In this document: positions 1 to 64,000 of the stretch, piece after piece
Layout: every line of letters begins with the position of its first letter
Position numbering within the stretch: the stretch's first letter is position 1
Assembly: GCF_016412875.1 (NCBI RefSeq)
Contig: NZ_JAEKPD010000001.1
Span: forward strand, 1 to 64,000
From: Palleronia pontilimi
Lineage (GTDB): Bacteria > Pseudomonadota > Alphaproteobacteria > Rhodobacterales > Rhodobacteraceae
DNA: 64,000 nt
Direction: 5' to 3'
The notes under the pieces: generated by a model
What the model was told of the DNA's origin: nothing
The model's input: only the letters and a program-made list of their open reading frames with translations
The model's database searches: none
Made by a program: the position numbers and the translations under genes

Positions 1-843
1 ATTCCAGATCAAACCGGCCCTAACCGCGGGGGAAGGTCACCAGAGATTGAGCGCCCAGGAGTGTACCTTCTTATCGGAACAGACGAGAATGAACCCGACC
101 GGCTGATTGCCTATATCGGTGAATCAGAAGGTATAGGTGCACGGCTATACACTCACAACTCGAGTGATTCAGGACGAGATCCGAAGGGCTTTTGGACCGA
201 CACCGTGGTGCTCATCAGCAAGGATGAGAACCTGACAAAGAGCCACGCGCGCTACGTTGAAGCCTGCCTCATCCGAGCGGTGGGAGGCAATCCGCGATGG
301 CTCGTTTCCAACAGCAAGCGTCCTTCCGAAGATGCCGGTAAACTTCCGCTGCCAGACAGGGCGGCGATGGAGGAGTTCGTCGACCAGACGAAGACGCTCG
401 TCGGCGCGCTCGGCTGGGATTTGTTCCGTGAGATGCGCGGTAGACCGGCTGAGCCGATAGAGCAGATGAACGCGGCCGGAGTGGACGCTAGCCCAGTCTT
501 TTTCTTTAGGGGGGAGGGCTTCAATGCGGAAATGACAATCGCGCAGTCAGGCGACTTTGTGGTCAAGGCGGGTTCGAAGGCCCGCTCGCGTACTACGCCG
601 ACCATTCCGAAAGGCACCCTTGCTCTGAGAGATACCCTTCTGGAATCAGGCGTTCTCCGGGAAGATACTGGGTCTCTGATTTTTGCTAGTGACTATAGCT
701 TTACTTCGGCATCTGCGGCGGCGGCAACGGTGATCGGAGCCAGCGCGAACGGACGCATCCTTTGGAAGCTTGCAGATGGACGATGCTATGCGGATTGGGA
801 AGCTGAAGGCGCTTTATCACTGGGGGATGTGCACGTGGAGTAG
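1..843 (+). CDS. GIY-YIG nuclease family protein with C-terminal DUF4357 (5' partial)
   Basis: The reading frame is open from base 1, and the residues just before the first in-window start codon (GTG at 61) read RPGVYLLIG, which is the beginning of a GIY-YIG fold, so the true start lies upstream of the window. The N-terminal part carries the GIY-YIG-like elements VYLLIG and AYIGESEGIGARL. The region of about residues 150-260 resembles DUF4357 (FFFRGEGFNAEMTI, then a series of short beta strands). Proteins of this type are predicted endonucleases whose biological role is not established. Codon use is visibly less GC-biased than in the genes to the right, with AGG, ATT, AGT and GCT codons, which is compatible with horizontal acquisition. 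The gene ends 274 bp before tRNA-Ser. Confidence 0.72.
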   Translation: MPDQTGPNRGGRSPEIERPGVYLLIGTDENEPDRLIAYIGESEGIGARLYTHNSSDSGRDPKGFWTDTVVLISKDENLTKSHARYVEACLIRAVGGNPRWLVSNSKRPSEDAGKLPLPDRAAMEEFVDQTKTLVGALGWDLFREMRGRPAEPIEQMNAAGVDASPVFFFRGEGFNAEMTIAQSGDFVVKAGSKARSRTTPTIPKGTLALRDTLLESGVLREDTGSLIFASDYSFTSASAAAATVIGASANGRILWKLADGRCYADWEAEGALSLGDVHVE

Positions 844-1117
844 CGATGCAGGGTTCGACGTCAGTCGCTTTCTGTAGGGCGGACGGAACACGAACTCTGA
901 ATCCACGAACGCAAAGGAGAGATCCCGCAAAAACAATCGCTTGCACCATTGAACCGAAGTGGGGCTGGTTGACAGGTCCGGAGAATACTCACCACGAGAG
1001 ACCGTCTCTTTGCCTCCCGGCGCCGAAGCCAGTTCACAGCACTTCCCGCATAACCCTCGAAAACAACGGAAAAATCCGGCCGGAGCCGGATCGGGAGAGC
1101 GCTTTCGCGAGGGCAAG
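844..1117. other. Intergenic region between GIY-YIG gene and tRNA-Ser; no gene recognised
   Basis: No credible coding sequence is seen. Several frames are open, but their translations are non-coding noise or antisense to the tRNA. The stretch around 876-960 superficially resembles the antisense of a tRNA 3' half, but no cloverleaf could be drawn. This could be a decayed junction between the less GC-rich DNA to the left and the core genome to the right. Confidence 0.4.
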
Positions 1118-1207
1118 TGGCGGAGGAGGTGGGATTCGAACCCACGGTACGCTTTCACGCACGCCGGTTTTCAAGACCGGTGCATTCGACCACTCTGCCA
1201 CTCCTCC
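1118..1207 (-). tRNA. tRNA-Ser (anticodon UGA)
   Basis: Read on the - strand, the acceptor stem GGAGGAG (1207-1201) pairs with CTCCTCC (1128-1122), followed by discriminator G and an encoded CCA (1120-1118). The anticodon loop CTTGAAA gives anticodon TGA. There is a long variable arm typical of serine tRNAs and a TTCGAAT T-loop. Total length is 90 nt. It decodes UCA and, by wobble, other UCN serine codons. Confidence 0.97.
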
Positions 1208-1358
1208 GGCGTGGGGCGTTGCTAGCGTCCCGGGCCGCCTTTGAAAAGCCGCGCCGGGAGTAATTTTGCCGAAGGCGCGCAAGGATCTTTCCCCCAAAGG
1301 CCACAGGGGTTAAGGTCGGCGGCAAGATCCCGCAGCGGATCACTTGGCTTGAGCAAAT

Positions 1359-1398
1359 GGCCGGTCGAACCGGCCCATTCGCACGGCAAAGGCCGTGC
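1359..1398 (+). promoter_or_regulatory. Two tandem leader hairpins before the SPOR gene
   Basis: A perfect 7-bp stem GGCCGGT/ACCGGCC with a 3-nt loop (1359-1375) is followed by a second perfect 7-bp stem GCACGGC/GCCGTGC with a 4-nt loop (1381-1398). They sit immediately upstream of the ribosome binding site AGGAG (1405-1409) of the gene starting at 1415, so they would fold in its 5' untranslated region. The function is unknown. They could be a terminator pair, a stability element or a translation control element. Confidence 0.45.
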
Positions 1399-1414
1399 CA
1401 CGACAGGAGCGCCC

Positions 1415-2296
1415 ATGGCACCGAGCACGCCCCGACCGCGTTGGCCCCGTATGACCGTGGCAGCCGCCGCCCTGCTGGGCCTGTCCGCCTGCGTGGGCGA
1501 CGATGGCGCCCGTTCGTCGGGGGATGCGTCGCGGGCATCGTCGTCGAACACCACCCGCCTGGTCGAGCGCGACGTCGAGGCGCCCGAGGTGTTCCAGGTG
1601 ACCGAGCCGGGATTGTGGGACGGGCGCCCGTCGCTGGGCGGCGTCTGGGTCGCGCATCCCGACACCAAGGATCCGGAGCGGGTCATCATCCGCAACGAAG
1701 CCAACGGCAAGTTCGTCATCGGCGCGCTGTTCCGGCGCGAGCGCGAGAACCCCGGCCCGCGCCTGCAGGTCAGCAGTGACGCGGCCGAAGCGCTGGGCCT
1801 TCTGGCAGGCGCCCCCGAGACGCTGAACGTCACGGCCCTGCGCCGCGAGGAAGTCGCCGACGATCCCGTCCCCGCGCTGACCATATCGGATGAGATGCCC
1901 ACCAATGACGCGGGCGTCGAGCCGTCCGGCGAGGTGCCGATCGAGGCAGAGACGCTGAGCGCGCCGGAAACCATCGCCGCCAGTTCGATCGACGCGCCCG
2001 TGTCGGCGGCCCCGGCCGCCATCGAACGGGCCGAGGCGGCGGCCGCGCCGCCGGTCTCAAGCCTGTCGGAGCCCTATATCCAGATCGGCATCTTCAGCGT
2101 CGAGCAAAACGCCGAGAACACCGCCCAATCCCTGCGCGGCGTCGGCGTCGTGCCGACGGTCAAGAGCCAGACCACCAAGGGCAAGACGTTCTACCGGGTG
2201 ATCGTCGGCCCCGCGGCCACGTCCGGCGATCGCGCTGCCGTTCTCAGGAAAGTGAAGACGCTGGGGTTTGCCGATGCGTATGCCGTTTCGGGGTGA
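1415..2296 (+). CDS. SPOR domain-containing lipoprotein
   Basis: A 293-residue protein. The ATG at 1415 is preferred because it follows AGGAG with 5-nt spacing and gives a lipoprotein signal: a hydrophobic stretch ending in the lipobox LSAC with Cys at residue 26. The frame continues upstream, but that extension overlaps the hairpins. The middle is acidic and rich in Ala/Pro/Glu, which suggests disorder. The last ~75 residues form a SPOR domain (IQIGIFSVEQNAENTAQSL ... YRVIVGP), a fold known to bind denuded peptidoglycan glycan strands, often at the septum. It is followed after 51 bp by a D-Ala-D-Ala carboxypeptidase gene, so the pair probably acts together in cell wall maturation. Confidence 0.85.
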   Translation: MAPSTPRPRWPRMTVAAAALLGLSACVGDDGARSSGDASRASSSNTTRLVERDVEAPEVFQVTEPGLWDGRPSLGGVWVAHPDTKDPERVIIRNEANGKFVIGALFRRERENPGPRLQVSSDAAEALGLLAGAPETLNVTALRREEVADDPVPALTISDEMPTNDAGVEPSGEVPIEAETLSAPETIAASSIDAPVSAAPAAIERAEAAAAPPVSSLSEPYIQIGIFSVEQNAENTAQSLRGVGVVPTVKSQTTKGKTFYRVIVGPAATSGDRAAVLRKVKTLGFADAYAVSG

Positions 2297-2347
2297 TAGC
2301 CTGCAGGCACCCATAGACCCGTTCCCAACCGACAAAGGGGCACCGCC

Positions 2348-3526
2348 ATGATCGTAATGCGATTCCTTCTGGCCGTTCTGGCCACCCTGATCACGCTGGT
2401 CACGACCGGCGCGGCCCTTGCGCAATTCGATACGCGCGCCAGTTCGGCCTACGTATACGACGTGGGCACGAATACCGTCCTGATGGAAAAGAACGCGGAG
2501 GTGCCGCTGCCGCCTGCGTCCATGTCGAAGCTCATGACCCTGAACATGCTGTTCGAGGCGTTGCGCTCCAATCGCGTCAGCATGGACACGCGCTTCGGCG
2601 TGTCGAGCCGGGCGACCGCGCTGAAGGGGTCGTCCATGTACCTGACGGAAAACGACCGCCCCACCGTCGAAGAGCTGATCCAGGGCATCATCGTCCAATC
2701 GGGCAACGACGCCTGCGTGGTGGTGGCCGAAGGCCTGGCGGGCAGCGAAGACACGTTCGCGCGCCAGATGACGGCGCGGGCCCGCGAGCTGGGGATGATG
2801 AACTCGACCTTCGCCAATTCGTCCGGGTGGCCGCATCCCGATCATCGCATGTCGATGAAGGACCTGGGTATCCTGGCCGAGCGCCTGGTGACCGAGTTCC
2901 CCGAATATTATGGCTATTTCGCCCAGAAGACCTTTCCCTACGACGGGCGGGTGCCGGCCAATCACAACAACCGCAACCCGCTTCTGGGTCTGGGGATCGG
3001 CGCCGACGGGCTGAAGACCGGCCACACGTCCGAAGCGGGCTACGGCCTGGTCGGATCGGCCGCGCAGGGCGACCGGCGGATCGTCTTCGTGCTGTCGGGA
3101 ATGGAATCGGACAAGGCCCGCGCAGAGGAATCCGAGCGCATCGTCAGCTGGGCGTTCCGCCAGTTCGTCGAGCGCAAGGTGGTGTCGAAGGGGCAGTCCA
3201 TCGCCATGGCCGATGTGTGGCTGGGCGACAGCGCCGAGGTGGGCATGATCGCCGGCAGCGATGCCGAGATGCTGATCCCGGCCCTGTCGCTGAACTCCAT
3301 CGAGGCCGAGGCCCAGTTCACCGGTCCGATCCAGGCGCCCATCGCCGAGGGGCAGGAGATCGGCAAGCTGGTCGTGCGCATCAACGGCCTGCCCGACACC
3401 GTCCTGCCGCTGCTGGCCGACCGGAACGTGGCGGCGGCAGGCTTCGTGCCGCGTCTGCAGACCGCCGCGGGCATCCTGATCAGCAAGGCGCTTGGCGCAG
3501 CCGACAGGGCCTTGCCCGAGGGATGA
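2348..3526 (+). CDS. D-alanyl-D-alanine carboxypeptidase (PBP5/6 family, S11)
   Basis: A 392-residue periplasmic serine peptidase that removes the terminal D-alanine from peptidoglycan stem peptides and so limits cross-linking. The Sec signal peptide ends at AALA|Q (residue 25). The three catalytic motifs are present: SMSK (S58-K61), SGN (118-120) and KTG (223-225). The C-terminal ~100 residues correspond to the beta-sandwich PBP5_C domain. A membrane anchor helix at the extreme C-terminus is not obvious, although ILISKALGAADRAL could form a short amphipathic helix. The stop codon overlaps the tmk start (ATGA), indicating translational coupling in the SPOR-dac-tmk-holB operon. Confidence 0.93.
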   Translation: MIVMRFLLAVLATLITLVTTGAALAQFDTRASSAYVYDVGTNTVLMEKNAEVPLPPASMSKLMTLNMLFEALRSNRVSMDTRFGVSSRATALKGSSMYLTENDRPTVEELIQGIIVQSGNDACVVVAEGLAGSEDTFARQMTARARELGMMNSTFANSSGWPHPDHRMSMKDLGILAERLVTEFPEYYGYFAQKTFPYDGRVPANHNNRNPLLGLGIGADGLKTGHTSEAGYGLVGSAAQGDRRIVFVLSGMESDKARAEESERIVSWAFRQFVERKVVSKGQSIAMADVWLGDSAEVGMIAGSDAEMLIPALSLNSIEAEAQFTGPIQAPIAEGQEIGKLVVRINGLPDTVLPLLADRNVAAAGFVPRLQTAAGILISKALGAADRALPEG

Positions 3527-4131
3527 GCGACGGCCTTTTCCTGAGCTTCGAGGGCATCGACGGCTCGGGCAAGTCGACCCAGGCGCGGCTTCTGGCCGAG
3601 CACTTGCGCGGCGCGGGCCGCGAAGTGGTGCTGACGCGCGAGCCCGGCGGCTCGCCCGGCGCCGAGGAAATTCGCCGACTGGTGCTGGAAGGCGATCCCG
3701 ATCGCTGGTCCGCCGAGACCGAGCTGCTGCTGTTCACCGCCGCCCGTCGCGATCACCTGGAGCGCGTCATCGGCCCGGCGCTGGCGCGCGGTGCCACCGT
3801 GATCTGCGACCGCTTCGCCGACAGCACGCGGATGTACCAGGGCCTGTCGCGCGCCGACCTCAGGGCCAGCGTGGACACGCTGCACGACCTGATGATCGGG
3901 ATCGAGCCCGACCGCACCTTCCTGATCGACATGGATCCGGCCGAGGGGCTCGCCCGCGCCCTGTCGCGGCAGGGCACCGAAGAGCGGTTCGAAAGCTTCG
4001 GCGCCGATCTGCAGGAAAAGATGCGCGCGGGCTTTCTTGCACTGGCCCGCGAGTTTCCCGACCGCATCACGGTGATCGACGGCGCGCACGCCCCCGACCA
4101 GGTGGCCGCCGACATCCGGGCGCGCCTGTGA
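3523..4131 (+). CDS. tmk: dTMP kinase (thymidylate kinase)
   Basis: A 202-residue cytosolic kinase that converts dTMP to dTDP for dTTP synthesis. The P-loop FEGIDGSGKST lies at residues 9-19. The DRFADSTRMYQG segment corresponds to the conserved DR(F/Y) and nucleoside-binding region, and the arginine-containing lid SRQGTEERFE is present. Length is normal for the family. The start overlaps the carboxypeptidase stop by 4 nt (ATGA), and the end overlaps the holB start (GTGA). The tmk-holB adjacency is widespread in bacteria. Confidence 0.96.
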   Translation: MSDGLFLSFEGIDGSGKSTQARLLAEHLRGAGREVVLTREPGGSPGAEEIRRLVLEGDPDRWSAETELLLFTAARRDHLERVIGPALARGATVICDRFADSTRMYQGLSRADLRASVDTLHDLMIGIEPDRTFLIDMDPAEGLARALSRQGTEERFESFGADLQEKMRAGFLALAREFPDRITVIDGAHAPDQVAADIRARL

Positions 4132-5255
4132 GCGACGACACCGAATACGAGCCCGACCGGGTCGAGGGCGCGCCGCATCCCCGGCACACTCTGCAGCTGT
4201 TCGGGCAGAATCAGGCCGAGCGGATCTTCCTTGATGCCTTTGCGTCCGGTGCGCTGCACCACGCGTGGCTGCTGACCGGTCCGCGCGGGATCGGCAAGGC
4301 GACGCTGGCTTGGCGGATTGCGCGGTTCCTGCTGTCGCAGCCCGGTGACGATGGCGGCATGTTCGGCGCGCCAACGCCGCCGGACAGCCTGGACACGCCC
4401 GAAGACCATCCGGTGAGCCGTCGCGTCGCGGCGATGAGCGAGCCGCGCCTGTTCCTGATGCGCCCGACGCCGAACCCGCAGACCGGCACGCCCCGGCGCG
4501 ACATCACGGTGGACCGGGCGCGCAGACTGAAGGACTTCCTGCAGCTCAGCGCCGCCGATGGCGGCCGCCGGGTGGTGCTGATCGACAGCGCCGACCAGAT
4601 GAACGTGGCCACGTCCAACGCGATCCTGAAGCTGGTGGAAGAGCCCCCGGCCCTGACGACGTTCCTGCTGGTCAGCCACGCGCCCGCCGGGCTGCTGCCC
4701 ACGATCCGCTCGCGCTGCCGCACCCTGCCCTGCCAGCCGCTATCGGCCGACGACTTGGGCGCCGCCCTGGCGCAGGCGGGACTGCAGACCGACGTGTCGC
4801 CCATGGTCATGGCGCAGCTGGCCGAAGGCTCGGTTGGCGAGGCCGCGCGCCTGTTGCAGCAGGACGGCCCCGCGATCTACGCGCGCCTGCTGGCGATCTT
4901 CCGGGACTGCCCGAACTACGACCGCCAGGCGCTTCTGGCGCTGGGGGCGGGCCTTTCGGGGAACGCCGGGCTGGCGCGACTGGACATCGTGGTGCGCCTG
5001 ATCGACCTGCTGTTGGCCCGGCTCGCCCGGCACGGCGCGGGGGCCGTCCCCGACGCCGAGGCCGCCAAGGGCGAGGCCGCCCTTCTGGCCCGGCTGTCGC
5101 CCGATGCCGACGCCGCGCGCCGCTGGGCGGACCTGCACCAAAGCGCGGGCGCGCGGCTGGCCCATGGACGGGCGGTGAACCTTGACCCCTCGTCGCTCAT
5201 CCTTGATACCGGGGCCAGCATCAACGACACGGGCGCGGCGATCCTGGCGCGCTAG
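4128..5255 (+). CDS. holB: DNA polymerase III subunit delta'
   Basis: A 375-residue clamp-loader subunit. The GTG start at 4128 overlaps the tmk stop. It shows the AAA+ N-terminal fold with a Walker A-like GPRGIGKATLAWRIA, the region VVLIDSADQMNVATSNAILKLVEEPP, and the SRC motif (IRSRCRTLPCQPL) typical of clamp-loader subunits. The C-terminal collar domain is alpha-helical and poorly conserved. As part of the DnaX complex it helps open and load the beta clamp. It lies in the tmk-holB-tatD order typical of this bacterial class. Confidence 0.93.
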   Translation: MSDDTEYEPDRVEGAPHPRHTLQLFGQNQAERIFLDAFASGALHHAWLLTGPRGIGKATLAWRIARFLLSQPGDDGGMFGAPTPPDSLDTPEDHPVSRRVAAMSEPRLFLMRPTPNPQTGTPRRDITVDRARRLKDFLQLSAADGGRRVVLIDSADQMNVATSNAILKLVEEPPALTTFLLVSHAPAGLLPTIRSRCRTLPCQPLSADDLGAALAQAGLQTDVSPMVMAQLAEGSVGEAARLLQQDGPAIYARLLAIFRDCPNYDRQALLALGAGLSGNAGLARLDIVVRLIDLLLARLARHGAGAVPDAEAAKGEAALLARLSPDADAARRWADLHQSAGARLAHGRAVNLDPSSLILDTGASINDTGAAILAR

Positions 5256-5276
5256 GCCCATCCGGCACAGGCGCGC

Positions 5277-6074
5277 ATGACACCCACCATCACCGACAGC
5301 CATTGCCACCTGGATTTCCCCGATTTCGACGACGAACGCGGTGACGTGGTGGCCCGTGCGCGAGACGCGGGCGTGACGCGGATGGTCACCATCTGCACCA
5401 AGTTGCGGCAGGCCGATGCCGTGCGCGCCATCGCCGAGGCGCACGACCCGGTGTTCTGGGCAGCGGGCACCCACCCGATGAGCGCCGCGTCCGAGCCCAT
5501 GGCCACGGTCGACGACCTGGTGGCGCTGGCGGAACACCCCAAGATGGTCGGCATCGGCGAAACGGGGCTCGACTACCACTACACCTCGGACACCGCAGAC
5601 GTGCAGCGCCGCAGCCTTGGCCTGCATATCGAAGCGGCGCGCCGGACTGGCCTTCCGCTGATCATCCACGCCCGCGCCGCCGATGACGACATGGCGCGGA
5701 TCCTGTCGGACGCGCACGCAGCGGGCGCGTTCGACTGCGTCATGCACTGCTTTTCGTCGGGCCGCGCGCTGGCGGAAACGGCGCTGGGGCTGGGGTTTTA
5801 CCTGTCCATGTCTGGCATTGCCGCGTTTCCCAAAAGCCGGGACCTGCGCGACATCTTCGCGGCGGCACCGCTGGACCGGATCCTGGTGGAAACCGACAGC
5901 CCGTACCTGGCCCCCCCGCCCCATCGCGGCAAGCGCAACGAGCCTGCATATACCGCGCACACAGCGCGCATCGGCGCAGACGTCTTCGGCGTCGACTACG
6001 CCGACTTCGCCGCCGCGACGCAGGCCAATTTCGACCGCCTGTTCGCCAAGGCCGCCGCGTGGTCGCCCGCATGA
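5277..6074 (+). CDS. TatD family metal-dependent hydrolase (putative DNase)
   Basis: A 265-residue TIM-barrel amidohydrolase-fold protein. Metal ligands are visible as HCHLDFP (H9, H11), GETGLDYHY, the IIHAR histidine, MHCFSSG and the terminal ETDSPYLAPPPHRG motif that defines the TatD family. Members are 3'-5' exonucleases or deoxyribonucleases in DNA repair and turnover. Individual substrates vary, so the exact activity is uncertain. The gene starts 21 bp after holB and its stop overlaps the next start (ATGA). Confidence 0.92.
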   Translation: MTPTITDSHCHLDFPDFDDERGDVVARARDAGVTRMVTICTKLRQADAVRAIAEAHDPVFWAAGTHPMSAASEPMATVDDLVALAEHPKMVGIGETGLDYHYTSDTADVQRRSLGLHIEAARRTGLPLIIHARAADDDMARILSDAHAAGAFDCVMHCFSSGRALAETALGLGFYLSMSGIAAFPKSRDLRDIFAAAPLDRILVETDSPYLAPPPHRGKRNEPAYTAHTARIGADVFGVDYADFAAATQANFDRLFAKAAAWSPA

Positions 6075-6868
6075 GCGAACTCCGCGTCACCATCCTTGGC
6101 TGCGGCTCGTCCGGCGGCGTTCCGCGCCTGGGCGGGCTGTGGGGCGATTGCGACCCCGAGAACCCGAAGAACCGTCGGCGCAGATGCTCGCTGCTGGTGG
6201 AACGGGTGACGGCCGAGGGCGCGACCCAGGTGCTGATCGACGCGTCGCCCGACATGCGCGCGCAGCTGCTGGATGCGGGCGTCGGGCGGCTGGACGGCGT
6301 GCTCTTCACCCATTCCCATGCCGATCACTGCCACGGGCTGGACGATCTGCGGATGATCGTCTTCAACATGCGCGCGCGCCTGCCGGTCTGGGCCGACGCG
6401 CCCACGTCCGAAGACCTGCGCGCCCGCTTCGGCTATGCGTTCGAAACGCCCGAGGGCTCGAACTATCCCGCGATCCTGGACCTGAACCCGATCGACGGGC
6501 CGATCACGATCATGGGGCCCGGCGGCGACATCACCTTCCGGCCCTTCCGGGTCCAGCACGGCTCGATCACGGCACTGGGCTTCCGGATCGGCGGACTGGC
6601 GTATCTTCCCGATGTCTCGGCCATTCCCGACGATGCCTGGGCGGCTCTTCGGGATCTGGACATCTGGATCGTGGACGCGCTGCGGCGGACGCCGCATCCC
6701 AGCCATTCGCATCTGGACAATACGCTGGACTGGATCGCGCGCGCCGCGCCCAAGCGCGCGATCCTGACGAACATGCACGTGGACCTGGATCACGCGACCG
6801 TTGCGGCCGAGACCGCCGAGCATATCACACCGGCCCATGACGGGATGGTTCTGAGCCTGCAGGGATGA
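6071..6868 (+). CDS. MBL-fold metallo-hydrolase (PhnP-like)
   Basis: A 265-residue protein of the metallo-beta-lactamase fold. It has the metal-binding motif THSHADHCHGLDD, an N-terminal LGCGSSGGVPRLGG turn and a C-terminal HPSHSHLDNTLDW segment, as in PhnP and related phosphodiesterases. PhnP hydrolyses 5-phosphoribosyl 1,2-cyclic phosphate, but no phosphonate genes are nearby, so a general cyclic phosphodiesterase or RNA-repair role is as likely. The ATG at 6071 overlaps the TatD stop. A start four codons upstream (6059) is possible but lacks this coupling. Confidence 0.85.
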   Translation: MSELRVTILGCGSSGGVPRLGGLWGDCDPENPKNRRRRCSLLVERVTAEGATQVLIDASPDMRAQLLDAGVGRLDGVLFTHSHADHCHGLDDLRMIVFNMRARLPVWADAPTSEDLRARFGYAFETPEGSNYPAILDLNPIDGPITIMGPGGDITFRPFRVQHGSITALGFRIGGLAYLPDVSAIPDDAWAALRDLDIWIVDALRRTPHPSHSHLDNTLDWIARAAPKRAILTNMHVDLDHATVAAETAEHITPAHDGMVLSLQG

Positions 6869-7791
6869 GCGCCCTTCTGGACGTCGTCCTGCCCGTCTTC
6901 CTGGTCATGGGGGCGGGCTACCTGGCGACCTGGCGCGGCGTCTTTCCCTACAGCGCCGTCGACGGGCTGATGCGCTTCACGCAAGGCTTCGCGATCCCGT
7001 GCCTGCTGTTCCGCGCCATCGCGACGCTGGATCTGGGCGCGGAGTTTTCATGGCCGATCCTGGCGTCCTTCTACGTCGGTGCGACGGTCGGCTTCGCCGT
7101 GGGAATCTTCGGCGCGCGGGCGCTGGGACGCAGCTGGGAGGACGCGGTGTCCATCGGCTTTTGTTGCCTGTTCTCGAACACCGTCCTGCTGGGACTGCCC
7201 ATCGCCGAGCGGGCTTTCGGGGCCGACAGCCTGCGCTTCAACTACGCGATCATCGCGATCCACGCGCCGTTTTGCTACATGCTGGGCGTCACCCTGATGG
7301 AGCTGGTGCGCGCCCGCGGCGAAAGCCTGGCGTACCTGCCGCAGAAGGTGGCGAACGCCATGTTCCACAACGCGCTGGTGATCGCGATCCTGCTGGGCTT
7401 TGCCGCCAACCTGACCGGCATCACGCTGCCGAAGGTGCTGGACGACGCGCTGCAGATGATGATCCGCGCGGCATTGCCCGCGGCCCTGTTCGGCCTGGGC
7501 GGGATCCTGTTCCGCTACAAGCCCGAGGGCGATCTTCGGCTGATCGGGCTGGTCTGCTTCAGCTCGCTGGTCCTGCATCCGGCCCTGACCTTCGGCCTGG
7601 GAAAGGCGCTTGGCTTGGGGCTGGACGCCCTGCGCGCGGCGGTCATCACGGCGGCCATGGCGCCCGGCGTGAACACCTATATCTTCGCCAACATTTACGG
7701 CGCGGCGCGGCGCTCGGCGGCCTCTGGGGTGCTTATCGGAACGGCAATTTCGCTTCTGTCGGTCTGGATCTGGCTAATTATCTTGCCCTGA
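6865..7791 (+). CDS. AEC family transporter (auxin efflux carrier-like)
   Basis: A 308-residue inner-membrane protein with about ten hydrophobic segments in the two-bundle arrangement typical of AEC carriers. The start is ALLDVVLPVFLVMGAGYLA, and a late segment contains the characteristic MAPGVNTYIFA near the C-terminus. Bacterial relatives export or import organic acids such as malate. The substrate here cannot be read from sequence. It is the last gene of the operon, coupled by ATGA to the hydrolase. Confidence 0.88.
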   Translation: MSALLDVVLPVFLVMGAGYLATWRGVFPYSAVDGLMRFTQGFAIPCLLFRAIATLDLGAEFSWPILASFYVGATVGFAVGIFGARALGRSWEDAVSIGFCCLFSNTVLLGLPIAERAFGADSLRFNYAIIAIHAPFCYMLGVTLMELVRARGESLAYLPQKVANAMFHNALVIAILLGFAANLTGITLPKVLDDALQMMIRAALPAALFGLGGILFRYKPEGDLRLIGLVCFSSLVLHPALTFGLGKALGLGLDALRAAVITAAMAPGVNTYIFANIYGAARRSAASGVLIGTAISLLSVWIWLIILP

Positions 7792-7861
7792 GGCCCCTTT
7801 TATATAAAACTATTCGCATTATTGCAGTCCATACGCTCACTTTTATTTCGGAGCGAACACC

Positions 7862-8572
7862 ATGACCCGATTCGAGGCATTTACCGACACCCATTCGCAC
7901 GACCCGCTTTACCGCAAGATTCTTCATGATCTGACATTTCTGAAAGTCGTCGCGGTACTTTTCGTCCTTGCCGCCCTTCTGATCGGGGCCAACGTCGTGT
8001 TGGGCATCTACGGGCAGGACTCGGAGCTTGGGCTCTTCGTCTTCCAGATCATTGACCTTCAAAGCGAAGAAAGCCTGGGCGAGGCCTATCAGCAGGGGCT
8101 GGAATTGACCTGCGCGCTGACTTTCCTGACGCTTTACTTCGTGAACACGCGCAAGGTTTTCCTGGCCTTCGCGCTGCTCTTCGCCTTCGTCTGGTTCGAC
8201 GACACGATCACCTATCACGAATTCATCGGCAAGATCCTGGTCGAGCGATTTTCGCTGGGGGCTTTCGGCGATCTGCGGCCACAGGATACGGGCGAACTTC
8301 TGGCCTGGATCCTGGCGGCGATGGTGCTGTCGCTTGCCTTCATCTGGGCGTGGCTGAGCAGGCGCGAGGGCGACGCGGCCATCGGCTGGCTGCTGGCCGT
8401 GCCGTTTTTCATCCTGGTCTTCTTCGGGGTGGTGGTCGACATGTTCCACGTTGTCGCGCCAGCGGACATCTACTTCGCGCTCGGCGTGATCGAGGATGGC
8501 GGCGAATTGCTGGCGATCAGCGTCACCGCGGCCTTGGCGGTCACGCTGATGAGGGACGCACGGGACCTTTAG
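7862..8572 (+). CDS. Predicted multi-pass inner-membrane protein, family not recognised
   Basis: A 236-residue protein with about six hydrophobic helices, the first near residues 25-55 (VVAVLFVLAALLIGANVVLG). A hydrophilic N-terminus with TDTHSHDP precedes them. No catalytic motif is recognised. It has its own ribosome binding site (GGAG before 7862) and a 70-bp upstream region that is markedly AT-rich (around TTTTATATAAAACTATT at 7799), so it probably has its own promoter. Its end converges on the ABC permease gene with only 7 bp between, leaving no room for a conventional terminator. Confidence 0.7.
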   Translation: MTRFEAFTDTHSHDPLYRKILHDLTFLKVVAVLFVLAALLIGANVVLGIYGQDSELGLFVFQIIDLQSEESLGEAYQQGLELTCALTFLTLYFVNTRKVFLAFALLFAFVWFDDTITYHEFIGKILVERFSLGAFGDLRPQDTGELLAWILAAMVLSLAFIWAWLSRREGDAAIGWLLAVPFFILVFFGVVVDMFHVVAPADIYFALGVIEDGGELLAISVTAALAVTLMRDARDL

Positions 8573-8579
8573 CGGGCGC

Positions 8580-9431
8580 TCAGGTCGGTGACAGGCCCCG
8601 CAGCCGCTCGGACCGGCGGCGCAACAGCTCGACCGTGGTCAGCAACGCGATCGAGATGATGACGAGGATCGTCGCCACGGCCAGGATCGTGGGCGAGATC
8701 TGTTCGCGCAGGCCGATGAACATCTGCCAGGGCAGCGTCTTCTGGCCGGCCGAGCCCACGAACAGCACCACCACCACTTCGTCGAAGGACGTGATGAAGG
8801 CGAAGAGCCCGCCCGAGATGACGCCGGGCAGAATGAGCGGCATCTGCACCTTGAAGAAGGTGCGGACGGGTCCAGCGCCCAAGTTGGCGGATGCGCGGGT
8901 CAGGGAATTGTCGAAGCCCACCAGCGTCGCGGTGACGGTGATGATGACGAAGGGGATGCCCAGGGCCGCGTGGGCCAGGACGACGCCCAGGTAGGTGCCC
9001 TGCAGGCCGATGCGGCTGTAGAAGAAGTACATGCCGGCGGCCGAGATGATGAGGGGCACGATCATCGGTGAAATCAGGATCGCCATGATCGCGCGGCGCG
9101 CGGGAACGTGGGATTGCGACAGGCCCACGGCGGCCAACGTACCCAGGCCCACCGACAGAAGCGTGGCGGCGGGCGCGATCTGGACCGAGTTCTTCAACGC
9201 CGTCTGCCACTGGCTGTTGGTGAAGAAGTCCTCATAATGCTTCAGCGAATAGGCGTCCGCCTCGAAGGCCAGCATCCCGGGGGTAAAGGTGAAGAAGTTC
9301 TCGGCGTTGAAGCTGAGCGGGATGATGGTCAGGATCGGCGCGATCAGGAAGAAGAAGATCAGCCCGCAGAGGACGCGAAACGTGTAGAACCAGACCTTCT
9401 GGCCCGTCGTGGCATAGGGGGGAAGTTCCAT
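8580..9431 (-). CDS. ABC transporter permease, polyamine type (PotC-like)
   Basis: A 283-residue inner-membrane permease with six hydrophobic segments and a BPD_transp_1 domain. The EAA-like cytoplasmic loop RASANLGAGPVRTFFKV, which docks on the ATPase, is visible. It is the last gene of the five-gene importer operon (ATPase, binding protein, DUF1330, long permease, this permease). Sequence style is that of spermidine/putrescine/Fe3+ type importers. The true substrate is not determined. The gap before it (9432-9518) contains two strong palindromes. Confidence 0.88.
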   Translation of the reverse strand: MELPPYATTGQKVWFYTFRVLCGLIFFFLIAPILTIIPLSFNAENFFTFTPGMLAFEADAYSLKHYEDFFTNSQWQTALKNSVQIAPAATLLSVGLGTLAAVGLSQSHVPARRAIMAILISPMIVPLIISAAGMYFFYSRIGLQGTYLGVVLAHAALGIPFVIITVTATLVGFDNSLTRASANLGAGPVRTFFKVQMPLILPGVISGGLFAFITSFDEVVVVLFVGSAGQKTLPWQMFIGLREQISPTILAVATILVIISIALLTTVELLRRRSERLRGLSPT

Positions 9432-9463
9432 GATCTTCGTCCTTCCGCTTCGCGCCCGGGGCG

Positions 9464-9506
9464 CGAAATTCTTGAGAATTTCGTGACGATTTCCTCGAGG
9501 AAATCG
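9464..9506. repeat. Two adjacent 20-bp palindromes between the permease genes
   Basis: 9464-9483 is a near-perfect palindrome (arms CGAAATTCT and AGAATTTCG with a 2-nt centre). 9487-9506 is a perfect 20-bp palindrome centred on CTCGAG. They lie wholly in the 87-bp gap between the two permease genes and would form two strong hairpins in the mRNA. A likely job is to stabilise or process the polycistronic message so the two permeases are made at a set ratio. They could also be protein-binding sites. Confidence 0.6.
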
Positions 9507-9518
9507 CCTCGGTCGGCG

Positions 9519-11273
9519 TCAGCCGAGACTGACGTTGTCGATGCCCACGATCCGGTCGTAAAGGTAGTAAAGCACCAGCACGAGCGCGAGCAGGATGGAT
9601 CCCAGCGCCGCGGCCAGCCCCCAGTTCAGCGAGCTCGAAATGTGGTACGCGATCCGGTTCGAGATGAACGTGCCGGTCGTGCCGCCGACCAGTTCGGGCG
9701 TGATGTAGTAGCCGATGGACAGGATGAACACGAGGATCGAGCCCGCGCCGATGCCCGGCACCGATTGCGGGAAATAGACCCGCCAGAACGCGGTCCAGTT
9801 CGTGGCGCCCAGCGATTTGGCGGCGCGCACGTAGTAGGGCGGGATCGTCTTCATCACCGAATAGAGCGGCAGGATCATGAACGGCAGCAGGATATGCGTC
9901 ATGGCGATGATCGTGCCGGTCTGGTTGTTGATCAGCTGCAACCGGTCGTTGTCGGCCACCAGCCCGATCCAGACCAGGATGTCGTTGATCACCCCCTGCT
10001 GTTGCAGCAGCACCTTCCAGGCCGACGTGCGCACCAGGAGCGATGTCCAGAACGGCAGCAGCACCAGGATCAGCAGCATGTTGGACGTGCGCATGGGCAG
10101 GTTCGACAGCAGGAACGCGATCGGATAGCCGAGCAGGATGCAGCTGAACATGATCGTCAGCGACATGAACATCGTCCGCTTGAAGAGCAGGGCATAGATC
10201 TGCTGGTCTTCCGGCTGCTTCTCGATCCCCTGGGCTGTCAGCTGCAGATCGGCGGAGGCCAGGAAATAGCCTGCGGTGTAGGGGCTCGAGAACGCCTTGA
10301 TGGTGCCCCAGACCTCGGTGCTGCCCCAGTCTTCGTCGATCTCGTTGATGAAATAGTCCTTGATCGACTGGTCCTCGAAACCGACGACGGCCGACCTGGC
10401 CTCGTCGATCAGCGTGGCGGCCTGGCCTTCGTAGCCGTCACCGCGACCCGCGCTCAGGTCTTCGTAGAGCGCCTGGTAGATGATGGCCCACGGCTCTTCC
10501 TCGGCGGGGCTGTCTTCGTTTTCGGTCTGCGTGATGCGGGCGAATTGGCGGAAGATCGACGCCGTGCGCGGCAATGCGTCCGACGCGATGTCGTTCAGGC
10601 GGAAAGGCGGCTCGGGGTCGGTGAATTCCAGCGCGATCGCCTCGGCGGCGGTGGTGGCGGCATCCTGGGCTGCTTCGGCTTCGGCCTTGTCGCTGGCCCA
10701 TTGGGCGCGGTTTTCGATCCAGCTGTCGGCCGCCATGAGGGTCATCCACGTGGCGGGATCTTCCCAGGCCTCGTCCAGCTCGATGAACTGCTCCATGTAG
10801 CCTTCGCCGATCTCGTCCACGTCGCGCCCGGTCTGGCGGAAGAGCGAGCTGATGCCCGTGGTCTCGTAATTCAGACGCGAGCCGAGGCGCGTGTGGTTCT
10901 TCAGCTCGGTGGCGATGGTCAGGTCGGCGGCCAGGGCGCGGAAGGTTTCTTCGTCGGGCGCGCCTTCGCCGTCCCAGCTGTCCAGAGCCTGCACGGTGCG
11001 GGGCAGCGTTTCGCTGACGATCTGGTTCTCGACCGAGCGGAACAGCATGTCGGCGATGGGCGCGATGAAGGTCACGAGGATGAAGATGAGCAAGGGCGCG
11101 ATCAGCATGAGCGCCCGCAGTTTTTGCGCGCGCAAGGAGCGCGCGAGCGAGGTCTTCAGCGGGGTGCCGTCGGCGGCGAGCATCTGGCCGGTCTTTTCGG
11201 CCCGGTCGGCATCGCGGATGGCGTTGTCGGGGGTGGCACCAGTGTAGCTGTCGGGATCGGTGGCATTGGCCAT
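9519..11273 (-). CDS. ABC transporter permease, polyamine type (PotB-like), with large periplasmic insert
   Basis: A 584-residue permease, about twice the usual PotB size of roughly 300. A hydrophilic N-terminus (1-50) precedes TM1 (about 52-78). A ~285-residue, mostly acidic and helical segment (79-366) that should be periplasmic follows, and then come the remaining transmembrane helices with the EAA-type loop RAAKSLGATNWTAFWRVYF. The C-terminal part is a normal BPD_transp_1 domain. The insert contains no recognised domain. It may contact the binding protein or gate substrate entry. It starts 3 bp after the DUF1330 stop, so it is translationally coupled. Confidence 0.87.
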   Translation of the reverse strand: MANATDPDSYTGATPDNAIRDADRAEKTGQMLAADGTPLKTSLARSLRAQKLRALMLIAPLLIFILVTFIAPIADMLFRSVENQIVSETLPRTVQALDSWDGEGAPDEETFRALAADLTIATELKNHTRLGSRLNYETTGISSLFRQTGRDVDEIGEGYMEQFIELDEAWEDPATWMTLMAADSWIENRAQWASDKAEAEAAQDAATTAAEAIALEFTDPEPPFRLNDIASDALPRTASIFRQFARITQTENEDSPAEEEPWAIIYQALYEDLSAGRGDGYEGQAATLIDEARSAVVGFEDQSIKDYFINEIDEDWGSTEVWGTIKAFSSPYTAGYFLASADLQLTAQGIEKQPEDQQIYALLFKRTMFMSLTIMFSCILLGYPIAFLLSNLPMRTSNMLLILVLLPFWTSLLVRTSAWKVLLQQQGVINDILVWIGLVADNDRLQLINNQTGTIIAMTHILLPFMILPLYSVMKTIPPYYVRAAKSLGATNWTAFWRVYFPQSVPGIGAGSILVFILSIGYYITPELVGGTTGTFISNRIAYHISSSLNWGLAAALGSILLALVLVLYYLYDRIVGIDNVSLG

Positions 11274-11276
11274 GGC

Positions 11277-11564
11277 TCAGGTCCCTTCGACCAGGATGAT
11301 GGTGCTGTCGGCGCAACGGCGGCGGATATCGGCGACCTCTTGGTAGTCGGGGTCGTTATAGGCGGCGCGGGCGGCGTCGTAGCTGTCGAACTCGATGACC
11401 ACGTGGCGTCCCATGTCTTCGCCTTCGGGCGTCTCGGAGGTGCCGCCGCGCACGATGAAGCGCGCGCCGTGGCTTTCCAGGATGGGTGTGTCGCGGCGCA
11501 CGTATTCGGGATACCCTTCGGGGTCCGTCACCTTGATATGTCCGATGATGTAGCCCTTGGGCAT
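11277..11564 (-). CDS. DUF1330 domain-containing protein
   Basis: A 95-residue small protein of the dimeric alpha/beta barrel (ferredoxin-like) fold: MPKGYIIGHIKVTDPEGY, RFIVRGG, then HVVIEFDSYDAARAAYNDPDYQ near the end, all hallmark DUF1330 features. The start at 11564 is preferred over the longer reading because AAAGGA lies 6 nt upstream. DUF1330 proteins have no established function. Being inserted between the binding protein and the permeases of an importer suggests a role with the imported substrate, for example as a small catabolic or binding protein. That is inference from position only. Confidence 0.85.
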   Translation of the reverse strand: MPKGYIIGHIKVTDPEGYPEYVRRDTPILESHGARFIVRGGTSETPEGEDMGRHVVIEFDSYDAARAAYNDPDYQEVADIRRRCADSTIILVEGT

Positions 11565-11598
11565 GTCGGTCCTTTCGCAGCGGCGCAAGATCATGCGG

Positions 11599-11656
11599 GG
11601 ATGATCCTGGTCAGATCATCCGGGATGATCTGCGGGAGATCACGTTGCGTGATCTC
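11599..11656. repeat. Cluster of GGATGATC/GATCATCC and GAGATCAC hairpins
   Basis: GGATGATC (11599-11606) can pair with GATCATCC (11614-11621). The same GATCATCC can instead pair with a second GGATGATC (11623-11630), giving two mutually exclusive stems. A further perfect 8-bp stem GAGATCAC/GTGATCTC with a 5-nt loop follows (11636-11656). All lie in the 140-bp gap between the binding-protein gene and the DUF1330 gene. Confidence 0.6.
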
Positions 11657-11667
11657 GGGGTCGGGAA

Positions 11668-11689
11668 GGGGCGGACCGAAGCCCGCCCC
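11668..11689 (-). terminator. GC-rich stem-loop after the binding-protein gene
   Basis: On the - strand transcript GGGGCGG pairs with CCGCCCC across an 8-nt loop containing CTTCGG, followed by TTCCC. It begins about 16 nt after the stop codon of the solute-binding protein gene. Such a hairpin could act as a leaky terminator or 3' stabiliser, so that the abundant binding protein exceeds the membrane components encoded downstream. There is no long U-tract, so full termination is doubtful. Confidence 0.55.
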
Positions 11690-11704
11690 CCTTGTCGTGA
11701 TCGC

Positions 11705-12820
11705 TTACTGGGCAAGCCAGGACTGGAACTTGGCGTCCAGATCGTCGCGGTAGTCAGCCCACCATTCGTAGTTGTAGAGGAAGGTGTTGGTCGCGTTGGC
11801 CGGGTCGGTCGGCATGTGCGGCGCCATGTCGATGCCCAGTTCGGCGTGCTTGTCGACCAGCGGGGCCGAGGACGCGCGCGCCGGTCCATAGCTGATGTAC
11901 TTGGACTGGTCGGCCAGACGCTGGGTGTCGGTGGCGAAGGTCAGGAAGTCCTTCACGCGGGCCAGCTTCTCGTCTGACAGACCGGCGGGGATGATCCAGC
12001 CATCCAGGTCGAAGACCTGCGCGTCCCAGAGCATTTCGACCGGCTGGTCCTGCTCGGCGATCAGGCTGAACAGACGACCGTTATAGGTCGAGCCCATCAC
12101 CACTTCGCCATCGGCCAGCAGCTGCGGCGTGTCGGCACCGGCGGTCCACCAGACCGTGTTGTCCTTCAGCTCGTCGAGCTTGGCGAAGGCCTGGTCCTGA
12201 CCTTCTTCGGTCTCGAGCACGTCGTAGATGTCTTCCTTGGCGACGCCGTCACAGAGCAGTGCCCATTCCAGGTTGCCGATCGGGCGCTTTTCCAGCGACC
12301 GCTGACCGGGGAAGTTTTCCTGGTCCCACAGCGCGCAGATGGTTTCGGGCGTGCCGTTCCAGCCCTCGGCGTCGGTGCGATAGCCCACGGTGGTCGAGTA
12401 CACGATCTGCGGGATGAAGCAGTCCGACACGATCAGGTCGCCGAAATCTTCGGAAGCGGGCGTGCCGTCGGGGGCAGCGGCCAGCAGTTCGTCATGGTCG
12501 ACTTCCATTGCCAGGCCTTCGTCGCACAGGCGGATGGCGTCCGACGCCACGACGTCGACCAGATCCCAGGTGATGTTCCCGGCTTCGTTCATGGCGCGCA
12601 GCTTGGCCACGGCCTCGGCCGAGGATTCGTCCCAGGTCACGCTGACGTCGGGATTGTTCTCGACATAGGGTTTCACATACGCGTTGTCCTGGCTGGCCTG
12701 GTAGGCACCGCCCCACGATACGACAGTCATCTCGTCGGCCATCTGCTCGTGTCCGGCGGCGAACACGACGCCCGCGGCGCAAGCGATGCCGGTACTCATC
12801 AGAATTGTCTTGGTCTTCAT
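11705..12820 (-). CDS. Periplasmic solute-binding protein of a polyamine-type ABC importer (PotD-like)
   Basis: A 371-residue extracytoplasmic binding protein. The start at 12820 follows AGGAG and opens a Sec signal peptide MKTKTILMSTGIACAAGVVFAAGHE. The mature protein begins with MTVVSWGGAYQAS, the typical opening beta strand of PotD/Fe-binding-type type II binding proteins. WWTAGADTPQLLADGEVVMG and YNGRLFSLIAEQ match the hinge/ligand region of polyamine binders. It is the second gene of the operon, 87 bp after the ATPase gene. Substrate specificity cannot be fixed from the sequence alone. Confidence 0.87.
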   Translation of the reverse strand: MKTKTILMSTGIACAAGVVFAAGHEQMADEMTVVSWGGAYQASQDNAYVKPYVENNPDVSVTWDESSAEAVAKLRAMNEAGNITWDLVDVVASDAIRLCDEGLAMEVDHDELLAAAPDGTPASEDFGDLIVSDCFIPQIVYSTTVGYRTDAEGWNGTPETICALWDQENFPGQRSLEKRPIGNLEWALLCDGVAKEDIYDVLETEEGQDQAFAKLDELKDNTVWWTAGADTPQLLADGEVVMGSTYNGRLFSLIAEQDQPVEMLWDAQVFDLDGWIIPAGLSDEKLARVKDFLTFATDTQRLADQSKYISYGPARASSAPLVDKHAELGIDMAPHMPTDPANATNTFLYNYEWWADYRDDLDAKFQSWLAQ

Positions 12821-12907
12821 GGTGAATTCTCTCCTAGTGATGCCCGTTTGGGTGTGTTTCGCCTGCATCTTCGGGCGTGGATTGCAGGTTGGCCACGCGT
12901 CGCTCCG

Positions 12908-14008
<1,101 letters not shown>

Positions 14009-14052
14009 ACGCTTCTCCCTTTATGATCGTCATTGTCGCGATCTTGGCGCAG

Positions 14053-14081
14053 ACTAAACTAAAGCGCTTTGGTGTTTGCAA
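14053..14081 (-). promoter_or_regulatory. Candidate promoter with embedded palindrome for the ABC importer operon
   Basis: On the - strand TTGCAA (14081-14076) and TTTAGT (14058-14053) are separated by 17 nt, a plausible sigma-70-type pair, about 45 nt before the ATPase start codon. The perfect 10-bp palindrome AAAGCGCTTT (14061-14070) lies inside the spacer. Its CG centre is the form favoured by LacI-family repressors. No regulator gene of that family is in the window. Confidence 0.4.
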
Positions 14082-14351
14082 GCAGATCATCCAGAATTTG
14101 CGGTTTCAGGGGCGGCGGCAGGAATTTTGCCCGCGACACGGCCCAAATCAGGCTTTTCGACCGCATAATGCGGATCGCGACGCCATCATGGGGGTGCATG
14201 TGAACGGATTTCGCGCAACCCTGGCGCGAGTACGGATAACGCGCGGCGGATTCGTCCAGCGACGTGGCGTCGGGACAGGGACGCTTGGGCGCGCCCGAAC
14301 GACGGCCCAGACGGCGGCTCTTTCTGCGGGGCAAACGACCCGACCCGGGGG
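14082..14351. other. Intergenic stretch between ABC operon promoter and tRNA-Leu
   Basis: No convincing gene is seen. A - strand frame stays open here and ends LLANTKAL just before the candidate promoter, but it runs through the tRNA at its 5' end and has no recognisable domain. Nothing else with structure was recognised. Confidence 0.35.
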
Positions 14352-14437
14352 TGGTGCGGTAGAGAAGACTCGAACTTCCACGGGTGTTACCCCACAGCGA
14401 CCTCAACGCTGCGCGTCTACCATTCCGCCACTACCGC
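14352..14437 (-). tRNA. tRNA-Leu (anticodon GAG)
   Basis: On the - strand the acceptor GCGGTAG (14437-14431) pairs with CTACCGC (14362-14356), followed by discriminator A and an encoded CCA. The anticodon loop TTGAGGT gives GAG. The long variable arm (GTGGGGTAACACCC region) and GTTCGAGTC T-loop fit leucine tRNAs. Length is 86 nt. Confidence 0.96.
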
Positions 14438-14562
14438 GTGACCCTCCGGGTCGGGTGGCGGCGGTTTAGCGATTTGGGCAGGCTTTGTGAAGGGGCATTC
14501 GGCTTGCGAAAGGCGCGCCCGGATCGGGGGCGCGCCCACGCGCTGATCGGCCCTGCCGCGAC

Positions 14563-15948
14563 CTACTGGCTGATCGCGAAGGTAGGCAGCACCTGGCTGG
14601 AGGCCGGGATGGACGCCGAGCTGCTGGGAAAGAGCACGCGGCGCAGCACTGTCAGGCGCTCGGGCTGGGACGGGGCGAAGACCGGATCGCCCGCCTCGGC
14701 GGCCGAAAGGCCCATGTCGAACCAGTCCTTCGCCCGGCCCGGATTGGCGGCGACACCCGCGCCGCGATGCAGGTGATGGCCCATCAACTCGCCATAGGCG
14801 GATTGGCCCAACGCCACCAGCAACAGGCCCGAGCCCAGCGCCAGACCCATGTCGTCCGACGCGTAGCCTTCGCCAAGGCACACTTGCGCGGTGCCCGAAA
14901 GCTGGGCTTCGGGGATGCCCGCATCGGCCACGAAGGCGCTGACCTGGTCGAGCACCTGGTCGCTGGATTGCGCACCGAGCGCGGTGACATAGGGCTGCAG
15001 GCGTTCGCCATAGACCGAGCACAGCTGGGCGACCTTGTCCCCCGAGGCGCCGATGCTCTGCCCCAATTCGCGCGCCGTTTCGATCGCGTAGCCCCGCGCG
15101 ACGCAGAACTGCTCGGTCAGCGCGGCATCGGTGTCGGCCAGCGCATCGGCCGATGCGAACTCGAAGCGGCTGGCGGCCTGGATGCCCAGCCCGTCACAGG
15201 TCTGTGACAGGGGCACGGCGGGCGCAGCGGCAAACAGGCTTGGCAAGGGCGCGGCGGTGGCCTTGGCGACCTGCGGCGCTGCCGCGACCGGCACCGGCAA
15301 GGCGGGCAAGGGCTGCACCACAGGCGCGGCGGCGGCCATGACGGTCGGCGCCTGCGGAACTTGCGGCTGCACGACCATGGGCTGGGCGGGCATGGGCTGG
15401 GGCGCCACCGGCTGGGGCGCCATAACCATGGTGGTGCCGGGCTGGGCGAAGGGTCCGCCCGCCATTTCGGCACGGTACTGCTTCAATAGCCCGCGTGTGC
15501 CCTCGGCGGTTGCGGCGATCTGCTGCTGCGTGGCGTAGCCGCCTGCCTGGGCCCGGTTGTAGGAATTGACCAGCAGGTCGCGCTCGAAGGTATTCAGTTG
15601 GCCCGTCACGGGATAGCCCAGATAGGCCTGGTAGGCCGAGATCGCATCGCGCGACTTCCGGCCGAGCTGGCCGTCGACGCTGCCCGCGTTGAAGCCGAAA
15701 TAGTTCAGCGACGACTGGATCTGGCGGCCTTCCTGCGTGGCCGGGATCTTGGAGCGATAGACTTTTTTCGGGGCCGACTTGGTCGACCGATAGACCTGCT
15801 TGCGCGGCTGGTTCCGCACGGCGTGGCCCAGCACACCGCCGATGATCGCGCCGGCGACGAAATCACCGGCATCGGCTTCGGCGCGTTCGGCCGGTGTCGC
15901 CAGAATTGCGGCGGCGATGGCGGCAGTGATGAAATGATGTTTACGCAT
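14563..15948 (-). CDS. Periplasmic peptidoglycan-binding-domain protein
   Basis: A 461-residue exported protein. The start at 15948 follows GGGAG and opens a signal peptide (MRKHHFITAAIAAAILATPA). Residues of about 45-65 contain a short glycine-zipper-like stretch (AGAIIGGVLGHAV). Around 85-130 there is a PG_binding_1-like fold (IQSSLNYFGFNAGSVDGQLG ... AISAYQAYLGYPVTGQL). A long Pro/Ala/Val/Gln-rich linker (about 175-255) separates it from an alpha-helical C-terminal half with no family I recognise. It probably acts in the cell envelope. It stands alone between tRNA-Leu and divergent lipB. Confidence 0.75.
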   Translation of the reverse strand: MRKHHFITAAIAAAILATPAERAEADAGDFVAGAIIGGVLGHAVRNQPRKQVYRSTKSAPKKVYRSKIPATQEGRQIQSSLNYFGFNAGSVDGQLGRKSRDAISAYQAYLGYPVTGQLNTFERDLLVNSYNRAQAGGYATQQQIAATAEGTRGLLKQYRAEMAGGPFAQPGTTMVMAPQPVAPQPMPAQPMVVQPQVPQAPTVMAAAAPVVQPLPALPVPVAAAPQVAKATAAPLPSLFAAAPAVPLSQTCDGLGIQAASRFEFASADALADTDAALTEQFCVARGYAIETARELGQSIGASGDKVAQLCSVYGERLQPYVTALGAQSSDQVLDQVSAFVADAGIPEAQLSGTAQVCLGEGYASDDMGLALGSGLLLVALGQSAYGELMGHHLHRGAGVAANPGRAKDWFDMGLSAAEAGDPVFAPSQPERLTVLRRVLFPSSSASIPASSQVLPTFAISQ

Positions 15949-16067
15949 GGAAATCTCCCTGAAAAATGGCAGCGACACTTAATGTGATTTGTCGATCCTA
16001 TCACCGGATTCGATTCGATCACTCATTTTCGGCTTGTCTTCAGTGAAAATCGACGCTTCCTGAGGCC

Positions 16068-16736
16068 ATGGACGACGTCGAATGGAAGATCAGCCCCGAT
16101 TTGGTGCCCTATGCCGAGGCGCTTCAGGCGATGGAAAGCCGCGCCGCGGCGATCCGTGCGGGCACCGCGCCCGAGTTGATCTGGCTGCTGGAACACCCGC
16201 CGCTTTACACCGCCGGCACGTCGGCCAAGCCGCGCGACCTGGTCGATCCCGACCGCTTTCCCGTCCACGCGGTCGGTCGCGGCGGACAATATACCTATCA
16301 CGGGCCGGGGCAGCGGGTGATCTACGTGATGCTGGACGTGGCGGCGCGCGGCCATGACGTGCGGGCCTTCGTGAAACAGCTCGAACACTGGGTGATCGCC
16401 ACGCTGGCCGAGTTCGGCGTCGCCGGCGAATTGCGCGACGGGCGCGTGGGGGTGTGGGTCGCGCGTCCCGACAGGGCGCGGGGTGCCACGGGCGCGGTTG
16501 CCGAGGACAAGATCGCGGCGATCGGTGTGAAGCTGCGCAAATGGGTCAGCTTCCACGGCATCTCGATCAACGTCGAGCCGGACCTGAGTCATTTCGACGG
16601 CATCGTGCCCTGTGGCATCACCGAGCACGGTGTCACGTCGCTGGTCGATCTGGGCCTGCCGGTGACGATGGCGGATCTCGACGTCGCCCTTCGGCGCACC
16701 TTCGCGTCGGTTTTCGGCGACGCGCCCGCGGCCTGA
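16068..16736 (+). CDS. lipB: Lipoyl(octanoyl) transferase
   Basis: A 222-residue enzyme that moves octanoyl groups from octanoyl-ACP to lipoyl domains of 2-oxoacid dehydrogenases and the glycine cleavage H protein. The LipB signature [12 protein letters not shown], the [18 protein letters not shown] region with the active-site lysine, and PCGITEHG with the catalytic cysteine are all present. Length is normal. The gene stands alone, with a 119-bp upstream region that is shared with the divergent peptidoglycan-binding gene. Confidence 0.95.
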
Positions 16737-16784
16737 CTGCGCCCTCAGGTTTCCAAAGATAGCCGGTGGCGGCATCCCGGCGTG

Positions 16785-17246
16785 TTAGACCCCGCGCAAG
16801 CCGTTGAAGAAGTCCCGCAACAAAGCCTCGGAGGCGGCCGCGCCCATCCCGTCGTAGATCTCGGGCCGGTGGTGCGCCTGCGGGTGCGTGAAGACGCGGG
16901 CGCCATGGACGACCCCGCCGGATTTCGGGTCGGCCGCCCCGAAATAGAGCCGCGCGATCCGGGCCGCCGCGATCACGCCCGCGCAGGCCGCGCATGGCTC
17001 GAGCGTCACGTATAGGTCGCAGCCGGTCAGCCGTTCGGCGCGCAGCAGGGCACAGGCGGCCCGGATCGCCTGAACCTCGGCATGGGCCGAGGGATCGTTC
17101 AGCGCGCGGGTCTCGTTTCCGCGCGCCGCCAGCACCGCGCCGTCCGGCCCGACGACCACGGCGCCCACCGGCACTTCGCCACGCGCGGCGGCGGCGCGCG
17201 CCTGCTCGAGCGCCAGGTCCATATGAGTGCGAAAGGGACTTTGCAT
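16785..17246 (-). CDS. tadA: tRNA-specific adenosine-34 deaminase
   Basis: A 153-residue zinc deaminase that forms inosine at the wobble position of tRNA-Arg(ACG). The zinc and proton-transfer motif HAE (in PSAHAEVQAIR) and the PCAAC motif (LEPCAACAGVI) are both intact. The C-terminal helix ends in RDFFNGLRG, typical of TadA. It is divergent from the pseudouridine synthase gene, with a 28-bp gap, so both promoters must be very compact. Confidence 0.93.
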   Translation of the reverse strand: MQSPFRTHMDLALEQARAAAARGEVPVGAVVVGPDGAVLAARGNETRALNDPSAHAEVQAIRAACALLRAERLTGCDLYVTLEPCAACAGVIAAARIARLYFGAADPKSGGVVHGARVFTHPQAHHRPEIYDGMGAAASEALLRDFFNGLRGV

Positions 17247-17274
17247 GGCCCCCTGATCCGCTTAAGCGGGGGGC

Positions 17275-18099
17275 ATGGCAAGCCCCGACACCCCCGCAGA
17301 TGCGACACCGGTTCCCGGAGACCGCATCGCCAAGGTCATCGCCCGCGCGGGCCGCGCGTCGCGGCGCGGCGCCGAGACGCTGATCGCCGAGGGCCGCGTC
17401 AGCGTGAACGGCAAGGTCATCGACAGCCCGGCGCTGAACGTCACGGCCTCGGACCGGATCGAGGTGGACGGCGCGCCGCTGGCCAAACCCGAAGCGCCGC
17501 GCATGTGGCTGTATCACAAGCCCGCGGGCCTGGTGACGACCGAGCGCGACGAGAAGGGGCGCAACACCGTTTTCGACGCGCTGCCCGATGACATGCCGCG
17601 CGTCGTGTCTGTGGGACGGCTGGACCTGACGTCGGAAGGATTGCTGCTGCTGACCAATGACGGCGCGATCAAGCGCAAGCTCGAACTGCCCGCCACGGGA
17701 TGGCTGCGCAAGTATCGCGCGCGCCTGAAGGGCCAGCCGCGGGACGAGGATTTCGCCCCGCTGCGCCGCGGCATCACGCTGGAGGGCGAGCGCTTCCAGC
17801 CCATGACCGTGACGCTGGACCGCCAGCAGGGTGCCAATGCCTGGGTGACGGTGGCGATCCGCGAGGGCAAGAACCGCGAGATCCGGCGCGCGATGGAGTT
17901 CCTGGGCTTCCCCGTGAACCGGCTGATCCGCGTGTCTTACGGCCCCTTCCGGCTGAACGACCTGAAGCCCGGCGCGGTCGAGGAAGTGAAGCCGCGCGTG
18001 CTGCGCGAGCAGTTGGGCATGACGTCCCCGGGCGAAGCGAAAGCCAAGCCGAAACCCACGCGCCGCCGCCCGGCCAAGCGGCCGGACGCCCGCAAATAA
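17275..18099 (+). CDS. 23S rRNA pseudouridine synthase, RluB/RsuA family
   Basis: A 274-residue RNA-modifying enzyme. It has an N-terminal S4 RNA-binding domain (about 18-65: IAKVIARAGRASRRGAETLI) and then the catalytic domain with the aspartate motif GRLDLTSEGLLLLTNDG and the KNREIRRAMEFLG signature. The C-terminal ~35 residues are a Lys/Arg/Pro-rich tail (KAKPKPTRRRPAKRP), which suggests extra RNA contacts. It most resembles RluB, which modifies helix 89 of 23S rRNA, but RluE/RluF/RsuA cannot be excluded. Confidence 0.88.
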   Translation: MASPDTPADATPVPGDRIAKVIARAGRASRRGAETLIAEGRVSVNGKVIDSPALNVTASDRIEVDGAPLAKPEAPRMWLYHKPAGLVTTERDEKGRNTVFDALPDDMPRVVSVGRLDLTSEGLLLLTNDGAIKRKLELPATGWLRKYRARLKGQPRDEDFAPLRRGITLEGERFQPMTVTLDRQQGANAWVTVAIREGKNREIRRAMEFLGFPVNRLIRVSYGPFRLNDLKPGAVEEVKPRVLREQLGMTSPGEAKAKPKPTRRRPAKRPDARK

Positions 18100-18212
18100 G
18101 CGCCGGGACCTCTGTGAACGGGCGCCGAATTGCATAGATATCATTCCGATGGCTCGCGCGGCGTGACGCGGCGGGCTAGGATGGACGCGATCGCGGGAAC
18201 GGGACGGACGGC

Positions 18213-18416
18213 ATGGGGCGATTGTTTTTACTGGCTGGGATCCTTCTGGCGGCGGGCGCCGTCCTGATGGCGGCGATCGGCCTTGTGCAACGCGCCGCGC
18301 GGTCCGCGCGTTCGGAAATCGCGCTGGCTCAACCCGGGGGTGCCTTGATGCAAAAGACGTCTTTCCTGCTGCTGGTGGCGCTGATCGTCTATGTCGCGCT
18401 GTGGGGCGGCGCCTGA
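18213..18416 (+). CDS. Small two-helix membrane protein
   Basis: A 67-residue protein with two predicted membrane helices (about 4-27 and 49-64) joined by a short charged loop. No family is recognised. Its stop overlaps the XpaC-family gene start (TGATG), so it is the first gene of the XpaC-TelA operon and may be a membrane partner. A weak GGGACGGA precedes the ATG. Confidence 0.65.
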   Translation: MGRLFLLAGILLAAGAVLMAAIGLVQRAARSARSEIALAQPGGALMQKTSFLLLVALIVYVALWGGA

Positions 18417-19270
18417 TGGCCGAGCACTACGGCGGAAAATACAGCCCCGACGCGGCCGATGACCCCTGGCAGGGACGCCGCCGCAGTCGGGCGGGCGCCC
18501 GCGCCAACGCGCTGTTCATCGCGCCCATCCCGCTGGTCTTCCGTGCCTTCGGCTCGGACCCGCTGGGCCTGTTCTTCAACCTTGCGGCCTTCGGGCTGCT
18601 GATGCTCGCCGCGTGGCTGACCCGCGAGGGGCTGCGCGCGCAGGACGCCTATGAGGCGCGCGCCGTCGCCCGCCGACCCGCCCTGCCCCGCAAGCTGCTT
18701 GGCGCGGCGCTGACCGGGATCGGGCTGGGGGTCGCGGGGCTGAGCGGTGGCGACGTGGTCGCGCCGGTGATCTTCACCATCCTCGGCACGGCGCTGCACG
18801 TGCTGGCCTTCGGTGCCGACCCGCTGTCGGACAAGGGCACACCGGGGCTGGACCGCTTCGACGCGGACCGCATCGCCCGCGCGGTGGACGAGGCCGAAAG
18901 CTACCTGACCGAGATGCAGGCGCTGGTCGCGCCTCTGGGCGATCGCCCGCTGCAGGCCCGCGTCGAGGCCTTTGCCGCCACCGCGCGGCGCATGTTCCGC
19001 ACGGTCGAGTCCGATCCGCGCGACCTGACCGGCGCGCGGCGCTGGCTGGGCGTCTATCTTCTGGGCGCGCGGGACGCGACCGACAAGTTCGTGGCGCTTT
19101 ACACCCGCAGGCGTGATAAGACCGTGCGCGACGACTACATCGCGCTGCTCGACGACCTGGAAACGGGATTTGCGACGCGCACCGAGAAGATGCTGCTGGA
19201 CGACCGCTCGGATCTCGATATCGAGATCGAAGTGCTGCGCGACCGGCTGGCGCGCGAAACGCTGGACTGA
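18416..19270 (+). CDS. XpaC family protein (5-bromo-4-chloroindolyl phosphate hydrolysis family)
   Basis: A 284-residue protein. Two or three membrane helices occupy about residues 35-120, followed by a cytoplasmic helical domain (about 145-284) of the XpaC type: ARAVDEAESYLTEMQALV ... ARRMFRTVESDP ... LLDDLETGFATRTEKMLLDD. The ATG at 18416 is chosen for its overlap with the upstream stop. XpaC proteins are found next to TelA in many bacteria. Despite the old name, an enzymatic activity is not established. Here it precedes telA by 26 bp. Confidence 0.85.
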   Translation: MAEHYGGKYSPDAADDPWQGRRRSRAGARANALFIAPIPLVFRAFGSDPLGLFFNLAAFGLLMLAAWLTREGLRAQDAYEARAVARRPALPRKLLGAALTGIGLGVAGLSGGDVVAPVIFTILGTALHVLAFGADPLSDKGTPGLDRFDADRIARAVDEAESYLTEMQALVAPLGDRPLQARVEAFAATARRMFRTVESDPRDLTGARRWLGVYLLGARDATDKFVALYTRRRDKTVRDDYIALLDDLETGFATRTEKMLLDDRSDLDIEIEVLRDRLARETLD

Positions 19271-19296
19271 AGGATCATAGGGGGGGGAAGACCGCC

Positions 19297-20427
19297 ATGG
19301 ACGACATGACCAAGGAAATCGAGGATCTGACCGCGCTGAGCCTGCCCGAGCCCAAGGCCGAGCCCGTCGTCTTCGACGACGCCGATCCCGAAACGAGCAA
19401 GGCGATCGAACAGCGCCTGGCGATGCTGGACATGGACGATACCGGCTCGATCATCAGCTTCGGCAGCGCCGCGCAGGCCGAGTTGCAGCAGATCAGCCAG
19501 TCGATGCTGGCCGGAGTGAAGAACAAGGAAATCGGACCGGCGGGCGACGGGCTGCGCTCGATGGTTGCCGCGTTGCGCGGGTTTTCCGTGACCGAGCTCG
19601 ACATGCGCCGCGAACGCACCTTCTGGGAGCGGATGCTGGGCCGCGCCGCCCCCATCGCCAAGTTCCGCGCCCGCTTCGAAGACGTGCGCGGCCAGATCGA
19701 CGCGATCACCCGCGACCTGGACCAGCACGAGCACCAGCTGCTGAAGGATATCAAGGCGCTCGACAAGCTCTACGAGAAGACGCTGGCCTTCTACGACGAG
19801 CTCGGACTTTACATCGCGGCGGGCGACGAAAAGCTGCGGCGCCTGGACGACGAGCAGATCCCCCAGCTGGAAACCGAGGCCAGCGACGGGAAGGGCGACG
19901 ACGTGATCGACAGCCAGAAGCTGCGCGACCTGCGCGCGGCCCGCGATGACCTGGAGCGGCGCGTCCACGACCTGAAGCTGACGCGCCAGGTCACCATGCA
20001 GTCGCTGCCGTCGATCCGGCTGGTGCAGGAAAACGACAAGTCGCTGGTCACGAAGATCAACTCGACCTTGGTGAACACCGTGCCGCTGTGGGAGACGCAG
20101 CTGGCGCAGGCGGTCACCATCCAGCGCTCGGAAGAGGCCGCCGACGCGGTGCGGCAGGCGACGGATCTGACCAACGAGCTGCTGACGGCGAATGCCGAGA
20201 ACCTGCGCACGAGCAACGCCAAGGTGCGCGCCGAGATGGAGCGCGGCGTCTTCGACATCGCGTCCGTGCGCAAGGCCAACGAGACACTGATCGCCACGAT
20301 CGAGGACAGCTTGCGCATCGCCGACGAAGGCCGCGCCGCGCGGGCCGAGGCGGAAGCCGAGCTGAAGACCATGGAAGCCGAGCTGCGTCAGACGCTGGCA
20401 TCCGCGTCCGCGAAGCCGCGGGGCTGA
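19297..20427 (+). CDS. Toxic anion resistance protein, TelA family
   Basis: A 376-residue, largely alpha-helical and coiled-coil cytoplasmic protein. ADPETSKAIEQRLAMLDMDD at the start of the core, the central FRARFEDVRGQIDAITRDL and the C-terminal NAENLRTSNAKVRAEMERG helix are typical of TelA. The family is linked to tellurite and other envelope stresses, and the mechanism is unknown. It sits between XpaC and a DUF2927 lipoprotein. A strong GGGGGGGAAG precedes the ATG. Confidence 0.9.
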   Translation: MDDMTKEIEDLTALSLPEPKAEPVVFDDADPETSKAIEQRLAMLDMDDTGSIISFGSAAQAELQQISQSMLAGVKNKEIGPAGDGLRSMVAALRGFSVTELDMRRERTFWERMLGRAAPIAKFRARFEDVRGQIDAITRDLDQHEHQLLKDIKALDKLYEKTLAFYDELGLYIAAGDEKLRRLDDEQIPQLETEASDGKGDDVIDSQKLRDLRAARDDLERRVHDLKLTRQVTMQSLPSIRLVQENDKSLVTKINSTLVNTVPLWETQLAQAVTIQRSEEAADAVRQATDLTNELLTANAENLRTSNAKVRAEMERGVFDIASVRKANETLIATIEDSLRIADEGRAARAEAEAELKTMEAELRQTLASASAKPRG

Positions 20428-20429
20428 CG

Positions 20430-21383
20430 GTGCGGGCACGGCACCCCCTGCTGGCGGCCCTTGTCGCCCTTGCGCTGGCGGGATGCGACGCCGTCGTCCC
20501 GGTCGATCCGGTGCCGCGCCCGCCCGAGCGGCCCAACCGCGCGCTGCCCGTGGCCCCGGCCCCCGCGCCCGCGCCGTCGGCGGACAGCCTGGCCTTGCGG
20601 GCCTATTACGCGCGGGTGCAGGAAAGCCTGCTGACCCAGGGGCTGCTGCGCCAGGATGGCGGCGGGCCGGACACGCCTTTCGACGCCGACCGGCTGGCCC
20701 GCACCTTCGCCCGGGTGGCGCTGTTCCAGGAATACGACACCGTTTCGGGACGGCTGATCCAGCGCGAAACGTCCAGCAGGCTGCATCGCTGGGCGGGCCC
20801 GGTCCGGCTTGAAGCGCGGTTCGGCGCCGGTGTGGACCCGGCCAAGGCGGCCCGGGATCGCAACGCGATCGTCGCGCTGTCGGGGCGGTTGGCGCGGGCG
20901 ACGGGCCACCCGATCAGCGCGGTCAGCTCGGGCGGCAACTTCACGGTGTTCACGGTGACCGAGGACGAGCGCCGCGCGCTCGGCCCCGAGCTGCGCCGCC
21001 TGGTGCCGGGCCTGTCGGCCAGCACCCTGCAATCGGTGCTGGACCTGCCGCGCTCGAGCTATTGCGTGGTCTTCGCGCTCGACCCCACCGATACCGGCCG
21101 CTACACGCGCGCGGTGGCCCTTGTGCGGGCCGAGCATCCCGACCTGCTGCGCCTGTCCTGCCTGCACGAGGAAATCGCCCAAGGTCTTGGCCTGAGCAAC
21201 GACTGGCCCGGCGCGCGGCCGTCGATCTTCAACGACGACGAGGAATTCGCGCTGCTGACCACCATGGACGAGTTGCTTCTGCGGATCCTCTACGACCCGC
21301 GCCTGTCGCCCGGCATGACCGCCGCGACCGCGATGCCAGTGGTCGAACGGATCGCCGCCGAACTGGTCGGCGGGCCGAGCTAG
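20430..21383 (+). CDS. DUF2927 domain lipoprotein
   Basis: A 317-residue protein starting with GTG two bases after the telA stop. The N-terminus RARHPLLAALVALALAGC is a lipoprotein signal with Cys at about residue 19, followed by a Pro/Ala-rich linker. The remainder fits DUF2927: a ~200-residue domain with RWAGPVRLEARFG ... CLHEEIAQGLGLSNDW ... SIFNDDEEFALLT. The HEEIAQGLG segment recalls metzincin-like metallopeptidases (HExxxxxxG), but a full HExxHxxGxxH is absent. It is likely anchored in the envelope and co-expressed with telA. Confidence 0.8.
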   Translation: MRARHPLLAALVALALAGCDAVVPVDPVPRPPERPNRALPVAPAPAPAPSADSLALRAYYARVQESLLTQGLLRQDGGGPDTPFDADRLARTFARVALFQEYDTVSGRLIQRETSSRLHRWAGPVRLEARFGAGVDPAKAARDRNAIVALSGRLARATGHPISAVSSGGNFTVFTVTEDERRALGPELRRLVPGLSASTLQSVLDLPRSSYCVVFALDPTDTGRYTRAVALVRAEHPDLLRLSCLHEEIAQGLGLSNDWPGARPSIFNDDEEFALLTTMDELLLRILYDPRLSPGMTAATAMPVVERIAAELVGGPS

Positions 21384-21387
21384 GCCG

Positions 21388-21765
21388 TCAGAACCCGGCC
21401 GCGCGGTAGCCGAAGAAGACCTTGGTGATCTCTTCGGTCACCTCCCAGCGCACGCGCTTGCCCGCGTCGATCAGCAGGCTGTCGCCCGGCCCCAGCGCCT
21501 GGCGCGTGCCGGTGTCCAGGTCGTGCAGGACGCAGCGGCCCGACAGCACGGTCATCAGCTCGTCACCCAGCTCGGTGCAGTCGAACGTGCCCACGGTGCA
21601 GCGCCAGATGCCCGCGCGCGTGGGCTGGCCCGGCCCGCCCATGTCCAGCCGACCCGACACGCGCGGATCGCCCGCGACGATGACATAGGCACTGTCGGGG
21701 GTGTCGAAGCCCCAGGGCTCCAGCGGCCCCACGTCGCAGCCCGGCGCGTAGCGGTCCATGTCCAT
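21388..21765 (-). CDS. Cupin domain-containing protein (EutQ/DUF861-like)
   Basis: A 125-residue single-domain beta-barrel protein. GIWRCTVGTFDCTELGDELMTVLSGRCVLHDLDTG matches the cupin_3 motif seen in EutQ-like and ureidoglycolate-related cupins. The metal-binding histidines of classical cupins are not obvious. It converges on the DUF2927 gene with a 4-bp gap and is divergent from the SPFH gene, so it interrupts the + strand module in the opposite orientation. The substrate is unknown. Confidence 0.82.
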   Translation of the reverse strand: MDMDRYAPGCDVGPLEPWGFDTPDSAYVIVAGDPRVSGRLDMGGPGQPTRAGIWRCTVGTFDCTELGDELMTVLSGRCVLHDLDTGTRQALGPGDSLLIDAGKRVRWEVTEEITKVFFGYRAAGF

Positions 21766-21845
21766 CCCCTTGCCCTTGCCCTTGCGCAGGACCGCCCATT
21801 CGCGGTCTATTGCGTGCCAAGGATCAGAGCCCGGAGCGCGCGCCC

Positions 21846-22946
21846 ATGTCCATCTTCGATTTCCTGTCCGGCCAGTTCATCGACGTCATCCACTGGACCG
21901 ACGACACCCGCGACACCATGGTCTGGCGGTTCGAGCGTCACGGCCACGAGATCAAGTACGGCGCCAAGCTGACGGTGCGCGAAGGCCAGGCGGCGGTGTT
22001 CGTGCATGAAGGCCAGCTGGCCGACGTGTTCACGCCGGGGCTGTATCTGCTCGAAACCAACAACATGCCGATCCTGACGTCTTTGCAGCACTGGGACCAC
22101 GGCTTCAAATCGCCCTTCAAGTCCGAGATCTACTTCGTCTCGACCGCGCGGTTCACCGACCTGAAATGGGGCACCAAGAACCCGGTGATCCTGCGCGACT
22201 CCGATTTCGGCCCCACCCGGGTACGCGCGTTCGGCACCTACACGGTGAAAGTGGCCGACCCGGCGCTGTTCCTGCGCGAAATCGTCGGCACCGACGGCGA
22301 ATTCACCGCCGACGAGATCACGTTCCAGATCCGCAACATCATCGTGCAGGAATTTTCCCGCGCGATCGCGCAATCGGGCATCCCGGTTCTGGACATGGCC
22401 GCCAACACCGCCGATCTGGGCCGCATCGTCGCGCAGGAGATCAGCGCCACGGTGGCGGCCTACGGGCTGACGATCCCCGAGCTTTACATCGAGAATATCT
22501 CGCTGCCCGCGGCGGTGGAAAAGGCGCTGGACGAGCGCACGTCGCGCGGCGTGGCGGGCAACCTGGACGAGCACATGCGCTGGAAGGCGGCCGAGGCGTT
22601 GGGCGCCGAAGGCTCGGCGGCGGGGGCGGCCATGGGCACGGGCTTCGGCGCGGGGCTGGGGATGCAGATGGGCGGCGTCGCCATGCAGACGGGGCCCTGG
22701 GGCACGCGGCCCGCAGCACCCCCGCCCCCGCCGCCGCCGGTCGAGCATGTCTGGCACATCGCCGAGAACGGCGCGACGCAAGGCCCGTTTTCCAAGGCGC
22801 GACTGGGCCGCATGGTGACCGAGGGCGCGCTGAGCCGCGATACCATGGTCTGGACGCAGGGACAGGACGGCTGGATGCGGGCCGAGGACGTGGCGGAGCT
22901 GGCGCAGCTTTTCACCGTCATGCCGCCACCGCCGCCGGGGGCGTGA
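21846..22946 (+). CDS. SPFH-domain protein with C-terminal GYF_2 domain (YdjI/virion core-like)
   Basis: A 366-residue protein. Residues of about 20-245 form an SPFH/band-7-like domain of the 'virion core protein' subtype (FLSGQFIDVIHWTDD, LLETNNMPILTSLQHWDHGF, then FSRAIAQSGIPVLDMAANT). A Gly/Ala-rich stretch and a Pro run (about 285-300) lead to a GYF_2 module (VEHVWHIAENGATQGPFSKA ... DTMVWTQGQDGWMRAEDV). In Bacillus subtilis the related YdjI works with YdjG/YdjH to bring PspA to the membrane. A zinc-ribbon protein is encoded two genes downstream, in keeping with that. The ATG at 21846 is chosen; a longer reading overlaps the divergent promoter. Confidence 0.85.
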   Translation: MSIFDFLSGQFIDVIHWTDDTRDTMVWRFERHGHEIKYGAKLTVREGQAAVFVHEGQLADVFTPGLYLLETNNMPILTSLQHWDHGFKSPFKSEIYFVSTARFTDLKWGTKNPVILRDSDFGPTRVRAFGTYTVKVADPALFLREIVGTDGEFTADEITFQIRNIIVQEFSRAIAQSGIPVLDMAANTADLGRIVAQEISATVAAYGLTIPELYIENISLPAAVEKALDERTSRGVAGNLDEHMRWKAAEALGAEGSAAGAAMGTGFGAGLGMQMGGVAMQTGPWGTRPAAPPPPPPPVEHVWHIAENGATQGPFSKARLGRMVTEGALSRDTMVWTQGQDGWMRAEDVAELAQLFTVMPPPPPGA

Positions 22947-23477
22947 ATGCCACACCGACGCACCGTTCTGAAATGGTTGCACTGGACGATGCTGCCGCTC
23001 TTGATCTGGTTCACGCTGGTCCAGCCCAAAGACGTCACACCGTTCGGCGCGGCGGCGTTCCAGTTCCATAGCGTTCTGGGCCTGATCTTCGTCGTGCTCG
23101 CGCTGGTCTGGACAGCCGACTACCTGCGGCGCGGGTTGGCGGGGCGCGCGGGACCCAAGCTGTCGCCGCCTTTGCGGCGCTGGCACCAGGTGATGCACAA
23201 GACGATCATCTGGGGGCTGTTCTGCGTAGCGTTTACCGGCTTCCTGCTGGGCCTGACCTCCGAGCGGTTGCTGAAGGCCGGGGGCTTCCTGCCCATCGCG
23301 CCGCCCCTGGGACTTCGCACCGCGAACGACTGGATCGGCATCTTCCACACGGTGCAGTTCTACGCGCTGTCGGCCTTCATCGCGCTGCACGCGGGCTTTC
23401 ACGTCTGGCGCCATCTGAAACTGCGCGACAACGCGCTTCGGATCATGGTGCCGAAGCGGCTGCACAGGTTCCTTTGA
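22947..23477 (+). CDS. Cytochrome b561-like membrane protein
   Basis: A 176-residue, four-helix membrane protein starting directly after the SPFH gene stop. Histidines suitable as haem b ligands occur in the expected helices: KWLHWTMLP, FQFHSVLGL, WHQVMHKT and the last-helix FHTVQFY / ALHAGFHVWRH. Members transfer electrons across the inner membrane, often from quinol. The SPFH and zinc-ribbon genes on either side are unrelated in type, which makes its inclusion in this tightly coupled trio notable. Confidence 0.82.
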   Translation: MPHRRTVLKWLHWTMLPLLIWFTLVQPKDVTPFGAAAFQFHSVLGLIFVVLALVWTADYLRRGLAGRAGPKLSPPLRRWHQVMHKTIIWGLFCVAFTGFLLGLTSERLLKAGGFLPIAPPLGLRTANDWIGIFHTVQFYALSAFIALHAGFHVWRHLKLRDNALRIMVPKRLHRFL

Positions 23478-24565
23478 TGGACGGGGCCGCACCGCATCAC
23501 CGCTTTCCCTGCGAGCAATGCGGATCGGACCTGCGGTTCGATCCCGGATCGGGGAACCTGGTCTGCGACCATTGCGGCCATGTCGAGCCGCTGACCGATG
23601 CCGCGCCGCCCGCCATCGCCGAACAGGATTTCCAGGCCGGGCTTCGCGACGCTCTGCCCGGGGCGCAGATGGAAGAGACGCGCGTCTCGCGCTGTCCCAA
23701 TTGCGGCGCCGAGGTCGAGTTCGACCCGGATCTGCACGCCACCGAATGCCCCTTCTGCGCCACGCCGGTGGTCACCGATACCGGCGCGCATCGCCAGATC
23801 AAGCCGCAGGGTTTGCTGCCCTTCGCGGTGGACGAGGCCGCCGCGCGCAAGGCGATGACGGATTGGCTGGGCGGGCTGTGGTTCGCGCCCTCGAGGCTGC
23901 AGGCCTATGCGCGCAAGGGGCGCCGGATGCAGGGCATCTACGTGCCCTACTGGACCTTCGATGCCGATACCAAGTCGCGTTATACCGGCCAGCGCGGCAC
24001 GGTCTATTACGAGACGCAGACCGTCATGCGCGACGGCAAGCGGCAGACACGGCAGGTGCAGAAGGTGCGCTGGCATCCGGTGTCGGGCCAGGTGGCACGG
24101 TGGTTCGACGACGTGCTCGTGCTGGCGTCGAAATCGCTGCCGCGATCGCACACCGACGCTTTGGAGCCTTGGGATCTGAGCGCGCTCATTCCCTATGCGC
24201 CGGACTACCTGGCCGGGTTCCGCGCCGAGGGCTACCAGGTGCCGCTGGAAACCGGGTATCTCGAAGCGCGCGACCGGATGGACGCGCAGATCGTGCGCGA
24301 CGTGCGCTTCAATATCGGCGGCGACCGGCAGCGCATCGGCAGCATCGACACCGATGTGCGCGACGTAACTTTCAAGCACGTGCTGCTGCCGGTCTGGCTG
24401 GCGGCCTACAAGTATCGCGGGCGGTCGTTCCGCTTCGTGGTGAACGGCCAGACGGGCCGCGTGCAGGGCGAGCGGCCGTGGTCGAAGGTGAAAATCGCGC
24501 TGGCCGTGGTGGCGGGACTGATCGTGGCTGGCATCGTGGGCTATCTCTATGCGATGAACGCGTGA
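23477..24565 (+). CDS. Zinc-ribbon membrane protein (YdjG-like)
   Basis: A 362-residue protein with two CxxC zinc ribbons: CEQCG ... CDHCG (about 13-35) and CPNCG ... CPFCA (about 73-95). A long soluble domain with YVPYWTFDADTKSRYTGQRG follows, and one C-terminal membrane helix (about 338-358, IALAVVAGLIVAGIVGYLYA). This architecture matches 'primosomal protein N' zinc-ribbon relatives and YdjG. The ATG overlaps the cytochrome stop (TGATG). It is predicted to be a tail-anchored inner-membrane partner of the SPFH protein. Confidence 0.8.
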   Translation: MDGAAPHHRFPCEQCGSDLRFDPGSGNLVCDHCGHVEPLTDAAPPAIAEQDFQAGLRDALPGAQMEETRVSRCPNCGAEVEFDPDLHATECPFCATPVVTDTGAHRQIKPQGLLPFAVDEAAARKAMTDWLGGLWFAPSRLQAYARKGRRMQGIYVPYWTFDADTKSRYTGQRGTVYYETQTVMRDGKRQTRQVQKVRWHPVSGQVARWFDDVLVLASKSLPRSHTDALEPWDLSALIPYAPDYLAGFRAEGYQVPLETGYLEARDRMDAQIVRDVRFNIGGDRQRIGSIDTDVRDVTFKHVLLPVWLAAYKYRGRSFRFVVNGQTGRVQGERPWSKVKIALAVVAGLIVAGIVGYLYAMNA

Positions 24566-24581
24566 CCGGAGGAGGACCCCG

Positions 24582-25505
24582 ATGATCCTATGTTGCGGCG
24601 AAGCCCTGATCGACATGCTGCCGCGCGAAACCCGCGCGGGCGAGCCTGCCTTCGCCCCCTACGCGGGCGGCGCGGTTTTCAACACCGCCATCGCGTCGGC
24701 CCGGCTGGGGGTCGAGACCGGCTTCTTCTCGGGGCTGTCGTGGGATCTGTTCGGCAAGAAGCTGGTGGACGTGCTGCAGGCCGACGGCGTGGACGTGTCG
24801 GCGGCCGCGCGGTCGCATCGTCCCACCACGCTGGCCTTCGTCACGCTGGTGGACGGCCACGCCACCTATGCCTTCTACGACGAGAACACCGCCGGGCGGA
24901 TGCTGTCGGAGGACGACCTGCCGGGCACGATCCAGGCCGAGGCGCTGTTCTTCGGGGGCATCTCGCTGGTGGTCGAGCCCTGTGCCAATACCTACGAGGC
25001 GCTGGCCCAGCGCGAGGCGGCGCAGCGCGTCGTGATGATCGACCCCAACATCCGGCCCAGCTTCATCACCGACGAGCCCGCTTATCGCGCGCGGCTGGAC
25101 CGGATGCTGGGGATCGCGGATATCGTGAAGCTCAGCGACGACGACCTGCACTGGCTGCGCGGCGATGGTGACATCGCCGCGCTGGCGCAGGGGATCCTGA
25201 AGCAGGGCGCCAAGCTGGTCTGCATCACCGAGGGCGCGAAGGGCGTCACCGGCTACAGCGCCCGCGGCGCGGTGTCGGTGCCCGCCGAAACCGTCGAGGT
25301 CGTGGACACCGTCGGCGCGGGCGACACGTTCAACGCGGGCTGCCTGGCCGCATTGGCCCGCGCCGGCCTGCTGAGCAAGGCGGCCGTCGCCGACCTGTCG
25401 GACGGGGCCATTCGCGAGGCGCTGACGCTGGGCGCGAAGGCCGCCGCCGTGACGGTCAGCCGCGCGGGCGCCAACCCACCGACGGCGGCCGAGCTGGGCC
25501 TGTAG
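24582..25505 (+). CDS. PfkB-family carbohydrate kinase (fructokinase-like)
   Basis: A 307-residue ribokinase-fold sugar kinase. The N-terminal signature is MILCCGEALIDMLP ... APYAGGAVFNTAIASARLG. The C-terminal PfkB motif DTVGAGDTFNAGCLAALAR contains the catalytic aspartate and anion hole. The closest type is fructokinase (EC 2.7.1.4), but other ketoses are possible. It has a strong GGAGGA before the ATG, 16 bp after the zinc-ribbon gene. An AGGTATTT-type repeat follows 36 nt after the stop. Confidence 0.88.
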   Translation: MILCCGEALIDMLPRETRAGEPAFAPYAGGAVFNTAIASARLGVETGFFSGLSWDLFGKKLVDVLQADGVDVSAAARSHRPTTLAFVTLVDGHATYAFYDENTAGRMLSEDDLPGTIQAEALFFGGISLVVEPCANTYEALAQREAAQRVVMIDPNIRPSFITDEPAYRARLDRMLGIADIVKLSDDDLHWLRGDGDIAALAQGILKQGAKLVCITEGAKGVTGYSARGAVSVPAETVEVVDTVGAGDTFNAGCLAALARAGLLSKAAVADLSDGAIREALTLGAKAAAVTVSRAGANPPTAAELGL

Positions 25506-25540
25506 CGACCGGGCGCTGCGCGGTCGGCGCGGTCGCGTTC

Positions 25541-25567
25541 AGGTATTTATGGAAAGATGAAGCAGGG
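25541..25567 (+). repeat. AGGTATTT 3'-flank motif, copy A
   Basis: Core AGGTATTTATGGAAAGATGA, extending to AAGCAGGGG. It lies 36 nt after the stop of the + strand kinase gene and in the same orientation as its transcription. It aligns closely with the copy at 51581-51606. Confidence 0.6.
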
Positions 25568-25575
25568 GGACGCGC

Positions 25576-26130
25576 CTAGAGGCCGTTGCGCGCGATCAGT
25601 CGTGCAAGCTCGTTGATGACCTGCGCCTTGGCCGCCGCGATGCCCGCCGCGCTGGCGACGGTGTAGGGCGCGCTCAGGTCGAAGCGGCGCGCCGTCTCGC
25701 GCCGGGTGCCGTCGGTCGAGGCCACGAAATACTGGCCCGCGATGCGATACTGGCCGGTGTTTTCGGGCAAAGCGCGCGAGAAGCGCACTTCGACGCGGGC
25801 GTCGGCATTGTCGTAGAACGGCCACGGTTCGGCGGCGACGCGGGCGCGGGTCAGCGTGGCCAGCGACAGCGCCAGCCCTTCGGTGAAGGCACGCTCGGGG
25901 TCGTCGGCCCAGAGCAGCGCGTCGTCGCTGACCAGCGCGCCGGTCTCGTCCTGGAAGAAGATGACCTCTTGTCCGGCATAGGTGGGCAGCGACACGTCGC
26001 GCACCTCGACCGAGGCGAAGCTGACGGGGATCTGGCCGGTCTCGGGGATCGCCGGAAGATCGTAGCGCAGCGGATCGGCACCGCAGGCGGCAAGCAGAAC
26101 CAGGGCGAGGGCAAGGCAGGTGCGGGTCAT
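25576..26130 (-). CDS. pqiC: PqiC/DUF330-type outer-membrane lipoprotein
   Basis: A 184-residue lipoprotein: signal MTRTCLALALVLLAAC with the lipidated Cys at residue 16. The rest is an ABC-transport auxiliary (DUF330) domain, YDLPAIPETGQIPVSFASVEVRDVSLPTYAG ... RFDLSAPYTVASAAG. PqiC sits in the outer membrane and caps the PqiB tunnel in the Pqi lipid-transport system. The gene follows pqiB with a 1-bp gap and is the last in the operon. Confidence 0.85.
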   Translation of the reverse strand: MTRTCLALALVLLAACGADPLRYDLPAIPETGQIPVSFASVEVRDVSLPTYAGQEVIFFQDETGALVSDDALLWADDPERAFTEGLALSLATLTRARVAAEPWPFYDNADARVEVRFSRALPENTGQYRIAGQYFVASTDGTRRETARRFDLSAPYTVASAAGIAAAKAQVINELARLIARNGL

Positions 26131-26131
26131 G

Positions 26132-28984
26132 TCAGCGTCCGAACAGTAGGGAATTGGGATTGCGCTCGAGCTGGCGGGCCAGGGCGTCGATGGACGCGGC
26201 GGCTTCTTCCACCTCGCGCAGGGTCTGGCGCGTCTGCGAGCCCAGTTTGCCGTCCGCGTCGTAGCCCGCGATGACGGTTTGCGTCTGGGCCAGCACGCGC
26301 CCGGTCGTGGTCAGCAGCGCGGGCAGCTGATCCGAGGCACGGCGGATCGCGTCGGCGGCCCGCTCGGCCGAGGCCAGCGTCTGGTTGGCGTTGCTCACCA
26401 GCCCGCCGTCCTGGACCTGGATCAGCAGGCGCTGCACTTCGTTCAGCGCGTCGGCCAGGGCGCCCGGAAGGCGCTGGGTGTCGTCGGACGAGACCAGCGC
26501 GTCGGTGGACTCGACCAGGCTGGAGACGCGCTGCGACAGTTCTTCGAGCGGGATCTCGGCGGCCTGCGCGGTCAGCGCCTCGATATCCTCGGCGATGCGG
26601 TTGGCGCGGTCTACCACCTGCGGCGCACCATCGGCGGCGGTGGCGACGGACGCGGCGGCGCGCTCGGCTTCGGTCAGGACGGATTGAAGCTGTTCGGTCA
26701 GGCTGGTGATGGCCCCTTCGGTGGTCGCCAGCGTCCGCTCGGCCTGGTCGAGAACGCCGCCATTGGTCAGCTCGCCCATGAGCTGGCGGGCGGCGGCCAG
26801 CGTGTCGGTGACCTCGGAGGGCAGTTCCTGCAACTCGGGACGGGCCACCAGCAGGTCCAGGCTTTCCAGCAGATCGTTGACCCGCGCGACGGACTGGTCC
26901 AGCGGCAATTCGTTCAGGCCGGTCACGAGGGTATCGAGGCTGGCGACGAAATCGTCGATGCCTTCCAGCACCTCGGGCACCGCGTCGATGCTGCCTTGCG
27001 CGTTGGCGACGGCCTGGCGGGCCTCGGCCATGAGCGGGCCCAGTTCGGCCGACAGGTCCGTGGCCACGCCGCGCAGATCGACCAGCGCGGCTTCGGCGGT
27101 CTCGACAAGCCCGGCCTGGCGGATCTCGGCCACCAATCCTTCGACCGTGGTCAGCAGGTTCGACACGTCGGTGGTCAGACCTTGAGTTTCGGGGCGGGCC
27201 AGCAATTCGCGCAGCCCGGCGATGGCGCCTTCGGTTTCCTGCACCACCGATTGCAGCGGCAGCGCGTTCACCGAGGTGATGAGCTCGTCGAGCGATTGCA
27301 CCGCGGTCTCGATCTCGGACAGGGTGGCGGGCACGTCGTCCACGGCCACGAAGACCGCGTTGGCGGCATCTTCGGCGGCGTCGAGCGCGGCGACCAGCTG
27401 GGTGACGGCGCCTGCCTCTTGCAGCTGGGCCACGACGCCCTGAAGCTCGAGCGCGGTGTCGTTCAGCGTGGCCATCAGCGCGCCGGCCTGGTCGGGGATG
27501 CCCTGCACGCCGTCCGAGCTGACAAGGCCGCGCACCGCCGACAGGATGCCCAGGACCTCTTCCGGGGTCTCCTGCACGCCGTCGCTGGACAGCAGCCGGT
27601 TGGCGCTGGACATGAGCTGGATGGCGTTGTCGAGAAGTTCTTCGATGGGCAGGTTGTTGACCCGGTTGAACACGCCCTGCGCGGTATCCGAGAAATCCGA
27701 CAGGTCGGCGGCGACCGAGGGCAGGCTGGGATAGGGCTCGGCGTCCAGGTCCAGCGTGTCGGCCGGCACGTCGTCGAGTTGGATCAGGCCGATCTGCAGG
27801 CCGCCCAGGAGCGACGCGGTCTGCAACTGAGCGCGCAGGCCCGACCGCACGGCGAAGTCGAAGAAATCATAGACCTCCTGGTCGTCCACGTCGCCTTCGA
27901 GCCCCAGTTTCGACGGCTGGATTTCCAGCGTCGTCAGCAGACGGATGTCGCGGTCGCCGAAGCGCGCCTGGTCCAGCAGGCCGGTCAACGCCGAGACGCG
28001 GCCGATGCGGATCCCGTTGAAATCCACGTCTGCGCCCACTTCCAGCCCTTCGACGGATTCGTCGAAAAGGACGGTCAGGTAGACCGGATCGCCTTCCGCG
28101 TCGGAAAACACCGACGCGCGGGCGCTTTCTTCGTCCGGGAACAAGCGGAAGACCGAGTTCTCGTCGATGGCCTGCCCGCCCGAGACGGGGGTGTCGAAGC
28201 TGATGCCGCCCGCGACCAGCGACGCGATGGACGCCACGTCGAGCTGGGCGCCCTGGGCGCCGAAGCTGAAGCTGAAGCCCGACGTGTCCCAGAACCGCGT
28301 GGCGGTGGTGATCAGGCGGCTTTCGGGCGCGCGCACGAAGGCGTCGGCGACCACGGACGCGCCATCGGTGTCGAGACGCAGGTTCGCGATCTGGCCGACC
28401 TCGATCCCGCGGTAGTAGATCTTGGTGCCCTCCGACAGCCCTTCCACGTTCTGCGAGCGGAAGCGGAACGCCACGCCTTCGGCGCCGTAGCGCACCAGCG
28501 GCGCATTGGCGGCGCCCGCGAAGCGATCTTCGGGCTCGCCGATCTCGCCGTCCCAGCTGCCTTCCAGGTAAACGCCGCCCAGGACGGTATCCAGCCCCGA
28601 CACGCCCTGGGCGGTGACCTCGGGCTTGACCACCCAGAACTCGGCATCGGCGTCGATATAGGGTCCGACTTCCTTGTCGACGCGGATTTCGACCAGCACT
28701 TCGCCAAGGTTGTCGGTGAAGCGCACCGCCTCGACCAGGCCCACGACCACGTCGCGGTAGCGCAGCTGCGTCTCATCAGCGCGCACACCGGCGGCGTTGG
28801 GGAACGTGACCTCGATCAGCGGGCCCTTGTCGGCGTAGGTCTGCCACACGATCCCGAGCGAGATCAGCAGCGCGCCGATGGGCACGACCCACACGACCGA
28901 GATGCTGCTCAGGAACGAGCGGCGGGCGCTGCGCAGTTCGGGCTCGGCCGCGCCGCTGGATGTGGGGGTAGGCGTGTCGTTCAT
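26132..28984 (-). CDS. pqiB: PqiB-type MCE protein with greatly extended C-terminal helical region
   Basis: A 950-residue protein, against about 550 in E. coli PqiB. A cytoplasmic N-terminus precedes one membrane helix (about 30-48, VVWVVPIGALLISLGIVW). Three MCE domains follow (about 55-145, 165-265, 298-405; each with the GVRADETQLRYRDVVVG-type core). After 430 comes a ~510-residue helical region with four repeat units opening at residues 443, 573, 691 and 809 (NNLPIEE, NALPLQS, NELPLDQ, AEIPLEE). It would form the periplasm-spanning needle that moves phospholipids between membranes. The start overlaps the PqiA stop by 4 nt. Confidence 0.9.
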   Translation of the reverse strand: MNDTPTPTSSGAAEPELRSARRSFLSSISVVWVVPIGALLISLGIVWQTYADKGPLIEVTFPNAAGVRADETQLRYRDVVVGLVEAVRFTDNLGEVLVEIRVDKEVGPYIDADAEFWVVKPEVTAQGVSGLDTVLGGVYLEGSWDGEIGEPEDRFAGAANAPLVRYGAEGVAFRFRSQNVEGLSEGTKIYYRGIEVGQIANLRLDTDGASVVADAFVRAPESRLITTATRFWDTSGFSFSFGAQGAQLDVASIASLVAGGISFDTPVSGGQAIDENSVFRLFPDEESARASVFSDAEGDPVYLTVLFDESVEGLEVGADVDFNGIRIGRVSALTGLLDQARFGDRDIRLLTTLEIQPSKLGLEGDVDDQEVYDFFDFAVRSGLRAQLQTASLLGGLQIGLIQLDDVPADTLDLDAEPYPSLPSVAADLSDFSDTAQGVFNRVNNLPIEELLDNAIQLMSSANRLLSSDGVQETPEEVLGILSAVRGLVSSDGVQGIPDQAGALMATLNDTALELQGVVAQLQEAGAVTQLVAALDAAEDAANAVFVAVDDVPATLSEIETAVQSLDELITSVNALPLQSVVQETEGAIAGLRELLARPETQGLTTDVSNLLTTVEGLVAEIRQAGLVETAEAALVDLRGVATDLSAELGPLMAEARQAVANAQGSIDAVPEVLEGIDDFVASLDTLVTGLNELPLDQSVARVNDLLESLDLLVARPELQELPSEVTDTLAAARQLMGELTNGGVLDQAERTLATTEGAITSLTEQLQSVLTEAERAAASVATAADGAPQVVDRANRIAEDIEALTAQAAEIPLEELSQRVSSLVESTDALVSSDDTQRLPGALADALNEVQRLLIQVQDGGLVSNANQTLASAERAADAIRRASDQLPALLTTTGRVLAQTQTVIAGYDADGKLGSQTRQTLREVEEAAASIDALARQLERNPNSLLFGR

Positions 28985-29634
28985 GCGGGCGTGTAATCCC
29001 TGTCCTGGTCCCAGATCATCCGGGGATCGAAACTTTGCGCGGCGAGCATTGTGAAGATCACCGACAGCGCGAAGGTGAAGGCCGCCGGGCCGGGATTGAT
29101 CGACGCCGCGAAGTTTAGCTGCACCAGCGCCGACAGGATGGCAACGACAAACACGTCGATCATCGACCAGCGGCCGATGAATTCAACAAGTTCATAGAGT
29201 TTGTGACGTTTATGCGGCTCCATCGATCCGGGCCGCGACACCGACACCGCCAGCCATCCGATGGCCACGAACTTGCCCACCGGGATCAGCACCGACGCCA
29301 CCAGGATCACGATGGCGATGCCCAGCGCGCCGTGGGTGGCAAGCTCGATCGCGCCTTCGATGATCGTGTCTTCGGAGGTGGAAAACAGCACCCGCGTGCG
29401 CAGCATCGGGTAGAGGTTGGCGGGGATGTAGCAGATGATCCCCACGGCCAGGTACGCCCAGACCCGCTGCAGCGAGCGGGTGTCGCGCGACACGAGGTCG
29501 GTGCCGCAGCGCGCGCAGGTCTGCGTGCCGATGGGCCAGACGCGGGTGCAGCGGGTGCAGGCGACCAGTCCTTCGTCGCGCGCGGTCACGAGGGGCGGTT
29601 TGTTTCCAGCGCTTTCCATATGGTCCATCTGCAC
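28981..29634 (-). CDS. pqiA: PqiA family protein, second half
   Basis: A 217-residue inner-membrane protein corresponding to the C-terminal half of E. coli PqiA. A zinc-ribbon-like CTRCTRVWPIGTQTCARCG (about 26-45) is followed by four membrane helices, with the PqiA signature IPANLYPMLRT. The GTG at 29634 has AAGGA 5 nt upstream and is preferred. This start overlaps the first PqiA gene by 49 nt. It is probably the membrane anchor for PqiB. Confidence 0.85.
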   Translation of the reverse strand: MQMDHMESAGNKPPLVTARDEGLVACTRCTRVWPIGTQTCARCGTDLVSRDTRSLQRVWAYLAVGIICYIPANLYPMLRTRVLFSTSEDTIIEGAIELATHGALGIAIVILVASVLIPVGKFVAIGWLAVSVSRPGSMEPHKRHKLYELVEFIGRWSMIDVFVVAILSALVQLNFAASINPGPAAFTFALSVIFTMLAAQSFDPRMIWDQDRDYTPA

Positions 29635-30248
29635 ATCAGTCCTTCTTGCAGGACGATCACGATCACGAGGGCGGCGAACATCCAGAACGCGGGCCCGTAT
29701 TCGACCTTGGCAAGGTCACTCACCTTCACCAGGGCCACGGCCACCCCGATCACGAAGATCTCGGCCATGGACCAGGGGCGCAGGTCCTCGGACCAGCGGA
29801 ACGCGGTCCGCGCACCCGGCAGCGGCGCGCGGCCCATGGCCAGCGGCGCCAGCGTATAGACGACCAACATCGCGCGCAGCACCGGGATCAGCACGATCAG
29901 CGACGCCACGGCGAAGGACAGCGCGATCATCCAGCCGCCATCCAGGAACGCCAGCGCCGCGTCGAACACCGACGCCGCGTTCGACAGGCCCGACGTGTTG
30001 ATCCGCAGGAACGGAAAGAACGTGGCGCCCAGCATCAGCACCATGATCGTGATGGCCAGCGCGATCGTGCGGATGAACGCGCCGGTGCGCGGCGCGATCA
30101 GGACGTGGTGGCAGCGGCGGCACAGCAGACGCTCGCCCGGGCCCGGCTCGAACGCGTGGTAAAGCGCGTCGCATTGCGGGCAGGCGATCAGCTCGCCCGC
30201 GGGCGGGTCGGACGTTTGCGCGACGGGGGAAGGATCGGAGGTTGGCAT
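29586..30248 (-). CDS. pqiA: PqiA family protein, first half
   Basis: A 220-residue inner-membrane protein corresponding to the N-terminal half of E. coli PqiA. The zinc-ribbon CPQCDALYHAFE ... LCRRCHHVL (about 23-49) is followed by four membrane helices (about 60-205) with RWSEDLRPWSMAEIFVIG. In E. coli a single ~417-residue PqiA contains both halves. Here the two halves are separate overlapping genes, an arrangement also known from other alphaproteobacteria. It is the first gene of the Pqi operon. Confidence 0.85.
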   Translation of the reverse strand: MPTSDPSPVAQTSDPPAGELIACPQCDALYHAFEPGPGERLLCRRCHHVLIAPRTGAFIRTIALAITIMVLMLGATFFPFLRINTSGLSNAASVFDAALAFLDGGWMIALSFAVASLIVLIPVLRAMLVVYTLAPLAMGRAPLPGARTAFRWSEDLRPWSMAEIFVIGVAVALVKVSDLAKVEYGPAFWMFAALVIVIVLQEGLMCRWTIWKALETNRPS

Positions 30249-30365
30249 TCGGCTCGACGTCTCGGGGCGCGCGCCCTCAGGGGCGGCATCGGGGCCACCC
30301 TATCGGTACGCGCGCCGGTAATCCAGAGACGCCGTCCCACCCGGCCCTGCCGGGCCGTAGCACAG

Positions 30366-31355
30366 TCAGACGGCCAGCTCTTCCGGCTCGAGGATGAAGA
30401 GATCGCCGTCGCCGATGGGCGCGTCCAGGCCCGCGAGCACCAGCACCGCGCCCGATCCCAGCGTGATCTCGACACCTTCGGCGGTGACGGTCTGGGCGGC
30501 CAGGTAATCCTCGGCCGACGCGGTCGGCTCGGCGCCCTCGGTGACGAACAGGCCAATGGCGTCCTCGCCCGGCACGAAATCGGTGATGGTGATGCGTTCG
30601 CCCGGCTCCACGTCTTCGTCGGCTTCGGCCGCCGCGAACAGGTCGAACCCGTTGCCGCCGGTGGCCACGTCGCCACCCTGGACCACCAGCACGTCGTCGC
30701 CGCGCCCGCCGAACAGGGTGTCCGGGGCGTTGTCCTCCGCGGGTGTGAACGCGTCGATGAATTGCGGATCGACGCCGAAATCGCTGCCCATGATGAAATC
30801 GTCGCCCTGGCCGCCGCGCACGATGTCCGCGCCGTTCCCGCCCAGCAGGATATCCCCGTCGGCCGAGCCGATGATCCGGTCATCGCCGTCGTCGCCGAGC
30901 GCGATGAAGGCTTCGCCGTCGGTTCCGATGATCAGATCGTCGCCCGCGCCCGCGTCGATCACGTCGACATCCAGGTCGGACCCGTCGGATTCGTCATCCT
31001 CATCCGTCCCGAACGTGTCGGCGGCGGATGCGCCGGGGGTCAGCGTGTCGTCGCCGCTCCCGCCCGAGATGCTGTCAAAGCCCGGGCCGCCGTCGATCAC
31101 GTCATCGCCCGCCTGGCCGAACAGCGTGTCGTCGCCCGCGCCGCCTTCGATCGTGTCGTCACCGCCCCGGCCGCTGATGCTGTCGTTACCCGCCAGACCG
31201 CGGATCAGGTCGTCGCCGCCCGTCCCCTGCAGGCTGTCTGCGCCTTCGGTGCCGTCGATCTCTTCGCCCTCGTCGCTTGACCCCGAGCCGCTGTCGTCCA
31301 CGATGCTGACCAGCAGCCCAAGCCCGAGCAAGCCGAGCAATACAAATCCGAACAT
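30366..31355 (-). CDS. RTX (hemolysin-type calcium-binding) repeat protein
   Basis: A 329-residue very acidic protein. The start at 31355 opens a hydrophobic segment ([21 protein letters not shown]) that may be a signal or membrane anchor. Two blocks of GGxGxDxL-type nonapeptide repeats follow (e.g. [20 protein letters not shown]), first around 40-110, then around 135-240. These form calcium-binding parallel beta rolls. A hydrophobic N-terminus is unusual for type I-secreted RTX proteins, which carry a C-terminal signal, so this one may be anchored or Sec-exported. No partner transporter is adjacent. Confidence 0.85.
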
Positions 31356-31735
31356 GTGTCCATCCCCAAAACACAGGATGCCGGCCCGCAAGGCTGACGC
31401 GTCCTGCCCCCTTCACCAAGCGGCTCGAAACAGAAGGCATCGCCCCGAATTTCGGCCGCCATCATGCCCGCCACAGGCAATCGATCCAGAACACGGATTG
31501 CGGCCGCACGATTTGGCACATGACGAATGAGAGGTTCATCAACTGCTTAACCCTGTCAATGAAGTTTGGGCTCAATTTTGGAAACAGACCGTTTTCGATG
31601 CCCGGAAAAGTGGCTTCCGGGGGCGCAAGCGGGCGCGGCGCGGCCCCTGCGCCCTTGTCCACCGGACCTCTAGCCTACATCATGGCGCAGCGAGAGCCCG
31701 GCAAGGGCTCCGTTTCGTTCAAAAGGGAGAAACGA
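31356..31735. other. 380-bp divergent intergenic region with leader hairpins
   Basis: This separates the divergent RTX and TAXI-protein genes and holds no credible gene. A 7-bp stem CCCGGAA/TTCCGGG with a 7-nt loop lies at 31601-31621. A 6-bp stem GAGCCC/GGGCTC with a 5-nt loop lies at 31694-31710, just upstream of the AAAGGGAG ribosome binding site, so the latter falls in the 5' leader of the TAXI gene. The region around 31530-31590 is less GC-rich and may carry the promoters. Confidence 0.45.
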
Positions 31736-32701
31736 ATGTCCTATCTGAAAAGCCTTTCCATCGCCGCGCTGGCGATCGGCATGGCAGGCCCCGTGGCCGC
31801 CCAAGAAGAAACCTTCATCACCATCGGCACCGGCGGCGTGACTGGCGTTTACTATCCCACCGGCGGCGCGATCTGCCGCCTGGTGAACCGTGGCCGCTCG
31901 GAGCACGGCATCCGCTGCTCGGTCGAATCCACCGGCGGCTCGGTGTTCAACGTGAACGCCATCAAGCAGGGCCAGCTGGAATTCGGCGTCGCCCAGTCCG
32001 ACGTACAAAGCCAAGCCTATAACGGCGAAGGCGAGTTCACCGAAGCGTTCGAAGACCTGCGCGCCGTGTTCTCGGTCCACCCCGAACCCTTCACCGTCGT
32101 GGCCCGCGCGGGCGCCGGGATCGAGACCTTCGACGACCTGCAGGGCAAGCGCGTCAACATCGGCAACCCCGGTTCCGGACAGCGCGCCCTGATGGAGCGC
32201 CTGATGGAAGAAAAGGGCTGGACCACCGGTGATTTCGCGCTGGCGTCCGAGCTGCAGGCCGCCGAGCAAAGCCAGGCGCTGTGCGACAACAACATCGACG
32301 CCATGGTCTATTCGGTGGGTCACCCGTCCGGGTCGATCCAGGAAGCCACGACCGCCTGTGATTCGGTCCTGGTCGAAGTCGCCGGTCCCGAAGTCGAGAA
32401 GCTGGTGGAAGAAAACGGCTACTACCGCGTCGCCACCATCCCCGGCGGCATGTACCGTGGCAACGACGAAGACACCCAGACCTTCGGTGTCGGCGCGACC
32501 TTCGTGACGTCGACCGCGGTCAGCGACGACGTGGTTTACGAAGTGGTGAAAGCGGTGTTCGAGAACCTCGACCAGTTCCGCGGCCTGCACCCCGCCTTCG
32601 CGAACCTGACGGCGGAAGAGATGGCCAATGACGGCCTGGCCGCCCCGCTGCATCCCGGCGCGCAGCGCTACTACGAAGAAGCCGGTCTGCTGGCAGAGTA
32701 A
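31736..32701 (+). CDS. TAXI family TRAP transporter solute-binding subunit
   Basis: A 321-residue periplasmic binding protein. The start at 31736 follows AAAGGGAG and opens a signal peptide ending at PVAAQ. The mature N-terminus [20 protein letters not shown] is the TAXI family hallmark, followed by [19 protein letters not shown] and a VNIGNPGSG hinge. TAXI proteins bind dicarboxylates, glutamate or related acids and feed a fused TRAP permease, which is encoded 0.7 kb downstream after a small lipocalin-like gene. Confidence 0.93.
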
Positions 32702-32798
32702 GGCCCATACCTATTGCTCGGGGGCGGTCATGCGGCCGCCCCCGTTGCATTCCGGGCCGTCGTCCCGAGCGGTGTCCCGCAACCGGATAAGGTCCACC

Positions 32799-33224
32799 AT
32801 GGCCGATATGAGCGACCTGATCGGATCGTGGCGGATGGATGCCTGGACCCGCACATCCGTGGACACGGGCGAGACCACCGATGCGCTGGGTCCGGCGCCA
32901 ATCGGCTATATCGCCTATCACCCCGACGGCCGGATGATGGCCACCGTGTTCCGACGCGACCGCCCCGCCCCCAGCGTTGCGGGCTGGACCGACGCCGAGA
33001 AGGCGCGCCTGTTCGACGACATGCTGGCCTATGTCGCGTCCTACACGCTCGAGGATGACCGCGTGATCCACCACGTCGACGGGTCGTGGAACCCGAACTG
33101 GCACGGCGACCTGTCGCGCCCCTTCACGCTTGACGGCGACCGGTTGGTGATCAGCGGCGCGCCCGGCATCGACCCTGCGACCGGCGAACGGGTCGTCTAC
33201 CGCATGGAATTCACCAAGGTCTGA
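32799..33224 (+). CDS. Lipocalin-like domain protein
   Basis: A 141-residue protein fitting the lipocalin-like (Lipocalin_5) family: LIGSWRMDAWTRTSVDTGET at the start, a GYIAYHPDGRMMATVF strand pair, and RLVISGA ... RVVYRMEFTKV at the end. These small barrels are expected to bind hydrophobic ligands, and their cellular role is unknown. There is no signal peptide, so it is cytosolic. It lies between the TAXI binding protein and its permease gene and may belong to the same transcription unit, although a 194-bp gap follows. Confidence 0.78.
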   Translation: MADMSDLIGSWRMDAWTRTSVDTGETTDALGPAPIGYIAYHPDGRMMATVFRRDRPAPSVAGWTDAEKARLFDDMLAYVASYTLEDDRVIHHVDGSWNPNWHGDLSRPFTLDGDRLVISGAPGIDPATGERVVYRMEFTKV

Positions 33225-33418
33225 GCCGCTGTCGCGACCGTTGCGGCTGCCTTTTATGGCGTTGCGGTCAACAAACGAGCACCCGAAAAGCCCGCGCCCG
33301 CCGCCCGGCCCCTTTGCGGAAGCCCTGCGATTTTCCCCTGTTGGATATGTTTTTTCACGTTAAGGTCTAGGAATCGCACCCGCAACGAAGGTGCCGATCA
33401 GGGAAAGAGGGACCGCAC

Positions 33419-36061
33419 ATGGCCGACCAGAAGGGCGAAGATCGCCAGTTTTCAGACGAAGAACTCCAGGATCTCGTCGCATCTTCCGACGCGGGGGCGC
33501 GGACGCCGAACGCGAAAGGCGTAGCCCTTCTGATCGGCGGGCTGTCGCTGGCCTGGTCGCTGTTCCAGCTCTGGATCGCTCAGCCGCAATTGTGGTTCGG
33601 CGGCTTCAGCTGGGTGACGGTGCTGAACTCGTCCCAGACCCGGCCCATCCACTTGGCGTTCGCTCTGGCGCTGGCCTATCTCTGCTATCCCGCCTTCAAG
33701 TCCAGCCCGCGCGACCGCGTTCCCCTGGTTGACTGGGTGCTGGGCATCGTGGCGACGCTGACCGCGCTTTACATCTTCTGGTTCTCGGACCACCTGGCCG
33801 ACACGGCCCGGTCGGGCCTGCCCACGCAGACGCAGGTGATCATCGGCTCGGTCGGCATCGTGCTGCTGCTCGAAGCGTCGCGCCGCGCGCTCGGCCCCGC
33901 GCTGACGGTCGTGGGCGCGATCTTCCTGGCCTATGCCTATTTCGGCGAGGGCTGGCTGATCCCCGACCTGATCGCGCATGAGGGCCTTTCGTTCACGTCG
34001 CTCATCAACGCGCAATGGCTCGATACCGCGGGTGTCTTCGGCATCCCGCTGGGCGTGTCGACGGCCTTCGTGTTCCTGTTTGTGCTGTTCGGCTCGCTCT
34101 TGGACAAGGCGGGTGCGGGCAACTACTTCATCCAGCTCGCGTTCGCGGGCCTCGGCCACCTGCGCGGCGGTCCCGCCAAGGCGGCGGTCGTCGGCTCGGC
34201 CATGACCGGCCTGATCTCGGGCTCGTCCATTGCCAACGTGGTGACCACCGGCACCTTCACCATCCCGCTGATGAAGCGGGTGGGCTTCACGGCCGAGCAG
34301 GCAGGCTCGGTCGAGGTGGCGTCGTCGGTGAACGGCCAGATCATGCCGCCCGTCATGGGCGCCGCGGCCTTCCTGATGGTAGAATTCATCGGCATTTCCT
34401 ACGTGCAGGTGATCAAGCACGCCTTCATCCCGGCGGTGATTTCCTACATCGCGCTGGTCTATATCGTGCACCTCGAAGCCCTGAAGAAGGACATGAAATC
34501 CCTGGGCGAAGGCGCGTCGCTGCTGCGCATGCTGCTGAACTTCGCCATCGGCTTCGCGGTTTTCGGCGCGGGCTTCACGGCGCTGATCTACCTGCTGAGG
34601 GGCCTGACGGCCGTGGCGCCGACGCTGGTCACGCCGATCTCGATGATCGGGCTGGCGGCGGTCTATGTCTACCTCGTCTGGGTGGCCGCGCGGCAGACCG
34701 ATCTCGACCCCGAAACGCTCGAGGAAAAGCAGGGCGACATCAAGCTGCCAAAAGTGGCCGATGTCTGGAAGACCGGCCTGCACTACGTGCTGCCGATCCT
34801 GGTGCTGGTGTGGTTCCTGATGGTCGAACAGCAAAGCCCGGCCAAGTCGGCGTTCTACGCCACGGCGCTGATGCTGTTCATCATCGTCACTCAAAAGCCG
34901 CTGAAGGCGCTGTTCCGCAAGGGCGAATCCATCGCCGAGCAGACGCGCGAAGGCTTCTATGACCTGATCGATGGCCTGATCGCGGGCGCGCGCAACATGA
35001 TCGGGATCGGTGTGGCCACGGCCGCCGCCGGTATCATCGTGGCCACCGTCACCAAGACGCCCATCGGCACCGAGCTGGCCGCGCTAGTCGAGCAGCTGTC
35101 GGGCGGCATCCTGATCGTGATGCTGGTTCTGGTGGGCCTGTTCAGCCTGGTGCTGGGCATGGGCCTGCCGACGACGGCCAACTATATCGTGGTGTCGTCG
35201 CTGATGGCAGGCGTGGTCGTCAGCCTCGGCGCGCAGGAGGGGCTGATCGTGCCGCTGATCGCCGCGCACCTCTTCGTGTTCTACTTCGGCATCATGGCCG
35301 ACGTGACGCCGCCGGTGGGTCTGGCCAGTTTCGCCGCCGCCGCCGTGTCGGGGGGCGATCCGATCAAGACGGGCTTCACCGCGTTCTTCTACAGCCTGCG
35401 GACCGTCGCGCTGCCGTTCCTGTTCATCTATAACCCAACGCTGATCCTGTACGGCGTGGACCTGGGCACGACGGCGGGCATCTTGCAGGCGATCTTCGTC
35501 TTCATCATCGCCACCTTTGCCATGCTGCTCTTCGCCGCCGCGACGCAAGGCTACTTCCTGGCCAAATCGCGGATCCACGAATCGGCGCTGTTGCTGCTGG
35601 TGGCCTTCACCTTCTTCGTGCCGAACTTCTGGCTGAACCAGGTGAGCCCCCGCTTCGCCGACATCCCGCCCGCGCAGTTCGAACAGGCGCTGGCGGATGC
35701 GGAACCGGGATCGCGGATCCGGGTGAAGGTCTCGGGGCCCGATTTCAGCACGGGCCAGACGACCGAAACCACGTTGCCCATCGACGTGGCCGAGGGCGAC
35801 GCCCAGACGCGCGTGCAGGAAACCGGCCTGATGCTGCGGCCCGACGGTCCCGAAGGCGCGCTGGAAGAACCGATGTTCGGCAGCCCGGTGCAAGAGAAGC
35901 TGGGCAACTTCGACTTCTACTCGGACGATCCGGTGCGCATCAGCCAGGTGCTGGCGCCGCGTGACCGGATGCCCGCGCAGATCTTCTATATCCCGGCGCT
36001 GGTGGTGCTGGGGCTGGTGATCGTGCTGCAACGCCGCCGCCAAACCAAACCCGCGTTCTGA
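33419..36061 (+). CDS. TRAP transporter permease, fused 4TM/12TM subunits (TAXI type)
   Basis: An 880-residue inner-membrane protein. The N-terminal cytosolic stretch (1-30) is followed by about four helices equivalent to the small DctQ-type subunit, then the large DctM-type domain with GSLLDKAGAGNYFIQLAFAG, GSSIANVVTTGTFTIPLMKR and GMGLPTTANYIVVSSLMAG motifs. Near residues 745-850 a soluble loop (ISQVLAPRDRMPAQ at its end) precedes a final helix. The fused form partners TAXI binding proteins and uses a cation gradient to import organic acids. It is followed by usp and an aminotransferase. Confidence 0.93.
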   Translation: MADQKGEDRQFSDEELQDLVASSDAGARTPNAKGVALLIGGLSLAWSLFQLWIAQPQLWFGGFSWVTVLNSSQTRPIHLAFALALAYLCYPAFKSSPRDRVPLVDWVLGIVATLTALYIFWFSDHLADTARSGLPTQTQVIIGSVGIVLLLEASRRALGPALTVVGAIFLAYAYFGEGWLIPDLIAHEGLSFTSLINAQWLDTAGVFGIPLGVSTAFVFLFVLFGSLLDKAGAGNYFIQLAFAGLGHLRGGPAKAAVVGSAMTGLISGSSIANVVTTGTFTIPLMKRVGFTAEQAGSVEVASSVNGQIMPPVMGAAAFLMVEFIGISYVQVIKHAFIPAVISYIALVYIVHLEALKKDMKSLGEGASLLRMLLNFAIGFAVFGAGFTALIYLLRGLTAVAPTLVTPISMIGLAAVYVYLVWVAARQTDLDPETLEEKQGDIKLPKVADVWKTGLHYVLPILVLVWFLMVEQQSPAKSAFYATALMLFIIVTQKPLKALFRKGESIAEQTREGFYDLIDGLIAGARNMIGIGVATAAAGIIVATVTKTPIGTELAALVEQLSGGILIVMLVLVGLFSLVLGMGLPTTANYIVVSSLMAGVVVSLGAQEGLIVPLIAAHLFVFYFGIMADVTPPVGLASFAAAAVSGGDPIKTGFTAFFYSLRTVALPFLFIYNPTLILYGVDLGTTAGILQAIFVFIIATFAMLLFAAATQGYFLAKSRIHESALLLLVAFTFFVPNFWLNQVSPRFADIPPAQFEQALADAEPGSRIRVKVSGPDFSTGQTTETTLPIDVAEGDAQTRVQETGLMLRPDGPEGALEEPMFGSPVQEKLGNFDFYSDDPVRISQVLAPRDRMPAQIFYIPALVVLGLVIVLQRRRQTKPAF

Positions 36062-36072
36062 GGAGGACCGAC

Positions 36073-36495
36073 ATGCTGCACTCAATTTTGCTGCCGGTCG
36101 ACCTGTCCGCGCCCGCCTCGTGGGAAAAGGCCCTGCCCCGCGCCCTGGAGCTTGCCAAGGGCGGCACCCTGCACGTGATGACCGTCATCCCCAATTTCAG
36201 CTCGTCCATGGTGGGTGGCTTCTTCGAGGAAGGCTTCATCGATCGGGCGCTGCACGAGATCGGCGAAGACCTGACCAAATGGGTGAACGACAACATCCCC
36301 AAGGATCAGGAGGTTCACCCCCACGTCGTCCACGGACGGATCTACGACGAGATCATCCAGGCCGCCGATCGGCTGGACGTGGACACGATCATCATGGGCG
36401 CGTCGCCCGCGGATCTGACCCAGTACCTGCTCGGCCCCAACGCCGCGCGGGTCGTGCGCCATTCGACCCGGTCGGTCTATGTCGTCCGAGGCTGA
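36073..36495 (+). CDS. Universal stress protein (UspA family)
   Basis: A 140-residue single Usp domain: ILLPVDLSAPASWEKALPRALELAKG at the N-terminus, TVIPNFSSS, and the C-terminal nucleotide-loop region IIMGASPADLTQYLLGPNAA RVVRHSTRSVYVVRG. The usual G-x2-G-x9-G(S/T) ATP motif is only partly conserved. Usp proteins next to TRAP permeases are common (TeaD-like) and can bind ATP and modulate uptake. The gene starts 11 bp after the permease and overlaps the aminotransferase by 17 nt. Confidence 0.9.
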   Translation: MLHSILLPVDLSAPASWEKALPRALELAKGGTLHVMTVIPNFSSSMVGGFFEEGFIDRALHEIGEDLTKWVNDNIPKDQEVHPHVVHGRIYDEIIQAADRLDVDTIIMGASPADLTQYLLGPNAARVVRHSTRSVYVVRG

Positions 36496-37819
36496 AAGCG
36501 CCGTCTTCGGGCGGTCCTCCGCCCCGCTGCGCAAGGCCGTGGCGGGCGATGGCTGCTATATCATCGACAGCGACGGCAAGCGTTACCTGGACGGCTCGGG
36601 TGGTGCTGCGGTGTCGTGCCTGGGCCATTCCGACGCCCACGTGAAGCAGGCGATGAAGGACCAGCTGGACAAGCTGGCCTTCGCGCATACGGGCTTCTTC
36701 ACGTCGGACGCCGCCGAGAACCTGGCGCGCAAGCTGGTGGACAACGCGCCAGACGGGATCAGCCGCGCCTACCTGCTGTCGGGTGGCTCGGAAGCGGTCG
36801 AGGCATCGCTGAAACTGGCGCGGCAATACTTTCTTGAGACGGGCCAGCCGTCGCGCCACCGCGTCATCGCCCGGCGCCAAAGCTATCACGGCAACACGCT
36901 GGGCGCACTGGCGGCGGGCGGCAACGCCTGGCGGCGCGAGAAATACGCCCCCCTGCTGATCGAGGTCAGCCATATCGCGCCCTGCTACCAGTACCGCGAC
37001 CGGCGCGACGACGAGAGCCTGGAAGCCTACGGCCAGCGCGTCGCCAACGAGCTGGAAACCCAGATCCAGCGCCTCGGCTCCGAGACGGTCATGGCCTTCA
37101 TCGCCGAGCCCGTGGTGGGCGCCACGGCGGGCGCGCTGGATCCCGCGCCGGGCTATTTCAAGCGCATCCGCGAGATCTGCGACGCCCACGGCGTGCTGCT
37201 GATCCTGGACGAGGTCATGTGCGGCATGGGCCGGACCGGCAGCTTCTTCGCCTCCGAACAGGACGGCATCGCCCCCGATATCGTGTGCATCGCCAAGGGT
37301 CTCGGGGCGGGCTATGCGCCCATCGGCGCCATGCTGGCGTCCGAGACGATCTACCGCGCCATCGCCGACGGGTCGGGCAGCTTCCAGCACGGCCACACCT
37401 ACCACGCGCATCCCCTGTCGGCCGCGGGCGCCCACGCGGTGCTCGAACGGCTGCTGGACGACGGGCTGGTGGCGGGCGTCCACGGCCGGGGCGACAGGCT
37501 GATGGCGGCGCTAAACGCCCGACTGGGCCAGCACCCCCATGTGGGCGACATTCGCGGGCGGGGCCTTTTCCGCGGGGTCGAGCTGGTCGAGGATCGCGAG
37601 ACCAAGCAACCCTTCGATCCGGCCCGCAAGATCAACGTGCACGTCAAGAAGGCGGCGATGAACGAGGGGCTGATCTGCTACCCGGCTGGCGGCACGGTGG
37701 ACGGCAAATCAGGCGACCACGTCCTGCTGGCCCCGCCCTTCATCATCTCCGACAGCGAGATCGACGAGCTGGCCGACAAGCTGACCCGCGCCATCGACAC
37801 GGCGATCGCCACGGCCTGA
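36479..37819 (+). CDS. Class III (omega-amino acid type) aminotransferase
   Basis: A 446-residue PLP enzyme of fold type I. SGGSEAVEASLKLARQY is the PLP phosphate-binding region. SYHGNTLGALAAGG, LILDEVMCGMGRTGSFFA and the PLP lysine in CIAKGLGAGYAPIGAMLAS are all present. Substrates of the class include beta-alanine, taurine, diamines and 2,4-diaminobutyrate; this one is not resolvable by eye. The start lies inside the usp gene. Co-transcription with the TAXI-TRAP importer suggests that the imported acid and this transamination belong to one catabolic route. An AGGTATTT-type repeat follows 47 nt after the stop. Confidence 0.9.
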   Translation: MSSEAESAVFGRSSAPLRKAVAGDGCYIIDSDGKRYLDGSGGAAVSCLGHSDAHVKQAMKDQLDKLAFAHTGFFTSDAAENLARKLVDNAPDGISRAYLLSGGSEAVEASLKLARQYFLETGQPSRHRVIARRQSYHGNTLGALAAGGNAWRREKYAPLLIEVSHIAPCYQYRDRRDDESLEAYGQRVANELETQIQRLGSETVMAFIAEPVVGATAGALDPAPGYFKRIREICDAHGVLLILDEVMCGMGRTGSFFASEQDGIAPDIVCIAKGLGAGYAPIGAMLASETIYRAIADGSGSFQHGHTYHAHPLSAAGAHAVLERLLDDGLVAGVHGRGDRLMAALNARLGQHPHVGDIRGRGLFRGVELVEDRETKQPFDPARKINVHVKKAAMNEGLICYPAGGTVDGKSGDHVLLAPPFIISDSEIDELADKLTRAIDTAIATA

Positions 37820-37866
37820 CGGCGCTTCGATGCGGGTGAAGGTCCGGGACGGCAAAGGTTCGGGCA

Positions 37867-38008
37867 GAGGTATTTGAAGACCAGTGATGCGGCATTTTTC
37901 GCGCGTGTCCGGCCGCGTGCTGTCCGACCCCGAAAGGCGCTGGCGATTTTCACACCGTCCTGTCCAGCCGGGCACGGGCGTCTGGCATCACTGGTCTTAA
38001 AATACCTC
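37867..38008. repeat. 142-bp interval bounded by a 24-bp inverted repeat (AGGTATTT motif copies B and C)
   Basis: The left arm (37867-37890, GAGGTATTTGAAGACCAGTG then ATGC) and the right arm (37985-38008, inverted) match at 23 of 24 positions. The 94 bp between have no obvious gene. The pair lies between the convergent aminotransferase (+) and RAM-domain (-) genes, each arm oriented with the transcription of its nearer gene. It may be two copies of a 3'-flank element, a bidirectional terminator, or a small non-autonomous mobile element. Confidence 0.7.
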
Positions 38009-38045
38009 CTCGGTCCGGTCTGCAGCGGGCGCGACGGCCGCAGGT

Positions 38046-38282
38046 TCAGAACGCCTTGAAGGTCAGCGTGGTCAGCGTCCGCTCGATGCCGTCCACGTCC
38101 AGCAGATGGTCGTTGATGTACTTGCCGACATCCTCGCCCTCGGGAATATACATCTTCAGCAGCAGGTCGTATTCGCCCGAGGTGGAATAGAGCTCGGAAT
38201 GGATTTCGCGGAGCACGATCTCGTCGGCGACCCGGTAGGCGGTGGCGGGGCGGCAGCGGATCTGGACGAAGACGCAGTTCAT
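38046..38282 (-). CDS. Stand-alone Lrp/AsnC ligand-binding (RAM) domain protein
   Basis: A 78-residue protein: MNCVFVQIRCRPATAYRVAD ... ELYSTSGEYDLLLKMYIPE ... GIERTLTTLTFKAF. This is the effector-binding RAM domain of Lrp regulators without the helix-turn-helix. AGGAGG 8 nt before the ATG fixes the start. Such proteins bind amino acids and can form mixed complexes with full-length Lrp proteins. The neighbours on both sides are aminotransferases and an SDR, in line with amino acid sensing. Confidence 0.88.
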   Translation of the reverse strand: MNCVFVQIRCRPATAYRVADEIVLREIHSELYSTSGEYDLLLKMYIPEGEDVGKYINDHLLDVDGIERTLTTLTFKAF

Positions 38283-38434
38283 GGCGGGACCTCCTGTTGT
38301 CGGGCACAGTTTGACCAGCTTGCGCGCCGAAGCGCCAGTGTCGATCGGTGTTGCACGACCGCCCCGGACGATCTGAGCCCCGGCCCTTTCCAACGCGCAC
38401 GGTTCGGATATCGTGTCGCAAAGCGGGGGATACC

Positions 38435-39178
38435 ATGACCACATTCGACTTCGACGGACAGGCCGCCATCGTGACGGGTGGCGCGCAGGGGATCGGCCTT
38501 GCGGTGGCGCAGGTGCTGATACGGGGCGGGGCGCGCGTCGCCCTTTGGGACAGCGACGACGCACTTGTCACCGAGATCGCCCGGTCCACGGACGGCGCCA
38601 TCGCCCAGCAGGTCGACGTGGCCGACTGGCCCTCTGTCGAGCGGGCGATGCAGGCCACGATCGACGCGCTGGGCCCGGTCGCGATCTGCGTCAACTCGGC
38701 CGGGATCGCGGGCAGCAACGCGCCGCTGGCCGAGTACGACGTGGCCGAATTCCAGCGCATCGTGGACGTGAACCTGGTGGGCACCTTCCACGTGAACCGC
38801 GCGGTGGTGCCGGGGATGCGGGACGCGGGCTACGGGCGGATCGTCAATATCGCGTCGGTGGCGGGCAAGGAAGGCAACCCCAATGCCAGTGCCTATTCCG
38901 CGTCGAAGGCGGGGGTGATCGGGCTGACCAAGTCGCTGGGAAAGGAACTGGCCGACATGGACATCGCGGTGAACTGCGTGACACCGGCCGCCGCGCGCAC
39001 GCGGATCTTCGACCAGATGAGCCAGCAGCATATCGACTACATGCTGTCGAAGATCCCGCGCGGACGGTTCCTGGAGCTGCCCGAAGCGGCCAACATGATC
39101 GCGTTCCTGTGCAGCCGCGAAAACAGTTTCACCACGGCCGCGGCGATTGACCTCTCGGGCGGGAGGGCGACGTATTGA
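38435..39178 (+). CDS. SDR family oxidoreductase
   Basis: A 247-residue short-chain dehydrogenase. The cofactor motif is TGGAQGIGLA (TGxxxGxG), followed by NSAGIAG (NAG-like), catalytic Ser in VNIASVAG and YSASK (Y-x3-K). An acidic residue after strand 2 (ALWDSDD) favours NAD+. It is similar to 3-oxoacyl-ACP reductase-like and sugar-acid dehydrogenases; the substrate is unknown. It is divergent from the RAM-domain gene and overlaps the aminotransferase start. Confidence 0.88.
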   Translation: MTTFDFDGQAAIVTGGAQGIGLAVAQVLIRGGARVALWDSDDALVTEIARSTDGAIAQQVDVADWPSVERAMQATIDALGPVAICVNSAGIAGSNAPLAEYDVAEFQRIVDVNLVGTFHVNRAVVPGMRDAGYGRIVNIASVAGKEGNPNASAYSASKAGVIGLTKSLGKELADMDIAVNCVTPAAARTRIFDQMSQQHIDYMLSKIPRGRFLELPEAANMIAFLCSRENSFTTAAAIDLSGGRATY

Positions 39179-40377
39179 CCCGCTTCACGCCCGATTTCGC
39201 CCCGTCCCTGTCGCGCCTTGGTACCGAATCCGCGTTCGAGGTCTTGGCCCGCGCCGCCGCCATGCAGGCGCAGGGCCACGACGTCATCAACCTTGGCATC
39301 GGTCAGCCCGACTTCCGCACGCCCGAGCATATCGTCGAGGCCGGGCGCAAGGCGCTGGCCGACGGCGCCCATGGCTACACGCCCGCCAACGGATTGCCCG
39401 CGCTGCGCGAGGGCGTGGCCGACGATCTGGCGGCTCGGCACGGGCTGTCGGGCGACACCGCGGTGCATCCCGACCGCGTGGTGATCGTGCCCGGCGGCAA
39501 GCCCACCATGTTCTTCGCGTGCCTCATGTTCGGCCGACCGGGGGTCGAGATCCTGTATCCCAACCCGGGCTTCCCGATCTACGAATCGGTCATCAATTAC
39601 ACCGGCGCGACCCCGGTGCCGATCGCCCTGCGCGAGGAGAACGGCTTTGCCTTCGACGCCGACACGGTGCTGGGCCAGATCACCGACGCCACGCGGCTGA
39701 TCATCATCAACTCGCCCGCGAACCCCACCGGCGGGGTCACGCCCAAGGCCGAGATCGACAAGCTGGTGGCGGGTCTGGCCGACTGGCCCCATGTCGCGCT
39801 TCTGTCGGACGAGATCTACAGCCAGATGCTCTATGGCGGGCGGGACCACGTGTCGTTGCTGAGCTATCCCGAGATCCGCGACCGGCTGATCGTGCTGGAC
39901 GGCTGGTCCAAGACCTATGCCATGACCGGCTGGCGGCTGGGCTTCGCGGTCTGGCCCGACAGCATGGTCGAGCATGTCACGCGGCTCTGCATCAACGACC
40001 ATTCCTGCGTGAACGCGGCGACGCAGCATGCGGGATTGGCGGCGCTGACCGGTCCGCAGGACGCGGTGCGGGACATGGTGGCGCAATTCGACCGGCGGCG
40101 CGTGGCCATCGTCGCGGCGCTGAATGACATTCCCGGCCTGCGTTGCGCCGATCCGGGCGGCGCGTTCTACGTCTTTCCCAACATCGAAGGCACGGGCCTG
40201 GGCGCGCGCGCGGCGCAGGACCTGCTGCTGAGTGACGCCCATGTGGCGAGCGTGGCGGGCACGTCCTTCGGTGCCCATGGCGAGGGATATTTGCGATTCA
40301 GCTACGCCAATTCGCTGGAGAACATCGAAACGGCCATGGAGCGCATCCGCACGACGCTGGAGCGTCGCGCGGGCTAG
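39175..40377 (+). CDS. Class I/II pyridoxal phosphate aminotransferase
   Basis: A 400-residue fold type I enzyme. INLGIGQPDFRTPEHI, GYTPANGLPALRE, NSPANPTGG, the LSDEIYSQMLY loop and the PLP-lysine motif GWSKTYAMTGWRLG are present, as in aspartate/aromatic aminotransferases. The start is TTG at 39175, overlapping the SDR stop (TTGA), with GGGAGGG about 7 nt upstream; no suitable ATG lies nearby. The SDR-aminotransferase coupling suggests conversion of a hydroxy or keto acid to an amino acid, but no specific route is evident. The 247 bp after it hold no recognised feature. Confidence 0.88.
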   Translation: MTRFTPDFAPSLSRLGTESAFEVLARAAAMQAQGHDVINLGIGQPDFRTPEHIVEAGRKALADGAHGYTPANGLPALREGVADDLAARHGLSGDTAVHPDRVVIVPGGKPTMFFACLMFGRPGVEILYPNPGFPIYESVINYTGATPVPIALREENGFAFDADTVLGQITDATRLIIINSPANPTGGVTPKAEIDKLVAGLADWPHVALLSDEIYSQMLYGGRDHVSLLSYPEIRDRLIVLDGWSKTYAMTGWRLGFAVWPDSMVEHVTRLCINDHSCVNAATQHAGLAALTGPQDAVRDMVAQFDRRRVAIVAALNDIPGLRCADPGGAFYVFPNIEGTGLGARAAQDLLLSDAHVASVAGTSFGAHGEGYLRFSYANSLENIETAMERIRTTLERRAG

Positions 40378-40624
40378 CGGCGCGGACAGATTTGGCGATG
40401 AGAGGCGCGTAGTGGCCGCTACCGGGTCTCCGCGGTCGTCGGGTCATTCATGGGGTTGGGACTTCGCGCGCCGGGCCGCACGGATTTCACGTAGAGACGC
40501 GTTCGCCGCTTTGGCGCCAGTGGCGCAGCAGACGCGCGCCCCCCCGCTCAGGCAAGTCCAGCCTGACGTTCCGGGAAATGGAGGCCGCGCGCCCGGCGAG
40601 AGTGTCTTTGTGCCGGTGGGAGGC

Positions 40625-40867
40625 CTAGGCGCCCTTGTCCATCGCGTCGAGCCGGGCCTTCAGCGCCTCGTTTTCCTCGCGGGCCTTCTGGGCCATGGCG
40701 CGGACGGCGTCGAATTCCTCGCGGGTGACGAAATCGCGGTCGGCCAGCCAGCGGTCAACCATGCCCTTGAAGGCGGTTTCGGCCTCGTCCCGCGCGCCCT
40801 GGGCCACGCCCATCGCGTTGGTCATCAACTGGCTGAGGTCATCGAACATCTTGTTGCGGGTCTGCAT
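40625..40867 (-). CDS. UbiK-like accessory factor (DUF526/BMFP family)
   Basis: An 80-residue protein: MFDDLSQLMTNAMGVAQGARDEAE, then DRWLADRDFVTREEFDAVRAMAQKA and a C-terminal coiled coil. This matches the BMFP/UbiK family, small trimeric coiled-coil proteins that assist ubiquinone biosynthesis and bind lipids. AAAGGA precedes the ATG at 40867. It is divergent from lgt, and the two starts are about 97 bp apart. Confidence 0.85.
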   Translation of the reverse strand: MQTRNKMFDDLSQLMTNAMGVAQGARDEAETAFKGMVDRWLADRDFVTREEFDAVRAMAQKAREENEALKARLDAMDKGA

Positions 40868-40963
40868 CTTCGGCGGTCCTTTCGGGGGCTTTCCCCTCAT
40901 ATGGCGGTGAACCGCGCGATTCTCAAGGTTGACACTGCTGCGCGGGCGGGGCTTGTCGCGGGC

Positions 40964-41848
40964 ATGATCCTGGCCATCCCCTTTCCCGATATCTCGCCCG
41001 AGATCTTTTCGATCGAGGTCGGCGGTTTTTCCTTCGCCCTGCGCTGGTACGCGCTGGCCTACGTGGTGGGCATCATCGGGGGCTGGCGGCTGGGGGTGAC
41101 GGCCGTGCGGCGGGACCGCTTGTGGCCGGTCGGCGTGAAGCCCTTCGCGCCCGAGCGGCTGGAAGACCTGGTGACCGCCATCATCCTGGGCATCCTGATC
41201 GGCGGGCGACTGGGCTTCGTGCTGTTCTACCAGCCGGGCTATTACCTGTCGCACCCGGCCGAGATCCCGATGATCTGGCAGGGCGGCATGTCGTTCCACG
41301 GCGGGATGCTGGGCATGGCGGCGGGGGCCTTGTGGTTCGCGCGCAAGCAGGGGGTCCAGGTGATGACGGTGCTGGACCTCATGGCGCTTGGCACGCCGAT
41401 CGGGCTGTTCCTGGGCCGGATCGCCAATTTCATCAACGCCGAGCTGTGGGGCCGTCCCACCGACCTGCCCTGGGGCGTGATCTTTCCCGGCGCCGCGGCG
41501 CAGGATTGCGTGGGCGTCGCGGGGCCCTGCGCGCGGCATCCGTCGCAGCTTTACGAAGCGGGGCTCGAAGGTCTGCTGCTGGGCGGGCTGATCGCGGTCC
41601 TGGTCTTCGCGCGCGAATGGACCCGCAAGCCCGGCCAGGTCACCGGCGTTTTCCTGGTGGGCTATGGCTGCGCGCGGATCTTCGTCGAGCTCTTTCGGCA
41701 GGCCGACGCGCAGTTCATCACCGCCGCGAACCCGATGGGATACGTCGTACAGATCGGCGGCGCGGGGCTGAGTATGGGCCAGCTTCTGTCGTTGCCCATG
41801 GTGGCGCTGGGCGTGGCCTTCATCCTGCGGGCGCGGATGCGCGCATGA
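40964..41848 (+). CDS. lgt: Phosphatidylglycerol--prolipoprotein diacylglyceryl transferase
   Basis: A 294-residue inner-membrane enzyme that transfers diacylglycerol from phosphatidylglycerol to the lipobox cysteine of prolipoproteins. About seven helices are seen, with MSFHGGMLGM and the Lgt signature GRIANFINAELWGRPTDLPWG. The ATG at 40964 (MILAIPFPDISPEIFSI) fits family length. An in-frame ATG at 40901 would add 21 residues not typical of the family. The stop overlaps the methyltransferase start (ATGA). Confidence 0.93.
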   Translation: MILAIPFPDISPEIFSIEVGGFSFALRWYALAYVVGIIGGWRLGVTAVRRDRLWPVGVKPFAPERLEDLVTAIILGILIGGRLGFVLFYQPGYYLSHPAEIPMIWQGGMSFHGGMLGMAAGALWFARKQGVQVMTVLDLMALGTPIGLFLGRIANFINAELWGRPTDLPWGVIFPGAAAQDCVGVAGPCARHPSQLYEAGLEGLLLGGLIAVLVFAREWTRKPGQVTGVFLVGYGCARIFVELFRQADAQFITAANPMGYVVQIGGAGLSMGQLLSLPMVALGVAFILRARMRA

Positions 41849-42915
41849 CGCCGCTGGGCGACATGCTGGTGCGCCAGATCCGCGCGACGGGTCCGATCAC
41901 CGTCGCCGAGTACATGACGACCTGCCTGCTGCACCCCGTTCACGGCTACTACACCACCCGCCAGCCGCTGGGGGCCGCGGGGGATTTCATCACCGCGCCC
42001 GAGATCAGCCAGATGTTCGGCGAGCTGGTGGGCCTGGCGATGGCGCAGGCGTGGCTGGACCGCGGATCGCCCGCGCCCTTCGCGCTGGTCGAGCTGGGCC
42101 CGGGGCGCGGCACGCTGATGGCCGACGCGCTGCGCGCGACGCGGGGCGTGCCCGGCTTTCACGATGCGATGCAGCTGGTGCTGGTCGAGGCGTCGCCCGA
42201 CCTGCGGTCCGCCCAGGCCGAGGCGCTAGAACACTACGCGCCGCGCTGGGTGGATGGGATCGACGCGCTGCCCGCCCTGCCCCTGTTCCTGATCGCCAAC
42301 GAGCTGTTCGACGCGCTGCCGATCCGCCAGTTCCTGCGCGACGGCGATCTGTGGCGCGAGCGGCTTGTCGCGGTCCGCGACGACGCGCTGGTCTTCGCGT
42401 TGTCCGATCCCGCGCCGCTGGCCGATCTGTCGCACCGCTTGGCCGACACCGAACCGGGCGACCTGGTCGAGACCTGCGGCCCGGCCACCGCGCTGGCCGC
42501 GCAAATCGGCGAACGGATCCAGGCCCATGGCGGCGCCGCGCTGGTGATCGACTACGGCAGCGCCACGTCGAAGGGCGACACTTTCCAGGCCCTGCGGGCG
42601 CATCGCAAGGTCGCGCCGTTGGAGCATCCGGGCCAGGCGGATCTGACGGCGCATGTGGATTTCGGCGCGCTCGCCCGGGCGGCGGGATGCGCGTCGTCGC
42701 AGCTCACACCGCAGGGCGTGTGGCTGGAACGGTTGGGCATCACCGCCCGCGCGCAGGCGCTGTCCAAGGGGCTGGGCGGCGACGCGCTTGAGACGCTGAT
42801 CACGTCGCATCGGCGGTTGACCCACCCCGACGAAATGGGTGAGTTGTTCAAGGTGATGTCGCTTCACGACGCACACGGATCACCCCCCGGATTGGAAGGC
42901 AGCCCTGCCGCATGA
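41845..42915 (+). CDS. NDUFAF7-type SAM-dependent methyltransferase
   Basis: A 356-residue class I methyltransferase of the DUF185/MidA family. PITVAEYMTTCLLHPVHGYY, GDFITAPEISQMFGEL and the SAM-binding VELGPGRGTLMAD are family hallmarks, as is ANELFDALPIRQF. The mitochondrial member NDUFAF7 dimethylates an arginine of a complex I subunit, and the bacterial role is probably comparable but unproven. It is coupled to lgt and pgeF by 4-nt overlaps. Confidence 0.9.
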   Translation: MTPLGDMLVRQIRATGPITVAEYMTTCLLHPVHGYYTTRQPLGAAGDFITAPEISQMFGELVGLAMAQAWLDRGSPAPFALVELGPGRGTLMADALRATRGVPGFHDAMQLVLVEASPDLRSAQAEALEHYAPRWVDGIDALPALPLFLIANELFDALPIRQFLRDGDLWRERLVAVRDDALVFALSDPAPLADLSHRLADTEPGDLVETCGPATALAAQIGERIQAHGGAALVIDYGSATSKGDTFQALRAHRKVAPLEHPGQADLTAHVDFGALARAAGCASSQLTPQGVWLERLGITARAQALSKGLGGDALETLITSHRRLTHPDEMGELFKVMSLHDAHGSPPGLEGSPAA

Positions 42916-43667
42916 CGCTTGAAATCCTGACCACCGACACGCTGTCGCCCTTCCGTCACGGGTTCTTCACCCGGCGTGGCGGGGCGTCGTCGGGGGTCTT
43001 TTCGGGTTTGAACTGCGGCTACGGGTCGTCGGACCAGCACGACATCGTGCGGATCAACCGCGCGCGGGCCGCCGGTGCGCTGGACGTGACCGAGGACGAT
43101 CTGAACGGGGTGCACCAGGTCCACTCGGCCGACGTGGTGGTGGTGGATGGCCACCATGACGACGGGCACCGGGCGGACGCCCTGGTGACCGGGCAGCGCG
43201 GCCAGGCGTTGAGCGTGCTGACGGCCGATTGCATGCCGGTCCTCTTCGCAGATCCGAAATCGGGCATCGTCGGCGCGGCCCATGCGGGCTGGCGCGGCGC
43301 GCTGTCGGGCGTGCTGGAAGCCACGCTGGACGCGATGGAATCGCTGGGCGCCGCCCGCCGCGACATCCGCGCCGTGATCGGGCCGTGCATCTCGCAAGGC
43401 TCCTACGAGGTGGGGCCCGAGCTGATGGACGAGGTCACGATCGACGACCCGCAAGCGGCCCGGTTCTTCGCCCAGGGCGACGGCGATCGCTTGCAGTTCG
43501 ACCTGCCGGGCTATGGCCTGCACCGGCTCAGGCAGTCGGGCGTGGGCGAAGCGGAATGGACGCGCCACTGCACCTATTCGGATGCGGATCGCTTCTATTC
43601 CTACCGCCGTTCGGTCCACCGCCAGGAAGCCGATTACGGACGCCTGATCGCCGCGATCCGCGCCTGA
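42912..43667 (+). CDS. pgeF: Peptidoglycan editing factor PgeF (YfiH/laccase-domain)
   Basis: A 251-residue protein with the YfiH fold. FFTRRGGASSGVFSGLNCGYG, VHQVHSADVVVV, the TADCMPVLFAD segment with the active-site cysteine, HAGWRGALSG and the final FYSYRRS are family signatures. In E. coli PgeF removes mis-incorporated L-Ser from UDP-MurNAc-L-Ser. It is the last gene of the lgt block, coupled by ATGA. Confidence 0.92.
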   Translation: MTLEILTTDTLSPFRHGFFTRRGGASSGVFSGLNCGYGSSDQHDIVRINRARAAGALDVTEDDLNGVHQVHSADVVVVDGHHDDGHRADALVTGQRGQALSVLTADCMPVLFADPKSGIVGAAHAGWRGALSGVLEATLDAMESLGAARRDIRAVIGPCISQGSYEVGPELMDEVTIDDPQAARFFAQGDGDRLQFDLPGYGLHRLRQSGVGEAEWTRHCTYSDADRFYSYRRSVHRQEADYGRLIAAIRA

Positions 43668-43776
43668 GCCGCGCCACCCCATTGACCCCGAATGGTCCGC
43701 CGCGCGCCCCACTCGCGCCCGATTCCACCTGCATCTTCGACTGAGTGGAACAGCAGACCCTTCGGAGGACCAAGCC

Positions 43777-43911
43777 ATGACCAAACGCCGCTGGTTGAAC
43801 GCCGCCATCAACGAAGCCGCCAAGCCGCAGCCCGTCAGCGCCTTCTCGCGTCAGGCCCGTCTTGCCCGCGCCCAGGCCGTGCCGGCCGACAAGCCGATCC
43901 GCGCCGCCTGA
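43777..43911 (+). CDS. Small basic protein of 44 residues, function unknown
   Basis: The ATG at 43777 follows GGAGG with good spacing, and the frame encodes 44 residues rich in Arg, Lys and Ala (MTKRRWLNAAINEAA start, DKPIRAA end). No family is recognised. It lies 58 bp upstream of the Hint-domain gene, which has an equally strong ribosome binding site, so both may be co-transcribed. The good translation signal is the main argument that it is real. Confidence 0.6.
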   Translation: MTKRRWLNAAINEAAKPQPVSAFSRQARLARAQAVPADKPIRAA

Positions 43912-43969
43912 GCCCCGCGGTCCCGACCCGGACCGCCCCCGTTCCCGCCCCAGATCCCGGAGGTCGCCC

Positions 43970-44740
43970 ATGACTGCTCATACGCGTCCGACCCCGTCCG
44001 GGTCGGCCTTCCCGCCGTCCAACAAGCCCTGGACCGTGCGTCGCAAGACCGCGCCCACGTCGATCATGCCGCCCCTGTCGCAGCGCTACGACGTGTCCTG
44101 GCTGGACGATAACGGCATGGTGGACGATTTCGTGCGCATGGGACCGGCCGTGCCGCTTTTCACGCAAGCCTTCACCGCGCTGGTGCGCGGCGGGATCCTG
44201 AATACGTCCGAAGGCCCGGTCGCCGTCGAAGACGTGCTGCCCGGCATGGAGATCGAAACCGCGAGCGGCCCCGCGACCCTGCTGTGGAAAGGCGCGCATA
44301 CGGTTCTGCCCGGCGCCAAGGGCAAACCGCTGTTCCGGCTGCCGACCGATTCCATGGGTCTCGGGCGGCCCGCGCCCGACCTGATCCTGGGCAGCGCCGC
44401 GCGGATCGTGTCCCGCCGGTCGTCCCTGCGCAGCCTGATCGGCGCGGAAGAGGCCCTGCTGCCCGTGGGCGCGTTGGCCGATGGCCAGTCGGTCGTGCAG
44501 ATCACGCCGATTTCGGCCGTGCAGTGCTTTCACCTGGGCTTCGAGCGGCACCAGACCTTCCGCGTGAACGGGATCGACGTGGAAAGCGTCCATCCCGGGC
44601 ACCTGGACCCGGCCCTGGGCGACGAGATGCAGCGTCTTTATATCTCGATGTTTCCGCATATCTCGCGGCCCGAGGATTTCGGCGAGCTGGCGATGCCGCG
44701 CCTGTCGGACGAGCAGACCAGCACCCTGATCGCCGCCTAG
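43970..44740 (+). CDS. Hint (Hedgehog/intein) domain protein lacking the usual nucleophile
   Basis: A 256-residue protein. A disordered N-terminus (1-60) precedes a Hint_2-type domain: GGILNTSEGPVAVEDVLPGMEI, ATLLWKGAHTV, SSLRSLIGAEEALLPVGAL, then YHLGF-like FHLGFERHQTFRVNGIDVES. Active Hint domains start with Cys or Ser at the first residue (CFxxGT...); here the position reads RGGILNT, so autoprocessing chemistry is probably lost. Rhodobacteraceae carry many such Hint proteins, often linked to RTX proteins. The stop overlaps the convergent lrp gene within CTAG. Confidence 0.82.
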   Translation: MTAHTRPTPSGSAFPPSNKPWTVRRKTAPTSIMPPLSQRYDVSWLDDNGMVDDFVRMGPAVPLFTQAFTALVRGGILNTSEGPVAVEDVLPGMEIETASGPATLLWKGAHTVLPGAKGKPLFRLPTDSMGLGRPAPDLILGSAARIVSRRSSLRSLIGAEEALLPVGALADGQSVVQITPISAVQCFHLGFERHQTFRVNGIDVESVHPGHLDPALGDEMQRLYISMFPHISRPEDFGELAMPRLSDEQTSTLIAA

Positions 44741-45237
44741 GCCGAGCGCGCCAGCCGATCTTCAAGCACGTCGAAGGGCACGCCGGGCTCGTCCTTGGCG
44801 CAGCGGATCACCAGCGACGTCTTGACCGACGCCACGTTCGGCGCGCTGGTCAGCTCGGACGTCAGGAAGGATTGGAAGGTGCTCAGGTCGGGCGACACGC
44901 ATTTCAGCACGAAATCGACTTCGCCGTTCAGCATGTGGCATTCGCGCACCAGCGGCCAGCTGCGGCACCGCGCCTCGAAGGCCGACAGGTCCGTTTCGGC
45001 CTGGCTTTGCAGTCCGACCATGGCGAAGACCTGCACCTCGAACCCGAGGCCACGGGCATCGACCCGGGCGTGGTATCCCTGGATGAACCCCTGCTCTTCG
45101 AGCGTGCGGACCCGGCGCAGGCAGGGCGGCGCCGAGATGCCGACGCGGCGGGCCAGCTCGACATTGGTCATGCGCCCGTCGGCCTGAAGCTCGGCAAGGA
45201 TCAGCCTGTCGATCGCGTCCAACTTGTGCCCGGCCAT
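44737..45237 (-). CDS. Lrp/AsnC family transcriptional regulator
   Basis: A 166-residue regulator. An N-terminal winged helix (LDAIDRLILAELQADGRMTN ... RRVGISAPPCLRRVRTLEEQ) is joined to a C-terminal RAM effector domain (VQVFAMVGLQSQAETDLSAF). The ATG at 45237 is preferred; the frame extends upstream into the promoter region. It is divergent from trxB across a 159-bp gap containing an inverted repeat, an arrangement that suggests autoregulation and possible control of trxB. Confidence 0.92.
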   Translation of the reverse strand: MAGHKLDAIDRLILAELQADGRMTNVELARRVGISAPPCLRRVRTLEEQGFIQGYHARVDARGLGFEVQVFAMVGLQSQAETDLSAFEARCRSWPLVRECHMLNGEVDFVLKCVSPDLSTFQSFLTSELTSAPNVASVKTSLVIRCAKDEPGVPFDVLEDRLARSA

Positions 45238-45288
45238 CTTTGCCCCCGACGTTTGCGTGTCTTTCGTCAGCATTACAGATGACGCAAT

Positions 45289-45312
45289 AATGTTACAAGG
45301 GCGCGCAACATT
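45289..45312. promoter_or_regulatory. Inverted repeat in the lrp-trxB divergent promoter region
   Basis: AATGTT (45289-45294) and AACATT (45307-45312) form a perfect 6-bp dyad spaced by 12 nt, in a locally AT-richer stretch between the two start codons. The location fits an operator for the adjacent Lrp-type regulator. The match is short, so this is tentative. Confidence 0.35.
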
Positions 45313-45396
45313 CTTTCGGCGCCTGCCCCCCTTTCGGCACGGCCCGGATCGCCTTATATCCAAGCGACCACGTCTGCAGCATGGGGGAATCGCATC

Positions 45397-46398
45397 ATGG
45401 GTAATGCGCGTCACGTCAAGGTTCTGATCATCGGCTCGGGGCCTGCGGGCTATACCGCTGCCGTCTATGCCACGCGCGCCATGCTCGAGCCGGTGCTGAT
45501 CCAGGGCCTGCAGCCCGGCGGGCAGCTGACCATCACGACGGACGTGGAAAACTGGCCCGGCGAGTCGTCGATCATGGGCCCGGACCTGATGGTCAAGATG
45601 GAAGCCCACGCCCGCGACACCGGTGCCGAAGTGGTGTCGGATTACGTGTCCTCGGTCGATCTGTCGAAGCGCCCCTTCACCGCCCGGTGTGACAGCGGCG
45701 ACACCTATACCGCCGACGCGCTGATCCTTGCGACCGGTGCGCAGGCCAAGTGGCTGGGCCTGCCCAGCGAGGACGCATTCAAGGGCTTCGGCGTGTCGGC
45801 CTGCGCGACCTGCGACGGGTTCTTCTATCGCGGCCAGGACGTGGCGGTGATCGGCGGCGGCAACACCGCCGTGGAAGAGGCGCTGTTCCTGACGAATTTC
45901 GCCAGCAAGGTGACGCTGGTCCATCGCCGCGACGAATTGCGGGCCGAAAAGATCCTGCAACACCGGCTGATGAACCACCCCAAGGTCGAAATCCTATGGG
46001 ACCACCAGCTGGACGAGGTGACGGGCACCGACGCCCCCAAGGGGGTCGAGGCCGTGCGCGTCAAGCACGTGAAAACGGGCGCGATCACCGAGATCCCGGT
46101 GAAGGGCGTGTTCATCGCCATCGGCCACGCGCCCGCGTCGGAACTGGTGAAAGACCAGCTCGACACGCATCACGGCGGCTATGTCGTGACCAAGCCGGAC
46201 AGCACCGAAACGTCGATCCCCGGCGTCTTCGCCGCGGGCGACCTGACCGACCACGTCTATCGGCAGGCCGTGACCAGCGCCGGGATGGGCTGCATGGCCG
46301 CTCTCGAGGCCGAGCGGTTCCTGGCATCGGTGGGCGAGGATAGCGGCAAGGTCCAGACCGAGCCGCTGGGCTACGGCGCGGAAGTGCCCGCCCAGTAA
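45397..46398 (+). CDS. trxB: Thioredoxin-disulfide reductase
   Basis: A 333-residue FAD/NADPH enzyme that reduces thioredoxin. It shows the FAD-binding GSGPAG (13-18), redox-active CATC (C136 and C139), NADPH-binding GGGNTA (about 153-158) and the C-terminal FAD motif GVFAAGD. Length is normal for the low-molecular-weight form. It is transcribed away from the Lrp gene and followed by the regulator/sulfate-activation reading frame after about 200 bp. Confidence 0.95.
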
Positions 46399-46506
46399 GC
46401 GCAACAATCCGGCAGGACGGCGCGGATCGTTCCGCAAGCGGCGCGTGATCCGACGCGTCGCGCCCATGTCTGGCAGGCGTCTTGCCGAAAATCCGTCTGA
46501 TCCGAT

Positions 46507-46528
46507 GTTTGTTCTTTTCTGAACAAAC
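46507..46528. promoter_or_regulatory. Perfect 8+8 dyad, probable operator of the downstream winged-helix gene
   Basis: GTTTGTTC (46507-46514) and GAACAAAC (46521-46528) are exact inverted copies separated by 6 nt. The dyad lies 6 nt before the GTG at 46534 and about 70 nt before the ATG at 46597. A 22-bp dyad directly upstream of a MarR-type winged-helix protein is the usual place for its own operator. The U-rich loop would also allow an RNA hairpin, but there is no following U-tract, so a terminator for trxB is less likely. Confidence 0.55.
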
Positions 46529-46596
46529 TTTTCGTGCCATGCGTCCGGCGTCCAGAACACCCCGAGTCGCCCGTGCCCGCACCCAGCAAACCCACC

Positions 46597-48651
46597 ATGA
46601 CCGACGCGCAGGAAGTCCTGTTCCGGCTTCTGCGCCAGATCGACATGGCCCCCGCGGCGTCGCAACGCGCGACGGCGGCGGCGGTGGGCGTGTCGCTGGG
46701 CCGGCTGAACGCGCAGCTCCGCGCGGCCATCGCCGACGGCCTGATCCGCATCGACGCGCGCGACAGCACCGATCGGCGCCAGCGCGTCGCCTATGGGCTG
46801 ACATCGAAGGGCGCGGCCGAGAAGGCCCGGCTGATCGACCTGTTCCTGGCCAGGAAGCTTTCCGAATACCACGCGCTTCACGCCGAGCTGACCGGCTCGT
46901 CCAGCGTTTCCCGTTCCGCGAATACAAGGATTCACACCATGCAAAACGCCAATCTCACCCCCATCCCCGAGCTGTTCGTGTCCTACGACAGCGCCCAGAA
47001 GCTGAAGGCCGAGGCCGGGACGCTGAACAGCCACGATCTGAGCCCGCGCCAGATCTGCGACCTGGAGCTGCTGATGAACGGCGGCTTCGCGCCGCTGAAA
47101 GGCTTCCAGGGCGAAGACGATTACAACGGCGTCGTGGAAAACATGCGCACCGCCGACGGCACGCTCTGGCCCATCCCGATCACGCTGGACGTGTCGGAAA
47201 AGTTCGCGGAAGCGGTCGAGATCGGCCAAGACATCGCCCTGCGTGACCAGGAAGGCGTGATCCTGGCGACCATGACCGTCACCGACAAATGGGTGCCCGA
47301 CAAGGCGCGCGAGGCCGCGATGGTGTTCGGCGCCGATGACGACGCGCACCCGGCGGTGAACTACCTGCACAACCAGGCGGGCGCGGTTTACCTCGGCGGC
47401 CCCGTCACCGGCATCCAGCAGCCGGTGCATTACGACTTCAAGGCCCGCCGCGACACCCCGAACGAGCTGCGCGCCTATTTCCGCAAGATGGGCTGGCGCC
47501 GCGTGGTCGCGTTCCAGACCCGCAACCCGCTGCACCGCGCGCACCAGGAACTGACCTTCCGCGCCGCGCGCGAAGCGCAGGCCAACCTGCTGATCCACCC
47601 CGTCGTCGGCATGACCAAGCCGGGCGACGTGGACCACTTCACCCGCGTGCGCTGCTACGAGGCGGTGCTGGACAAGTATCCTTCGGCCACCACGACCATG
47701 TCGCTCCTGCCGCTGGCCATGCGCATGGCCGGCCCGCGCGAGGCGGTGTGGCACGGGCTGATCCGCAAGAACTACGGCTGCACCCATTTCATCGTCGGCC
47801 GCGACCACGCGGGCCCCGGCAAGAACTCGGCCGGTGAGGATTTCTACGGCCCCTACGACGCCCAGGACCTGTTCCGCGAGCACCAGGACGAGATGGGCAT
47901 CGAGATGGTGGACTTCAAACACATGGTCTATGTGCAAGAGCGCGCCCAGTACGAGCCCAATGACGAGATCGCGGACAAGGACAACGTCACGATCCTGAAC
48001 ATCTCGGGCACCGAGCTGCGCCGTCGCCTGCGCGAAGGGCTGGAGATCCCCGAGTGGTTCAGCTTCCCCGAAGTGGTGAAGGAACTGCGCCGCACGTCGC
48101 CGCCGCGCTCGGACCAGGGCTTCACGGTGTTCTTCACGGGCTTCTCGGGATCGGGCAAATCCACCATTGCCAACGCGTTGATGGTCAAGCTGATGGAGAT
48201 GGGCGGCCGCCCGGTGACGCTGCTGGACGGCGACATCGTGCGCAAGAACCTGTCTTCCGAGCTGGGCTTCAGCAAGGAACACCGGGACCTGAACATCCGC
48301 CGCATCGGCTATGTCGCGTCCGAGATCACCAAGAACGGCGGCATCGCCATCTGCGCGCCCATCGCGCCCTACGGGACCACCCGCCGCGCCGTGCGCGAGG
48401 ATATCGAGGCGTTCGGCGCCTTCGTGGAAATCCACGTGGCCACTTCGCTGGAAGAATGCGAGCGGCGCGATCGCAAGGGCCTGTACAAGCTGGCGCGCGA
48501 GGGCAAGATCAAGGAATTCACCGGCATTTCGGACCCCTACGACGTGCCGAAAAATCCCGAATTGCGGCTGGATACCGAAAGCGTGGACGTGGACAATTGC
48601 GCCCACCAGGTTCTGCTGAAGCTGGAAAGCATGGGCCTGATCGCCGCCTGA
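46597..48651 (+). CDS. In-frame fusion: MarR-type (EPS-associated) winged helix + ATP sulfurylase + APS kinase
   Basis: A single uninterrupted frame of 684 residues. Residues of about 1-100 form a winged helix of the 'MarR family EPS-associated' type: ATAAAVGVSLGRLNAQLRAA, RQRVAYGLTSKGAAEKARLI, then FLARKLSEYHALHAELTG. A ~15-residue linker (SSSVSRSANTRIHT) leads straight into a full-length bifunctional ATP sulfurylase/APS kinase. The codons across the junction (46894-46941) contain no stop. The ATG at 46597 lacks a clear ribosome binding site; GTG at 46534 would add 21 residues. Translation from either start must produce the three-domain protein, which would tie DNA binding to PAPS synthesis. 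Confidence 0.65.
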   Translation: MTDAQEVLFRLLRQIDMAPAASQRATAAAVGVSLGRLNAQLRAAIADGLIRIDARDSTDRRQRVAYGLTSKGAAEKARLIDLFLARKLSEYHALHAELTGSSSVSRSANTRIHTMQNANLTPIPELFVSYDSAQKLKAEAGTLNSHDLSPRQICDLELLMNGGFAPLKGFQGEDDYNGVVENMRTADGTLWPIPITLDVSEKFAEAVEIGQDIALRDQEGVILATMTVTDKWVPDKAREAAMVFGADDDAHPAVNYLHNQAGAVYLGGPVTGIQQPVHYDFKARRDTPNELRAYFRKMGWRRVVAFQTRNPLHRAHQELTFRAAREAQANLLIHPVVGMTKPGDVDHFTRVRCYEAVLDKYPSATTTMSLLPLAMRMAGPREAVWHGLIRKNYGCTHFIVGRDHAGPGKNSAGEDFYGPYDAQDLFREHQDEMGIEMVDFKHMVYVQERAQYEPNDEIADKDNVTILNISGTELRRRLREGLEIPEWFSFPEVVKELRRTSPPRSDQGFTVFFTGFSGSGKSTIANALMVKLMEMGGRPVTLLDGDIVRKNLSSELGFSKEHRDLNIRRIGYVASEITKNGGIAICAPIAPYGTTRRAVREDIEAFGAFVEIHVATSLEECERRDRKGLYKLAREGKIKEFTGISDPYDVPKNPELRLDTESVDVDNCAHQVLLKLESMGLIAA
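46939..48651 (+). CDS. cysC: Bifunctional sulfate adenylyltransferase / adenylylsulfate kinase (internal-start form)
   Basis: A 570-residue form beginning at the ATG at 46939, which has its own AAGGA 8 nt upstream. That is the normal length and start (MQNANLTPIPELFVSYDSA) of the family. The sulfurylase part (about 1-385) has FQTRNPLHRAH and GRDHAGPGKN for ATP and sulfate binding. The kinase part (about 390-570) has the P-loop FTGFSGSGKST and the APS-binding IRRIGYVASE region. It makes PAPS from sulfate and ATP for assimilation or for sulfation of polysaccharides and lipids. Whether it is made separately or only as the fusion described at 46597 cannot be decided from sequence. Confidence 0.88.
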   Translation: MQNANLTPIPELFVSYDSAQKLKAEAGTLNSHDLSPRQICDLELLMNGGFAPLKGFQGEDDYNGVVENMRTADGTLWPIPITLDVSEKFAEAVEIGQDIALRDQEGVILATMTVTDKWVPDKAREAAMVFGADDDAHPAVNYLHNQAGAVYLGGPVTGIQQPVHYDFKARRDTPNELRAYFRKMGWRRVVAFQTRNPLHRAHQELTFRAAREAQANLLIHPVVGMTKPGDVDHFTRVRCYEAVLDKYPSATTTMSLLPLAMRMAGPREAVWHGLIRKNYGCTHFIVGRDHAGPGKNSAGEDFYGPYDAQDLFREHQDEMGIEMVDFKHMVYVQERAQYEPNDEIADKDNVTILNISGTELRRRLREGLEIPEWFSFPEVVKELRRTSPPRSDQGFTVFFTGFSGSGKSTIANALMVKLMEMGGRPVTLLDGDIVRKNLSSELGFSKEHRDLNIRRIGYVASEITKNGGIAICAPIAPYGTTRRAVREDIEAFGAFVEIHVATSLEECERRDRKGLYKLAREGKIKEFTGISDPYDVPKNPELRLDTESVDVDNCAHQVLLKLESMGLIAA

Positions 48652-48796
48652 CCTGCACCGACGTCACTATGCGCGCCCCCCGGGGGCGGTGGCCGCAAGC
48701 CAAGGGTCACGCGGGGCGCGAAAGCTGTTCCCGGGTGGCGGGCCGATCAAGCCCGACCGGGTCCGGGATTTCCGGCCCGGTTGCCTGATGTCCGGC

Positions 48797-49354
48797 TCAG
48801 TTCGCCAGCGCCGACAAATCCGCGTCGGTGGTGAACAGGTAATCGTCCCCGCCCGCGCCCTGGTGGCAGGCGATGCAGCCCGCATCCGCGCCCTTGCCGA
48901 CCAGCCCGGCCAGCATCGCGCCCGCCGGGTTCTGGTCCAGCATGCCGTCCGGCAGGTATTTCGCGTAGAACCAGTTCTGGGTGTCGGGATCGTAGCCGTC
49001 TTCGCGCTGGAACATCACGGTGACGGCTGCCAGATGCGCGTCGGGCGAGCCCAGCACACCGTCGACCCCGCCCGCCGACGGCGCGTAGTTGCGCTTGACG
49101 ACCAGGACGCCGGTGTGGTCGCCGACCGTGGCGCCGGTATAGAACGTCTCGAGCATCGCACCGTGGGGATCGACCCCTTCGTAGGGGAACGCCATGATCG
49201 TGCTGTCGCCCGCCAGGTTCATCTCGACCATCGCCGACCAGATCTCGGCCGCGTAGGCCTGATCCTCGTCGCCGCCGAACGGCGCCATGTCCTGCGCCAG
49301 CGCGGCGGTAGCCAGCAGGGCCGCCCCGCTTCCCAAAAGTATCCTCTTCATCAT
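48797..49354 (-). CDS. Cytochrome P460-like periplasmic haem protein
   Basis: A 185-residue exported protein. The start at 49354 (or the adjacent ATG at 49351) follows GGGAGG, and the signal peptide ends ALA|QD. The body has MAPFGGDEDQAYAAEIWSAM, LVVKRNYAPSAG and FYAKYLPDG, and a single c-type haem motif CIACH near residues 161-165, in the order seen in cytochrome P460 family proteins. Known members oxidise hydroxylamine or bind NO. Whether the P460 haem-lysine cross-link is present cannot be judged by eye. It is transcribed alone. Confidence 0.75.
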   Translation of the reverse strand: MMKRILLGSGAALLATAALAQDMAPFGGDEDQAYAAEIWSAMVEMNLAGDSTIMAFPYEGVDPHGAMLETFYTGATVGDHTGVLVVKRNYAPSAGGVDGVLGSPDAHLAAVTVMFQREDGYDPDTQNWFYAKYLPDGMLDQNPAGAMLAGLVGKGADAGCIACHQGAGGDDYLFTTDADLSALAN

Positions 49355-49480
49355 GAAAACCTCCCTATGCTTGGGCGGCGGCCAATCGATCGCCGCCCGC
49401 CCCAGCATAGCAAAGACGCGCCCCCTGCAACCGTGTGTCGCAGGATCGTGACCGGACCGGATCAGCCCGTGAGCCGTGTT

Positions 49481-51508
49481 TCAGGCGGCGTCGTCCAGCC
49501 CGCGGCCCTTCAGAAGCGCGTCGACGCCGGGCATCTGTCCGCGGAACGCGATATAGGCGTCCTTGGCCTCTTGGCTGCCGCCCGCGCTAAGGATGTGCTT
49601 TTCCAGGCGCGACGCGGTGTCGGCATCGAACGGTCCGCCCGCCTCCTGGAACGCCGCGAAGGCGTCCGCGTCCATGACCTCGGACCACATGTAGCTGTAA
49701 TAGCCCGACGAATAGCCGTCGCCCGAGAAGACGTGCGCGAAATGCGGCGTGGCGTGGCGCATCCCGATGGCGTGGGGCATCTCGATGCCGTCCAGCACCT
49801 CTTGCTGGAAGGCCATGGGATCTTCGGGCGCTTCGCCCGCATGGAATTCCAGATCAACCAGCGCCGAGCCCACGTATTCGACCGTCTGGAACCCCATGTC
49901 ATAGGTGTTGGCCGCCAGCAGACGCTCCAGCATGTCCTGCGGCATGGGCTCGCCCGTCTCGGCGTGGGTGGCGTATTTCGCAAGCACTTCGGGCACCTCG
50001 AGCCAGTGCTCGTAAAGCTGGCTGGGCAGTTCCACGAAATCGCGCGCCACGCTGGTGCCGCTGATGGACTCGTATGTCACGTCCGACAGCATCTGGTGCA
50101 GCGCGTGGCCGAATTCGTGGAACAGCGTGCGCGCGTCGTCGTAGCTCAGCAGCGCGGGCTTGCCCTTGGGCGGCTTGGCGAAGTTGCAGACATTGACGAC
50201 CACGGGGCGGATGTCGCCCGCCAGCTTCTGCTGGCTGCGCATGGCCGAACACCAGGCCCCCGACCGCTTCGAGCCGCGCGCGAAATAGTCGCCCAGGAAG
50301 ATCGCCATGTGCTTGCCGTCGCGCGTGACTTCCCAGGCGCGCACGTCCGCGTGATAAACCGGCACGTCGGCGGGCGTGAACTCCAGCCCGAACAGGCGGG
50401 TGGCGCAGTCGAAAGCGGCCTCGATCATGCGGTCCAGCTGCAGATAGGGCTTCAGCGCGGCTTCATCCAGGTCGTGCTCTTCGGCGCGGCGCTTTTGCGA
50501 ATAATAGCGCCAGTCCCAGGGCTCGAGCTCGCCGTTGACGCCGTCGTTGTGCATCATGGCCGACAGGCGTTGCTGGTCTTCGACGGCGCTGGTGCGCGCG
50601 GGCTCCCAGACCTTCATCAGAAGATCGCGCACGGCGGCGGGCGTTCCCGCCATCTCCGTTTCCAGCTTGAACTCGGCGAAACTGTCGTAGCCCAGCAGGC
50701 CCGCGCGTTCCTCGCGCAGGGCCAGGATCTCGGCCGCGATGTCGCGATTGTCCGTGTCACCGCCATTGGCGCCACGCGCGGTCCAGGCGTTATGGGCGAT
50801 CTCGCGCAGATCCCGGCGGGGCGAGAATTGCAGGAATGGAACAATCAGCGACCGCGACAGGGTGATGACGGGACCTTTCCGTCCCTTTTCCTCGCCTGCC
50901 GCGCGGGCGGCCTGAACCAGGAAGTCCGGCAGACCCTCCAGATCGGATTCGGACAAGTCCATCACCCATTCCCGCTCGTCGGCCAGCAGGTTCTGGCCGT
51001 ACTGCACGCCCAGGGAGGCCAGCCGCTCGGTGACCTGGGCCAGGCGATCCTTGGCGATCCCATCGAGCTGCGCGCCGCTGCGCACGAACGAACGTCGCGC
51101 AAGATAGAGCAGGCGCGCCTGCTCATCCGTCAACTCAAGCGTATCGCGCGCCTGCCATAGCGTTTCGATCCGCTCGAACAGCGCCGTGTTTTGCGACACT
51201 TCCGAAGAATAGGCCGAGAGCTTGGGCGAGAAGCTGCGGCTCAGCGCCTCGCGCCGGTCGTTGCTGTCGGCCCCGGCCAGGTTGTAGAAGACCCCCAGCA
51301 CCCGGCTCAGCACCTCATCCGCGCGTTCCAGCGCCTCGATCGTGTTGGCGAAGGTCGGCGCATCGTCGCTGTCGGCGATGGCCCCGATATTTTCGCGCGC
51401 CGCGACCAGCGCCGCGTCCACCGCTTCTTCGAAATGGTCGTCCGTGATGTCGCCGAAGGGCGGCATTTGAAATGGCGTGGTCCAGTCGGCAAGAAGGGGA
51501 TTGGTCAA
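49481..51508 (-). CDS. M3 family oligopeptidase (OpdA/Dcp type)
   Basis: A 675-residue cytosolic zinc metallopeptidase. The zinc motif FHEFGHALHQML (about residues 465-476) with a downstream ESISGTSVARDFVELPSQL, and MGFQTVEYVGSALVDLE, are thimet-oligopeptidase/oligopeptidase A signatures. It would trim short peptides, including cleaved signal peptides. The length matches Dcp/OpdA. An AGGTATTT repeat lies in the 108 bp separating it from the upstream ThiF-like gene. Confidence 0.92.
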   Translation of the reverse strand: MTNPLLADWTTPFQMPPFGDITDDHFEEAVDAALVAARENIGAIADSDDAPTFANTIEALERADEVLSRVLGVFYNLAGADSNDRREALSRSFSPKLSAYSSEVSQNTALFERIETLWQARDTLELTDEQARLLYLARRSFVRSGAQLDGIAKDRLAQVTERLASLGVQYGQNLLADEREWVMDLSESDLEGLPDFLVQAARAAGEEKGRKGPVITLSRSLIVPFLQFSPRRDLREIAHNAWTARGANGGDTDNRDIAAEILALREERAGLLGYDSFAEFKLETEMAGTPAAVRDLLMKVWEPARTSAVEDQQRLSAMMHNDGVNGELEPWDWRYYSQKRRAEEHDLDEAALKPYLQLDRMIEAAFDCATRLFGLEFTPADVPVYHADVRAWEVTRDGKHMAIFLGDYFARGSKRSGAWCSAMRSQQKLAGDIRPVVVNVCNFAKPPKGKPALLSYDDARTLFHEFGHALHQMLSDVTYESISGTSVARDFVELPSQLYEHWLEVPEVLAKYATHAETGEPMPQDMLERLLAANTYDMGFQTVEYVGSALVDLEFHAGEAPEDPMAFQQEVLDGIEMPHAIGMRHATPHFAHVFSGDGYSSGYYSYMWSEVMDADAFAAFQEAGGPFDADTASRLEKHILSAGGSQEAKDAYIAFRGQMPGVDALLKGRGLDDAA

Positions 51509-51580
51509 GGGGGCGCTCCTGTTGATCTGACCCCAGACCTATGACGCGACGCTCTTCATTGCCACCCCGCGCCCCTGCCC

Positions 51581-51606
51581 CAGCTTCACCTTTCCGAAAA
51601 TACCTC
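51581..51606 (-). repeat. AGGTATTT 3'-flank motif, copy D
   Basis: On the - strand: GAGGTATTTTCGGAAAGGTG followed by AAGCTG. It begins about 10 nt after the stop of the - strand ThiF-like gene and is oriented with it. It is almost the same as copy A at 25541, including the GGAAAG(A/G)TGAAGC part. Confidence 0.6.
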
Positions 51607-51616
51607 GGGGGGCGCG

Positions 51617-52660
51617 TCAGCGCGGGGGCTGGCCTCCTCCGCAGACGGGGCAGTCGGGACGCCGCTTCAGCGCGATGGTGCGGTGCTCGCCGTGCAGCGC
51701 ATCGTGGATCGCCATGCCCCCGCGCAGCCCCTGCCCGGCGCCGGTCAGCTCCTTCATCGCCTCGGCCGCCATCATCGCGCCGACGATGCCCGGCAGGGGG
51801 CCAAGGACGCCGGCCTCGGCGCAGGTGGACGACTGGCCCGGCGCGGGGGCTTCGGGGAAAATGCAGGCGTAGCAGGGCGTGCCGTCATGGGGCGCGAAAG
51901 TGGTGATCTGCCCTTCCCAGGGCGACAGCGCGCCCGAGATCAGCGGGATACCCTGCGCCACGCACGCGGCGTTGACGACCTGTCGCGTTTCGAAATCGTC
52001 GCAGCCGTCGATCACCAGGTCATATTCGGCGGCCAGTTCTTCGGAAATATCGCTTGTCAGCCGACGGTGATAGGGACGGACGTTCAGATAGGGGTTGATC
52101 GCCGTCATCGCGGCCTCGGCCGAAAAGACCTTCGGCATCCCGATGCGCTTGTCGGTATGAATCACCTGGCGCTGCAGGTTCGACGCGTCCACGTGATCGT
52201 CGTCGATCACGCCAATGGTGCCGACCCCCGCCGCCGCAAGGTAGAGCAGGACGGGCGAGCCCAGACCCCCGGCGCCGACCACCAGCACGCGCGCTTCCTT
52301 CAGGCGCTTCTGGCCGGTGCCGCCGATCTCGCGCAGGACGACGTGGCGGGCGTAGCGGTCGAGCTCGCCCGGCGCGAACGCGCCCTCGGGCACTTCCTTC
52401 GGGCGGTTCTCGGGGCGCACCCGCTTGCGCAGCTTCTGCAGGCCCAGCCGATAGACGAAGAACAGCGCCACGATGGCGCCCAGCACCAGCCATTCGCCGG
52501 TGCTGCCGCCCAGCGCGGGGCGCAGCGGGTTCGGAAACAGCGTCAGCGCCAGCACGGTCACGTAAAGCAGGCCCAGAAGGATCAGCCGGGCCTGCGCCGG
52601 GTATCCGGCGCGTCCGCCCAGCCACCAGATCAGGATGGCGGCAATCAGGAACAGGATCAT
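51617..52660 (-). CDS. ThiF/MoeB/HesA family E1-like protein with N-terminal membrane helices
   Basis: A 347-residue protein. Two or three hydrophobic helices (about 2-70) precede an E1-like adenylation domain: GAGGLGSPVLLYLAAAGVG (nucleotide binding), DDDHVDASNLQRQVIH, DGCDDFETRQVVN, the catalytic-cysteine region PGQSSTCAEAGVLGPLPG, and zinc cysteines CYAC and CPVC. Family members adenylate ubiquitin-like sulfur carriers for thiamin or molybdopterin. A membrane-anchored version is typical of this clade. The start overlaps the dut stop by 3 nt. Confidence 0.88.
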   Translation of the reverse strand: MILFLIAAILIWWLGGRAGYPAQARLILLGLLYVTVLALTLFPNPLRPALGGSTGEWLVLGAIVALFFVYRLGLQKLRKRVRPENRPKEVPEGAFAPGELDRYARHVVLREIGGTGQKRLKEARVLVVGAGGLGSPVLLYLAAAGVGTIGVIDDDHVDASNLQRQVIHTDKRIGMPKVFSAEAAMTAINPYLNVRPYHRRLTSDISEELAAEYDLVIDGCDDFETRQVVNAACVAQGIPLISGALSPWEGQITTFAPHDGTPCYACIFPEAPAPGQSSTCAEAGVLGPLPGIVGAMMAAEAMKELTGAGQGLRGGMAIHDALHGEHRTIALKRRPDCPVCGGGQPPR

Positions 52661-53133
52661 CAGACGGTCCCTGTCGAGCCGAAGCCGCCCGCGCCGCGCG
52701 CGGTGTCGTCCAAGGCATCGGCGTGCAGGAAGGCGGCCCGCGTCACCGGTGCGACGACCGCCTGTGCTATGCGCATCCCGTGGATGATCGTGACCGGCGT
52801 ATCGCCCAGGTTGACCATCAGCACGCCGACGTCGCCGCGATAATCGGCGTCCACGGTGCCGGGCGCGTTCACCAGGGTCAGCCCGTGCTTCATGGCCAGG
52901 CCCGAGCGGGGGCGGATCTGCAACTCGTACCCGTCGGGCACGGCCATCCGCAGACCCGTCGGCACGAGGGCGCGCTGCATCGGGCCAAGCGTGTCGCCGG
53001 TGTCGCGCCGCTCGGGGGGGAAATTCGCCCGCAGATCGGCCCCCGCGGCGCCCGCGCTGGCGTAATCGGGCAGATCCACCGCGTCATCCGCCCAAGGTGC
53101 GCGCTGGCAGAGGACACGGACCCGCTCAGTCAT
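52660..53133 (-). CDS. dut: dUTP diphosphatase
   Basis: A 157-residue trimeric dUTPase that hydrolyses dUTP to dUMP, keeping uracil out of DNA and supplying dTMP synthesis. The five motifs are visible, among them GADLRANF, RPRSGLA, the substrate loop NAPGTVDADYRG and the C-terminal GGFGSTG. The ATG at 53133 is preferred to upstream in-frame starts. It overlaps coaBC by 8 nt, a dut-coaBC pairing known in many bacteria. Confidence 0.95.
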   Translation of the reverse strand: MTERVRVLCQRAPWADDAVDLPDYASAGAAGADLRANFPPERRDTGDTLGPMQRALVPTGLRMAVPDGYELQIRPRSGLAMKHGLTLVNAPGTVDADYRGDVGVLMVNLGDTPVTIIHGMRIAQAVVAPVTRAAFLHADALDDTARGAGGFGSTGTV

Positions 53134-54331
53134 CGCCGCGGCCCAGGTGGTCGGCGATGCGCCGGGCGAGCTTGCGCGCAACCTGGGATTTCGTGGCGCG
53201 AGGCCAGGTCTCGACGCTGTTTTCGGCGATCAGCGTCACGGCGTTTTCCGTGCCCCCCATGATCCCGGTTTCGGGCGAAACATCGTTGGCGACGATCCAG
53301 TCGCAGCCCTTGCGCATCCGCTTGGCGGTGGCGTTCTCGATCACGTTGTCGGTTTCGGCCGCGAAGCCGATGACCAGCGGGGGGCGGCCCTGTCGCATCT
53401 GCGCGACACCGGCCAGGATGTCCGGGTTCTCGGCCAGGTCAAGCTGCGGTAGCCCGTCCGCGCCCTTTTTCATCTTCCGATCCGCGGCTTGCGAGACGCG
53501 CCAATCGGCTACGGCCGCGGCGAAGATGGCGGCATCGGCGGGCAGCGCGCCCGTGACCGCGTCCTGCATCTGGCGCGCGGTTTCAACGCGGATCACCCGC
53601 ACACCCGCGGGCGGCGGGGTGGCGGCCGGGCCAGTGACGAAGCTCACATCTGCGCCCAGATCGCGCAGCGCTTCGGCAATGGCCGTGCCTTGCGTCCCGG
53701 ACGAGCGGTTGGCGATGTAGCGCACCGGGTCGATGGGCTCATGGGTGGGGCCCGACGTGACCAGGGCGTGACGCCCCCTGAGCGACCCGTCCGCAAGCCT
53801 GACGGCGATGGCATCGACGATCTCCAACGGCTCGGCCATGCGACCGGGGCCGTATTCGCCGCAGGCCATGTCCCCTTCGCCGGGACCGACGGTGGCGATC
53901 CCGTCGGCTTGCAGCGTGGCCAGGTTGCGCCGGGTCGCGGGGTGCTGCCACATCCGCACGTTCATGGAGGGCGCGATCAGCACGGGCGTGTCGGTGGCCA
54001 GAAGCAGCGTCGAGGCCAGGTCGTCGCCATGCCCGTTCGCCATTTTCGCCATCAGGTCGGCCGTCGCCGGGGCCACGACCACCAGATCGGCCACGCGGCT
54101 CAGCTGGATATGCCCCATCTCGGCCTCGTCCGTCAGGTTCCACAGGTCGGAATAGACCTTGCTGCCCGCCAGCGACGACAGCGACAGGGGTGTCACGAAT
54201 TCCGATCCCGCGCGGGTCAGAACGGGCGTCACCGTGGCACCCCGTTCGCGCAGGCGGCGGATCAGGTCGAGCGACTTGAACGCCGCGATGCCGCCGCCGA
54301 CGATCAGAAGGATGTGCTTGGTGTCGAGCAT
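53126..54331 (-). CDS. coaBC: Bifunctional phosphopantothenoylcysteine decarboxylase / phosphopantothenate-cysteine ligase
   Basis: A 401-residue coenzyme A biosynthesis enzyme. The CoaC half (about 1-185) has the flavin-binding VGGGIAAFKSLDLIRRL, the catalytic His in MGHIQLSRVADL, APSMNVRMWQHP and the catalytic Cys in ACGEYGPGRMAEP. The CoaB half has VTSGPTHEPIDPVRYIANR, AAVADWR, a KMKK motif and the C-terminal VIGFAAETDN ... ANDVS. Both activities look intact. It heads the coaBC-dut-thiF overlap chain. Confidence 0.94.
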   Translation of the reverse strand: MLDTKHILLIVGGGIAAFKSLDLIRRLRERGATVTPVLTRAGSEFVTPLSLSSLAGSKVYSDLWNLTDEAEMGHIQLSRVADLVVVAPATADLMAKMANGHGDDLASTLLLATDTPVLIAPSMNVRMWQHPATRRNLATLQADGIATVGPGEGDMACGEYGPGRMAEPLEIVDAIAVRLADGSLRGRHALVTSGPTHEPIDPVRYIANRSSGTQGTAIAEALRDLGADVSFVTGPAATPPPAGVRVIRVETARQMQDAVTGALPADAAIFAAAVADWRVSQAADRKMKKGADGLPQLDLAENPDILAGVAQMRQGRPPLVIGFAAETDNVIENATAKRMRKGCDWIVANDVSPETGIMGGTENAVTLIAENSVETWPRATKSQVARKLARRIADHLGRGDD

Positions 54332-54375
54332 GTTGGCCGCGACCCTAGGCGAGCCACCCCGCCCCGTCCAGCGCG

Positions 54376-55185
54376 TCAGTTGAAGGCATCGCAGGGGTCC
54401 GCGCGGTCCGAGATGTCCACGTCGCTGACCACCCACGCGTCGAACGGCGCGCCGGTCTCGGGGGCGATGTATTGGCCGATCGAGATGACGCTGACCTCGG
54501 GCCGCGCGAAGCCCAGGTAGAGCGGCACGCCCCAGTCCCGCCGCGCGTGGCCGTTGCCGGTGATGATCGCCACGGGACCGCCGGTCTCGTCGAGCGCCTG
54601 CAAAGCAGCGCGCGCCAGGGTCGCGTCGCGCAGGCGCTGGGCTTCGACCATGCCGGGCAGCATTTCGGACGGAAGGGCGCCGCAATGGGCCTCGTGCTGC
54701 AGGTTTTCGCGGGCGTCCTGCTCTTCCAGAGGCAGAGCCAGGTCCAGGCCGAACAGGATCGCGTCCTCGCCCATCGCCTGGGCCGCGCCTTGCGAGACCG
54801 CATCCCCCAGCGTGTCGCGGGGAACGCCGCCGCCGTAGAGCCGTGCGCCATCGGCGGCGGCGAAGATCGGCGCGTAGTCCGTGAAATCGGGCCAGCCGCG
54901 CTCTTCCCAGTTCAGAGCGTCCGCCAGGGTTTCGGGCGCGGCATCCTGCATCCGCGTCGCAAGGGCGCCCTGGGTGGGTTCGAGCATTTCGAACACGATC
55001 GCAGCCGGGGCCATGCGGGCGACCCAATCGGCCTGGTTGGCGTGGTGTTCGGCGATGTCGTGCAGTTCGCCCATGGCGACGATCTGCGCGTCAAGCGGCA
55101 CCCCGTCGGGCGACATGGGGGCGCCAGACAAAGCCGCCGCCCAGAAAATCGGGGCGGCGGAGGTCAGGAGGATACGGCGGATCAC
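54376..55185 (-). CDS. ChaN family haem-binding lipoprotein-like protein
   Basis: A 269-residue protein. The GTG at 55185 overlaps the rpoH stop (GTGA). A short hydrophobic N-terminus (LLTSAAPIFWAAALSG) looks like a signal peptide; the usual lipobox Cys is not visible. ALVAMGE-type IVAMGELHDIAEHHANQADW, VFEMLEPTQ and ITGNGHARRDWGVP are ChaN-family motifs; the glutamate-histidine pairs belong to a TIKI-like fold. ChaN homologues bind haem cofacially and are linked to iron uptake. It is probably co-transcribed with the sigma factor. Confidence 0.85.
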   Translation of the reverse strand: MIRRILLTSAAPIFWAAALSGAPMSPDGVPLDAQIVAMGELHDIAEHHANQADWVARMAPAAIVFEMLEPTQGALATRMQDAAPETLADALNWEERGWPDFTDYAPIFAAADGARLYGGGVPRDTLGDAVSQGAAQAMGEDAILFGLDLALPLEEQDARENLQHEAHCGALPSEMLPGMVEAQRLRDATLARAALQALDETGGPVAIITGNGHARRDWGVPLYLGFARPEVSVISIGQYIAPETGAPFDAWVVSDVDISDRADPCDAFN

Positions 55186-56060
55186 GCCAGGAAGTTGTGC
55201 ACTTCCGCAGACTGGGTTTCCAGCATCTTGCGCATCTTCTGGAAGGCCGCGGCCTCGAGCTGGCGGACGCGTTCCTTGGACAGGCCCAGTTCGGTGCCAA
55301 GGCTTTCCAGCGTGCGGGCCTGGTCGCGCATCTTGCGCTCGCGGACGATGAACTGCTCGCGCTCGTTGAGTTGCGACATGGCATCGACCAGCCAGACGCG
55401 CAGCGTGTCGATGTCCTTGCGGTGGCTGACGGTTTCGTCCGCCTGGGCGCTGTCGTCCTCGAGCGCGTCGATCCATTGACGCCCCTCGTCTTCGGTGGAT
55501 TGCGTCGCGTTCAGCGAGAAATCCGAGCCGGCAAGACGGCCTTCCATCATCTCGACGTCGTGCAGCGGCACGCCCACTTCGACCGAGATCATGTGGCGCA
55601 TCTGGTGGCGATCCAGCGGCTCGCCCCGCGCCGCGGCTTCACGCTCGAGCCGGGCCTGCACGCGGCGCATGTTGAAGAACAGCGACTTCTGGCTGCTGGT
55701 CGATCCGGTGCGGACCATGGACCAGTTGCGCATGACGTAATCCTGGATCGACGCCTTGATCCACCAGACGGCGTAGGTGGAGAAGCGCACGCCGCGATCG
55801 GGGTCGAACTTGTCGGCGGCTTTCATCAGGCCAAGGCCCGCTTCCTGGATCAAGTCGTTCATCGGAGCGCCGTACCGGCGGAACTTCGCGGCCATCGAAA
55901 TGGCAAGACGCATATACGCAGTAATCAGGCGGTGCAGCGACTTTTCACAACGCTCGTCCCGCCAGGCATAGGCCAGACGCAACTCCGTCTCGGCGTCAAG
56001 CAACTCGGCTTGCATCGCCCGGCGGGACAGTGTCTGGTCGGAAAATCCATCGAATGCCAT
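55182..56060 (-). CDS. rpoH: RNA polymerase sigma-32 factor (RpoH, RpoHII-like)
   Basis: A 292-residue sigma factor. Region 2 has LITAYMRLAISMAAKFRRYG and DLIQEAGLGLMKAADKFDPD, with FSTYAVWWIKASIQDYVMRN for -10 recognition. The RpoH box reads SSQKSLFFNMRR, and region 4 ends with LGLSKERVRQLEAAAFQKMR. The SSQKSLFFN form resembles what I recall of Rhodobacter RpoHII rather than RpoHI, so it may serve oxidative (singlet oxygen) as well as heat stress. The start at 56060 follows GGGAGA. A sigma-E-like promoter lies at 56129-56156. Confidence 0.93.
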   Translation of the reverse strand: MAFDGFSDQTLSRRAMQAELLDAETELRLAYAWRDERCEKSLHRLITAYMRLAISMAAKFRRYGAPMNDLIQEAGLGLMKAADKFDPDRGVRFSTYAVWWIKASIQDYVMRNWSMVRTGSTSSQKSLFFNMRRVQARLEREAAARGEPLDRHQMRHMISVEVGVPLHDVEMMEGRLAGSDFSLNATQSTEDEGRQWIDALEDDSAQADETVSHRKDIDTLRVWLVDAMSQLNEREQFIVRERKMRDQARTLESLGTELGLSKERVRQLEAAAFQKMRKMLETQSAEVHNFLA

Positions 56061-56128
56061 CGTCGTATCTCCCCAGATTGAAACATCGGACGGTGCGGTG
56101 ATTGTTTTTTTACACAGCCCTACAGCCA

Positions 56129-56156
56129 CCAGACGCACGACCCAAAAGAAAGTTCC
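56129..56156 (-). promoter_or_regulatory. Candidate ECF/sigma-E-type promoter for rpoH
   Basis: On the - strand GGAACTT (56156-56150) is followed after exactly 16 nt by TCTGG (56133-56129). This is very close to the sigma-E (ECF) consensus GGAACTT-N16-TCTGA. The predicted transcript would begin about 60 nt before the rpoH ATG. It is the only such pair noticed in the window. Confidence 0.5.
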
Positions 56157-56162
56157 TGAAGT

Positions 56163-56687
56163 TTGTTGCCAAATCTGACATTCATCTTAGGTGGCGCTGC
56201 CTCGGGCAAGTCCAACTATTCGGAATCGTTGGCGAAAAGGTGCGACATTCCGCGCATATACCTGGCCACGGCACAGGCTTTCGATAGAGAAATGACACAG
56301 AAGATCGCGGCCCACAGGCGGTCGCGCGCGGCGGACGGATGGGTCACAATCGAGGAACCCTTGGCCCTGGCCGACGCCCTGGGTCGGGCTCCGGGCGGCG
56401 CGCTGGTCCTGCTCGATTGCCTGACGCTGTGGCTGTCCAACATCCTGCTGGCCGAGCGCGATATCGCGGCCGAAATCGACGCGCTGATGCCCGCGCTGGT
56501 CGGCCGCGACGCGCCGCTCATCGTGGTGTCGAACGAGGTCGGCGCGGGGATCGTGCCCGAAACGCCGCTCGGCCGCCGGTTCCGGACCGCGCAGGGCGGG
56601 CTGAACCAGGCGGTCGCGGCACGGGCCCACCTGGTGGTGAGCGTCATGGCGGGGCTGCCGCTGGCGCTGAAAGGGCAATTGCCATGA
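56163..56687 (+). CDS. cobU: Adenosylcobinamide kinase / adenosylcobinamide-phosphate guanylyltransferase
   Basis: A 174-residue bifunctional enzyme of vitamin B12 nucleotide-loop assembly. The P-loop is GGAASGKSNYSE, the guanylylation region is AHRRSRAADGW, and the signature LLDCLTLWLSNIL and SNEVGAGIVPETPLGRRF follow. No ATG is available; the start is TTG at 56163 or 56166, only 7 nt from the divergent rpoH promoter region. Only this and the phosphatase gene represent the cobalamin pathway here. Confidence 0.92.
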   Translation: MLPNLTFILGGAASGKSNYSESLAKRCDIPRIYLATAQAFDREMTQKIAAHRRSRAADGWVTIEEPLALADALGRAPGGALVLLDCLTLWLSNILLAERDIAAEIDALMPALVGRDAPLIVVSNEVGAGIVPETPLGRRFRTAQGGLNQAVAARAHLVVSVMAGLPLALKGQLP

Positions 56688-57304
56688 GCACGCTCTGGTG
56701 GGTGCGGCACGGACCGACCCACGCCAAGGGCATGGTGGGCTGGACCGACCTGCCCGCCGACCTGTCCGATACCGGGCAGTTGCGGCGGCTGTCGGCGCTG
56801 TTGCCCGATGCGCCGGTCATCTCGTCCACGCTCAGCCGCGCCGTCGAGACCGCCGACGCGATCCAGGATGGTCGCCCCCGCCTGCCCCACGACCCCGACC
56901 TGCGCGAGCTGCATTTCGGCGAGTGGGAGATGCGGCGCCACGACGAGATCGAGGAAGAAGACCCCGCCCACATCCGCGCCTTCTGGGACCAGCCCGGCGA
57001 GATCAGCGCGCCCGGCGGCGAAAGCTGGGCTGACCTACAGGCCCGTGTCGGTCGCGCGGCCGACCGGCTGCTGGCCCGCGGCACGGACGTGATCGTGGTG
57101 GCCCATTTCGGCGCGATCCTGACCCAGTACCAGCGCGCCGCCGGGCTGACGACGCGCGATGCGTTCGGGCAGAAGATCGACAACCTGTCAGTCTCGGCCT
57201 TTCGCTGGGCAGGCTCGGGGTCGTCGCCGCGGGACGCGGATGCCGACCTTGCCGCGGCCAGCAGCGCCGACTGGACCGTCCTGCGCATCAATCACCTGGC
57301 GTGA
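56684..57304 (+). CDS. Histidine phosphatase family protein (CobC-like)
   Basis: A 206-residue phosphoglycerate-mutase-fold phosphatase. The catalytic RHGPT motif is at residues 8-12. STLSRAVETADAI, ELHFGEWEMRRHDEIE and the second histidine in VVAHFGAIL complete the active site. Coupling to cobU (ATGA overlap) argues for an alpha-ribazole-5'-phosphate phosphatase (CobC) role, although the general family is promiscuous. Confidence 0.85.
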   Translation: MSTLWWVRHGPTHAKGMVGWTDLPADLSDTGQLRRLSALLPDAPVISSTLSRAVETADAIQDGRPRLPHDPDLRELHFGEWEMRRHDEIEEEDPAHIRAFWDQPGEISAPGGESWADLQARVGRAADRLLARGTDVIVVAHFGAILTQYQRAAGLTTRDAFGQKIDNLSVSAFRWAGSGSSPRDADADLAAASSADWTVLRINHLA

Positions 57305-57363
57305 TCGCGGATCGCATGGAATTGAATTAGGCAGGACGCGGGGTGACCCGGTAGCGTCGCGGG

Positions 57364-58056
57364 ATGACCCATGAACTGATCCTCGGCGATCCCGCCTATT
57401 CCAGCTGGTCCCTGCGGGCCTGGCTTCTGGTCACGCGTTTCGACATCCCGCATCGCCTGCGCTGGGTCGAGCTTTATGCCGACACTCCGCTGGCCGCCCA
57501 GATCGCCGCGCCGCCCGCGCGCACGGTGCCGACCCTGCTGTTCGACGGCGGCGCGGTGGCGTCCGACACGATCAGCATCGCCGAAGAGCTGGCGACGCGC
57601 TACCCGGATCGCGGCTTCTGGCCGACCGAGCCGCTGCCGCGCGCCATGGCCCGCAACCTGGCGGCCGAGATGCACGCGGGCTTCGCCGCGCTGCGCAACG
57701 CTTGCCCCATGTGCCTGCGCACCGCCTATGCCGACGTGCCCGTCAGCGCCGAGGTACAGGTGGATCTGGACCGTCTGGACGTGATCTGGACCGACGCGCT
57801 GGCGCGCTCGGGCGGGCCGTGGCTGGCGGGCGACTACTCCATCGCCGACGCGTTCTACGCGCCGGTCGCGGCGCGGATCGCAGGCTACGGGCTGGCGGCG
57901 TCGGACGTGGCGCGGGACTACGTGGACCGGCACCTGGGCGACCCGGCCTTCGCCGAATGGCGGGCCCTGGCGAAGGACCGCGGCCCCGACCTGCACGAGG
58001 TGCAGTACAAGATGCCCTATCCGCGCCGCCCTTTCCCGGATAGCCTGCCGCGTTAA
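57364..58056 (+). CDS. Glutathione S-transferase family protein
   Basis: A 230-residue two-domain protein. The N-terminal thioredoxin-like half begins ELILGDPAYSSWSLRAWLLV, with the glutathione-site Ser in SSWS and the cis-proline/ESxA region TVPTLLFDGGAVASDTISIAE. The C-terminal all-helical half ends in a GST-C domain (WLAGDYSIADAFYAPVAAR). Substrates are unknown. Its TAA stop forms part of a CtrA-like box upstream of comM. Confidence 0.88.
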   Translation: MTHELILGDPAYSSWSLRAWLLVTRFDIPHRLRWVELYADTPLAAQIAAPPARTVPTLLFDGGAVASDTISIAEELATRYPDRGFWPTEPLPRAMARNLAAEMHAGFAALRNACPMCLRTAYADVPVSAEVQVDLDRLDVIWTDALARSGGPWLAGDYSIADAFYAPVAARIAGYGLAASDVARDYVDRHLGDPAFAEWRALAKDRGPDLHEVQYKMPYPRRPFPDSLPR

Positions 58057-58102
58057 CCATTCCTAAACCTTCGCCGCGGTAGGGCTGTTAACCATGGTTA
58101 AC
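58053..58102 (+). promoter_or_regulatory. CtrA-like boxes upstream of comM
   Basis: TTAACCATTCCTAAA at 58053-58067 fits TTAA-N7-TAAA, close to the CtrA consensus TTAA-N7-TTAA with the characteristic TTAACCAT half. A perfect 16-bp palindrome GTTAACCATGGTTAAC follows at 58087-58102 and contains the same half-site on both strands (TTAA-N6-TTAA). The gap before comM is only 58 bp, so both sites would overlap its promoter. Confidence 0.55.
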
Positions 58103-58114
58103 GGGGATCCCTGA

Positions 58115-59623
58115 ATGGTTGCGCGCGCCTATACCGTCGCTTTCGAAGGGATCGAGGCGCGCCTGGTCGAAGTGCAATGCGCCATCGCGCCGGGCCTGCC
58201 GAGCTTCGCCATCGTCGGCCTGCCGGACAAGGCCGTGTCGGAAGCCCGCGACCGGGTGCGCGCGGCGCTGGATTCGCTGGCGATCGCCCTGCCCACCAAG
58301 CGTGTGGTCATCAACCTGTCGCCCGCCGATCTGCCGAAGGAAGGCAGCCATTTCGACCTGCCCATCGCTCTGGCGGTGCTGGCGGCGCTGGACATCCTGC
58401 CACATGACGCCGTGGAAGGCGCTCTGGCGCTGGGCGAGCTGTCGCTGGACGGCAAGCTGATGCCTGTGATCGGCGCCCTGCCCGCCGCCATGGCGGCCGC
58501 CGACAGCGACCGGATGCTGGTCTGCCCGCAAGCCTGCGGCGCGGAAGCGGCCTGGGTCGACGCCGCTCAGGTCATCGCGCCGCCGGACCTGGCCGCGGTG
58601 ATCCAGCATTTCACCGGCCAGAAACCGCTGAGCCCCGCGCAGGCGGGCGAGGTGACGGACGGCCCGCCGGCGCGTGACCTTTCCGAGGTGAAGGGCCAGG
58701 AGCGCGCCAAGCGCGCGCTGGAAATCGCGGCCGCCGGGCGGCACCACCTGATGATGGTGGGCACGCCCGGCTCGGGCAAATCCATGTTGGCCCAGCGCCT
58801 GCCCGGCATCCTGCCGCACCTGACCCCCGCCGAGGCGCTCGAGACGTCGATGATCCACTCGCTTGCAGGCCTGCTGGACGAGGGCGGGATCAGCCGCGTG
58901 CGCCCCTTCCAGGAGCCGCATCACACCGCATCGATGGCGGCCATCGTCGGCGGCGGCAAGGGGGCGAAACCGGGCCAGATCAGCCTGGCCCATAACGGCG
59001 TGCTCTTCATGGACGAGTTCCCCGAATTCGCGCGGCCGGTACTGGAAACCCTGCGCCAGCCGATCGAGACGGGCGACGTGGTGATCGCGCGCGCCAACGC
59101 CCATGTGCGCTATCCCTGCCGGTTCCTGCTGGTGGCCGCGGCCAACCCCTGCAAGTGCGGCTACCTGCCGGACCCGGCCCGCGCCTGCGCGCGGGTGCCC
59201 GATTGCGGGACGGACTACCTGGGGCGCATCTCCGGGCCGCTGATGGACCGCTTCGATCTGCGGGTCGAAGTGCCGCCGGTGGAGTTGGGTGACCTGGAGG
59301 GCCCATCCGACGGCGAAAGCACCGCCACCGTGGCGGCCCGGGTGGCCGCCGCGCGCGCGGTGCAGTCGGCGCGGTTCAAGGACCACGCGGACGTGCGGGT
59401 GAACGCGGATGCGTCGGGCGCGCTGCTGGACGAGATCGCGGTGCTGGACGCCGAAAGCCGCGCCCTGCTGAGCGGGGCCGCCGACCGGCTGGGTCTGAGC
59501 GCGCGGGGCTATCACCGGGTGTTGCGGGTGGCGCGGACCATCGCCGATCTGGCGGGCGCGCAGGATATCCGCAAGCCCCACCTGGCCGAGGCCCTGTCGT
59601 TCCGGCTGACCGCGCGGGTCTAG
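58115..59623 (+). CDS. comM: YifB/ComM family Mg-chelatase-like AAA ATPase
   Basis: A 502-residue ATPase. The N-terminal ChlI-like region (about 1-160: FEGIEARLVEVQCAIAPGLP, FAIVGLPDKAVSEARDRVRA) precedes the AAA core, with Walker A GTPGSGKSM, Walker B VLFMDEFPEF and RQPIETGDVVIARA. A cysteine cluster (NPCKCGY ... CARVPDCG) and a C-terminal Mg_chelatase_C domain follow. ComM is a hexameric branch-migration helicase that extends recombination tracts during DNA uptake. It converges on the CoA-transferase gene, sharing CTAG. Confidence 0.93.
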   Translation: MVARAYTVAFEGIEARLVEVQCAIAPGLPSFAIVGLPDKAVSEARDRVRAALDSLAIALPTKRVVINLSPADLPKEGSHFDLPIALAVLAALDILPHDAVEGALALGELSLDGKLMPVIGALPAAMAAADSDRMLVCPQACGAEAAWVDAAQVIAPPDLAAVIQHFTGQKPLSPAQAGEVTDGPPARDLSEVKGQERAKRALEIAAAGRHHLMMVGTPGSGKSMLAQRLPGILPHLTPAEALETSMIHSLAGLLDEGGISRVRPFQEPHHTASMAAIVGGGKGAKPGQISLAHNGVLFMDEFPEFARPVLETLRQPIETGDVVIARANAHVRYPCRFLLVAAANPCKCGYLPDPARACARVPDCGTDYLGRISGPLMDRFDLRVEVPPVELGDLEGPSDGESTATVAARVAAARAVQSARFKDHADVRVNADASGALLDEIAVLDAESRALLSGAADRLGLSARGYHRVLRVARTIADLAGAQDIRKPHLAEALSFRLTARV

Positions 59624-60795
59624 GGCGCGGGCGACAGCACCTTCGCAGCGATCAGCTCCGCGATCTCGGAGCGCGACAGACCCCAATCGGCCAGCGCGTC
59701 GGGCCGCGGAACGCTGCCGTCACCGGGGGTCAGGGACACGGCCCCGTCATCGGGGGCAAAGCGCGGCACGGATCGGGCCTGGGACACGCCGTCGATCGTG
59801 GCAAAGACGCCGCGCGCCCGGTTGGCGGGATGGTCCGCCGCCTCGGCCGCGTCCAGCACCGGCGTCACGCAGCCATCGCTGCCGTCGAACAGCGCGACCC
59901 AGTGATCGCGTGGCCGGGCCGCGAAAATCGTGGCAAGTCTCTGGGCGCAGTATGCGTCGTCCGAGACCCTGCCAGCCGTCATGCGCGGGTCGTCCAGAAG
60001 ACCCAGCCGATCCAGCAGGACGCGGCGAAAGGCGGGCTCGATCGCGCCGACGACGATCCATTTGCCGTCGCCGCAAATGTAGGTGCGGTAGAAATGCCGC
60101 CCGCCATCCAGCGGGTTCGTGCCAGCCTGGCCGTGCAGCCCCATCGCTGCAAGGGCGTGCAAAAGCGTGGCAAGACTGGCCGATCCGTCGACGATATTGG
60201 CGTCCACCACCTGCCCCCGTCCGGTCGCGCGGGCTTGCAGCACGGCGCCGAGCAGACCGACCACGGCAAAAAGCGCGCCGCCCGCCATGTCGCCCACCAG
60301 CGGCGGCATTCCCACGGGCGGCGCGCCGTCGCGGCCGAAAAGCGACAGCGTGCCCGACAGGCCCAGGTAGTTCAGGTCGTGCCCGGCCATGGCCGCCATC
60401 GGGCCGTCCTGCCCCCATCCGGTGACCCGCACGAAGGCCAGCGTCGGATTGTCCGCGTGGCAATCGGCGGGGCCGAGACCCAGACGCTCCATCGTGCCGG
60501 GGCGGTAGCCTTCGATCAGCGCGTCGGCCTGTCCGACCAGGTGCCGCACCAGTTCCCGGCCGGGTCGGGATTTCAGATCGACCTCGACCATCGGGCGCGA
60601 GCGATAGAGGATCGACGCCGCGCGCATGGACGCGAAATCCAGGCCCTCGCCCAGGCTGGGGTAGCCGCCGGGCCGGTCGATGCGGATCACCTGCGCGCCC
60701 AGGTCGGACAGCACCATCGCGGCATAGGGCACCGGGCCGATGCCCGTCAGCTCGACGATCTTCACGCCGGTCAGGGGGCCTTGGCGGTGCGGCAT
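59620..60795 (-). CDS. CaiB/BaiF family CoA-transferase (class III)
   Basis: A 391-residue enzyme. LTGVKIVELTGIGPVPYAAM, DLGAQVIRIDRPGG, DLKSRPGRELV and EGYRPGTMERLGLGP are class III CoA-transferase signatures. A conserved aspartate in VVDANIVDGSASL is also shared with alpha-methylacyl-CoA racemases. The overall look (GIGPVPYAAM, GYPSLGEG) is nearer to alpha-methylacyl-CoA racemase, so racemase activity is an alternative. It is divergent from the MaoC-ACAD-CitE operon and probably in the same pathway. Confidence 0.87.
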   Translation of the reverse strand: MPHRQGPLTGVKIVELTGIGPVPYAAMVLSDLGAQVIRIDRPGGYPSLGEGLDFASMRAASILYRSRPMVEVDLKSRPGRELVRHLVGQADALIEGYRPGTMERLGLGPADCHADNPTLAFVRVTGWGQDGPMAAMAGHDLNYLGLSGTLSLFGRDGAPPVGMPPLVGDMAGGALFAVVGLLGAVLQARATGRGQVVDANIVDGSASLATLLHALAAMGLHGQAGTNPLDGGRHFYRTYICGDGKWIVVGAIEPAFRRVLLDRLGLLDDPRMTAGRVSDDAYCAQRLATIFAARPRDHWVALFDGSDGCVTPVLDAAEAADHPANRARGVFATIDGVSQARSVPRFAPDDGAVSLTPGDGSVPRPDALADWGLSRSEIAELIAAKVLSPAP

Positions 60796-60864
60796 CGTCG
60801 GAAAGTCCTCTGGCAAATCGCGGCTGCGGGCGTAGTGTCGGGCGAGCGAACGGAGGAATGCAAG

Positions 60865-61338
60865 ATGCCGGGTCTGTGGTTCGAGGAGTTCGAGGAAGGC
60901 CACGTCTTCGAGCACGAATGGCGGCGCACGATCACCGAGGCCGACAACAAGTGGTTTTCGCTGCTGACCATGAACCCGCAGCCCCTGCATATCGACAACA
61001 CCGCCGCGAGGGCCACCGAGTTCGGCCGCCCGCTGGTCAATTCGCTGTTCACGCTGGGCTGCATGGTCGGGATGAGCGTCAACGACACCACCCTGAACAC
61101 CACCGTTGCCAACCTGGGCATGGAGGCGGTGAAGTTCCCGCACCCGCTGTACGAAGGCGACACGATCCACATCCGCACGACGGTGCTGGGCAAACGGGAA
61201 AGCGCGTCGCGGCCCGGCCAGGGGATCGTCACGCTGCGGCACGAGTGCTTCAACCAGGACGGCGCGCTGTGCGGCACCTGCGACCGCGCCGCGCTGATGA
61301 GGAAACGCCCCGAAGGAGACGCCGATGACCGCCCATGA
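60865..61338 (+). CDS. MaoC-like hotdog-fold dehydratase
   Basis: A 157-residue single hotdog domain. FEEFEEGHVFEHEWRRTITEADN, NPQPLHIDNTAARATEFGRP with the hydratase 2-type Asp/His, and LVNSLFTLGCMVGMS are typical of MaoC-like enoyl-CoA hydratases. GGAGGA lies 8 nt before the ATG. It overlaps the acyl-CoA dehydrogenase start by 14 nt, so the two should act on successive CoA intermediates. Confidence 0.88.
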   Translation: MPGLWFEEFEEGHVFEHEWRRTITEADNKWFSLLTMNPQPLHIDNTAARATEFGRPLVNSLFTLGCMVGMSVNDTTLNTTVANLGMEAVKFPHPLYEGDTIHIRTTVLGKRESASRPGQGIVTLRHECFNQDGALCGTCDRAALMRKRPEGDADDRP

Positions 61339-62503
61339 CAGCGCCTTTGCCGCGACCGCCGCCAGCCCCGTGTTCTTCGATGACGAACACCACATGCTGC
61401 GCGACCAGGTGCGCCGCTTCGTCGAGACGGAAGTGAAGCCCCATGCCGACCGGTGGGAAGCGGACGGCATGGTGCCGCGCGCGGTGCTGCGCAAAATGGG
61501 GGATCTGGGGTTCTTCGGCATCCGTTATCCCGAAGCCTTTGGCGGCTCGGGGCTGGACGAGCGGGCCACGGTCGTCTGGGCCGAGGAACTGGGCCGGTCG
61601 ACCTATTCGGGGGTGGCGATCACCGCGCTGGTGCATACCGACATGGCGTCTGTGCATGTCTGGAACGCGGGCTCGGACGCGCAACGCGCGACGTGGATGC
61701 CCCGACTGATCTCGGGTCAGGCGATCAGCGCCGTGGCGGTGACCGAACCCGGGGCGGGGTCGGACGTGAAGGGCATCGCCACGCGCGCCCGGCGCGACGG
61801 CGATGGATGGGTGCTGGACGGCGCGAAGCTCTACATCACCAACGGTGTGCATGCCGATGTCTATTGCGTCGCCGCCAAGACCGATCCCGACGCGCGGCCC
61901 AGCCAGTCGATCACGATGTTCCTGGTCGAAAAGGGCACTCCGGGCTTCACGGTGGAAAAGGTGTTGGACAAGCACGGCTGGCGGTCCTCGGACACGGCCG
62001 AGCTGCGTTTCGACAAGGTCAGGCTCCCCGGATCGGCGGTGCTGGGCACCGAGGGGCGCGGCTTATACGAGATCATGAAAAACTTCCAGAACGAGCGGCT
62101 CGTGATCGGCGCCATGGCCATGGGCGAGGCGCAGGCGGCCCTGGAGCTGACACTGGACTGGGTGAAGACCCGCCGCGCGTTCGGCGCGCCGCTCTGGGAC
62201 AAGCAGGCGATCCGGCAGCGCCTGGCGATGCTGGCCGCAAAGGTCGAGGCGTGCCGCCAGATGGTCTATGCCACCGCGCGCCGGGCCGCGCTGGGCGAGG
62301 ACGTCGTGCGCGAGGTGTCGATGATCAAGGCGCTGGCGGGCGAGTTGGTCAACGAGGTTATGTACGATTGCGTCCAGTTCCACGGCGGCATGGGGTTCAT
62401 GAGCGAGAGCACGATTGAGCGGATGGCCCGCGACGCGCGGGTGCAATCCATCGGCGGCGGTGCGACGGAAGTCATGCTGGAAGAAGTCGCGAAGCGGATG
62501 TGA
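61325..62503 (+). CDS. Acyl-CoA dehydrogenase
   Basis: A 392-residue FAD flavoprotein of the short/branched-chain type. AISAVAVTEPGAGSDVKGIA is the FAD/substrate signature, with KLYITNGVHADVY, ERLVIGAMAMGEAQAALE and the C-terminal QFHGGMGFMSESTIERMARD motif. It oxidises acyl-CoA to enoyl-CoA and passes electrons to ETF. Chain specificity cannot be assigned by eye. Next gene: CitE-like lyase, 63 bp downstream, with a repeat motif in the gap. Confidence 0.92.
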   Translation: MTAHDSAFAATAASPVFFDDEHHMLRDQVRRFVETEVKPHADRWEADGMVPRAVLRKMGDLGFFGIRYPEAFGGSGLDERATVVWAEELGRSTYSGVAITALVHTDMASVHVWNAGSDAQRATWMPRLISGQAISAVAVTEPGAGSDVKGIATRARRDGDGWVLDGAKLYITNGVHADVYCVAAKTDPDARPSQSITMFLVEKGTPGFTVEKVLDKHGWRSSDTAELRFDKVRLPGSAVLGTEGRGLYEIMKNFQNERLVIGAMAMGEAQAALELTLDWVKTRRAFGAPLWDKQAIRQRLAMLAAKVEACRQMVYATARRAALGEDVVREVSMIKALAGELVNEVMYDCVQFHGGMGFMSESTIERMARDARVQSIGGGATEVMLEEVAKRM

Positions 62504-62528
62504 TGCGCCTGTCGACGGGCGTCGGGCC

Positions 62529-62556
62529 GGGATATTTATTGAGAACAAAGATGGGG
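62529..62556 (+). repeat. AGGTATTT-type 3'-flank motif, copy E (diverged)
   Basis: GGGATATTTATTGAGAACAA followed by AGATGGGG, 25 nt after the stop of the acyl-CoA dehydrogenase and in its orientation. It is more diverged than the other copies. Its 3' end merges with the GGGGAAG ribosome binding site of the CitE-like gene. Confidence 0.45.
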
Positions 62557-62566
62557 AAGATGCGCC

Positions 62567-63403
62567 ATGCGACATCGGTCGTGGCTGTTCGTTCCGGGAG
62601 ATTCGGCGCGCAAGATGGCGCGGGCGGCGGAAAGCGGCGCCGATGCGCTGATCTACGACCTGGAGGATTCGGTGGCGCCGGGCGCGAAGGATGACGCGCG
62701 CGCCGTGACTTTCGAGGCGTTGCGCGCGGGGGCAAACGCCGCGCGCTGGGTGCGGGTGAACGCGCTGGGGACCGGCCGGGCCGAGGAAGACGTGGTCCGG
62801 ACCATCGGCGCCGCTCCGGATGGCTACGTGTTGCCGAAATGCGAAGGGCGCGCGGATATCGACGCGCTGGCGGGGATCATCGCGGGCGCAGGCGGCCGCC
62901 AGCCGATCCTGGTGATCGCGACCGAGACGGTGCGCGCGGTGCGCTCGCTGGCGGTTTCGGACTGGGCGCACCCGGCGCTTTTCGGCATGGCCTGGGGCGC
63001 CGAGGACCTGGCGGCGGACTTGGGGGCGATGGCGAACCGGGGGGCCGATGGCGCCTATTTGCGGCCCTTTCTCGGGGCCCGCGACACGATGCTGTTTGCC
63101 GCGAAAGCCGCGGGTGCGTGGTCAATCGACGGGGTGTTCACCGATTTCAGCGACCCGGACGGTCTGCGGGCCGAGGCGGATGCCGCCGCCGAGATGGGGT
63201 TCGACGGCAAGCTGGCCATTCATCCCGCGCAGGTCGCGGCGATCAACGCGGCCTTCAGTCCCAGCGACGCGCAGCTTGCATGGGCCCAGCGCGTCATTGC
63301 GGCCATGGCGGAAGCGGGCGACGGAGTGGCACAACTTGATGGAAAAATGCTGGATCAGCCACATCTGAAGACGGCCCGGGCCATACTGGCACGCGCCGAG
63401 TGA
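62567..63403 (+). CDS. CitE-like CoA-ester lyase (HpcH/HpaI family)
   Basis: A 278-residue TIM-barrel lyase. RSWLFVPGDSARKMARAAES, YDLEDSVAPGAKD with the metal-binding acidic residues, MAWGAEDLAADLG and the C-terminal KLAIHPAQVAAIN are CitE/malyl-CoA lyase signatures. It would cleave a beta-hydroxyacyl-CoA such as malyl-CoA, citramalyl-CoA or 3-hydroxy-3-methylglutaryl-CoA. The length fits stand-alone CitE-like enzymes rather than the citrate lyase complex, since no citD or citF is near. Confidence 0.88.
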   Translation: MRHRSWLFVPGDSARKMARAAESGADALIYDLEDSVAPGAKDDARAVTFEALRAGANAARWVRVNALGTGRAEEDVVRTIGAAPDGYVLPKCEGRADIDALAGIIAGAGGRQPILVIATETVRAVRSLAVSDWAHPALFGMAWGAEDLAADLGAMANRGADGAYLRPFLGARDTMLFAAKAAGAWSIDGVFTDFSDPDGLRAEADAAAEMGFDGKLAIHPAQVAAINAAFSPSDAQLAWAQRVIAAMAEAGDGVAQLDGKMLDQPHLKTARAILARAE

Positions 63404-63441
63404 TATGGCAGGACCCGGGCGAAACAGAAAGGATGCGGACC

Positions 63442-64000
63442 ATGAATGACCCCGTCGTCGATCCCGACGCCCTGGACCGGCTGGCCGAAGTGGCGGTCCG
63501 AACCGGTGTCAACCTGCAGGAAGGCCAGGACCTGGTGCTGACCGCCCCGGTCGAGGCGCTGCCGCTGGTGCGCCGCGTCGCGGCCGCAGCCTATCGCGCG
63601 GGGGCGGGCCTGGTCACGCCGATCCTGTCGGACCCCGACGTGGCGCTGGCGCGCTATGCCCATGCGGGCGATCACAGTTTCGACGTCGCGCCCGGATGGC
63701 TTTACGGCGGGATGGCGCAGGCTTTCGCGGGCGGGGCCGCGCGGATGGCGATCGTGGCCGAGGATCCGATGCTGCTGGCCGATGAGGATCCCGGGAAAGT
63801 CGCGCGGGCGGGCAAGGCCAATTCCATCGCCTACAAGCCTGCGCTCGAGCATATCTCGAACTTCCGCATCAACTGGTCGATCTGCGCCTATCCCGGGCAG
63901 GCCTGGGCCATGCGGATGTTTCCGGACCTGTCGCCCGACGCCGCGCAAGCGCGGCTGGCCGACGCGATCTTCGCCGCGTCCCGCGTGGACCAGGGCGACG
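63442..64000 (+). CDS. M29 family aminopeptidase (3' partial)
   Basis: The frame is open from the ATG at 63442 to the window edge, 186 codons. GGATGCGGACC precedes the start. LAEVAVRTGVNLQEGQDLVL, PLVRRVAAAAYRAGAGLVTP and the CAYPGQAWAMRMFPDL segment match the N-terminal half of thermophilic-type M29 metallo-aminopeptidases (AmpS/AmpT), which run to about 410 residues. The catalytic zinc or cobalt ligands would lie beyond the window. Confidence 0.85.
   Translation, partial: MNDPVVDPDALDRLAEVAVRTGVNLQEGQDLVLTAPVEALPLVRRVAAAAYRAGAGLVTPILSDPDVALARYAHAGDHSFDVAPGWLYGGMAQAFAGGAARMAIVAEDPMLLADEDPGKVARAGKANSIAYKPALEHISNFRINWSICAYPGQAWAMRMFPDLSPDAAQARLADAIFAASRVDQGD

Follow-up and report, generated by a model that had tools for sequence, protein, structure and literature searches.

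A winged-helix domain fused in frame to ATP sulfurylase/APS kinase: a candidate autoregulated PAPS synthase with a conserved internal start

The control of sulfate assimilation in these often marine bacteria is, to our knowledge, poorly described. In the window analyzed here, the whole 64,000-nucleotide stretch of DNA from Palleronia pontilimi, a DNA-binding domain and a sulfate-activating enzyme appear to share a single reading frame, and the locus raises the question of whether this frame encodes one three-domain protein or two products, and what the DNA-binding domain would recognize. A preliminary description made from the letters of this stretch had offered both outcomes and had further linked the regulator-like domain to polysaccharide sulfation.

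Results

An open frame joins a winged helix to a complete sulfate-activating enzyme

The interval 46534-48651 of the plus strand translates into 705 stop-free codons, and the region 46861-46950 between the winged-helix (wHTH) and enzyme parts has zero stops, just as the preliminary description had read it. Profile matches along the frame establish the domain order as wHTH, PF14306, PF01747, PF01583, with the following coding features.

46573..48651, plus strand: long form, wHTH-ATP sulfurylase-APS kinase, 692 aa, GTG start (open frame; start inferred from relatives)
46609..46893, plus strand: winged-helix domain (MarR_EPS-like), residues 26 to 120 of the 705-codon frame (profile match, structure model)
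46693..46710, plus strand: recognition-helix residues SLGRLN (sequence comparison)
46897..46938, plus strand: linker SSSVSRSANTRIHT (equivalent stretch open in 84/84 fused loci)
46963..48093, plus strand: ATP sulfurylase, PF14306 + PF01747 (QTRNPLHRAH and GRDHAG invariant in 26 aligned fused sequences)
48115..48573, plus strand: APS kinase, PF01583 (P-loop GFSGSGKST)

For the long form, starts at 46534 and 46597 had been singled out for checking; alignment to the usual start spacing of the relatives favors GTG 46573, which would give 692 residues. The commonest arrangement among these relatives (38/83 loci) places the first in-frame start 18 to 19 nt past a proximal inverted repeat, with a conserved GAGT(C) just upstream of that start.

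Residues 136 to 704 match NF004040 at 1040.5 bits, which passes the curated cut-off of 669 and covers nearly the whole model (positions 5 to 571 of 572). QTRNPLHRAH, GRDHAG, and GFSGSGKST, the catalytic motifs of the two enzyme domains, are all present, in columns that show little or no variation across 26 fused sequences. Judged by profile and motifs, the enzyme part is a bifunctional ATP sulfurylase/APS kinase with its motifs intact.

The "EPS-type MarR" label given earlier to the N-terminal domain holds insofar as TIGR04176 (MarR_EPS) is the nearest model; it does not hold as a family assignment for the window's domain, which scores 75.1 bits over residues 26 to 120 in the fusion and 79 to 80 bits as the domain alone, short of the curated 88-bit cut-off. 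Each of the 31 aligned fused domains matches TIGR04176 at E up to 0.01 (best E 2.4e-29), and at least one relative's domain probably passes the cut-off. MarR_EPS regulators by definition sit in exopolysaccharide loci; no such locus is found in the immediate neighborhood of the fused gene, which is adjoined instead by trxB and an Lrp-type regulator. Modeled alone, the wHTH (pLDDT 90.8) adopts the order H-H-H-E-E-H of a MarR-type fold, that is, three helices, a two-stranded wing, and a long C-terminal helix. By E-value, the PDB proteins that it matches best belong to the MarR family (E 2.8e-5, TM 0.64/0.48), though with a large rmsd of 10.7; Sso10a-2 superposes better (TM 0.68-0.76). A structure prediction of the whole fusion was poor (mean pLDDT 47.7), the wHTH alone being the well-modeled part.

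The fusion is conserved, and its N-terminal part evolves as a protein

We kept the 80 best-scoring loci from a scan of genome contigs and added four loci of the same genus; the resulting 84 fused loci are therefore uninformative on the frequency of the fusion, and since they are related, selected by score, and overlap the family sample described below, locus counts are not independent events. All but one (83/84) are complete; in L017 a contig end truncates the enzyme part. The architecture of wHTH, ATP sulfurylase, and APS kinase is conserved, and in each of the 84 the junction is read in one frame with zero stops. A junction stop in relatives, named beforehand as the observation that would overturn the fusion, is found neither here nor in 54 family loci that overlap this set. 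A sequencing or frame error at the junction is ruled out by the recurrence of the open junction in 84/84 fused loci.

Frequency was estimated in a family sample of 248 genomes from 247 genera, of which 52 carry a fusion-type wHTH (≥145 bits) and the majority do not. Fifty-one of these 52 domains lie inside frames of 690 to 797 aa, and the remaining one (G045), where the contig ends, lies in a frame of 267 aa. The fused-domain profile scores the 52 fusion-type domains at 145 to 176 bits versus 45 to 107 bits for 40 stand-alone relatives, which lie in frames of 119 to 217 aa. No fusion type was found outside the family among 289 class genomes (two hits of the type, both in the family) or 299 phylum genomes (eight hits, all in the family). 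Within the genus, the enzyme is present in 14/14 genomes, the full fusion in the window's genome and two others; genome G003 has a fused fragment beside unfused enzyme pieces, and ten genomes have the enzyme without the wHTH. The fusion is not a single-genome accident and is present in many marine-type bacteria.

In a quick 73-row tree built on the enzyme part, with 46 fused rows (a thinned subset of 86) and 27 unfused ones, fused and unfused sequences are interspersed, with 14 changes of state of which at least five are forced; shuffled labels need about 22 changes on the same tree. The window's enzyme groups with those of two fused genomes of its genus. A single origin of the fusion is not supported by these 14 changes, and the interspersion would be compatible with repeated loss, repeated gain, or transfer alike. 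Because trxB lies near 72/84 fused and 7/10 unfused same-genus loci, the wHTH and its candidate operator (see below) seem to have been gained or lost together at one place.

The wHTH has a median dN/dS of 0.18 (845 close pairs; close-pair pS about 0.44-0.60); the linker stands at 0.52 and the two enzyme parts at 0.12 and 0.07, values that point clearly to purifying selection on the wHTH as a protein. The upstream start is preceded by a weak GAG-type Shine-Dalgarno sequence in 51/83 loci, by AGGA or GGAG in 2/83, and by none in 30/83. Codon adaptation is 0.52 for the wHTH part, 0.64 to 0.73 for the ATP sulfurylase, and 0.66 for trxB (70 loci), and the wHTH part falls under the first enzyme segment in 81/84 loci, on a yardstick, each gene set's own APS kinase portion, that favors that half. 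One might read from this that the upstream frame serves mainly as a translated leader or a separate regulator: cleavage in the linker, or scant synthesis of the fusion, would leave the wHTH to act free. The linker is indeed the fastest evolving of the four parts, the upstream start has a weak GAG-type Shine-Dalgarno sequence or none in 81/83 loci, and codon usage in the wHTH part is the poorer; yet a stop codon would be the simpler way to release a regulator, and all 84 loci lack one at the junction, which makes this reading unlikely in our estimate.

An inverted repeat upstream comes and goes with the winged helix

The region ahead of the fused gene contains three features of interest.

45397..46398, plus strand: thioredoxin reductase gene trxB, immediately upstream of the fused gene (profile match)
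46507..46528 (core 46511-46524), plus strand: intact distal inverted repeat GTTTGTTC-N6-GAACAAAC, candidate operator
46543..46558, plus strand: degenerate copy (GTCC...GAAC) of the relatives' proximal operator (alignment)

Where the window has its degenerate proximal copy, relatives hold GTTCA-N4-TGAAC, with a proximal-site consensus close to ATGYGTTCA-N4-TGAACRCA. GTTC-N6-GAAC occurs within 220 bp upstream in 83/84 fused loci; the one locus without a full repeat, L038, runs into a contig end and shows a half site. Two sites are present in 22/83 loci, spaced 32 bp in 13 of those 22. In the family sample, the repeat lies within 250 bp of 54/55 fused versus 0/59 unfused loci (L134 having been reassigned by hand to the fused group for this count), and out to 600 bp it precedes 1/59 unfused loci (L211, without the A/T core); mononucleotide shuffles yield the repeat in 0.155 of 54 loci on average. 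The lone fused family exception, L151, is on a contig equal in length to that of L038 (30,816 bases), presumably the same cut contig. The conserved repeat comes and goes with the wHTH across these comparisons and is a candidate operator of the wHTH. A promoter scan gave no match to a sigma-70-type promoter; in the alignment, a conserved CTTT-NN-TG that precedes ATGCGTT by about 17 bp may be a promoter element.

Stand-alone relatives of the wHTH bear on the same point. An exact repeat lies within 300 bp upstream of 15/38 of them, at other loci, and a subset shares with the fused proteins the recognition-helix letters SLGxxN. The repeat precedes 11/11 SLGxxN-type stand-alones versus 4/25 others (Fisher p 2.3e-6, in a test that ignores relatedness and on a grouping made by eye after the sites were known). 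In this comparison, L268 and L272 were dropped as poor hits, and L226 and L233 were excluded as found by the pattern itself; with the latter two included, the counts are 12/12 versus 5/26. The co-occurrence would lend independent support to a specificity of the wHTH for the repeat.

The window's distal repeat is also scored as a terminator-like hairpin with T residues behind it, and it could in principle terminate trxB or serve another regulator. Neither would lead one to expect a repeat that accompanies 54/55 fused and 0/59 unfused loci when trxB is also near 7/10 unfused same-genus loci, that recurs before stand-alone wHTH relatives elsewhere, and whose proximal copy so often (38/83) ends 18 to 19 nt before the first in-frame start; we consider such an origin of the repeat improbable.

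A ribosome-binding site in the linker is invariant

The preliminary description had pointed to an internal ATG with its own AAGGA, and both are located as follows.

46926..46930, plus strand: internal Shine-Dalgarno AAGGA (overlaps the invariant AGG codon of Arg132, 46927-46929)
46939..48651, plus strand: short form, bifunctional ATP sulfurylase/APS kinase, 570 aa, ATG start (start codon conserved)

The Arg132 codon is AGG in 84/84 fused loci versus 3/3343 Arg codons of the enzyme part, and AGGA stands ahead of residue 136 in 84/84 loci versus 33/1267 other in-frame Met codons. Residue 136 itself is encoded by ATG in 78 loci, GTG in five, and CTT in one (L083, where an ATG directly follows the CTT). 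In the family sample, which overlaps the 84 loci, Arg132 is AGG in 53/54, L136 having CGG. Among 31 unfused enzyme genes with a placeable start, two have AGGA, nine AGG, and 20 neither; the start was not placeable in 28 further unfused genes.

Because the internal ribosome-binding site in the linker is invariant, two products from one frame, a 692-aa fusion and a 570-aa enzyme, are strongly favored by these comparisons, which is the second of the two outcomes offered at the outset. The conservation of AGGA, the weak upstream sites, and the codon adaptation together favor strong translation of the short enzyme and weaker translation of the long form. A promoter inside the wHTH coding part could be an alternative source of the short form. 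If, on the other hand, only the long three-domain protein were made, the internal ATG and AGGA would be relics of an ancestral separate gene. The open frame and the purifying selection on the wHTH suit that reading; however, a relic AGG is not expected to persist at high synonymous divergence (pS about 0.44-0.60) where AGG is rare, and it is kept in 84/84 loci although it makes up 0.1% of the enzyme Arg codons. We regard a long-only product as quite improbable.

The gene likely serves sulfate assimilation and is probably its own chief target

The fused gene is the sole match to Sat/CysC queries in the window's genome (99% complete), CysD was not found there, and one PAPS-reductase-family gene is present; on these grounds its predicted job is likely assimilatory sulfate activation.

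GTTC-N6-GAAC occurs 47 times in the window's genome versus 64 times for the reversed control. The strict pattern YGTTCANNNNTGAACR has 58 sites in 41 fused genomes versus eight for its reversed control, and 40 of the 58, across 39 genomes, are at the fused gene's own promoter (one of these, in G202, lies at the end of another contig and was assigned by inference). The strict pattern is missing at the fused gene in the window's genome, where it occurs nowhere, and in G093. Two of the 18 other strict sites precede the stand-alone paralogs L226 and L233. Viewed by eye, many of the remaining 16 lie inside longer open frames, among them what we presume to be rpoC and dksA coding sequence, and no recurrent EPS or sulfation gene was seen at these 16. 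A wide sulfur regulon is not supported, given the 47 versus 64 control occurrences and a majority of strict sites at the fused gene; since 40/58 sites fall there, the chief target of the wHTH is likely its own gene.

The earlier suggestion that an EPS regulator is coupled to PAPS supply for polysaccharide sulfation draws on MarR_EPS being the nearest model and matching 31/31 aligned fused domains; "EPS" here is only what the nearest regulator family is called, and the window's domain falls short of that family's cut-off; with the strict sites mostly at the gene's own promoter or before stand-alones, no recurrent EPS or sulfation gene at the rest, and a sole Sat/CysC gene found in the genome, we find the suggestion unsupported and very improbable.

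Discussion

With a repeat in front, a wHTH at the head, and forms with and without that head, the enzyme would probably control its own production. We consider it probable that the locus encodes an autoregulated PAPS synthase, in which the long form (692 aa, GTG 46573) would carry a MarR-type winged helix at the N-terminus of an entire ATP sulfurylase/APS kinase and bind GTTCA-N4-TGAAC-type repeats just ahead of its own gene, most likely repressing it. Translation from 46939, directed by the linker-embedded Shine-Dalgarno sequence, would yield a 570-aa enzyme that lacks the DNA-binding head; this form is probably more abundant than the long one and would make up most of the enzyme supply. Repression is favored over activation because the proximal site ends 18 to 19 nt before the first in-frame start in 38/83 loci. 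In the window itself, the proximal operator is degenerate and the distal one alone is intact, an observation that counts against this reading for the present genome.

We put forward more tentatively, as a possible elaboration, a one-gene feedback in which the long form senses through its active sites and represses itself, the internal start sets the ratio of sensor-repressor to enzyme, and mixed oligomers tune the shut-off. Here, the enzyme part might act as a sensor of occupancy by sulfate, ATP, APS, or PAPS. Dilution of the long form by the short one, or mixed oligomers of the two, may add to this; the ligand sensed and the mixed oligomers are guesses.

In line with the preliminary description, full-text searches of open-license PubMed Central papers found no description of the architecture. 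The wHTH is likely to be missed because the catalytic part dominates family matches. The fused protein resembles NF004040 enzymes (2gks, 3cr8, and the fungal 1i2d) in having the full-length catalytic part, including the two domains and the motifs of each. No counterpart of the wHTH was found among 35 PDB sequences (E up to 1e-10), none of whose best alignments starts before residue 123 of 684. Its N-terminal domain belongs by profile with the winged helices of TIGR04176 regulators, and stand-alone relatives from the same bacterial family that share the SLGxxN helix are preceded by an inverted repeat of this type; unlike the stand-alones in their frames of 119 to 217 aa, 51/52 fusion-type domains sit on an enzyme.

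A bifunctional sulfate adenylyltransferase/adenylylsulfate kinase of Roseobacter litoralis is tabulated with a figure of 64.39, presumably kDa, in PMC4103551; because a copy of the enzyme on an R. litoralis plasmid shows no match ahead of residue 113 of 684, that figure is no test of the fusion. PMC4848566 explains the term "trigger enzyme" and presents the PAPS reductase A of Tuber melanosporum, a sulfur-assimilation enzyme that has a role in transcription and is sulfur-responsive. Unlike the fusion, the truffle protein is fungal, catalyzes a later pathway step, and activates via a C-terminal polypeptide rather than a winged helix (PMC4848566).

If our reading is correct, a conserved enzyme-repressor fusion would represent a new way to control the committed step of sulfate assimilation, and the invariant ribosome-binding site within coding sequence makes this housekeeping enzyme a natural candidate for two proteins from one frame. 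Because the operator is short, defined, and found only with the domain, the idea is testable by simple binding or reporter assays.

PutA, BirA, and NadR are trigger enzymes, metabolic enzymes with a DNA-binding domain that regulate their own pathway. The fused gene resembles them in that its frame, open in 84/84 loci, would place an enzyme and a DNA-binding domain in one chain, and its product may work like a trigger enzyme. It differs from PutA, BirA, and NadR in both the enzyme and the DNA-binding domain, and here a conserved internal start appears to provide enzyme that lacks the DNA-binding head.

Copies of the enzyme on plasmids and in related genomes

Copies of the ATP sulfurylase/APS kinase are found on ten plasmid records, including NZ_CP143424, NC_008387, and NC_015729, with 82 to 89% identity over at least 80% of the fused query protein. 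In these ten records the match begins only at residue 96 to 115 of 684, and the plasmid copies therefore lack the MarR_EPS-like winged helix. Their hosts are Roseobacter, Sulfitobacter, Paracoccus, and others, and such plasmid-borne, winged helix-less enzymes are a possible route by which the fused form could be replaced.

Genome G003, from the same genus as the window, harbors fragments of both a fused and an unfused enzyme copy on different contigs (loci L017, L014, L015, and L018). Leisingera aquaemixtae has a second, short C-terminal piece of the enzyme (L039:6030–6131; query residues 672–705; one stop) ≈950 bp downstream of its fused gene.

Leader element and recognition helix

Alignment A3 of 15 leaders reveals a CTTT-NN-TG element kept ≈17 bp 5′ of ATGCGTT (window, about 46514–46545), even in those leaders that lack the distal candidate operator; this could be an unusual promoter element.

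Stand-alone MarR_EPS relatives, which lack the enzyme (L235–L272, L226, and L233), segregate by recognition helix, as assigned by eye after the upstream sites had been seen. L226, which has the candidate operator, is flanked by a divergent frame resembling, again by eye, an exopolysaccharide sugar transferase. Among these relatives, a GTTCA-N4-TGAAC-type repeat is found upstream of those of the SLGxxN type, the recognition-helix letters common to the fused proteins, and is mostly absent upstream of the SVGGxH and SNGS types. Recognition-helix letters set against the upstream repeat may thus constitute a specificity rule for MarR_EPS regulators.
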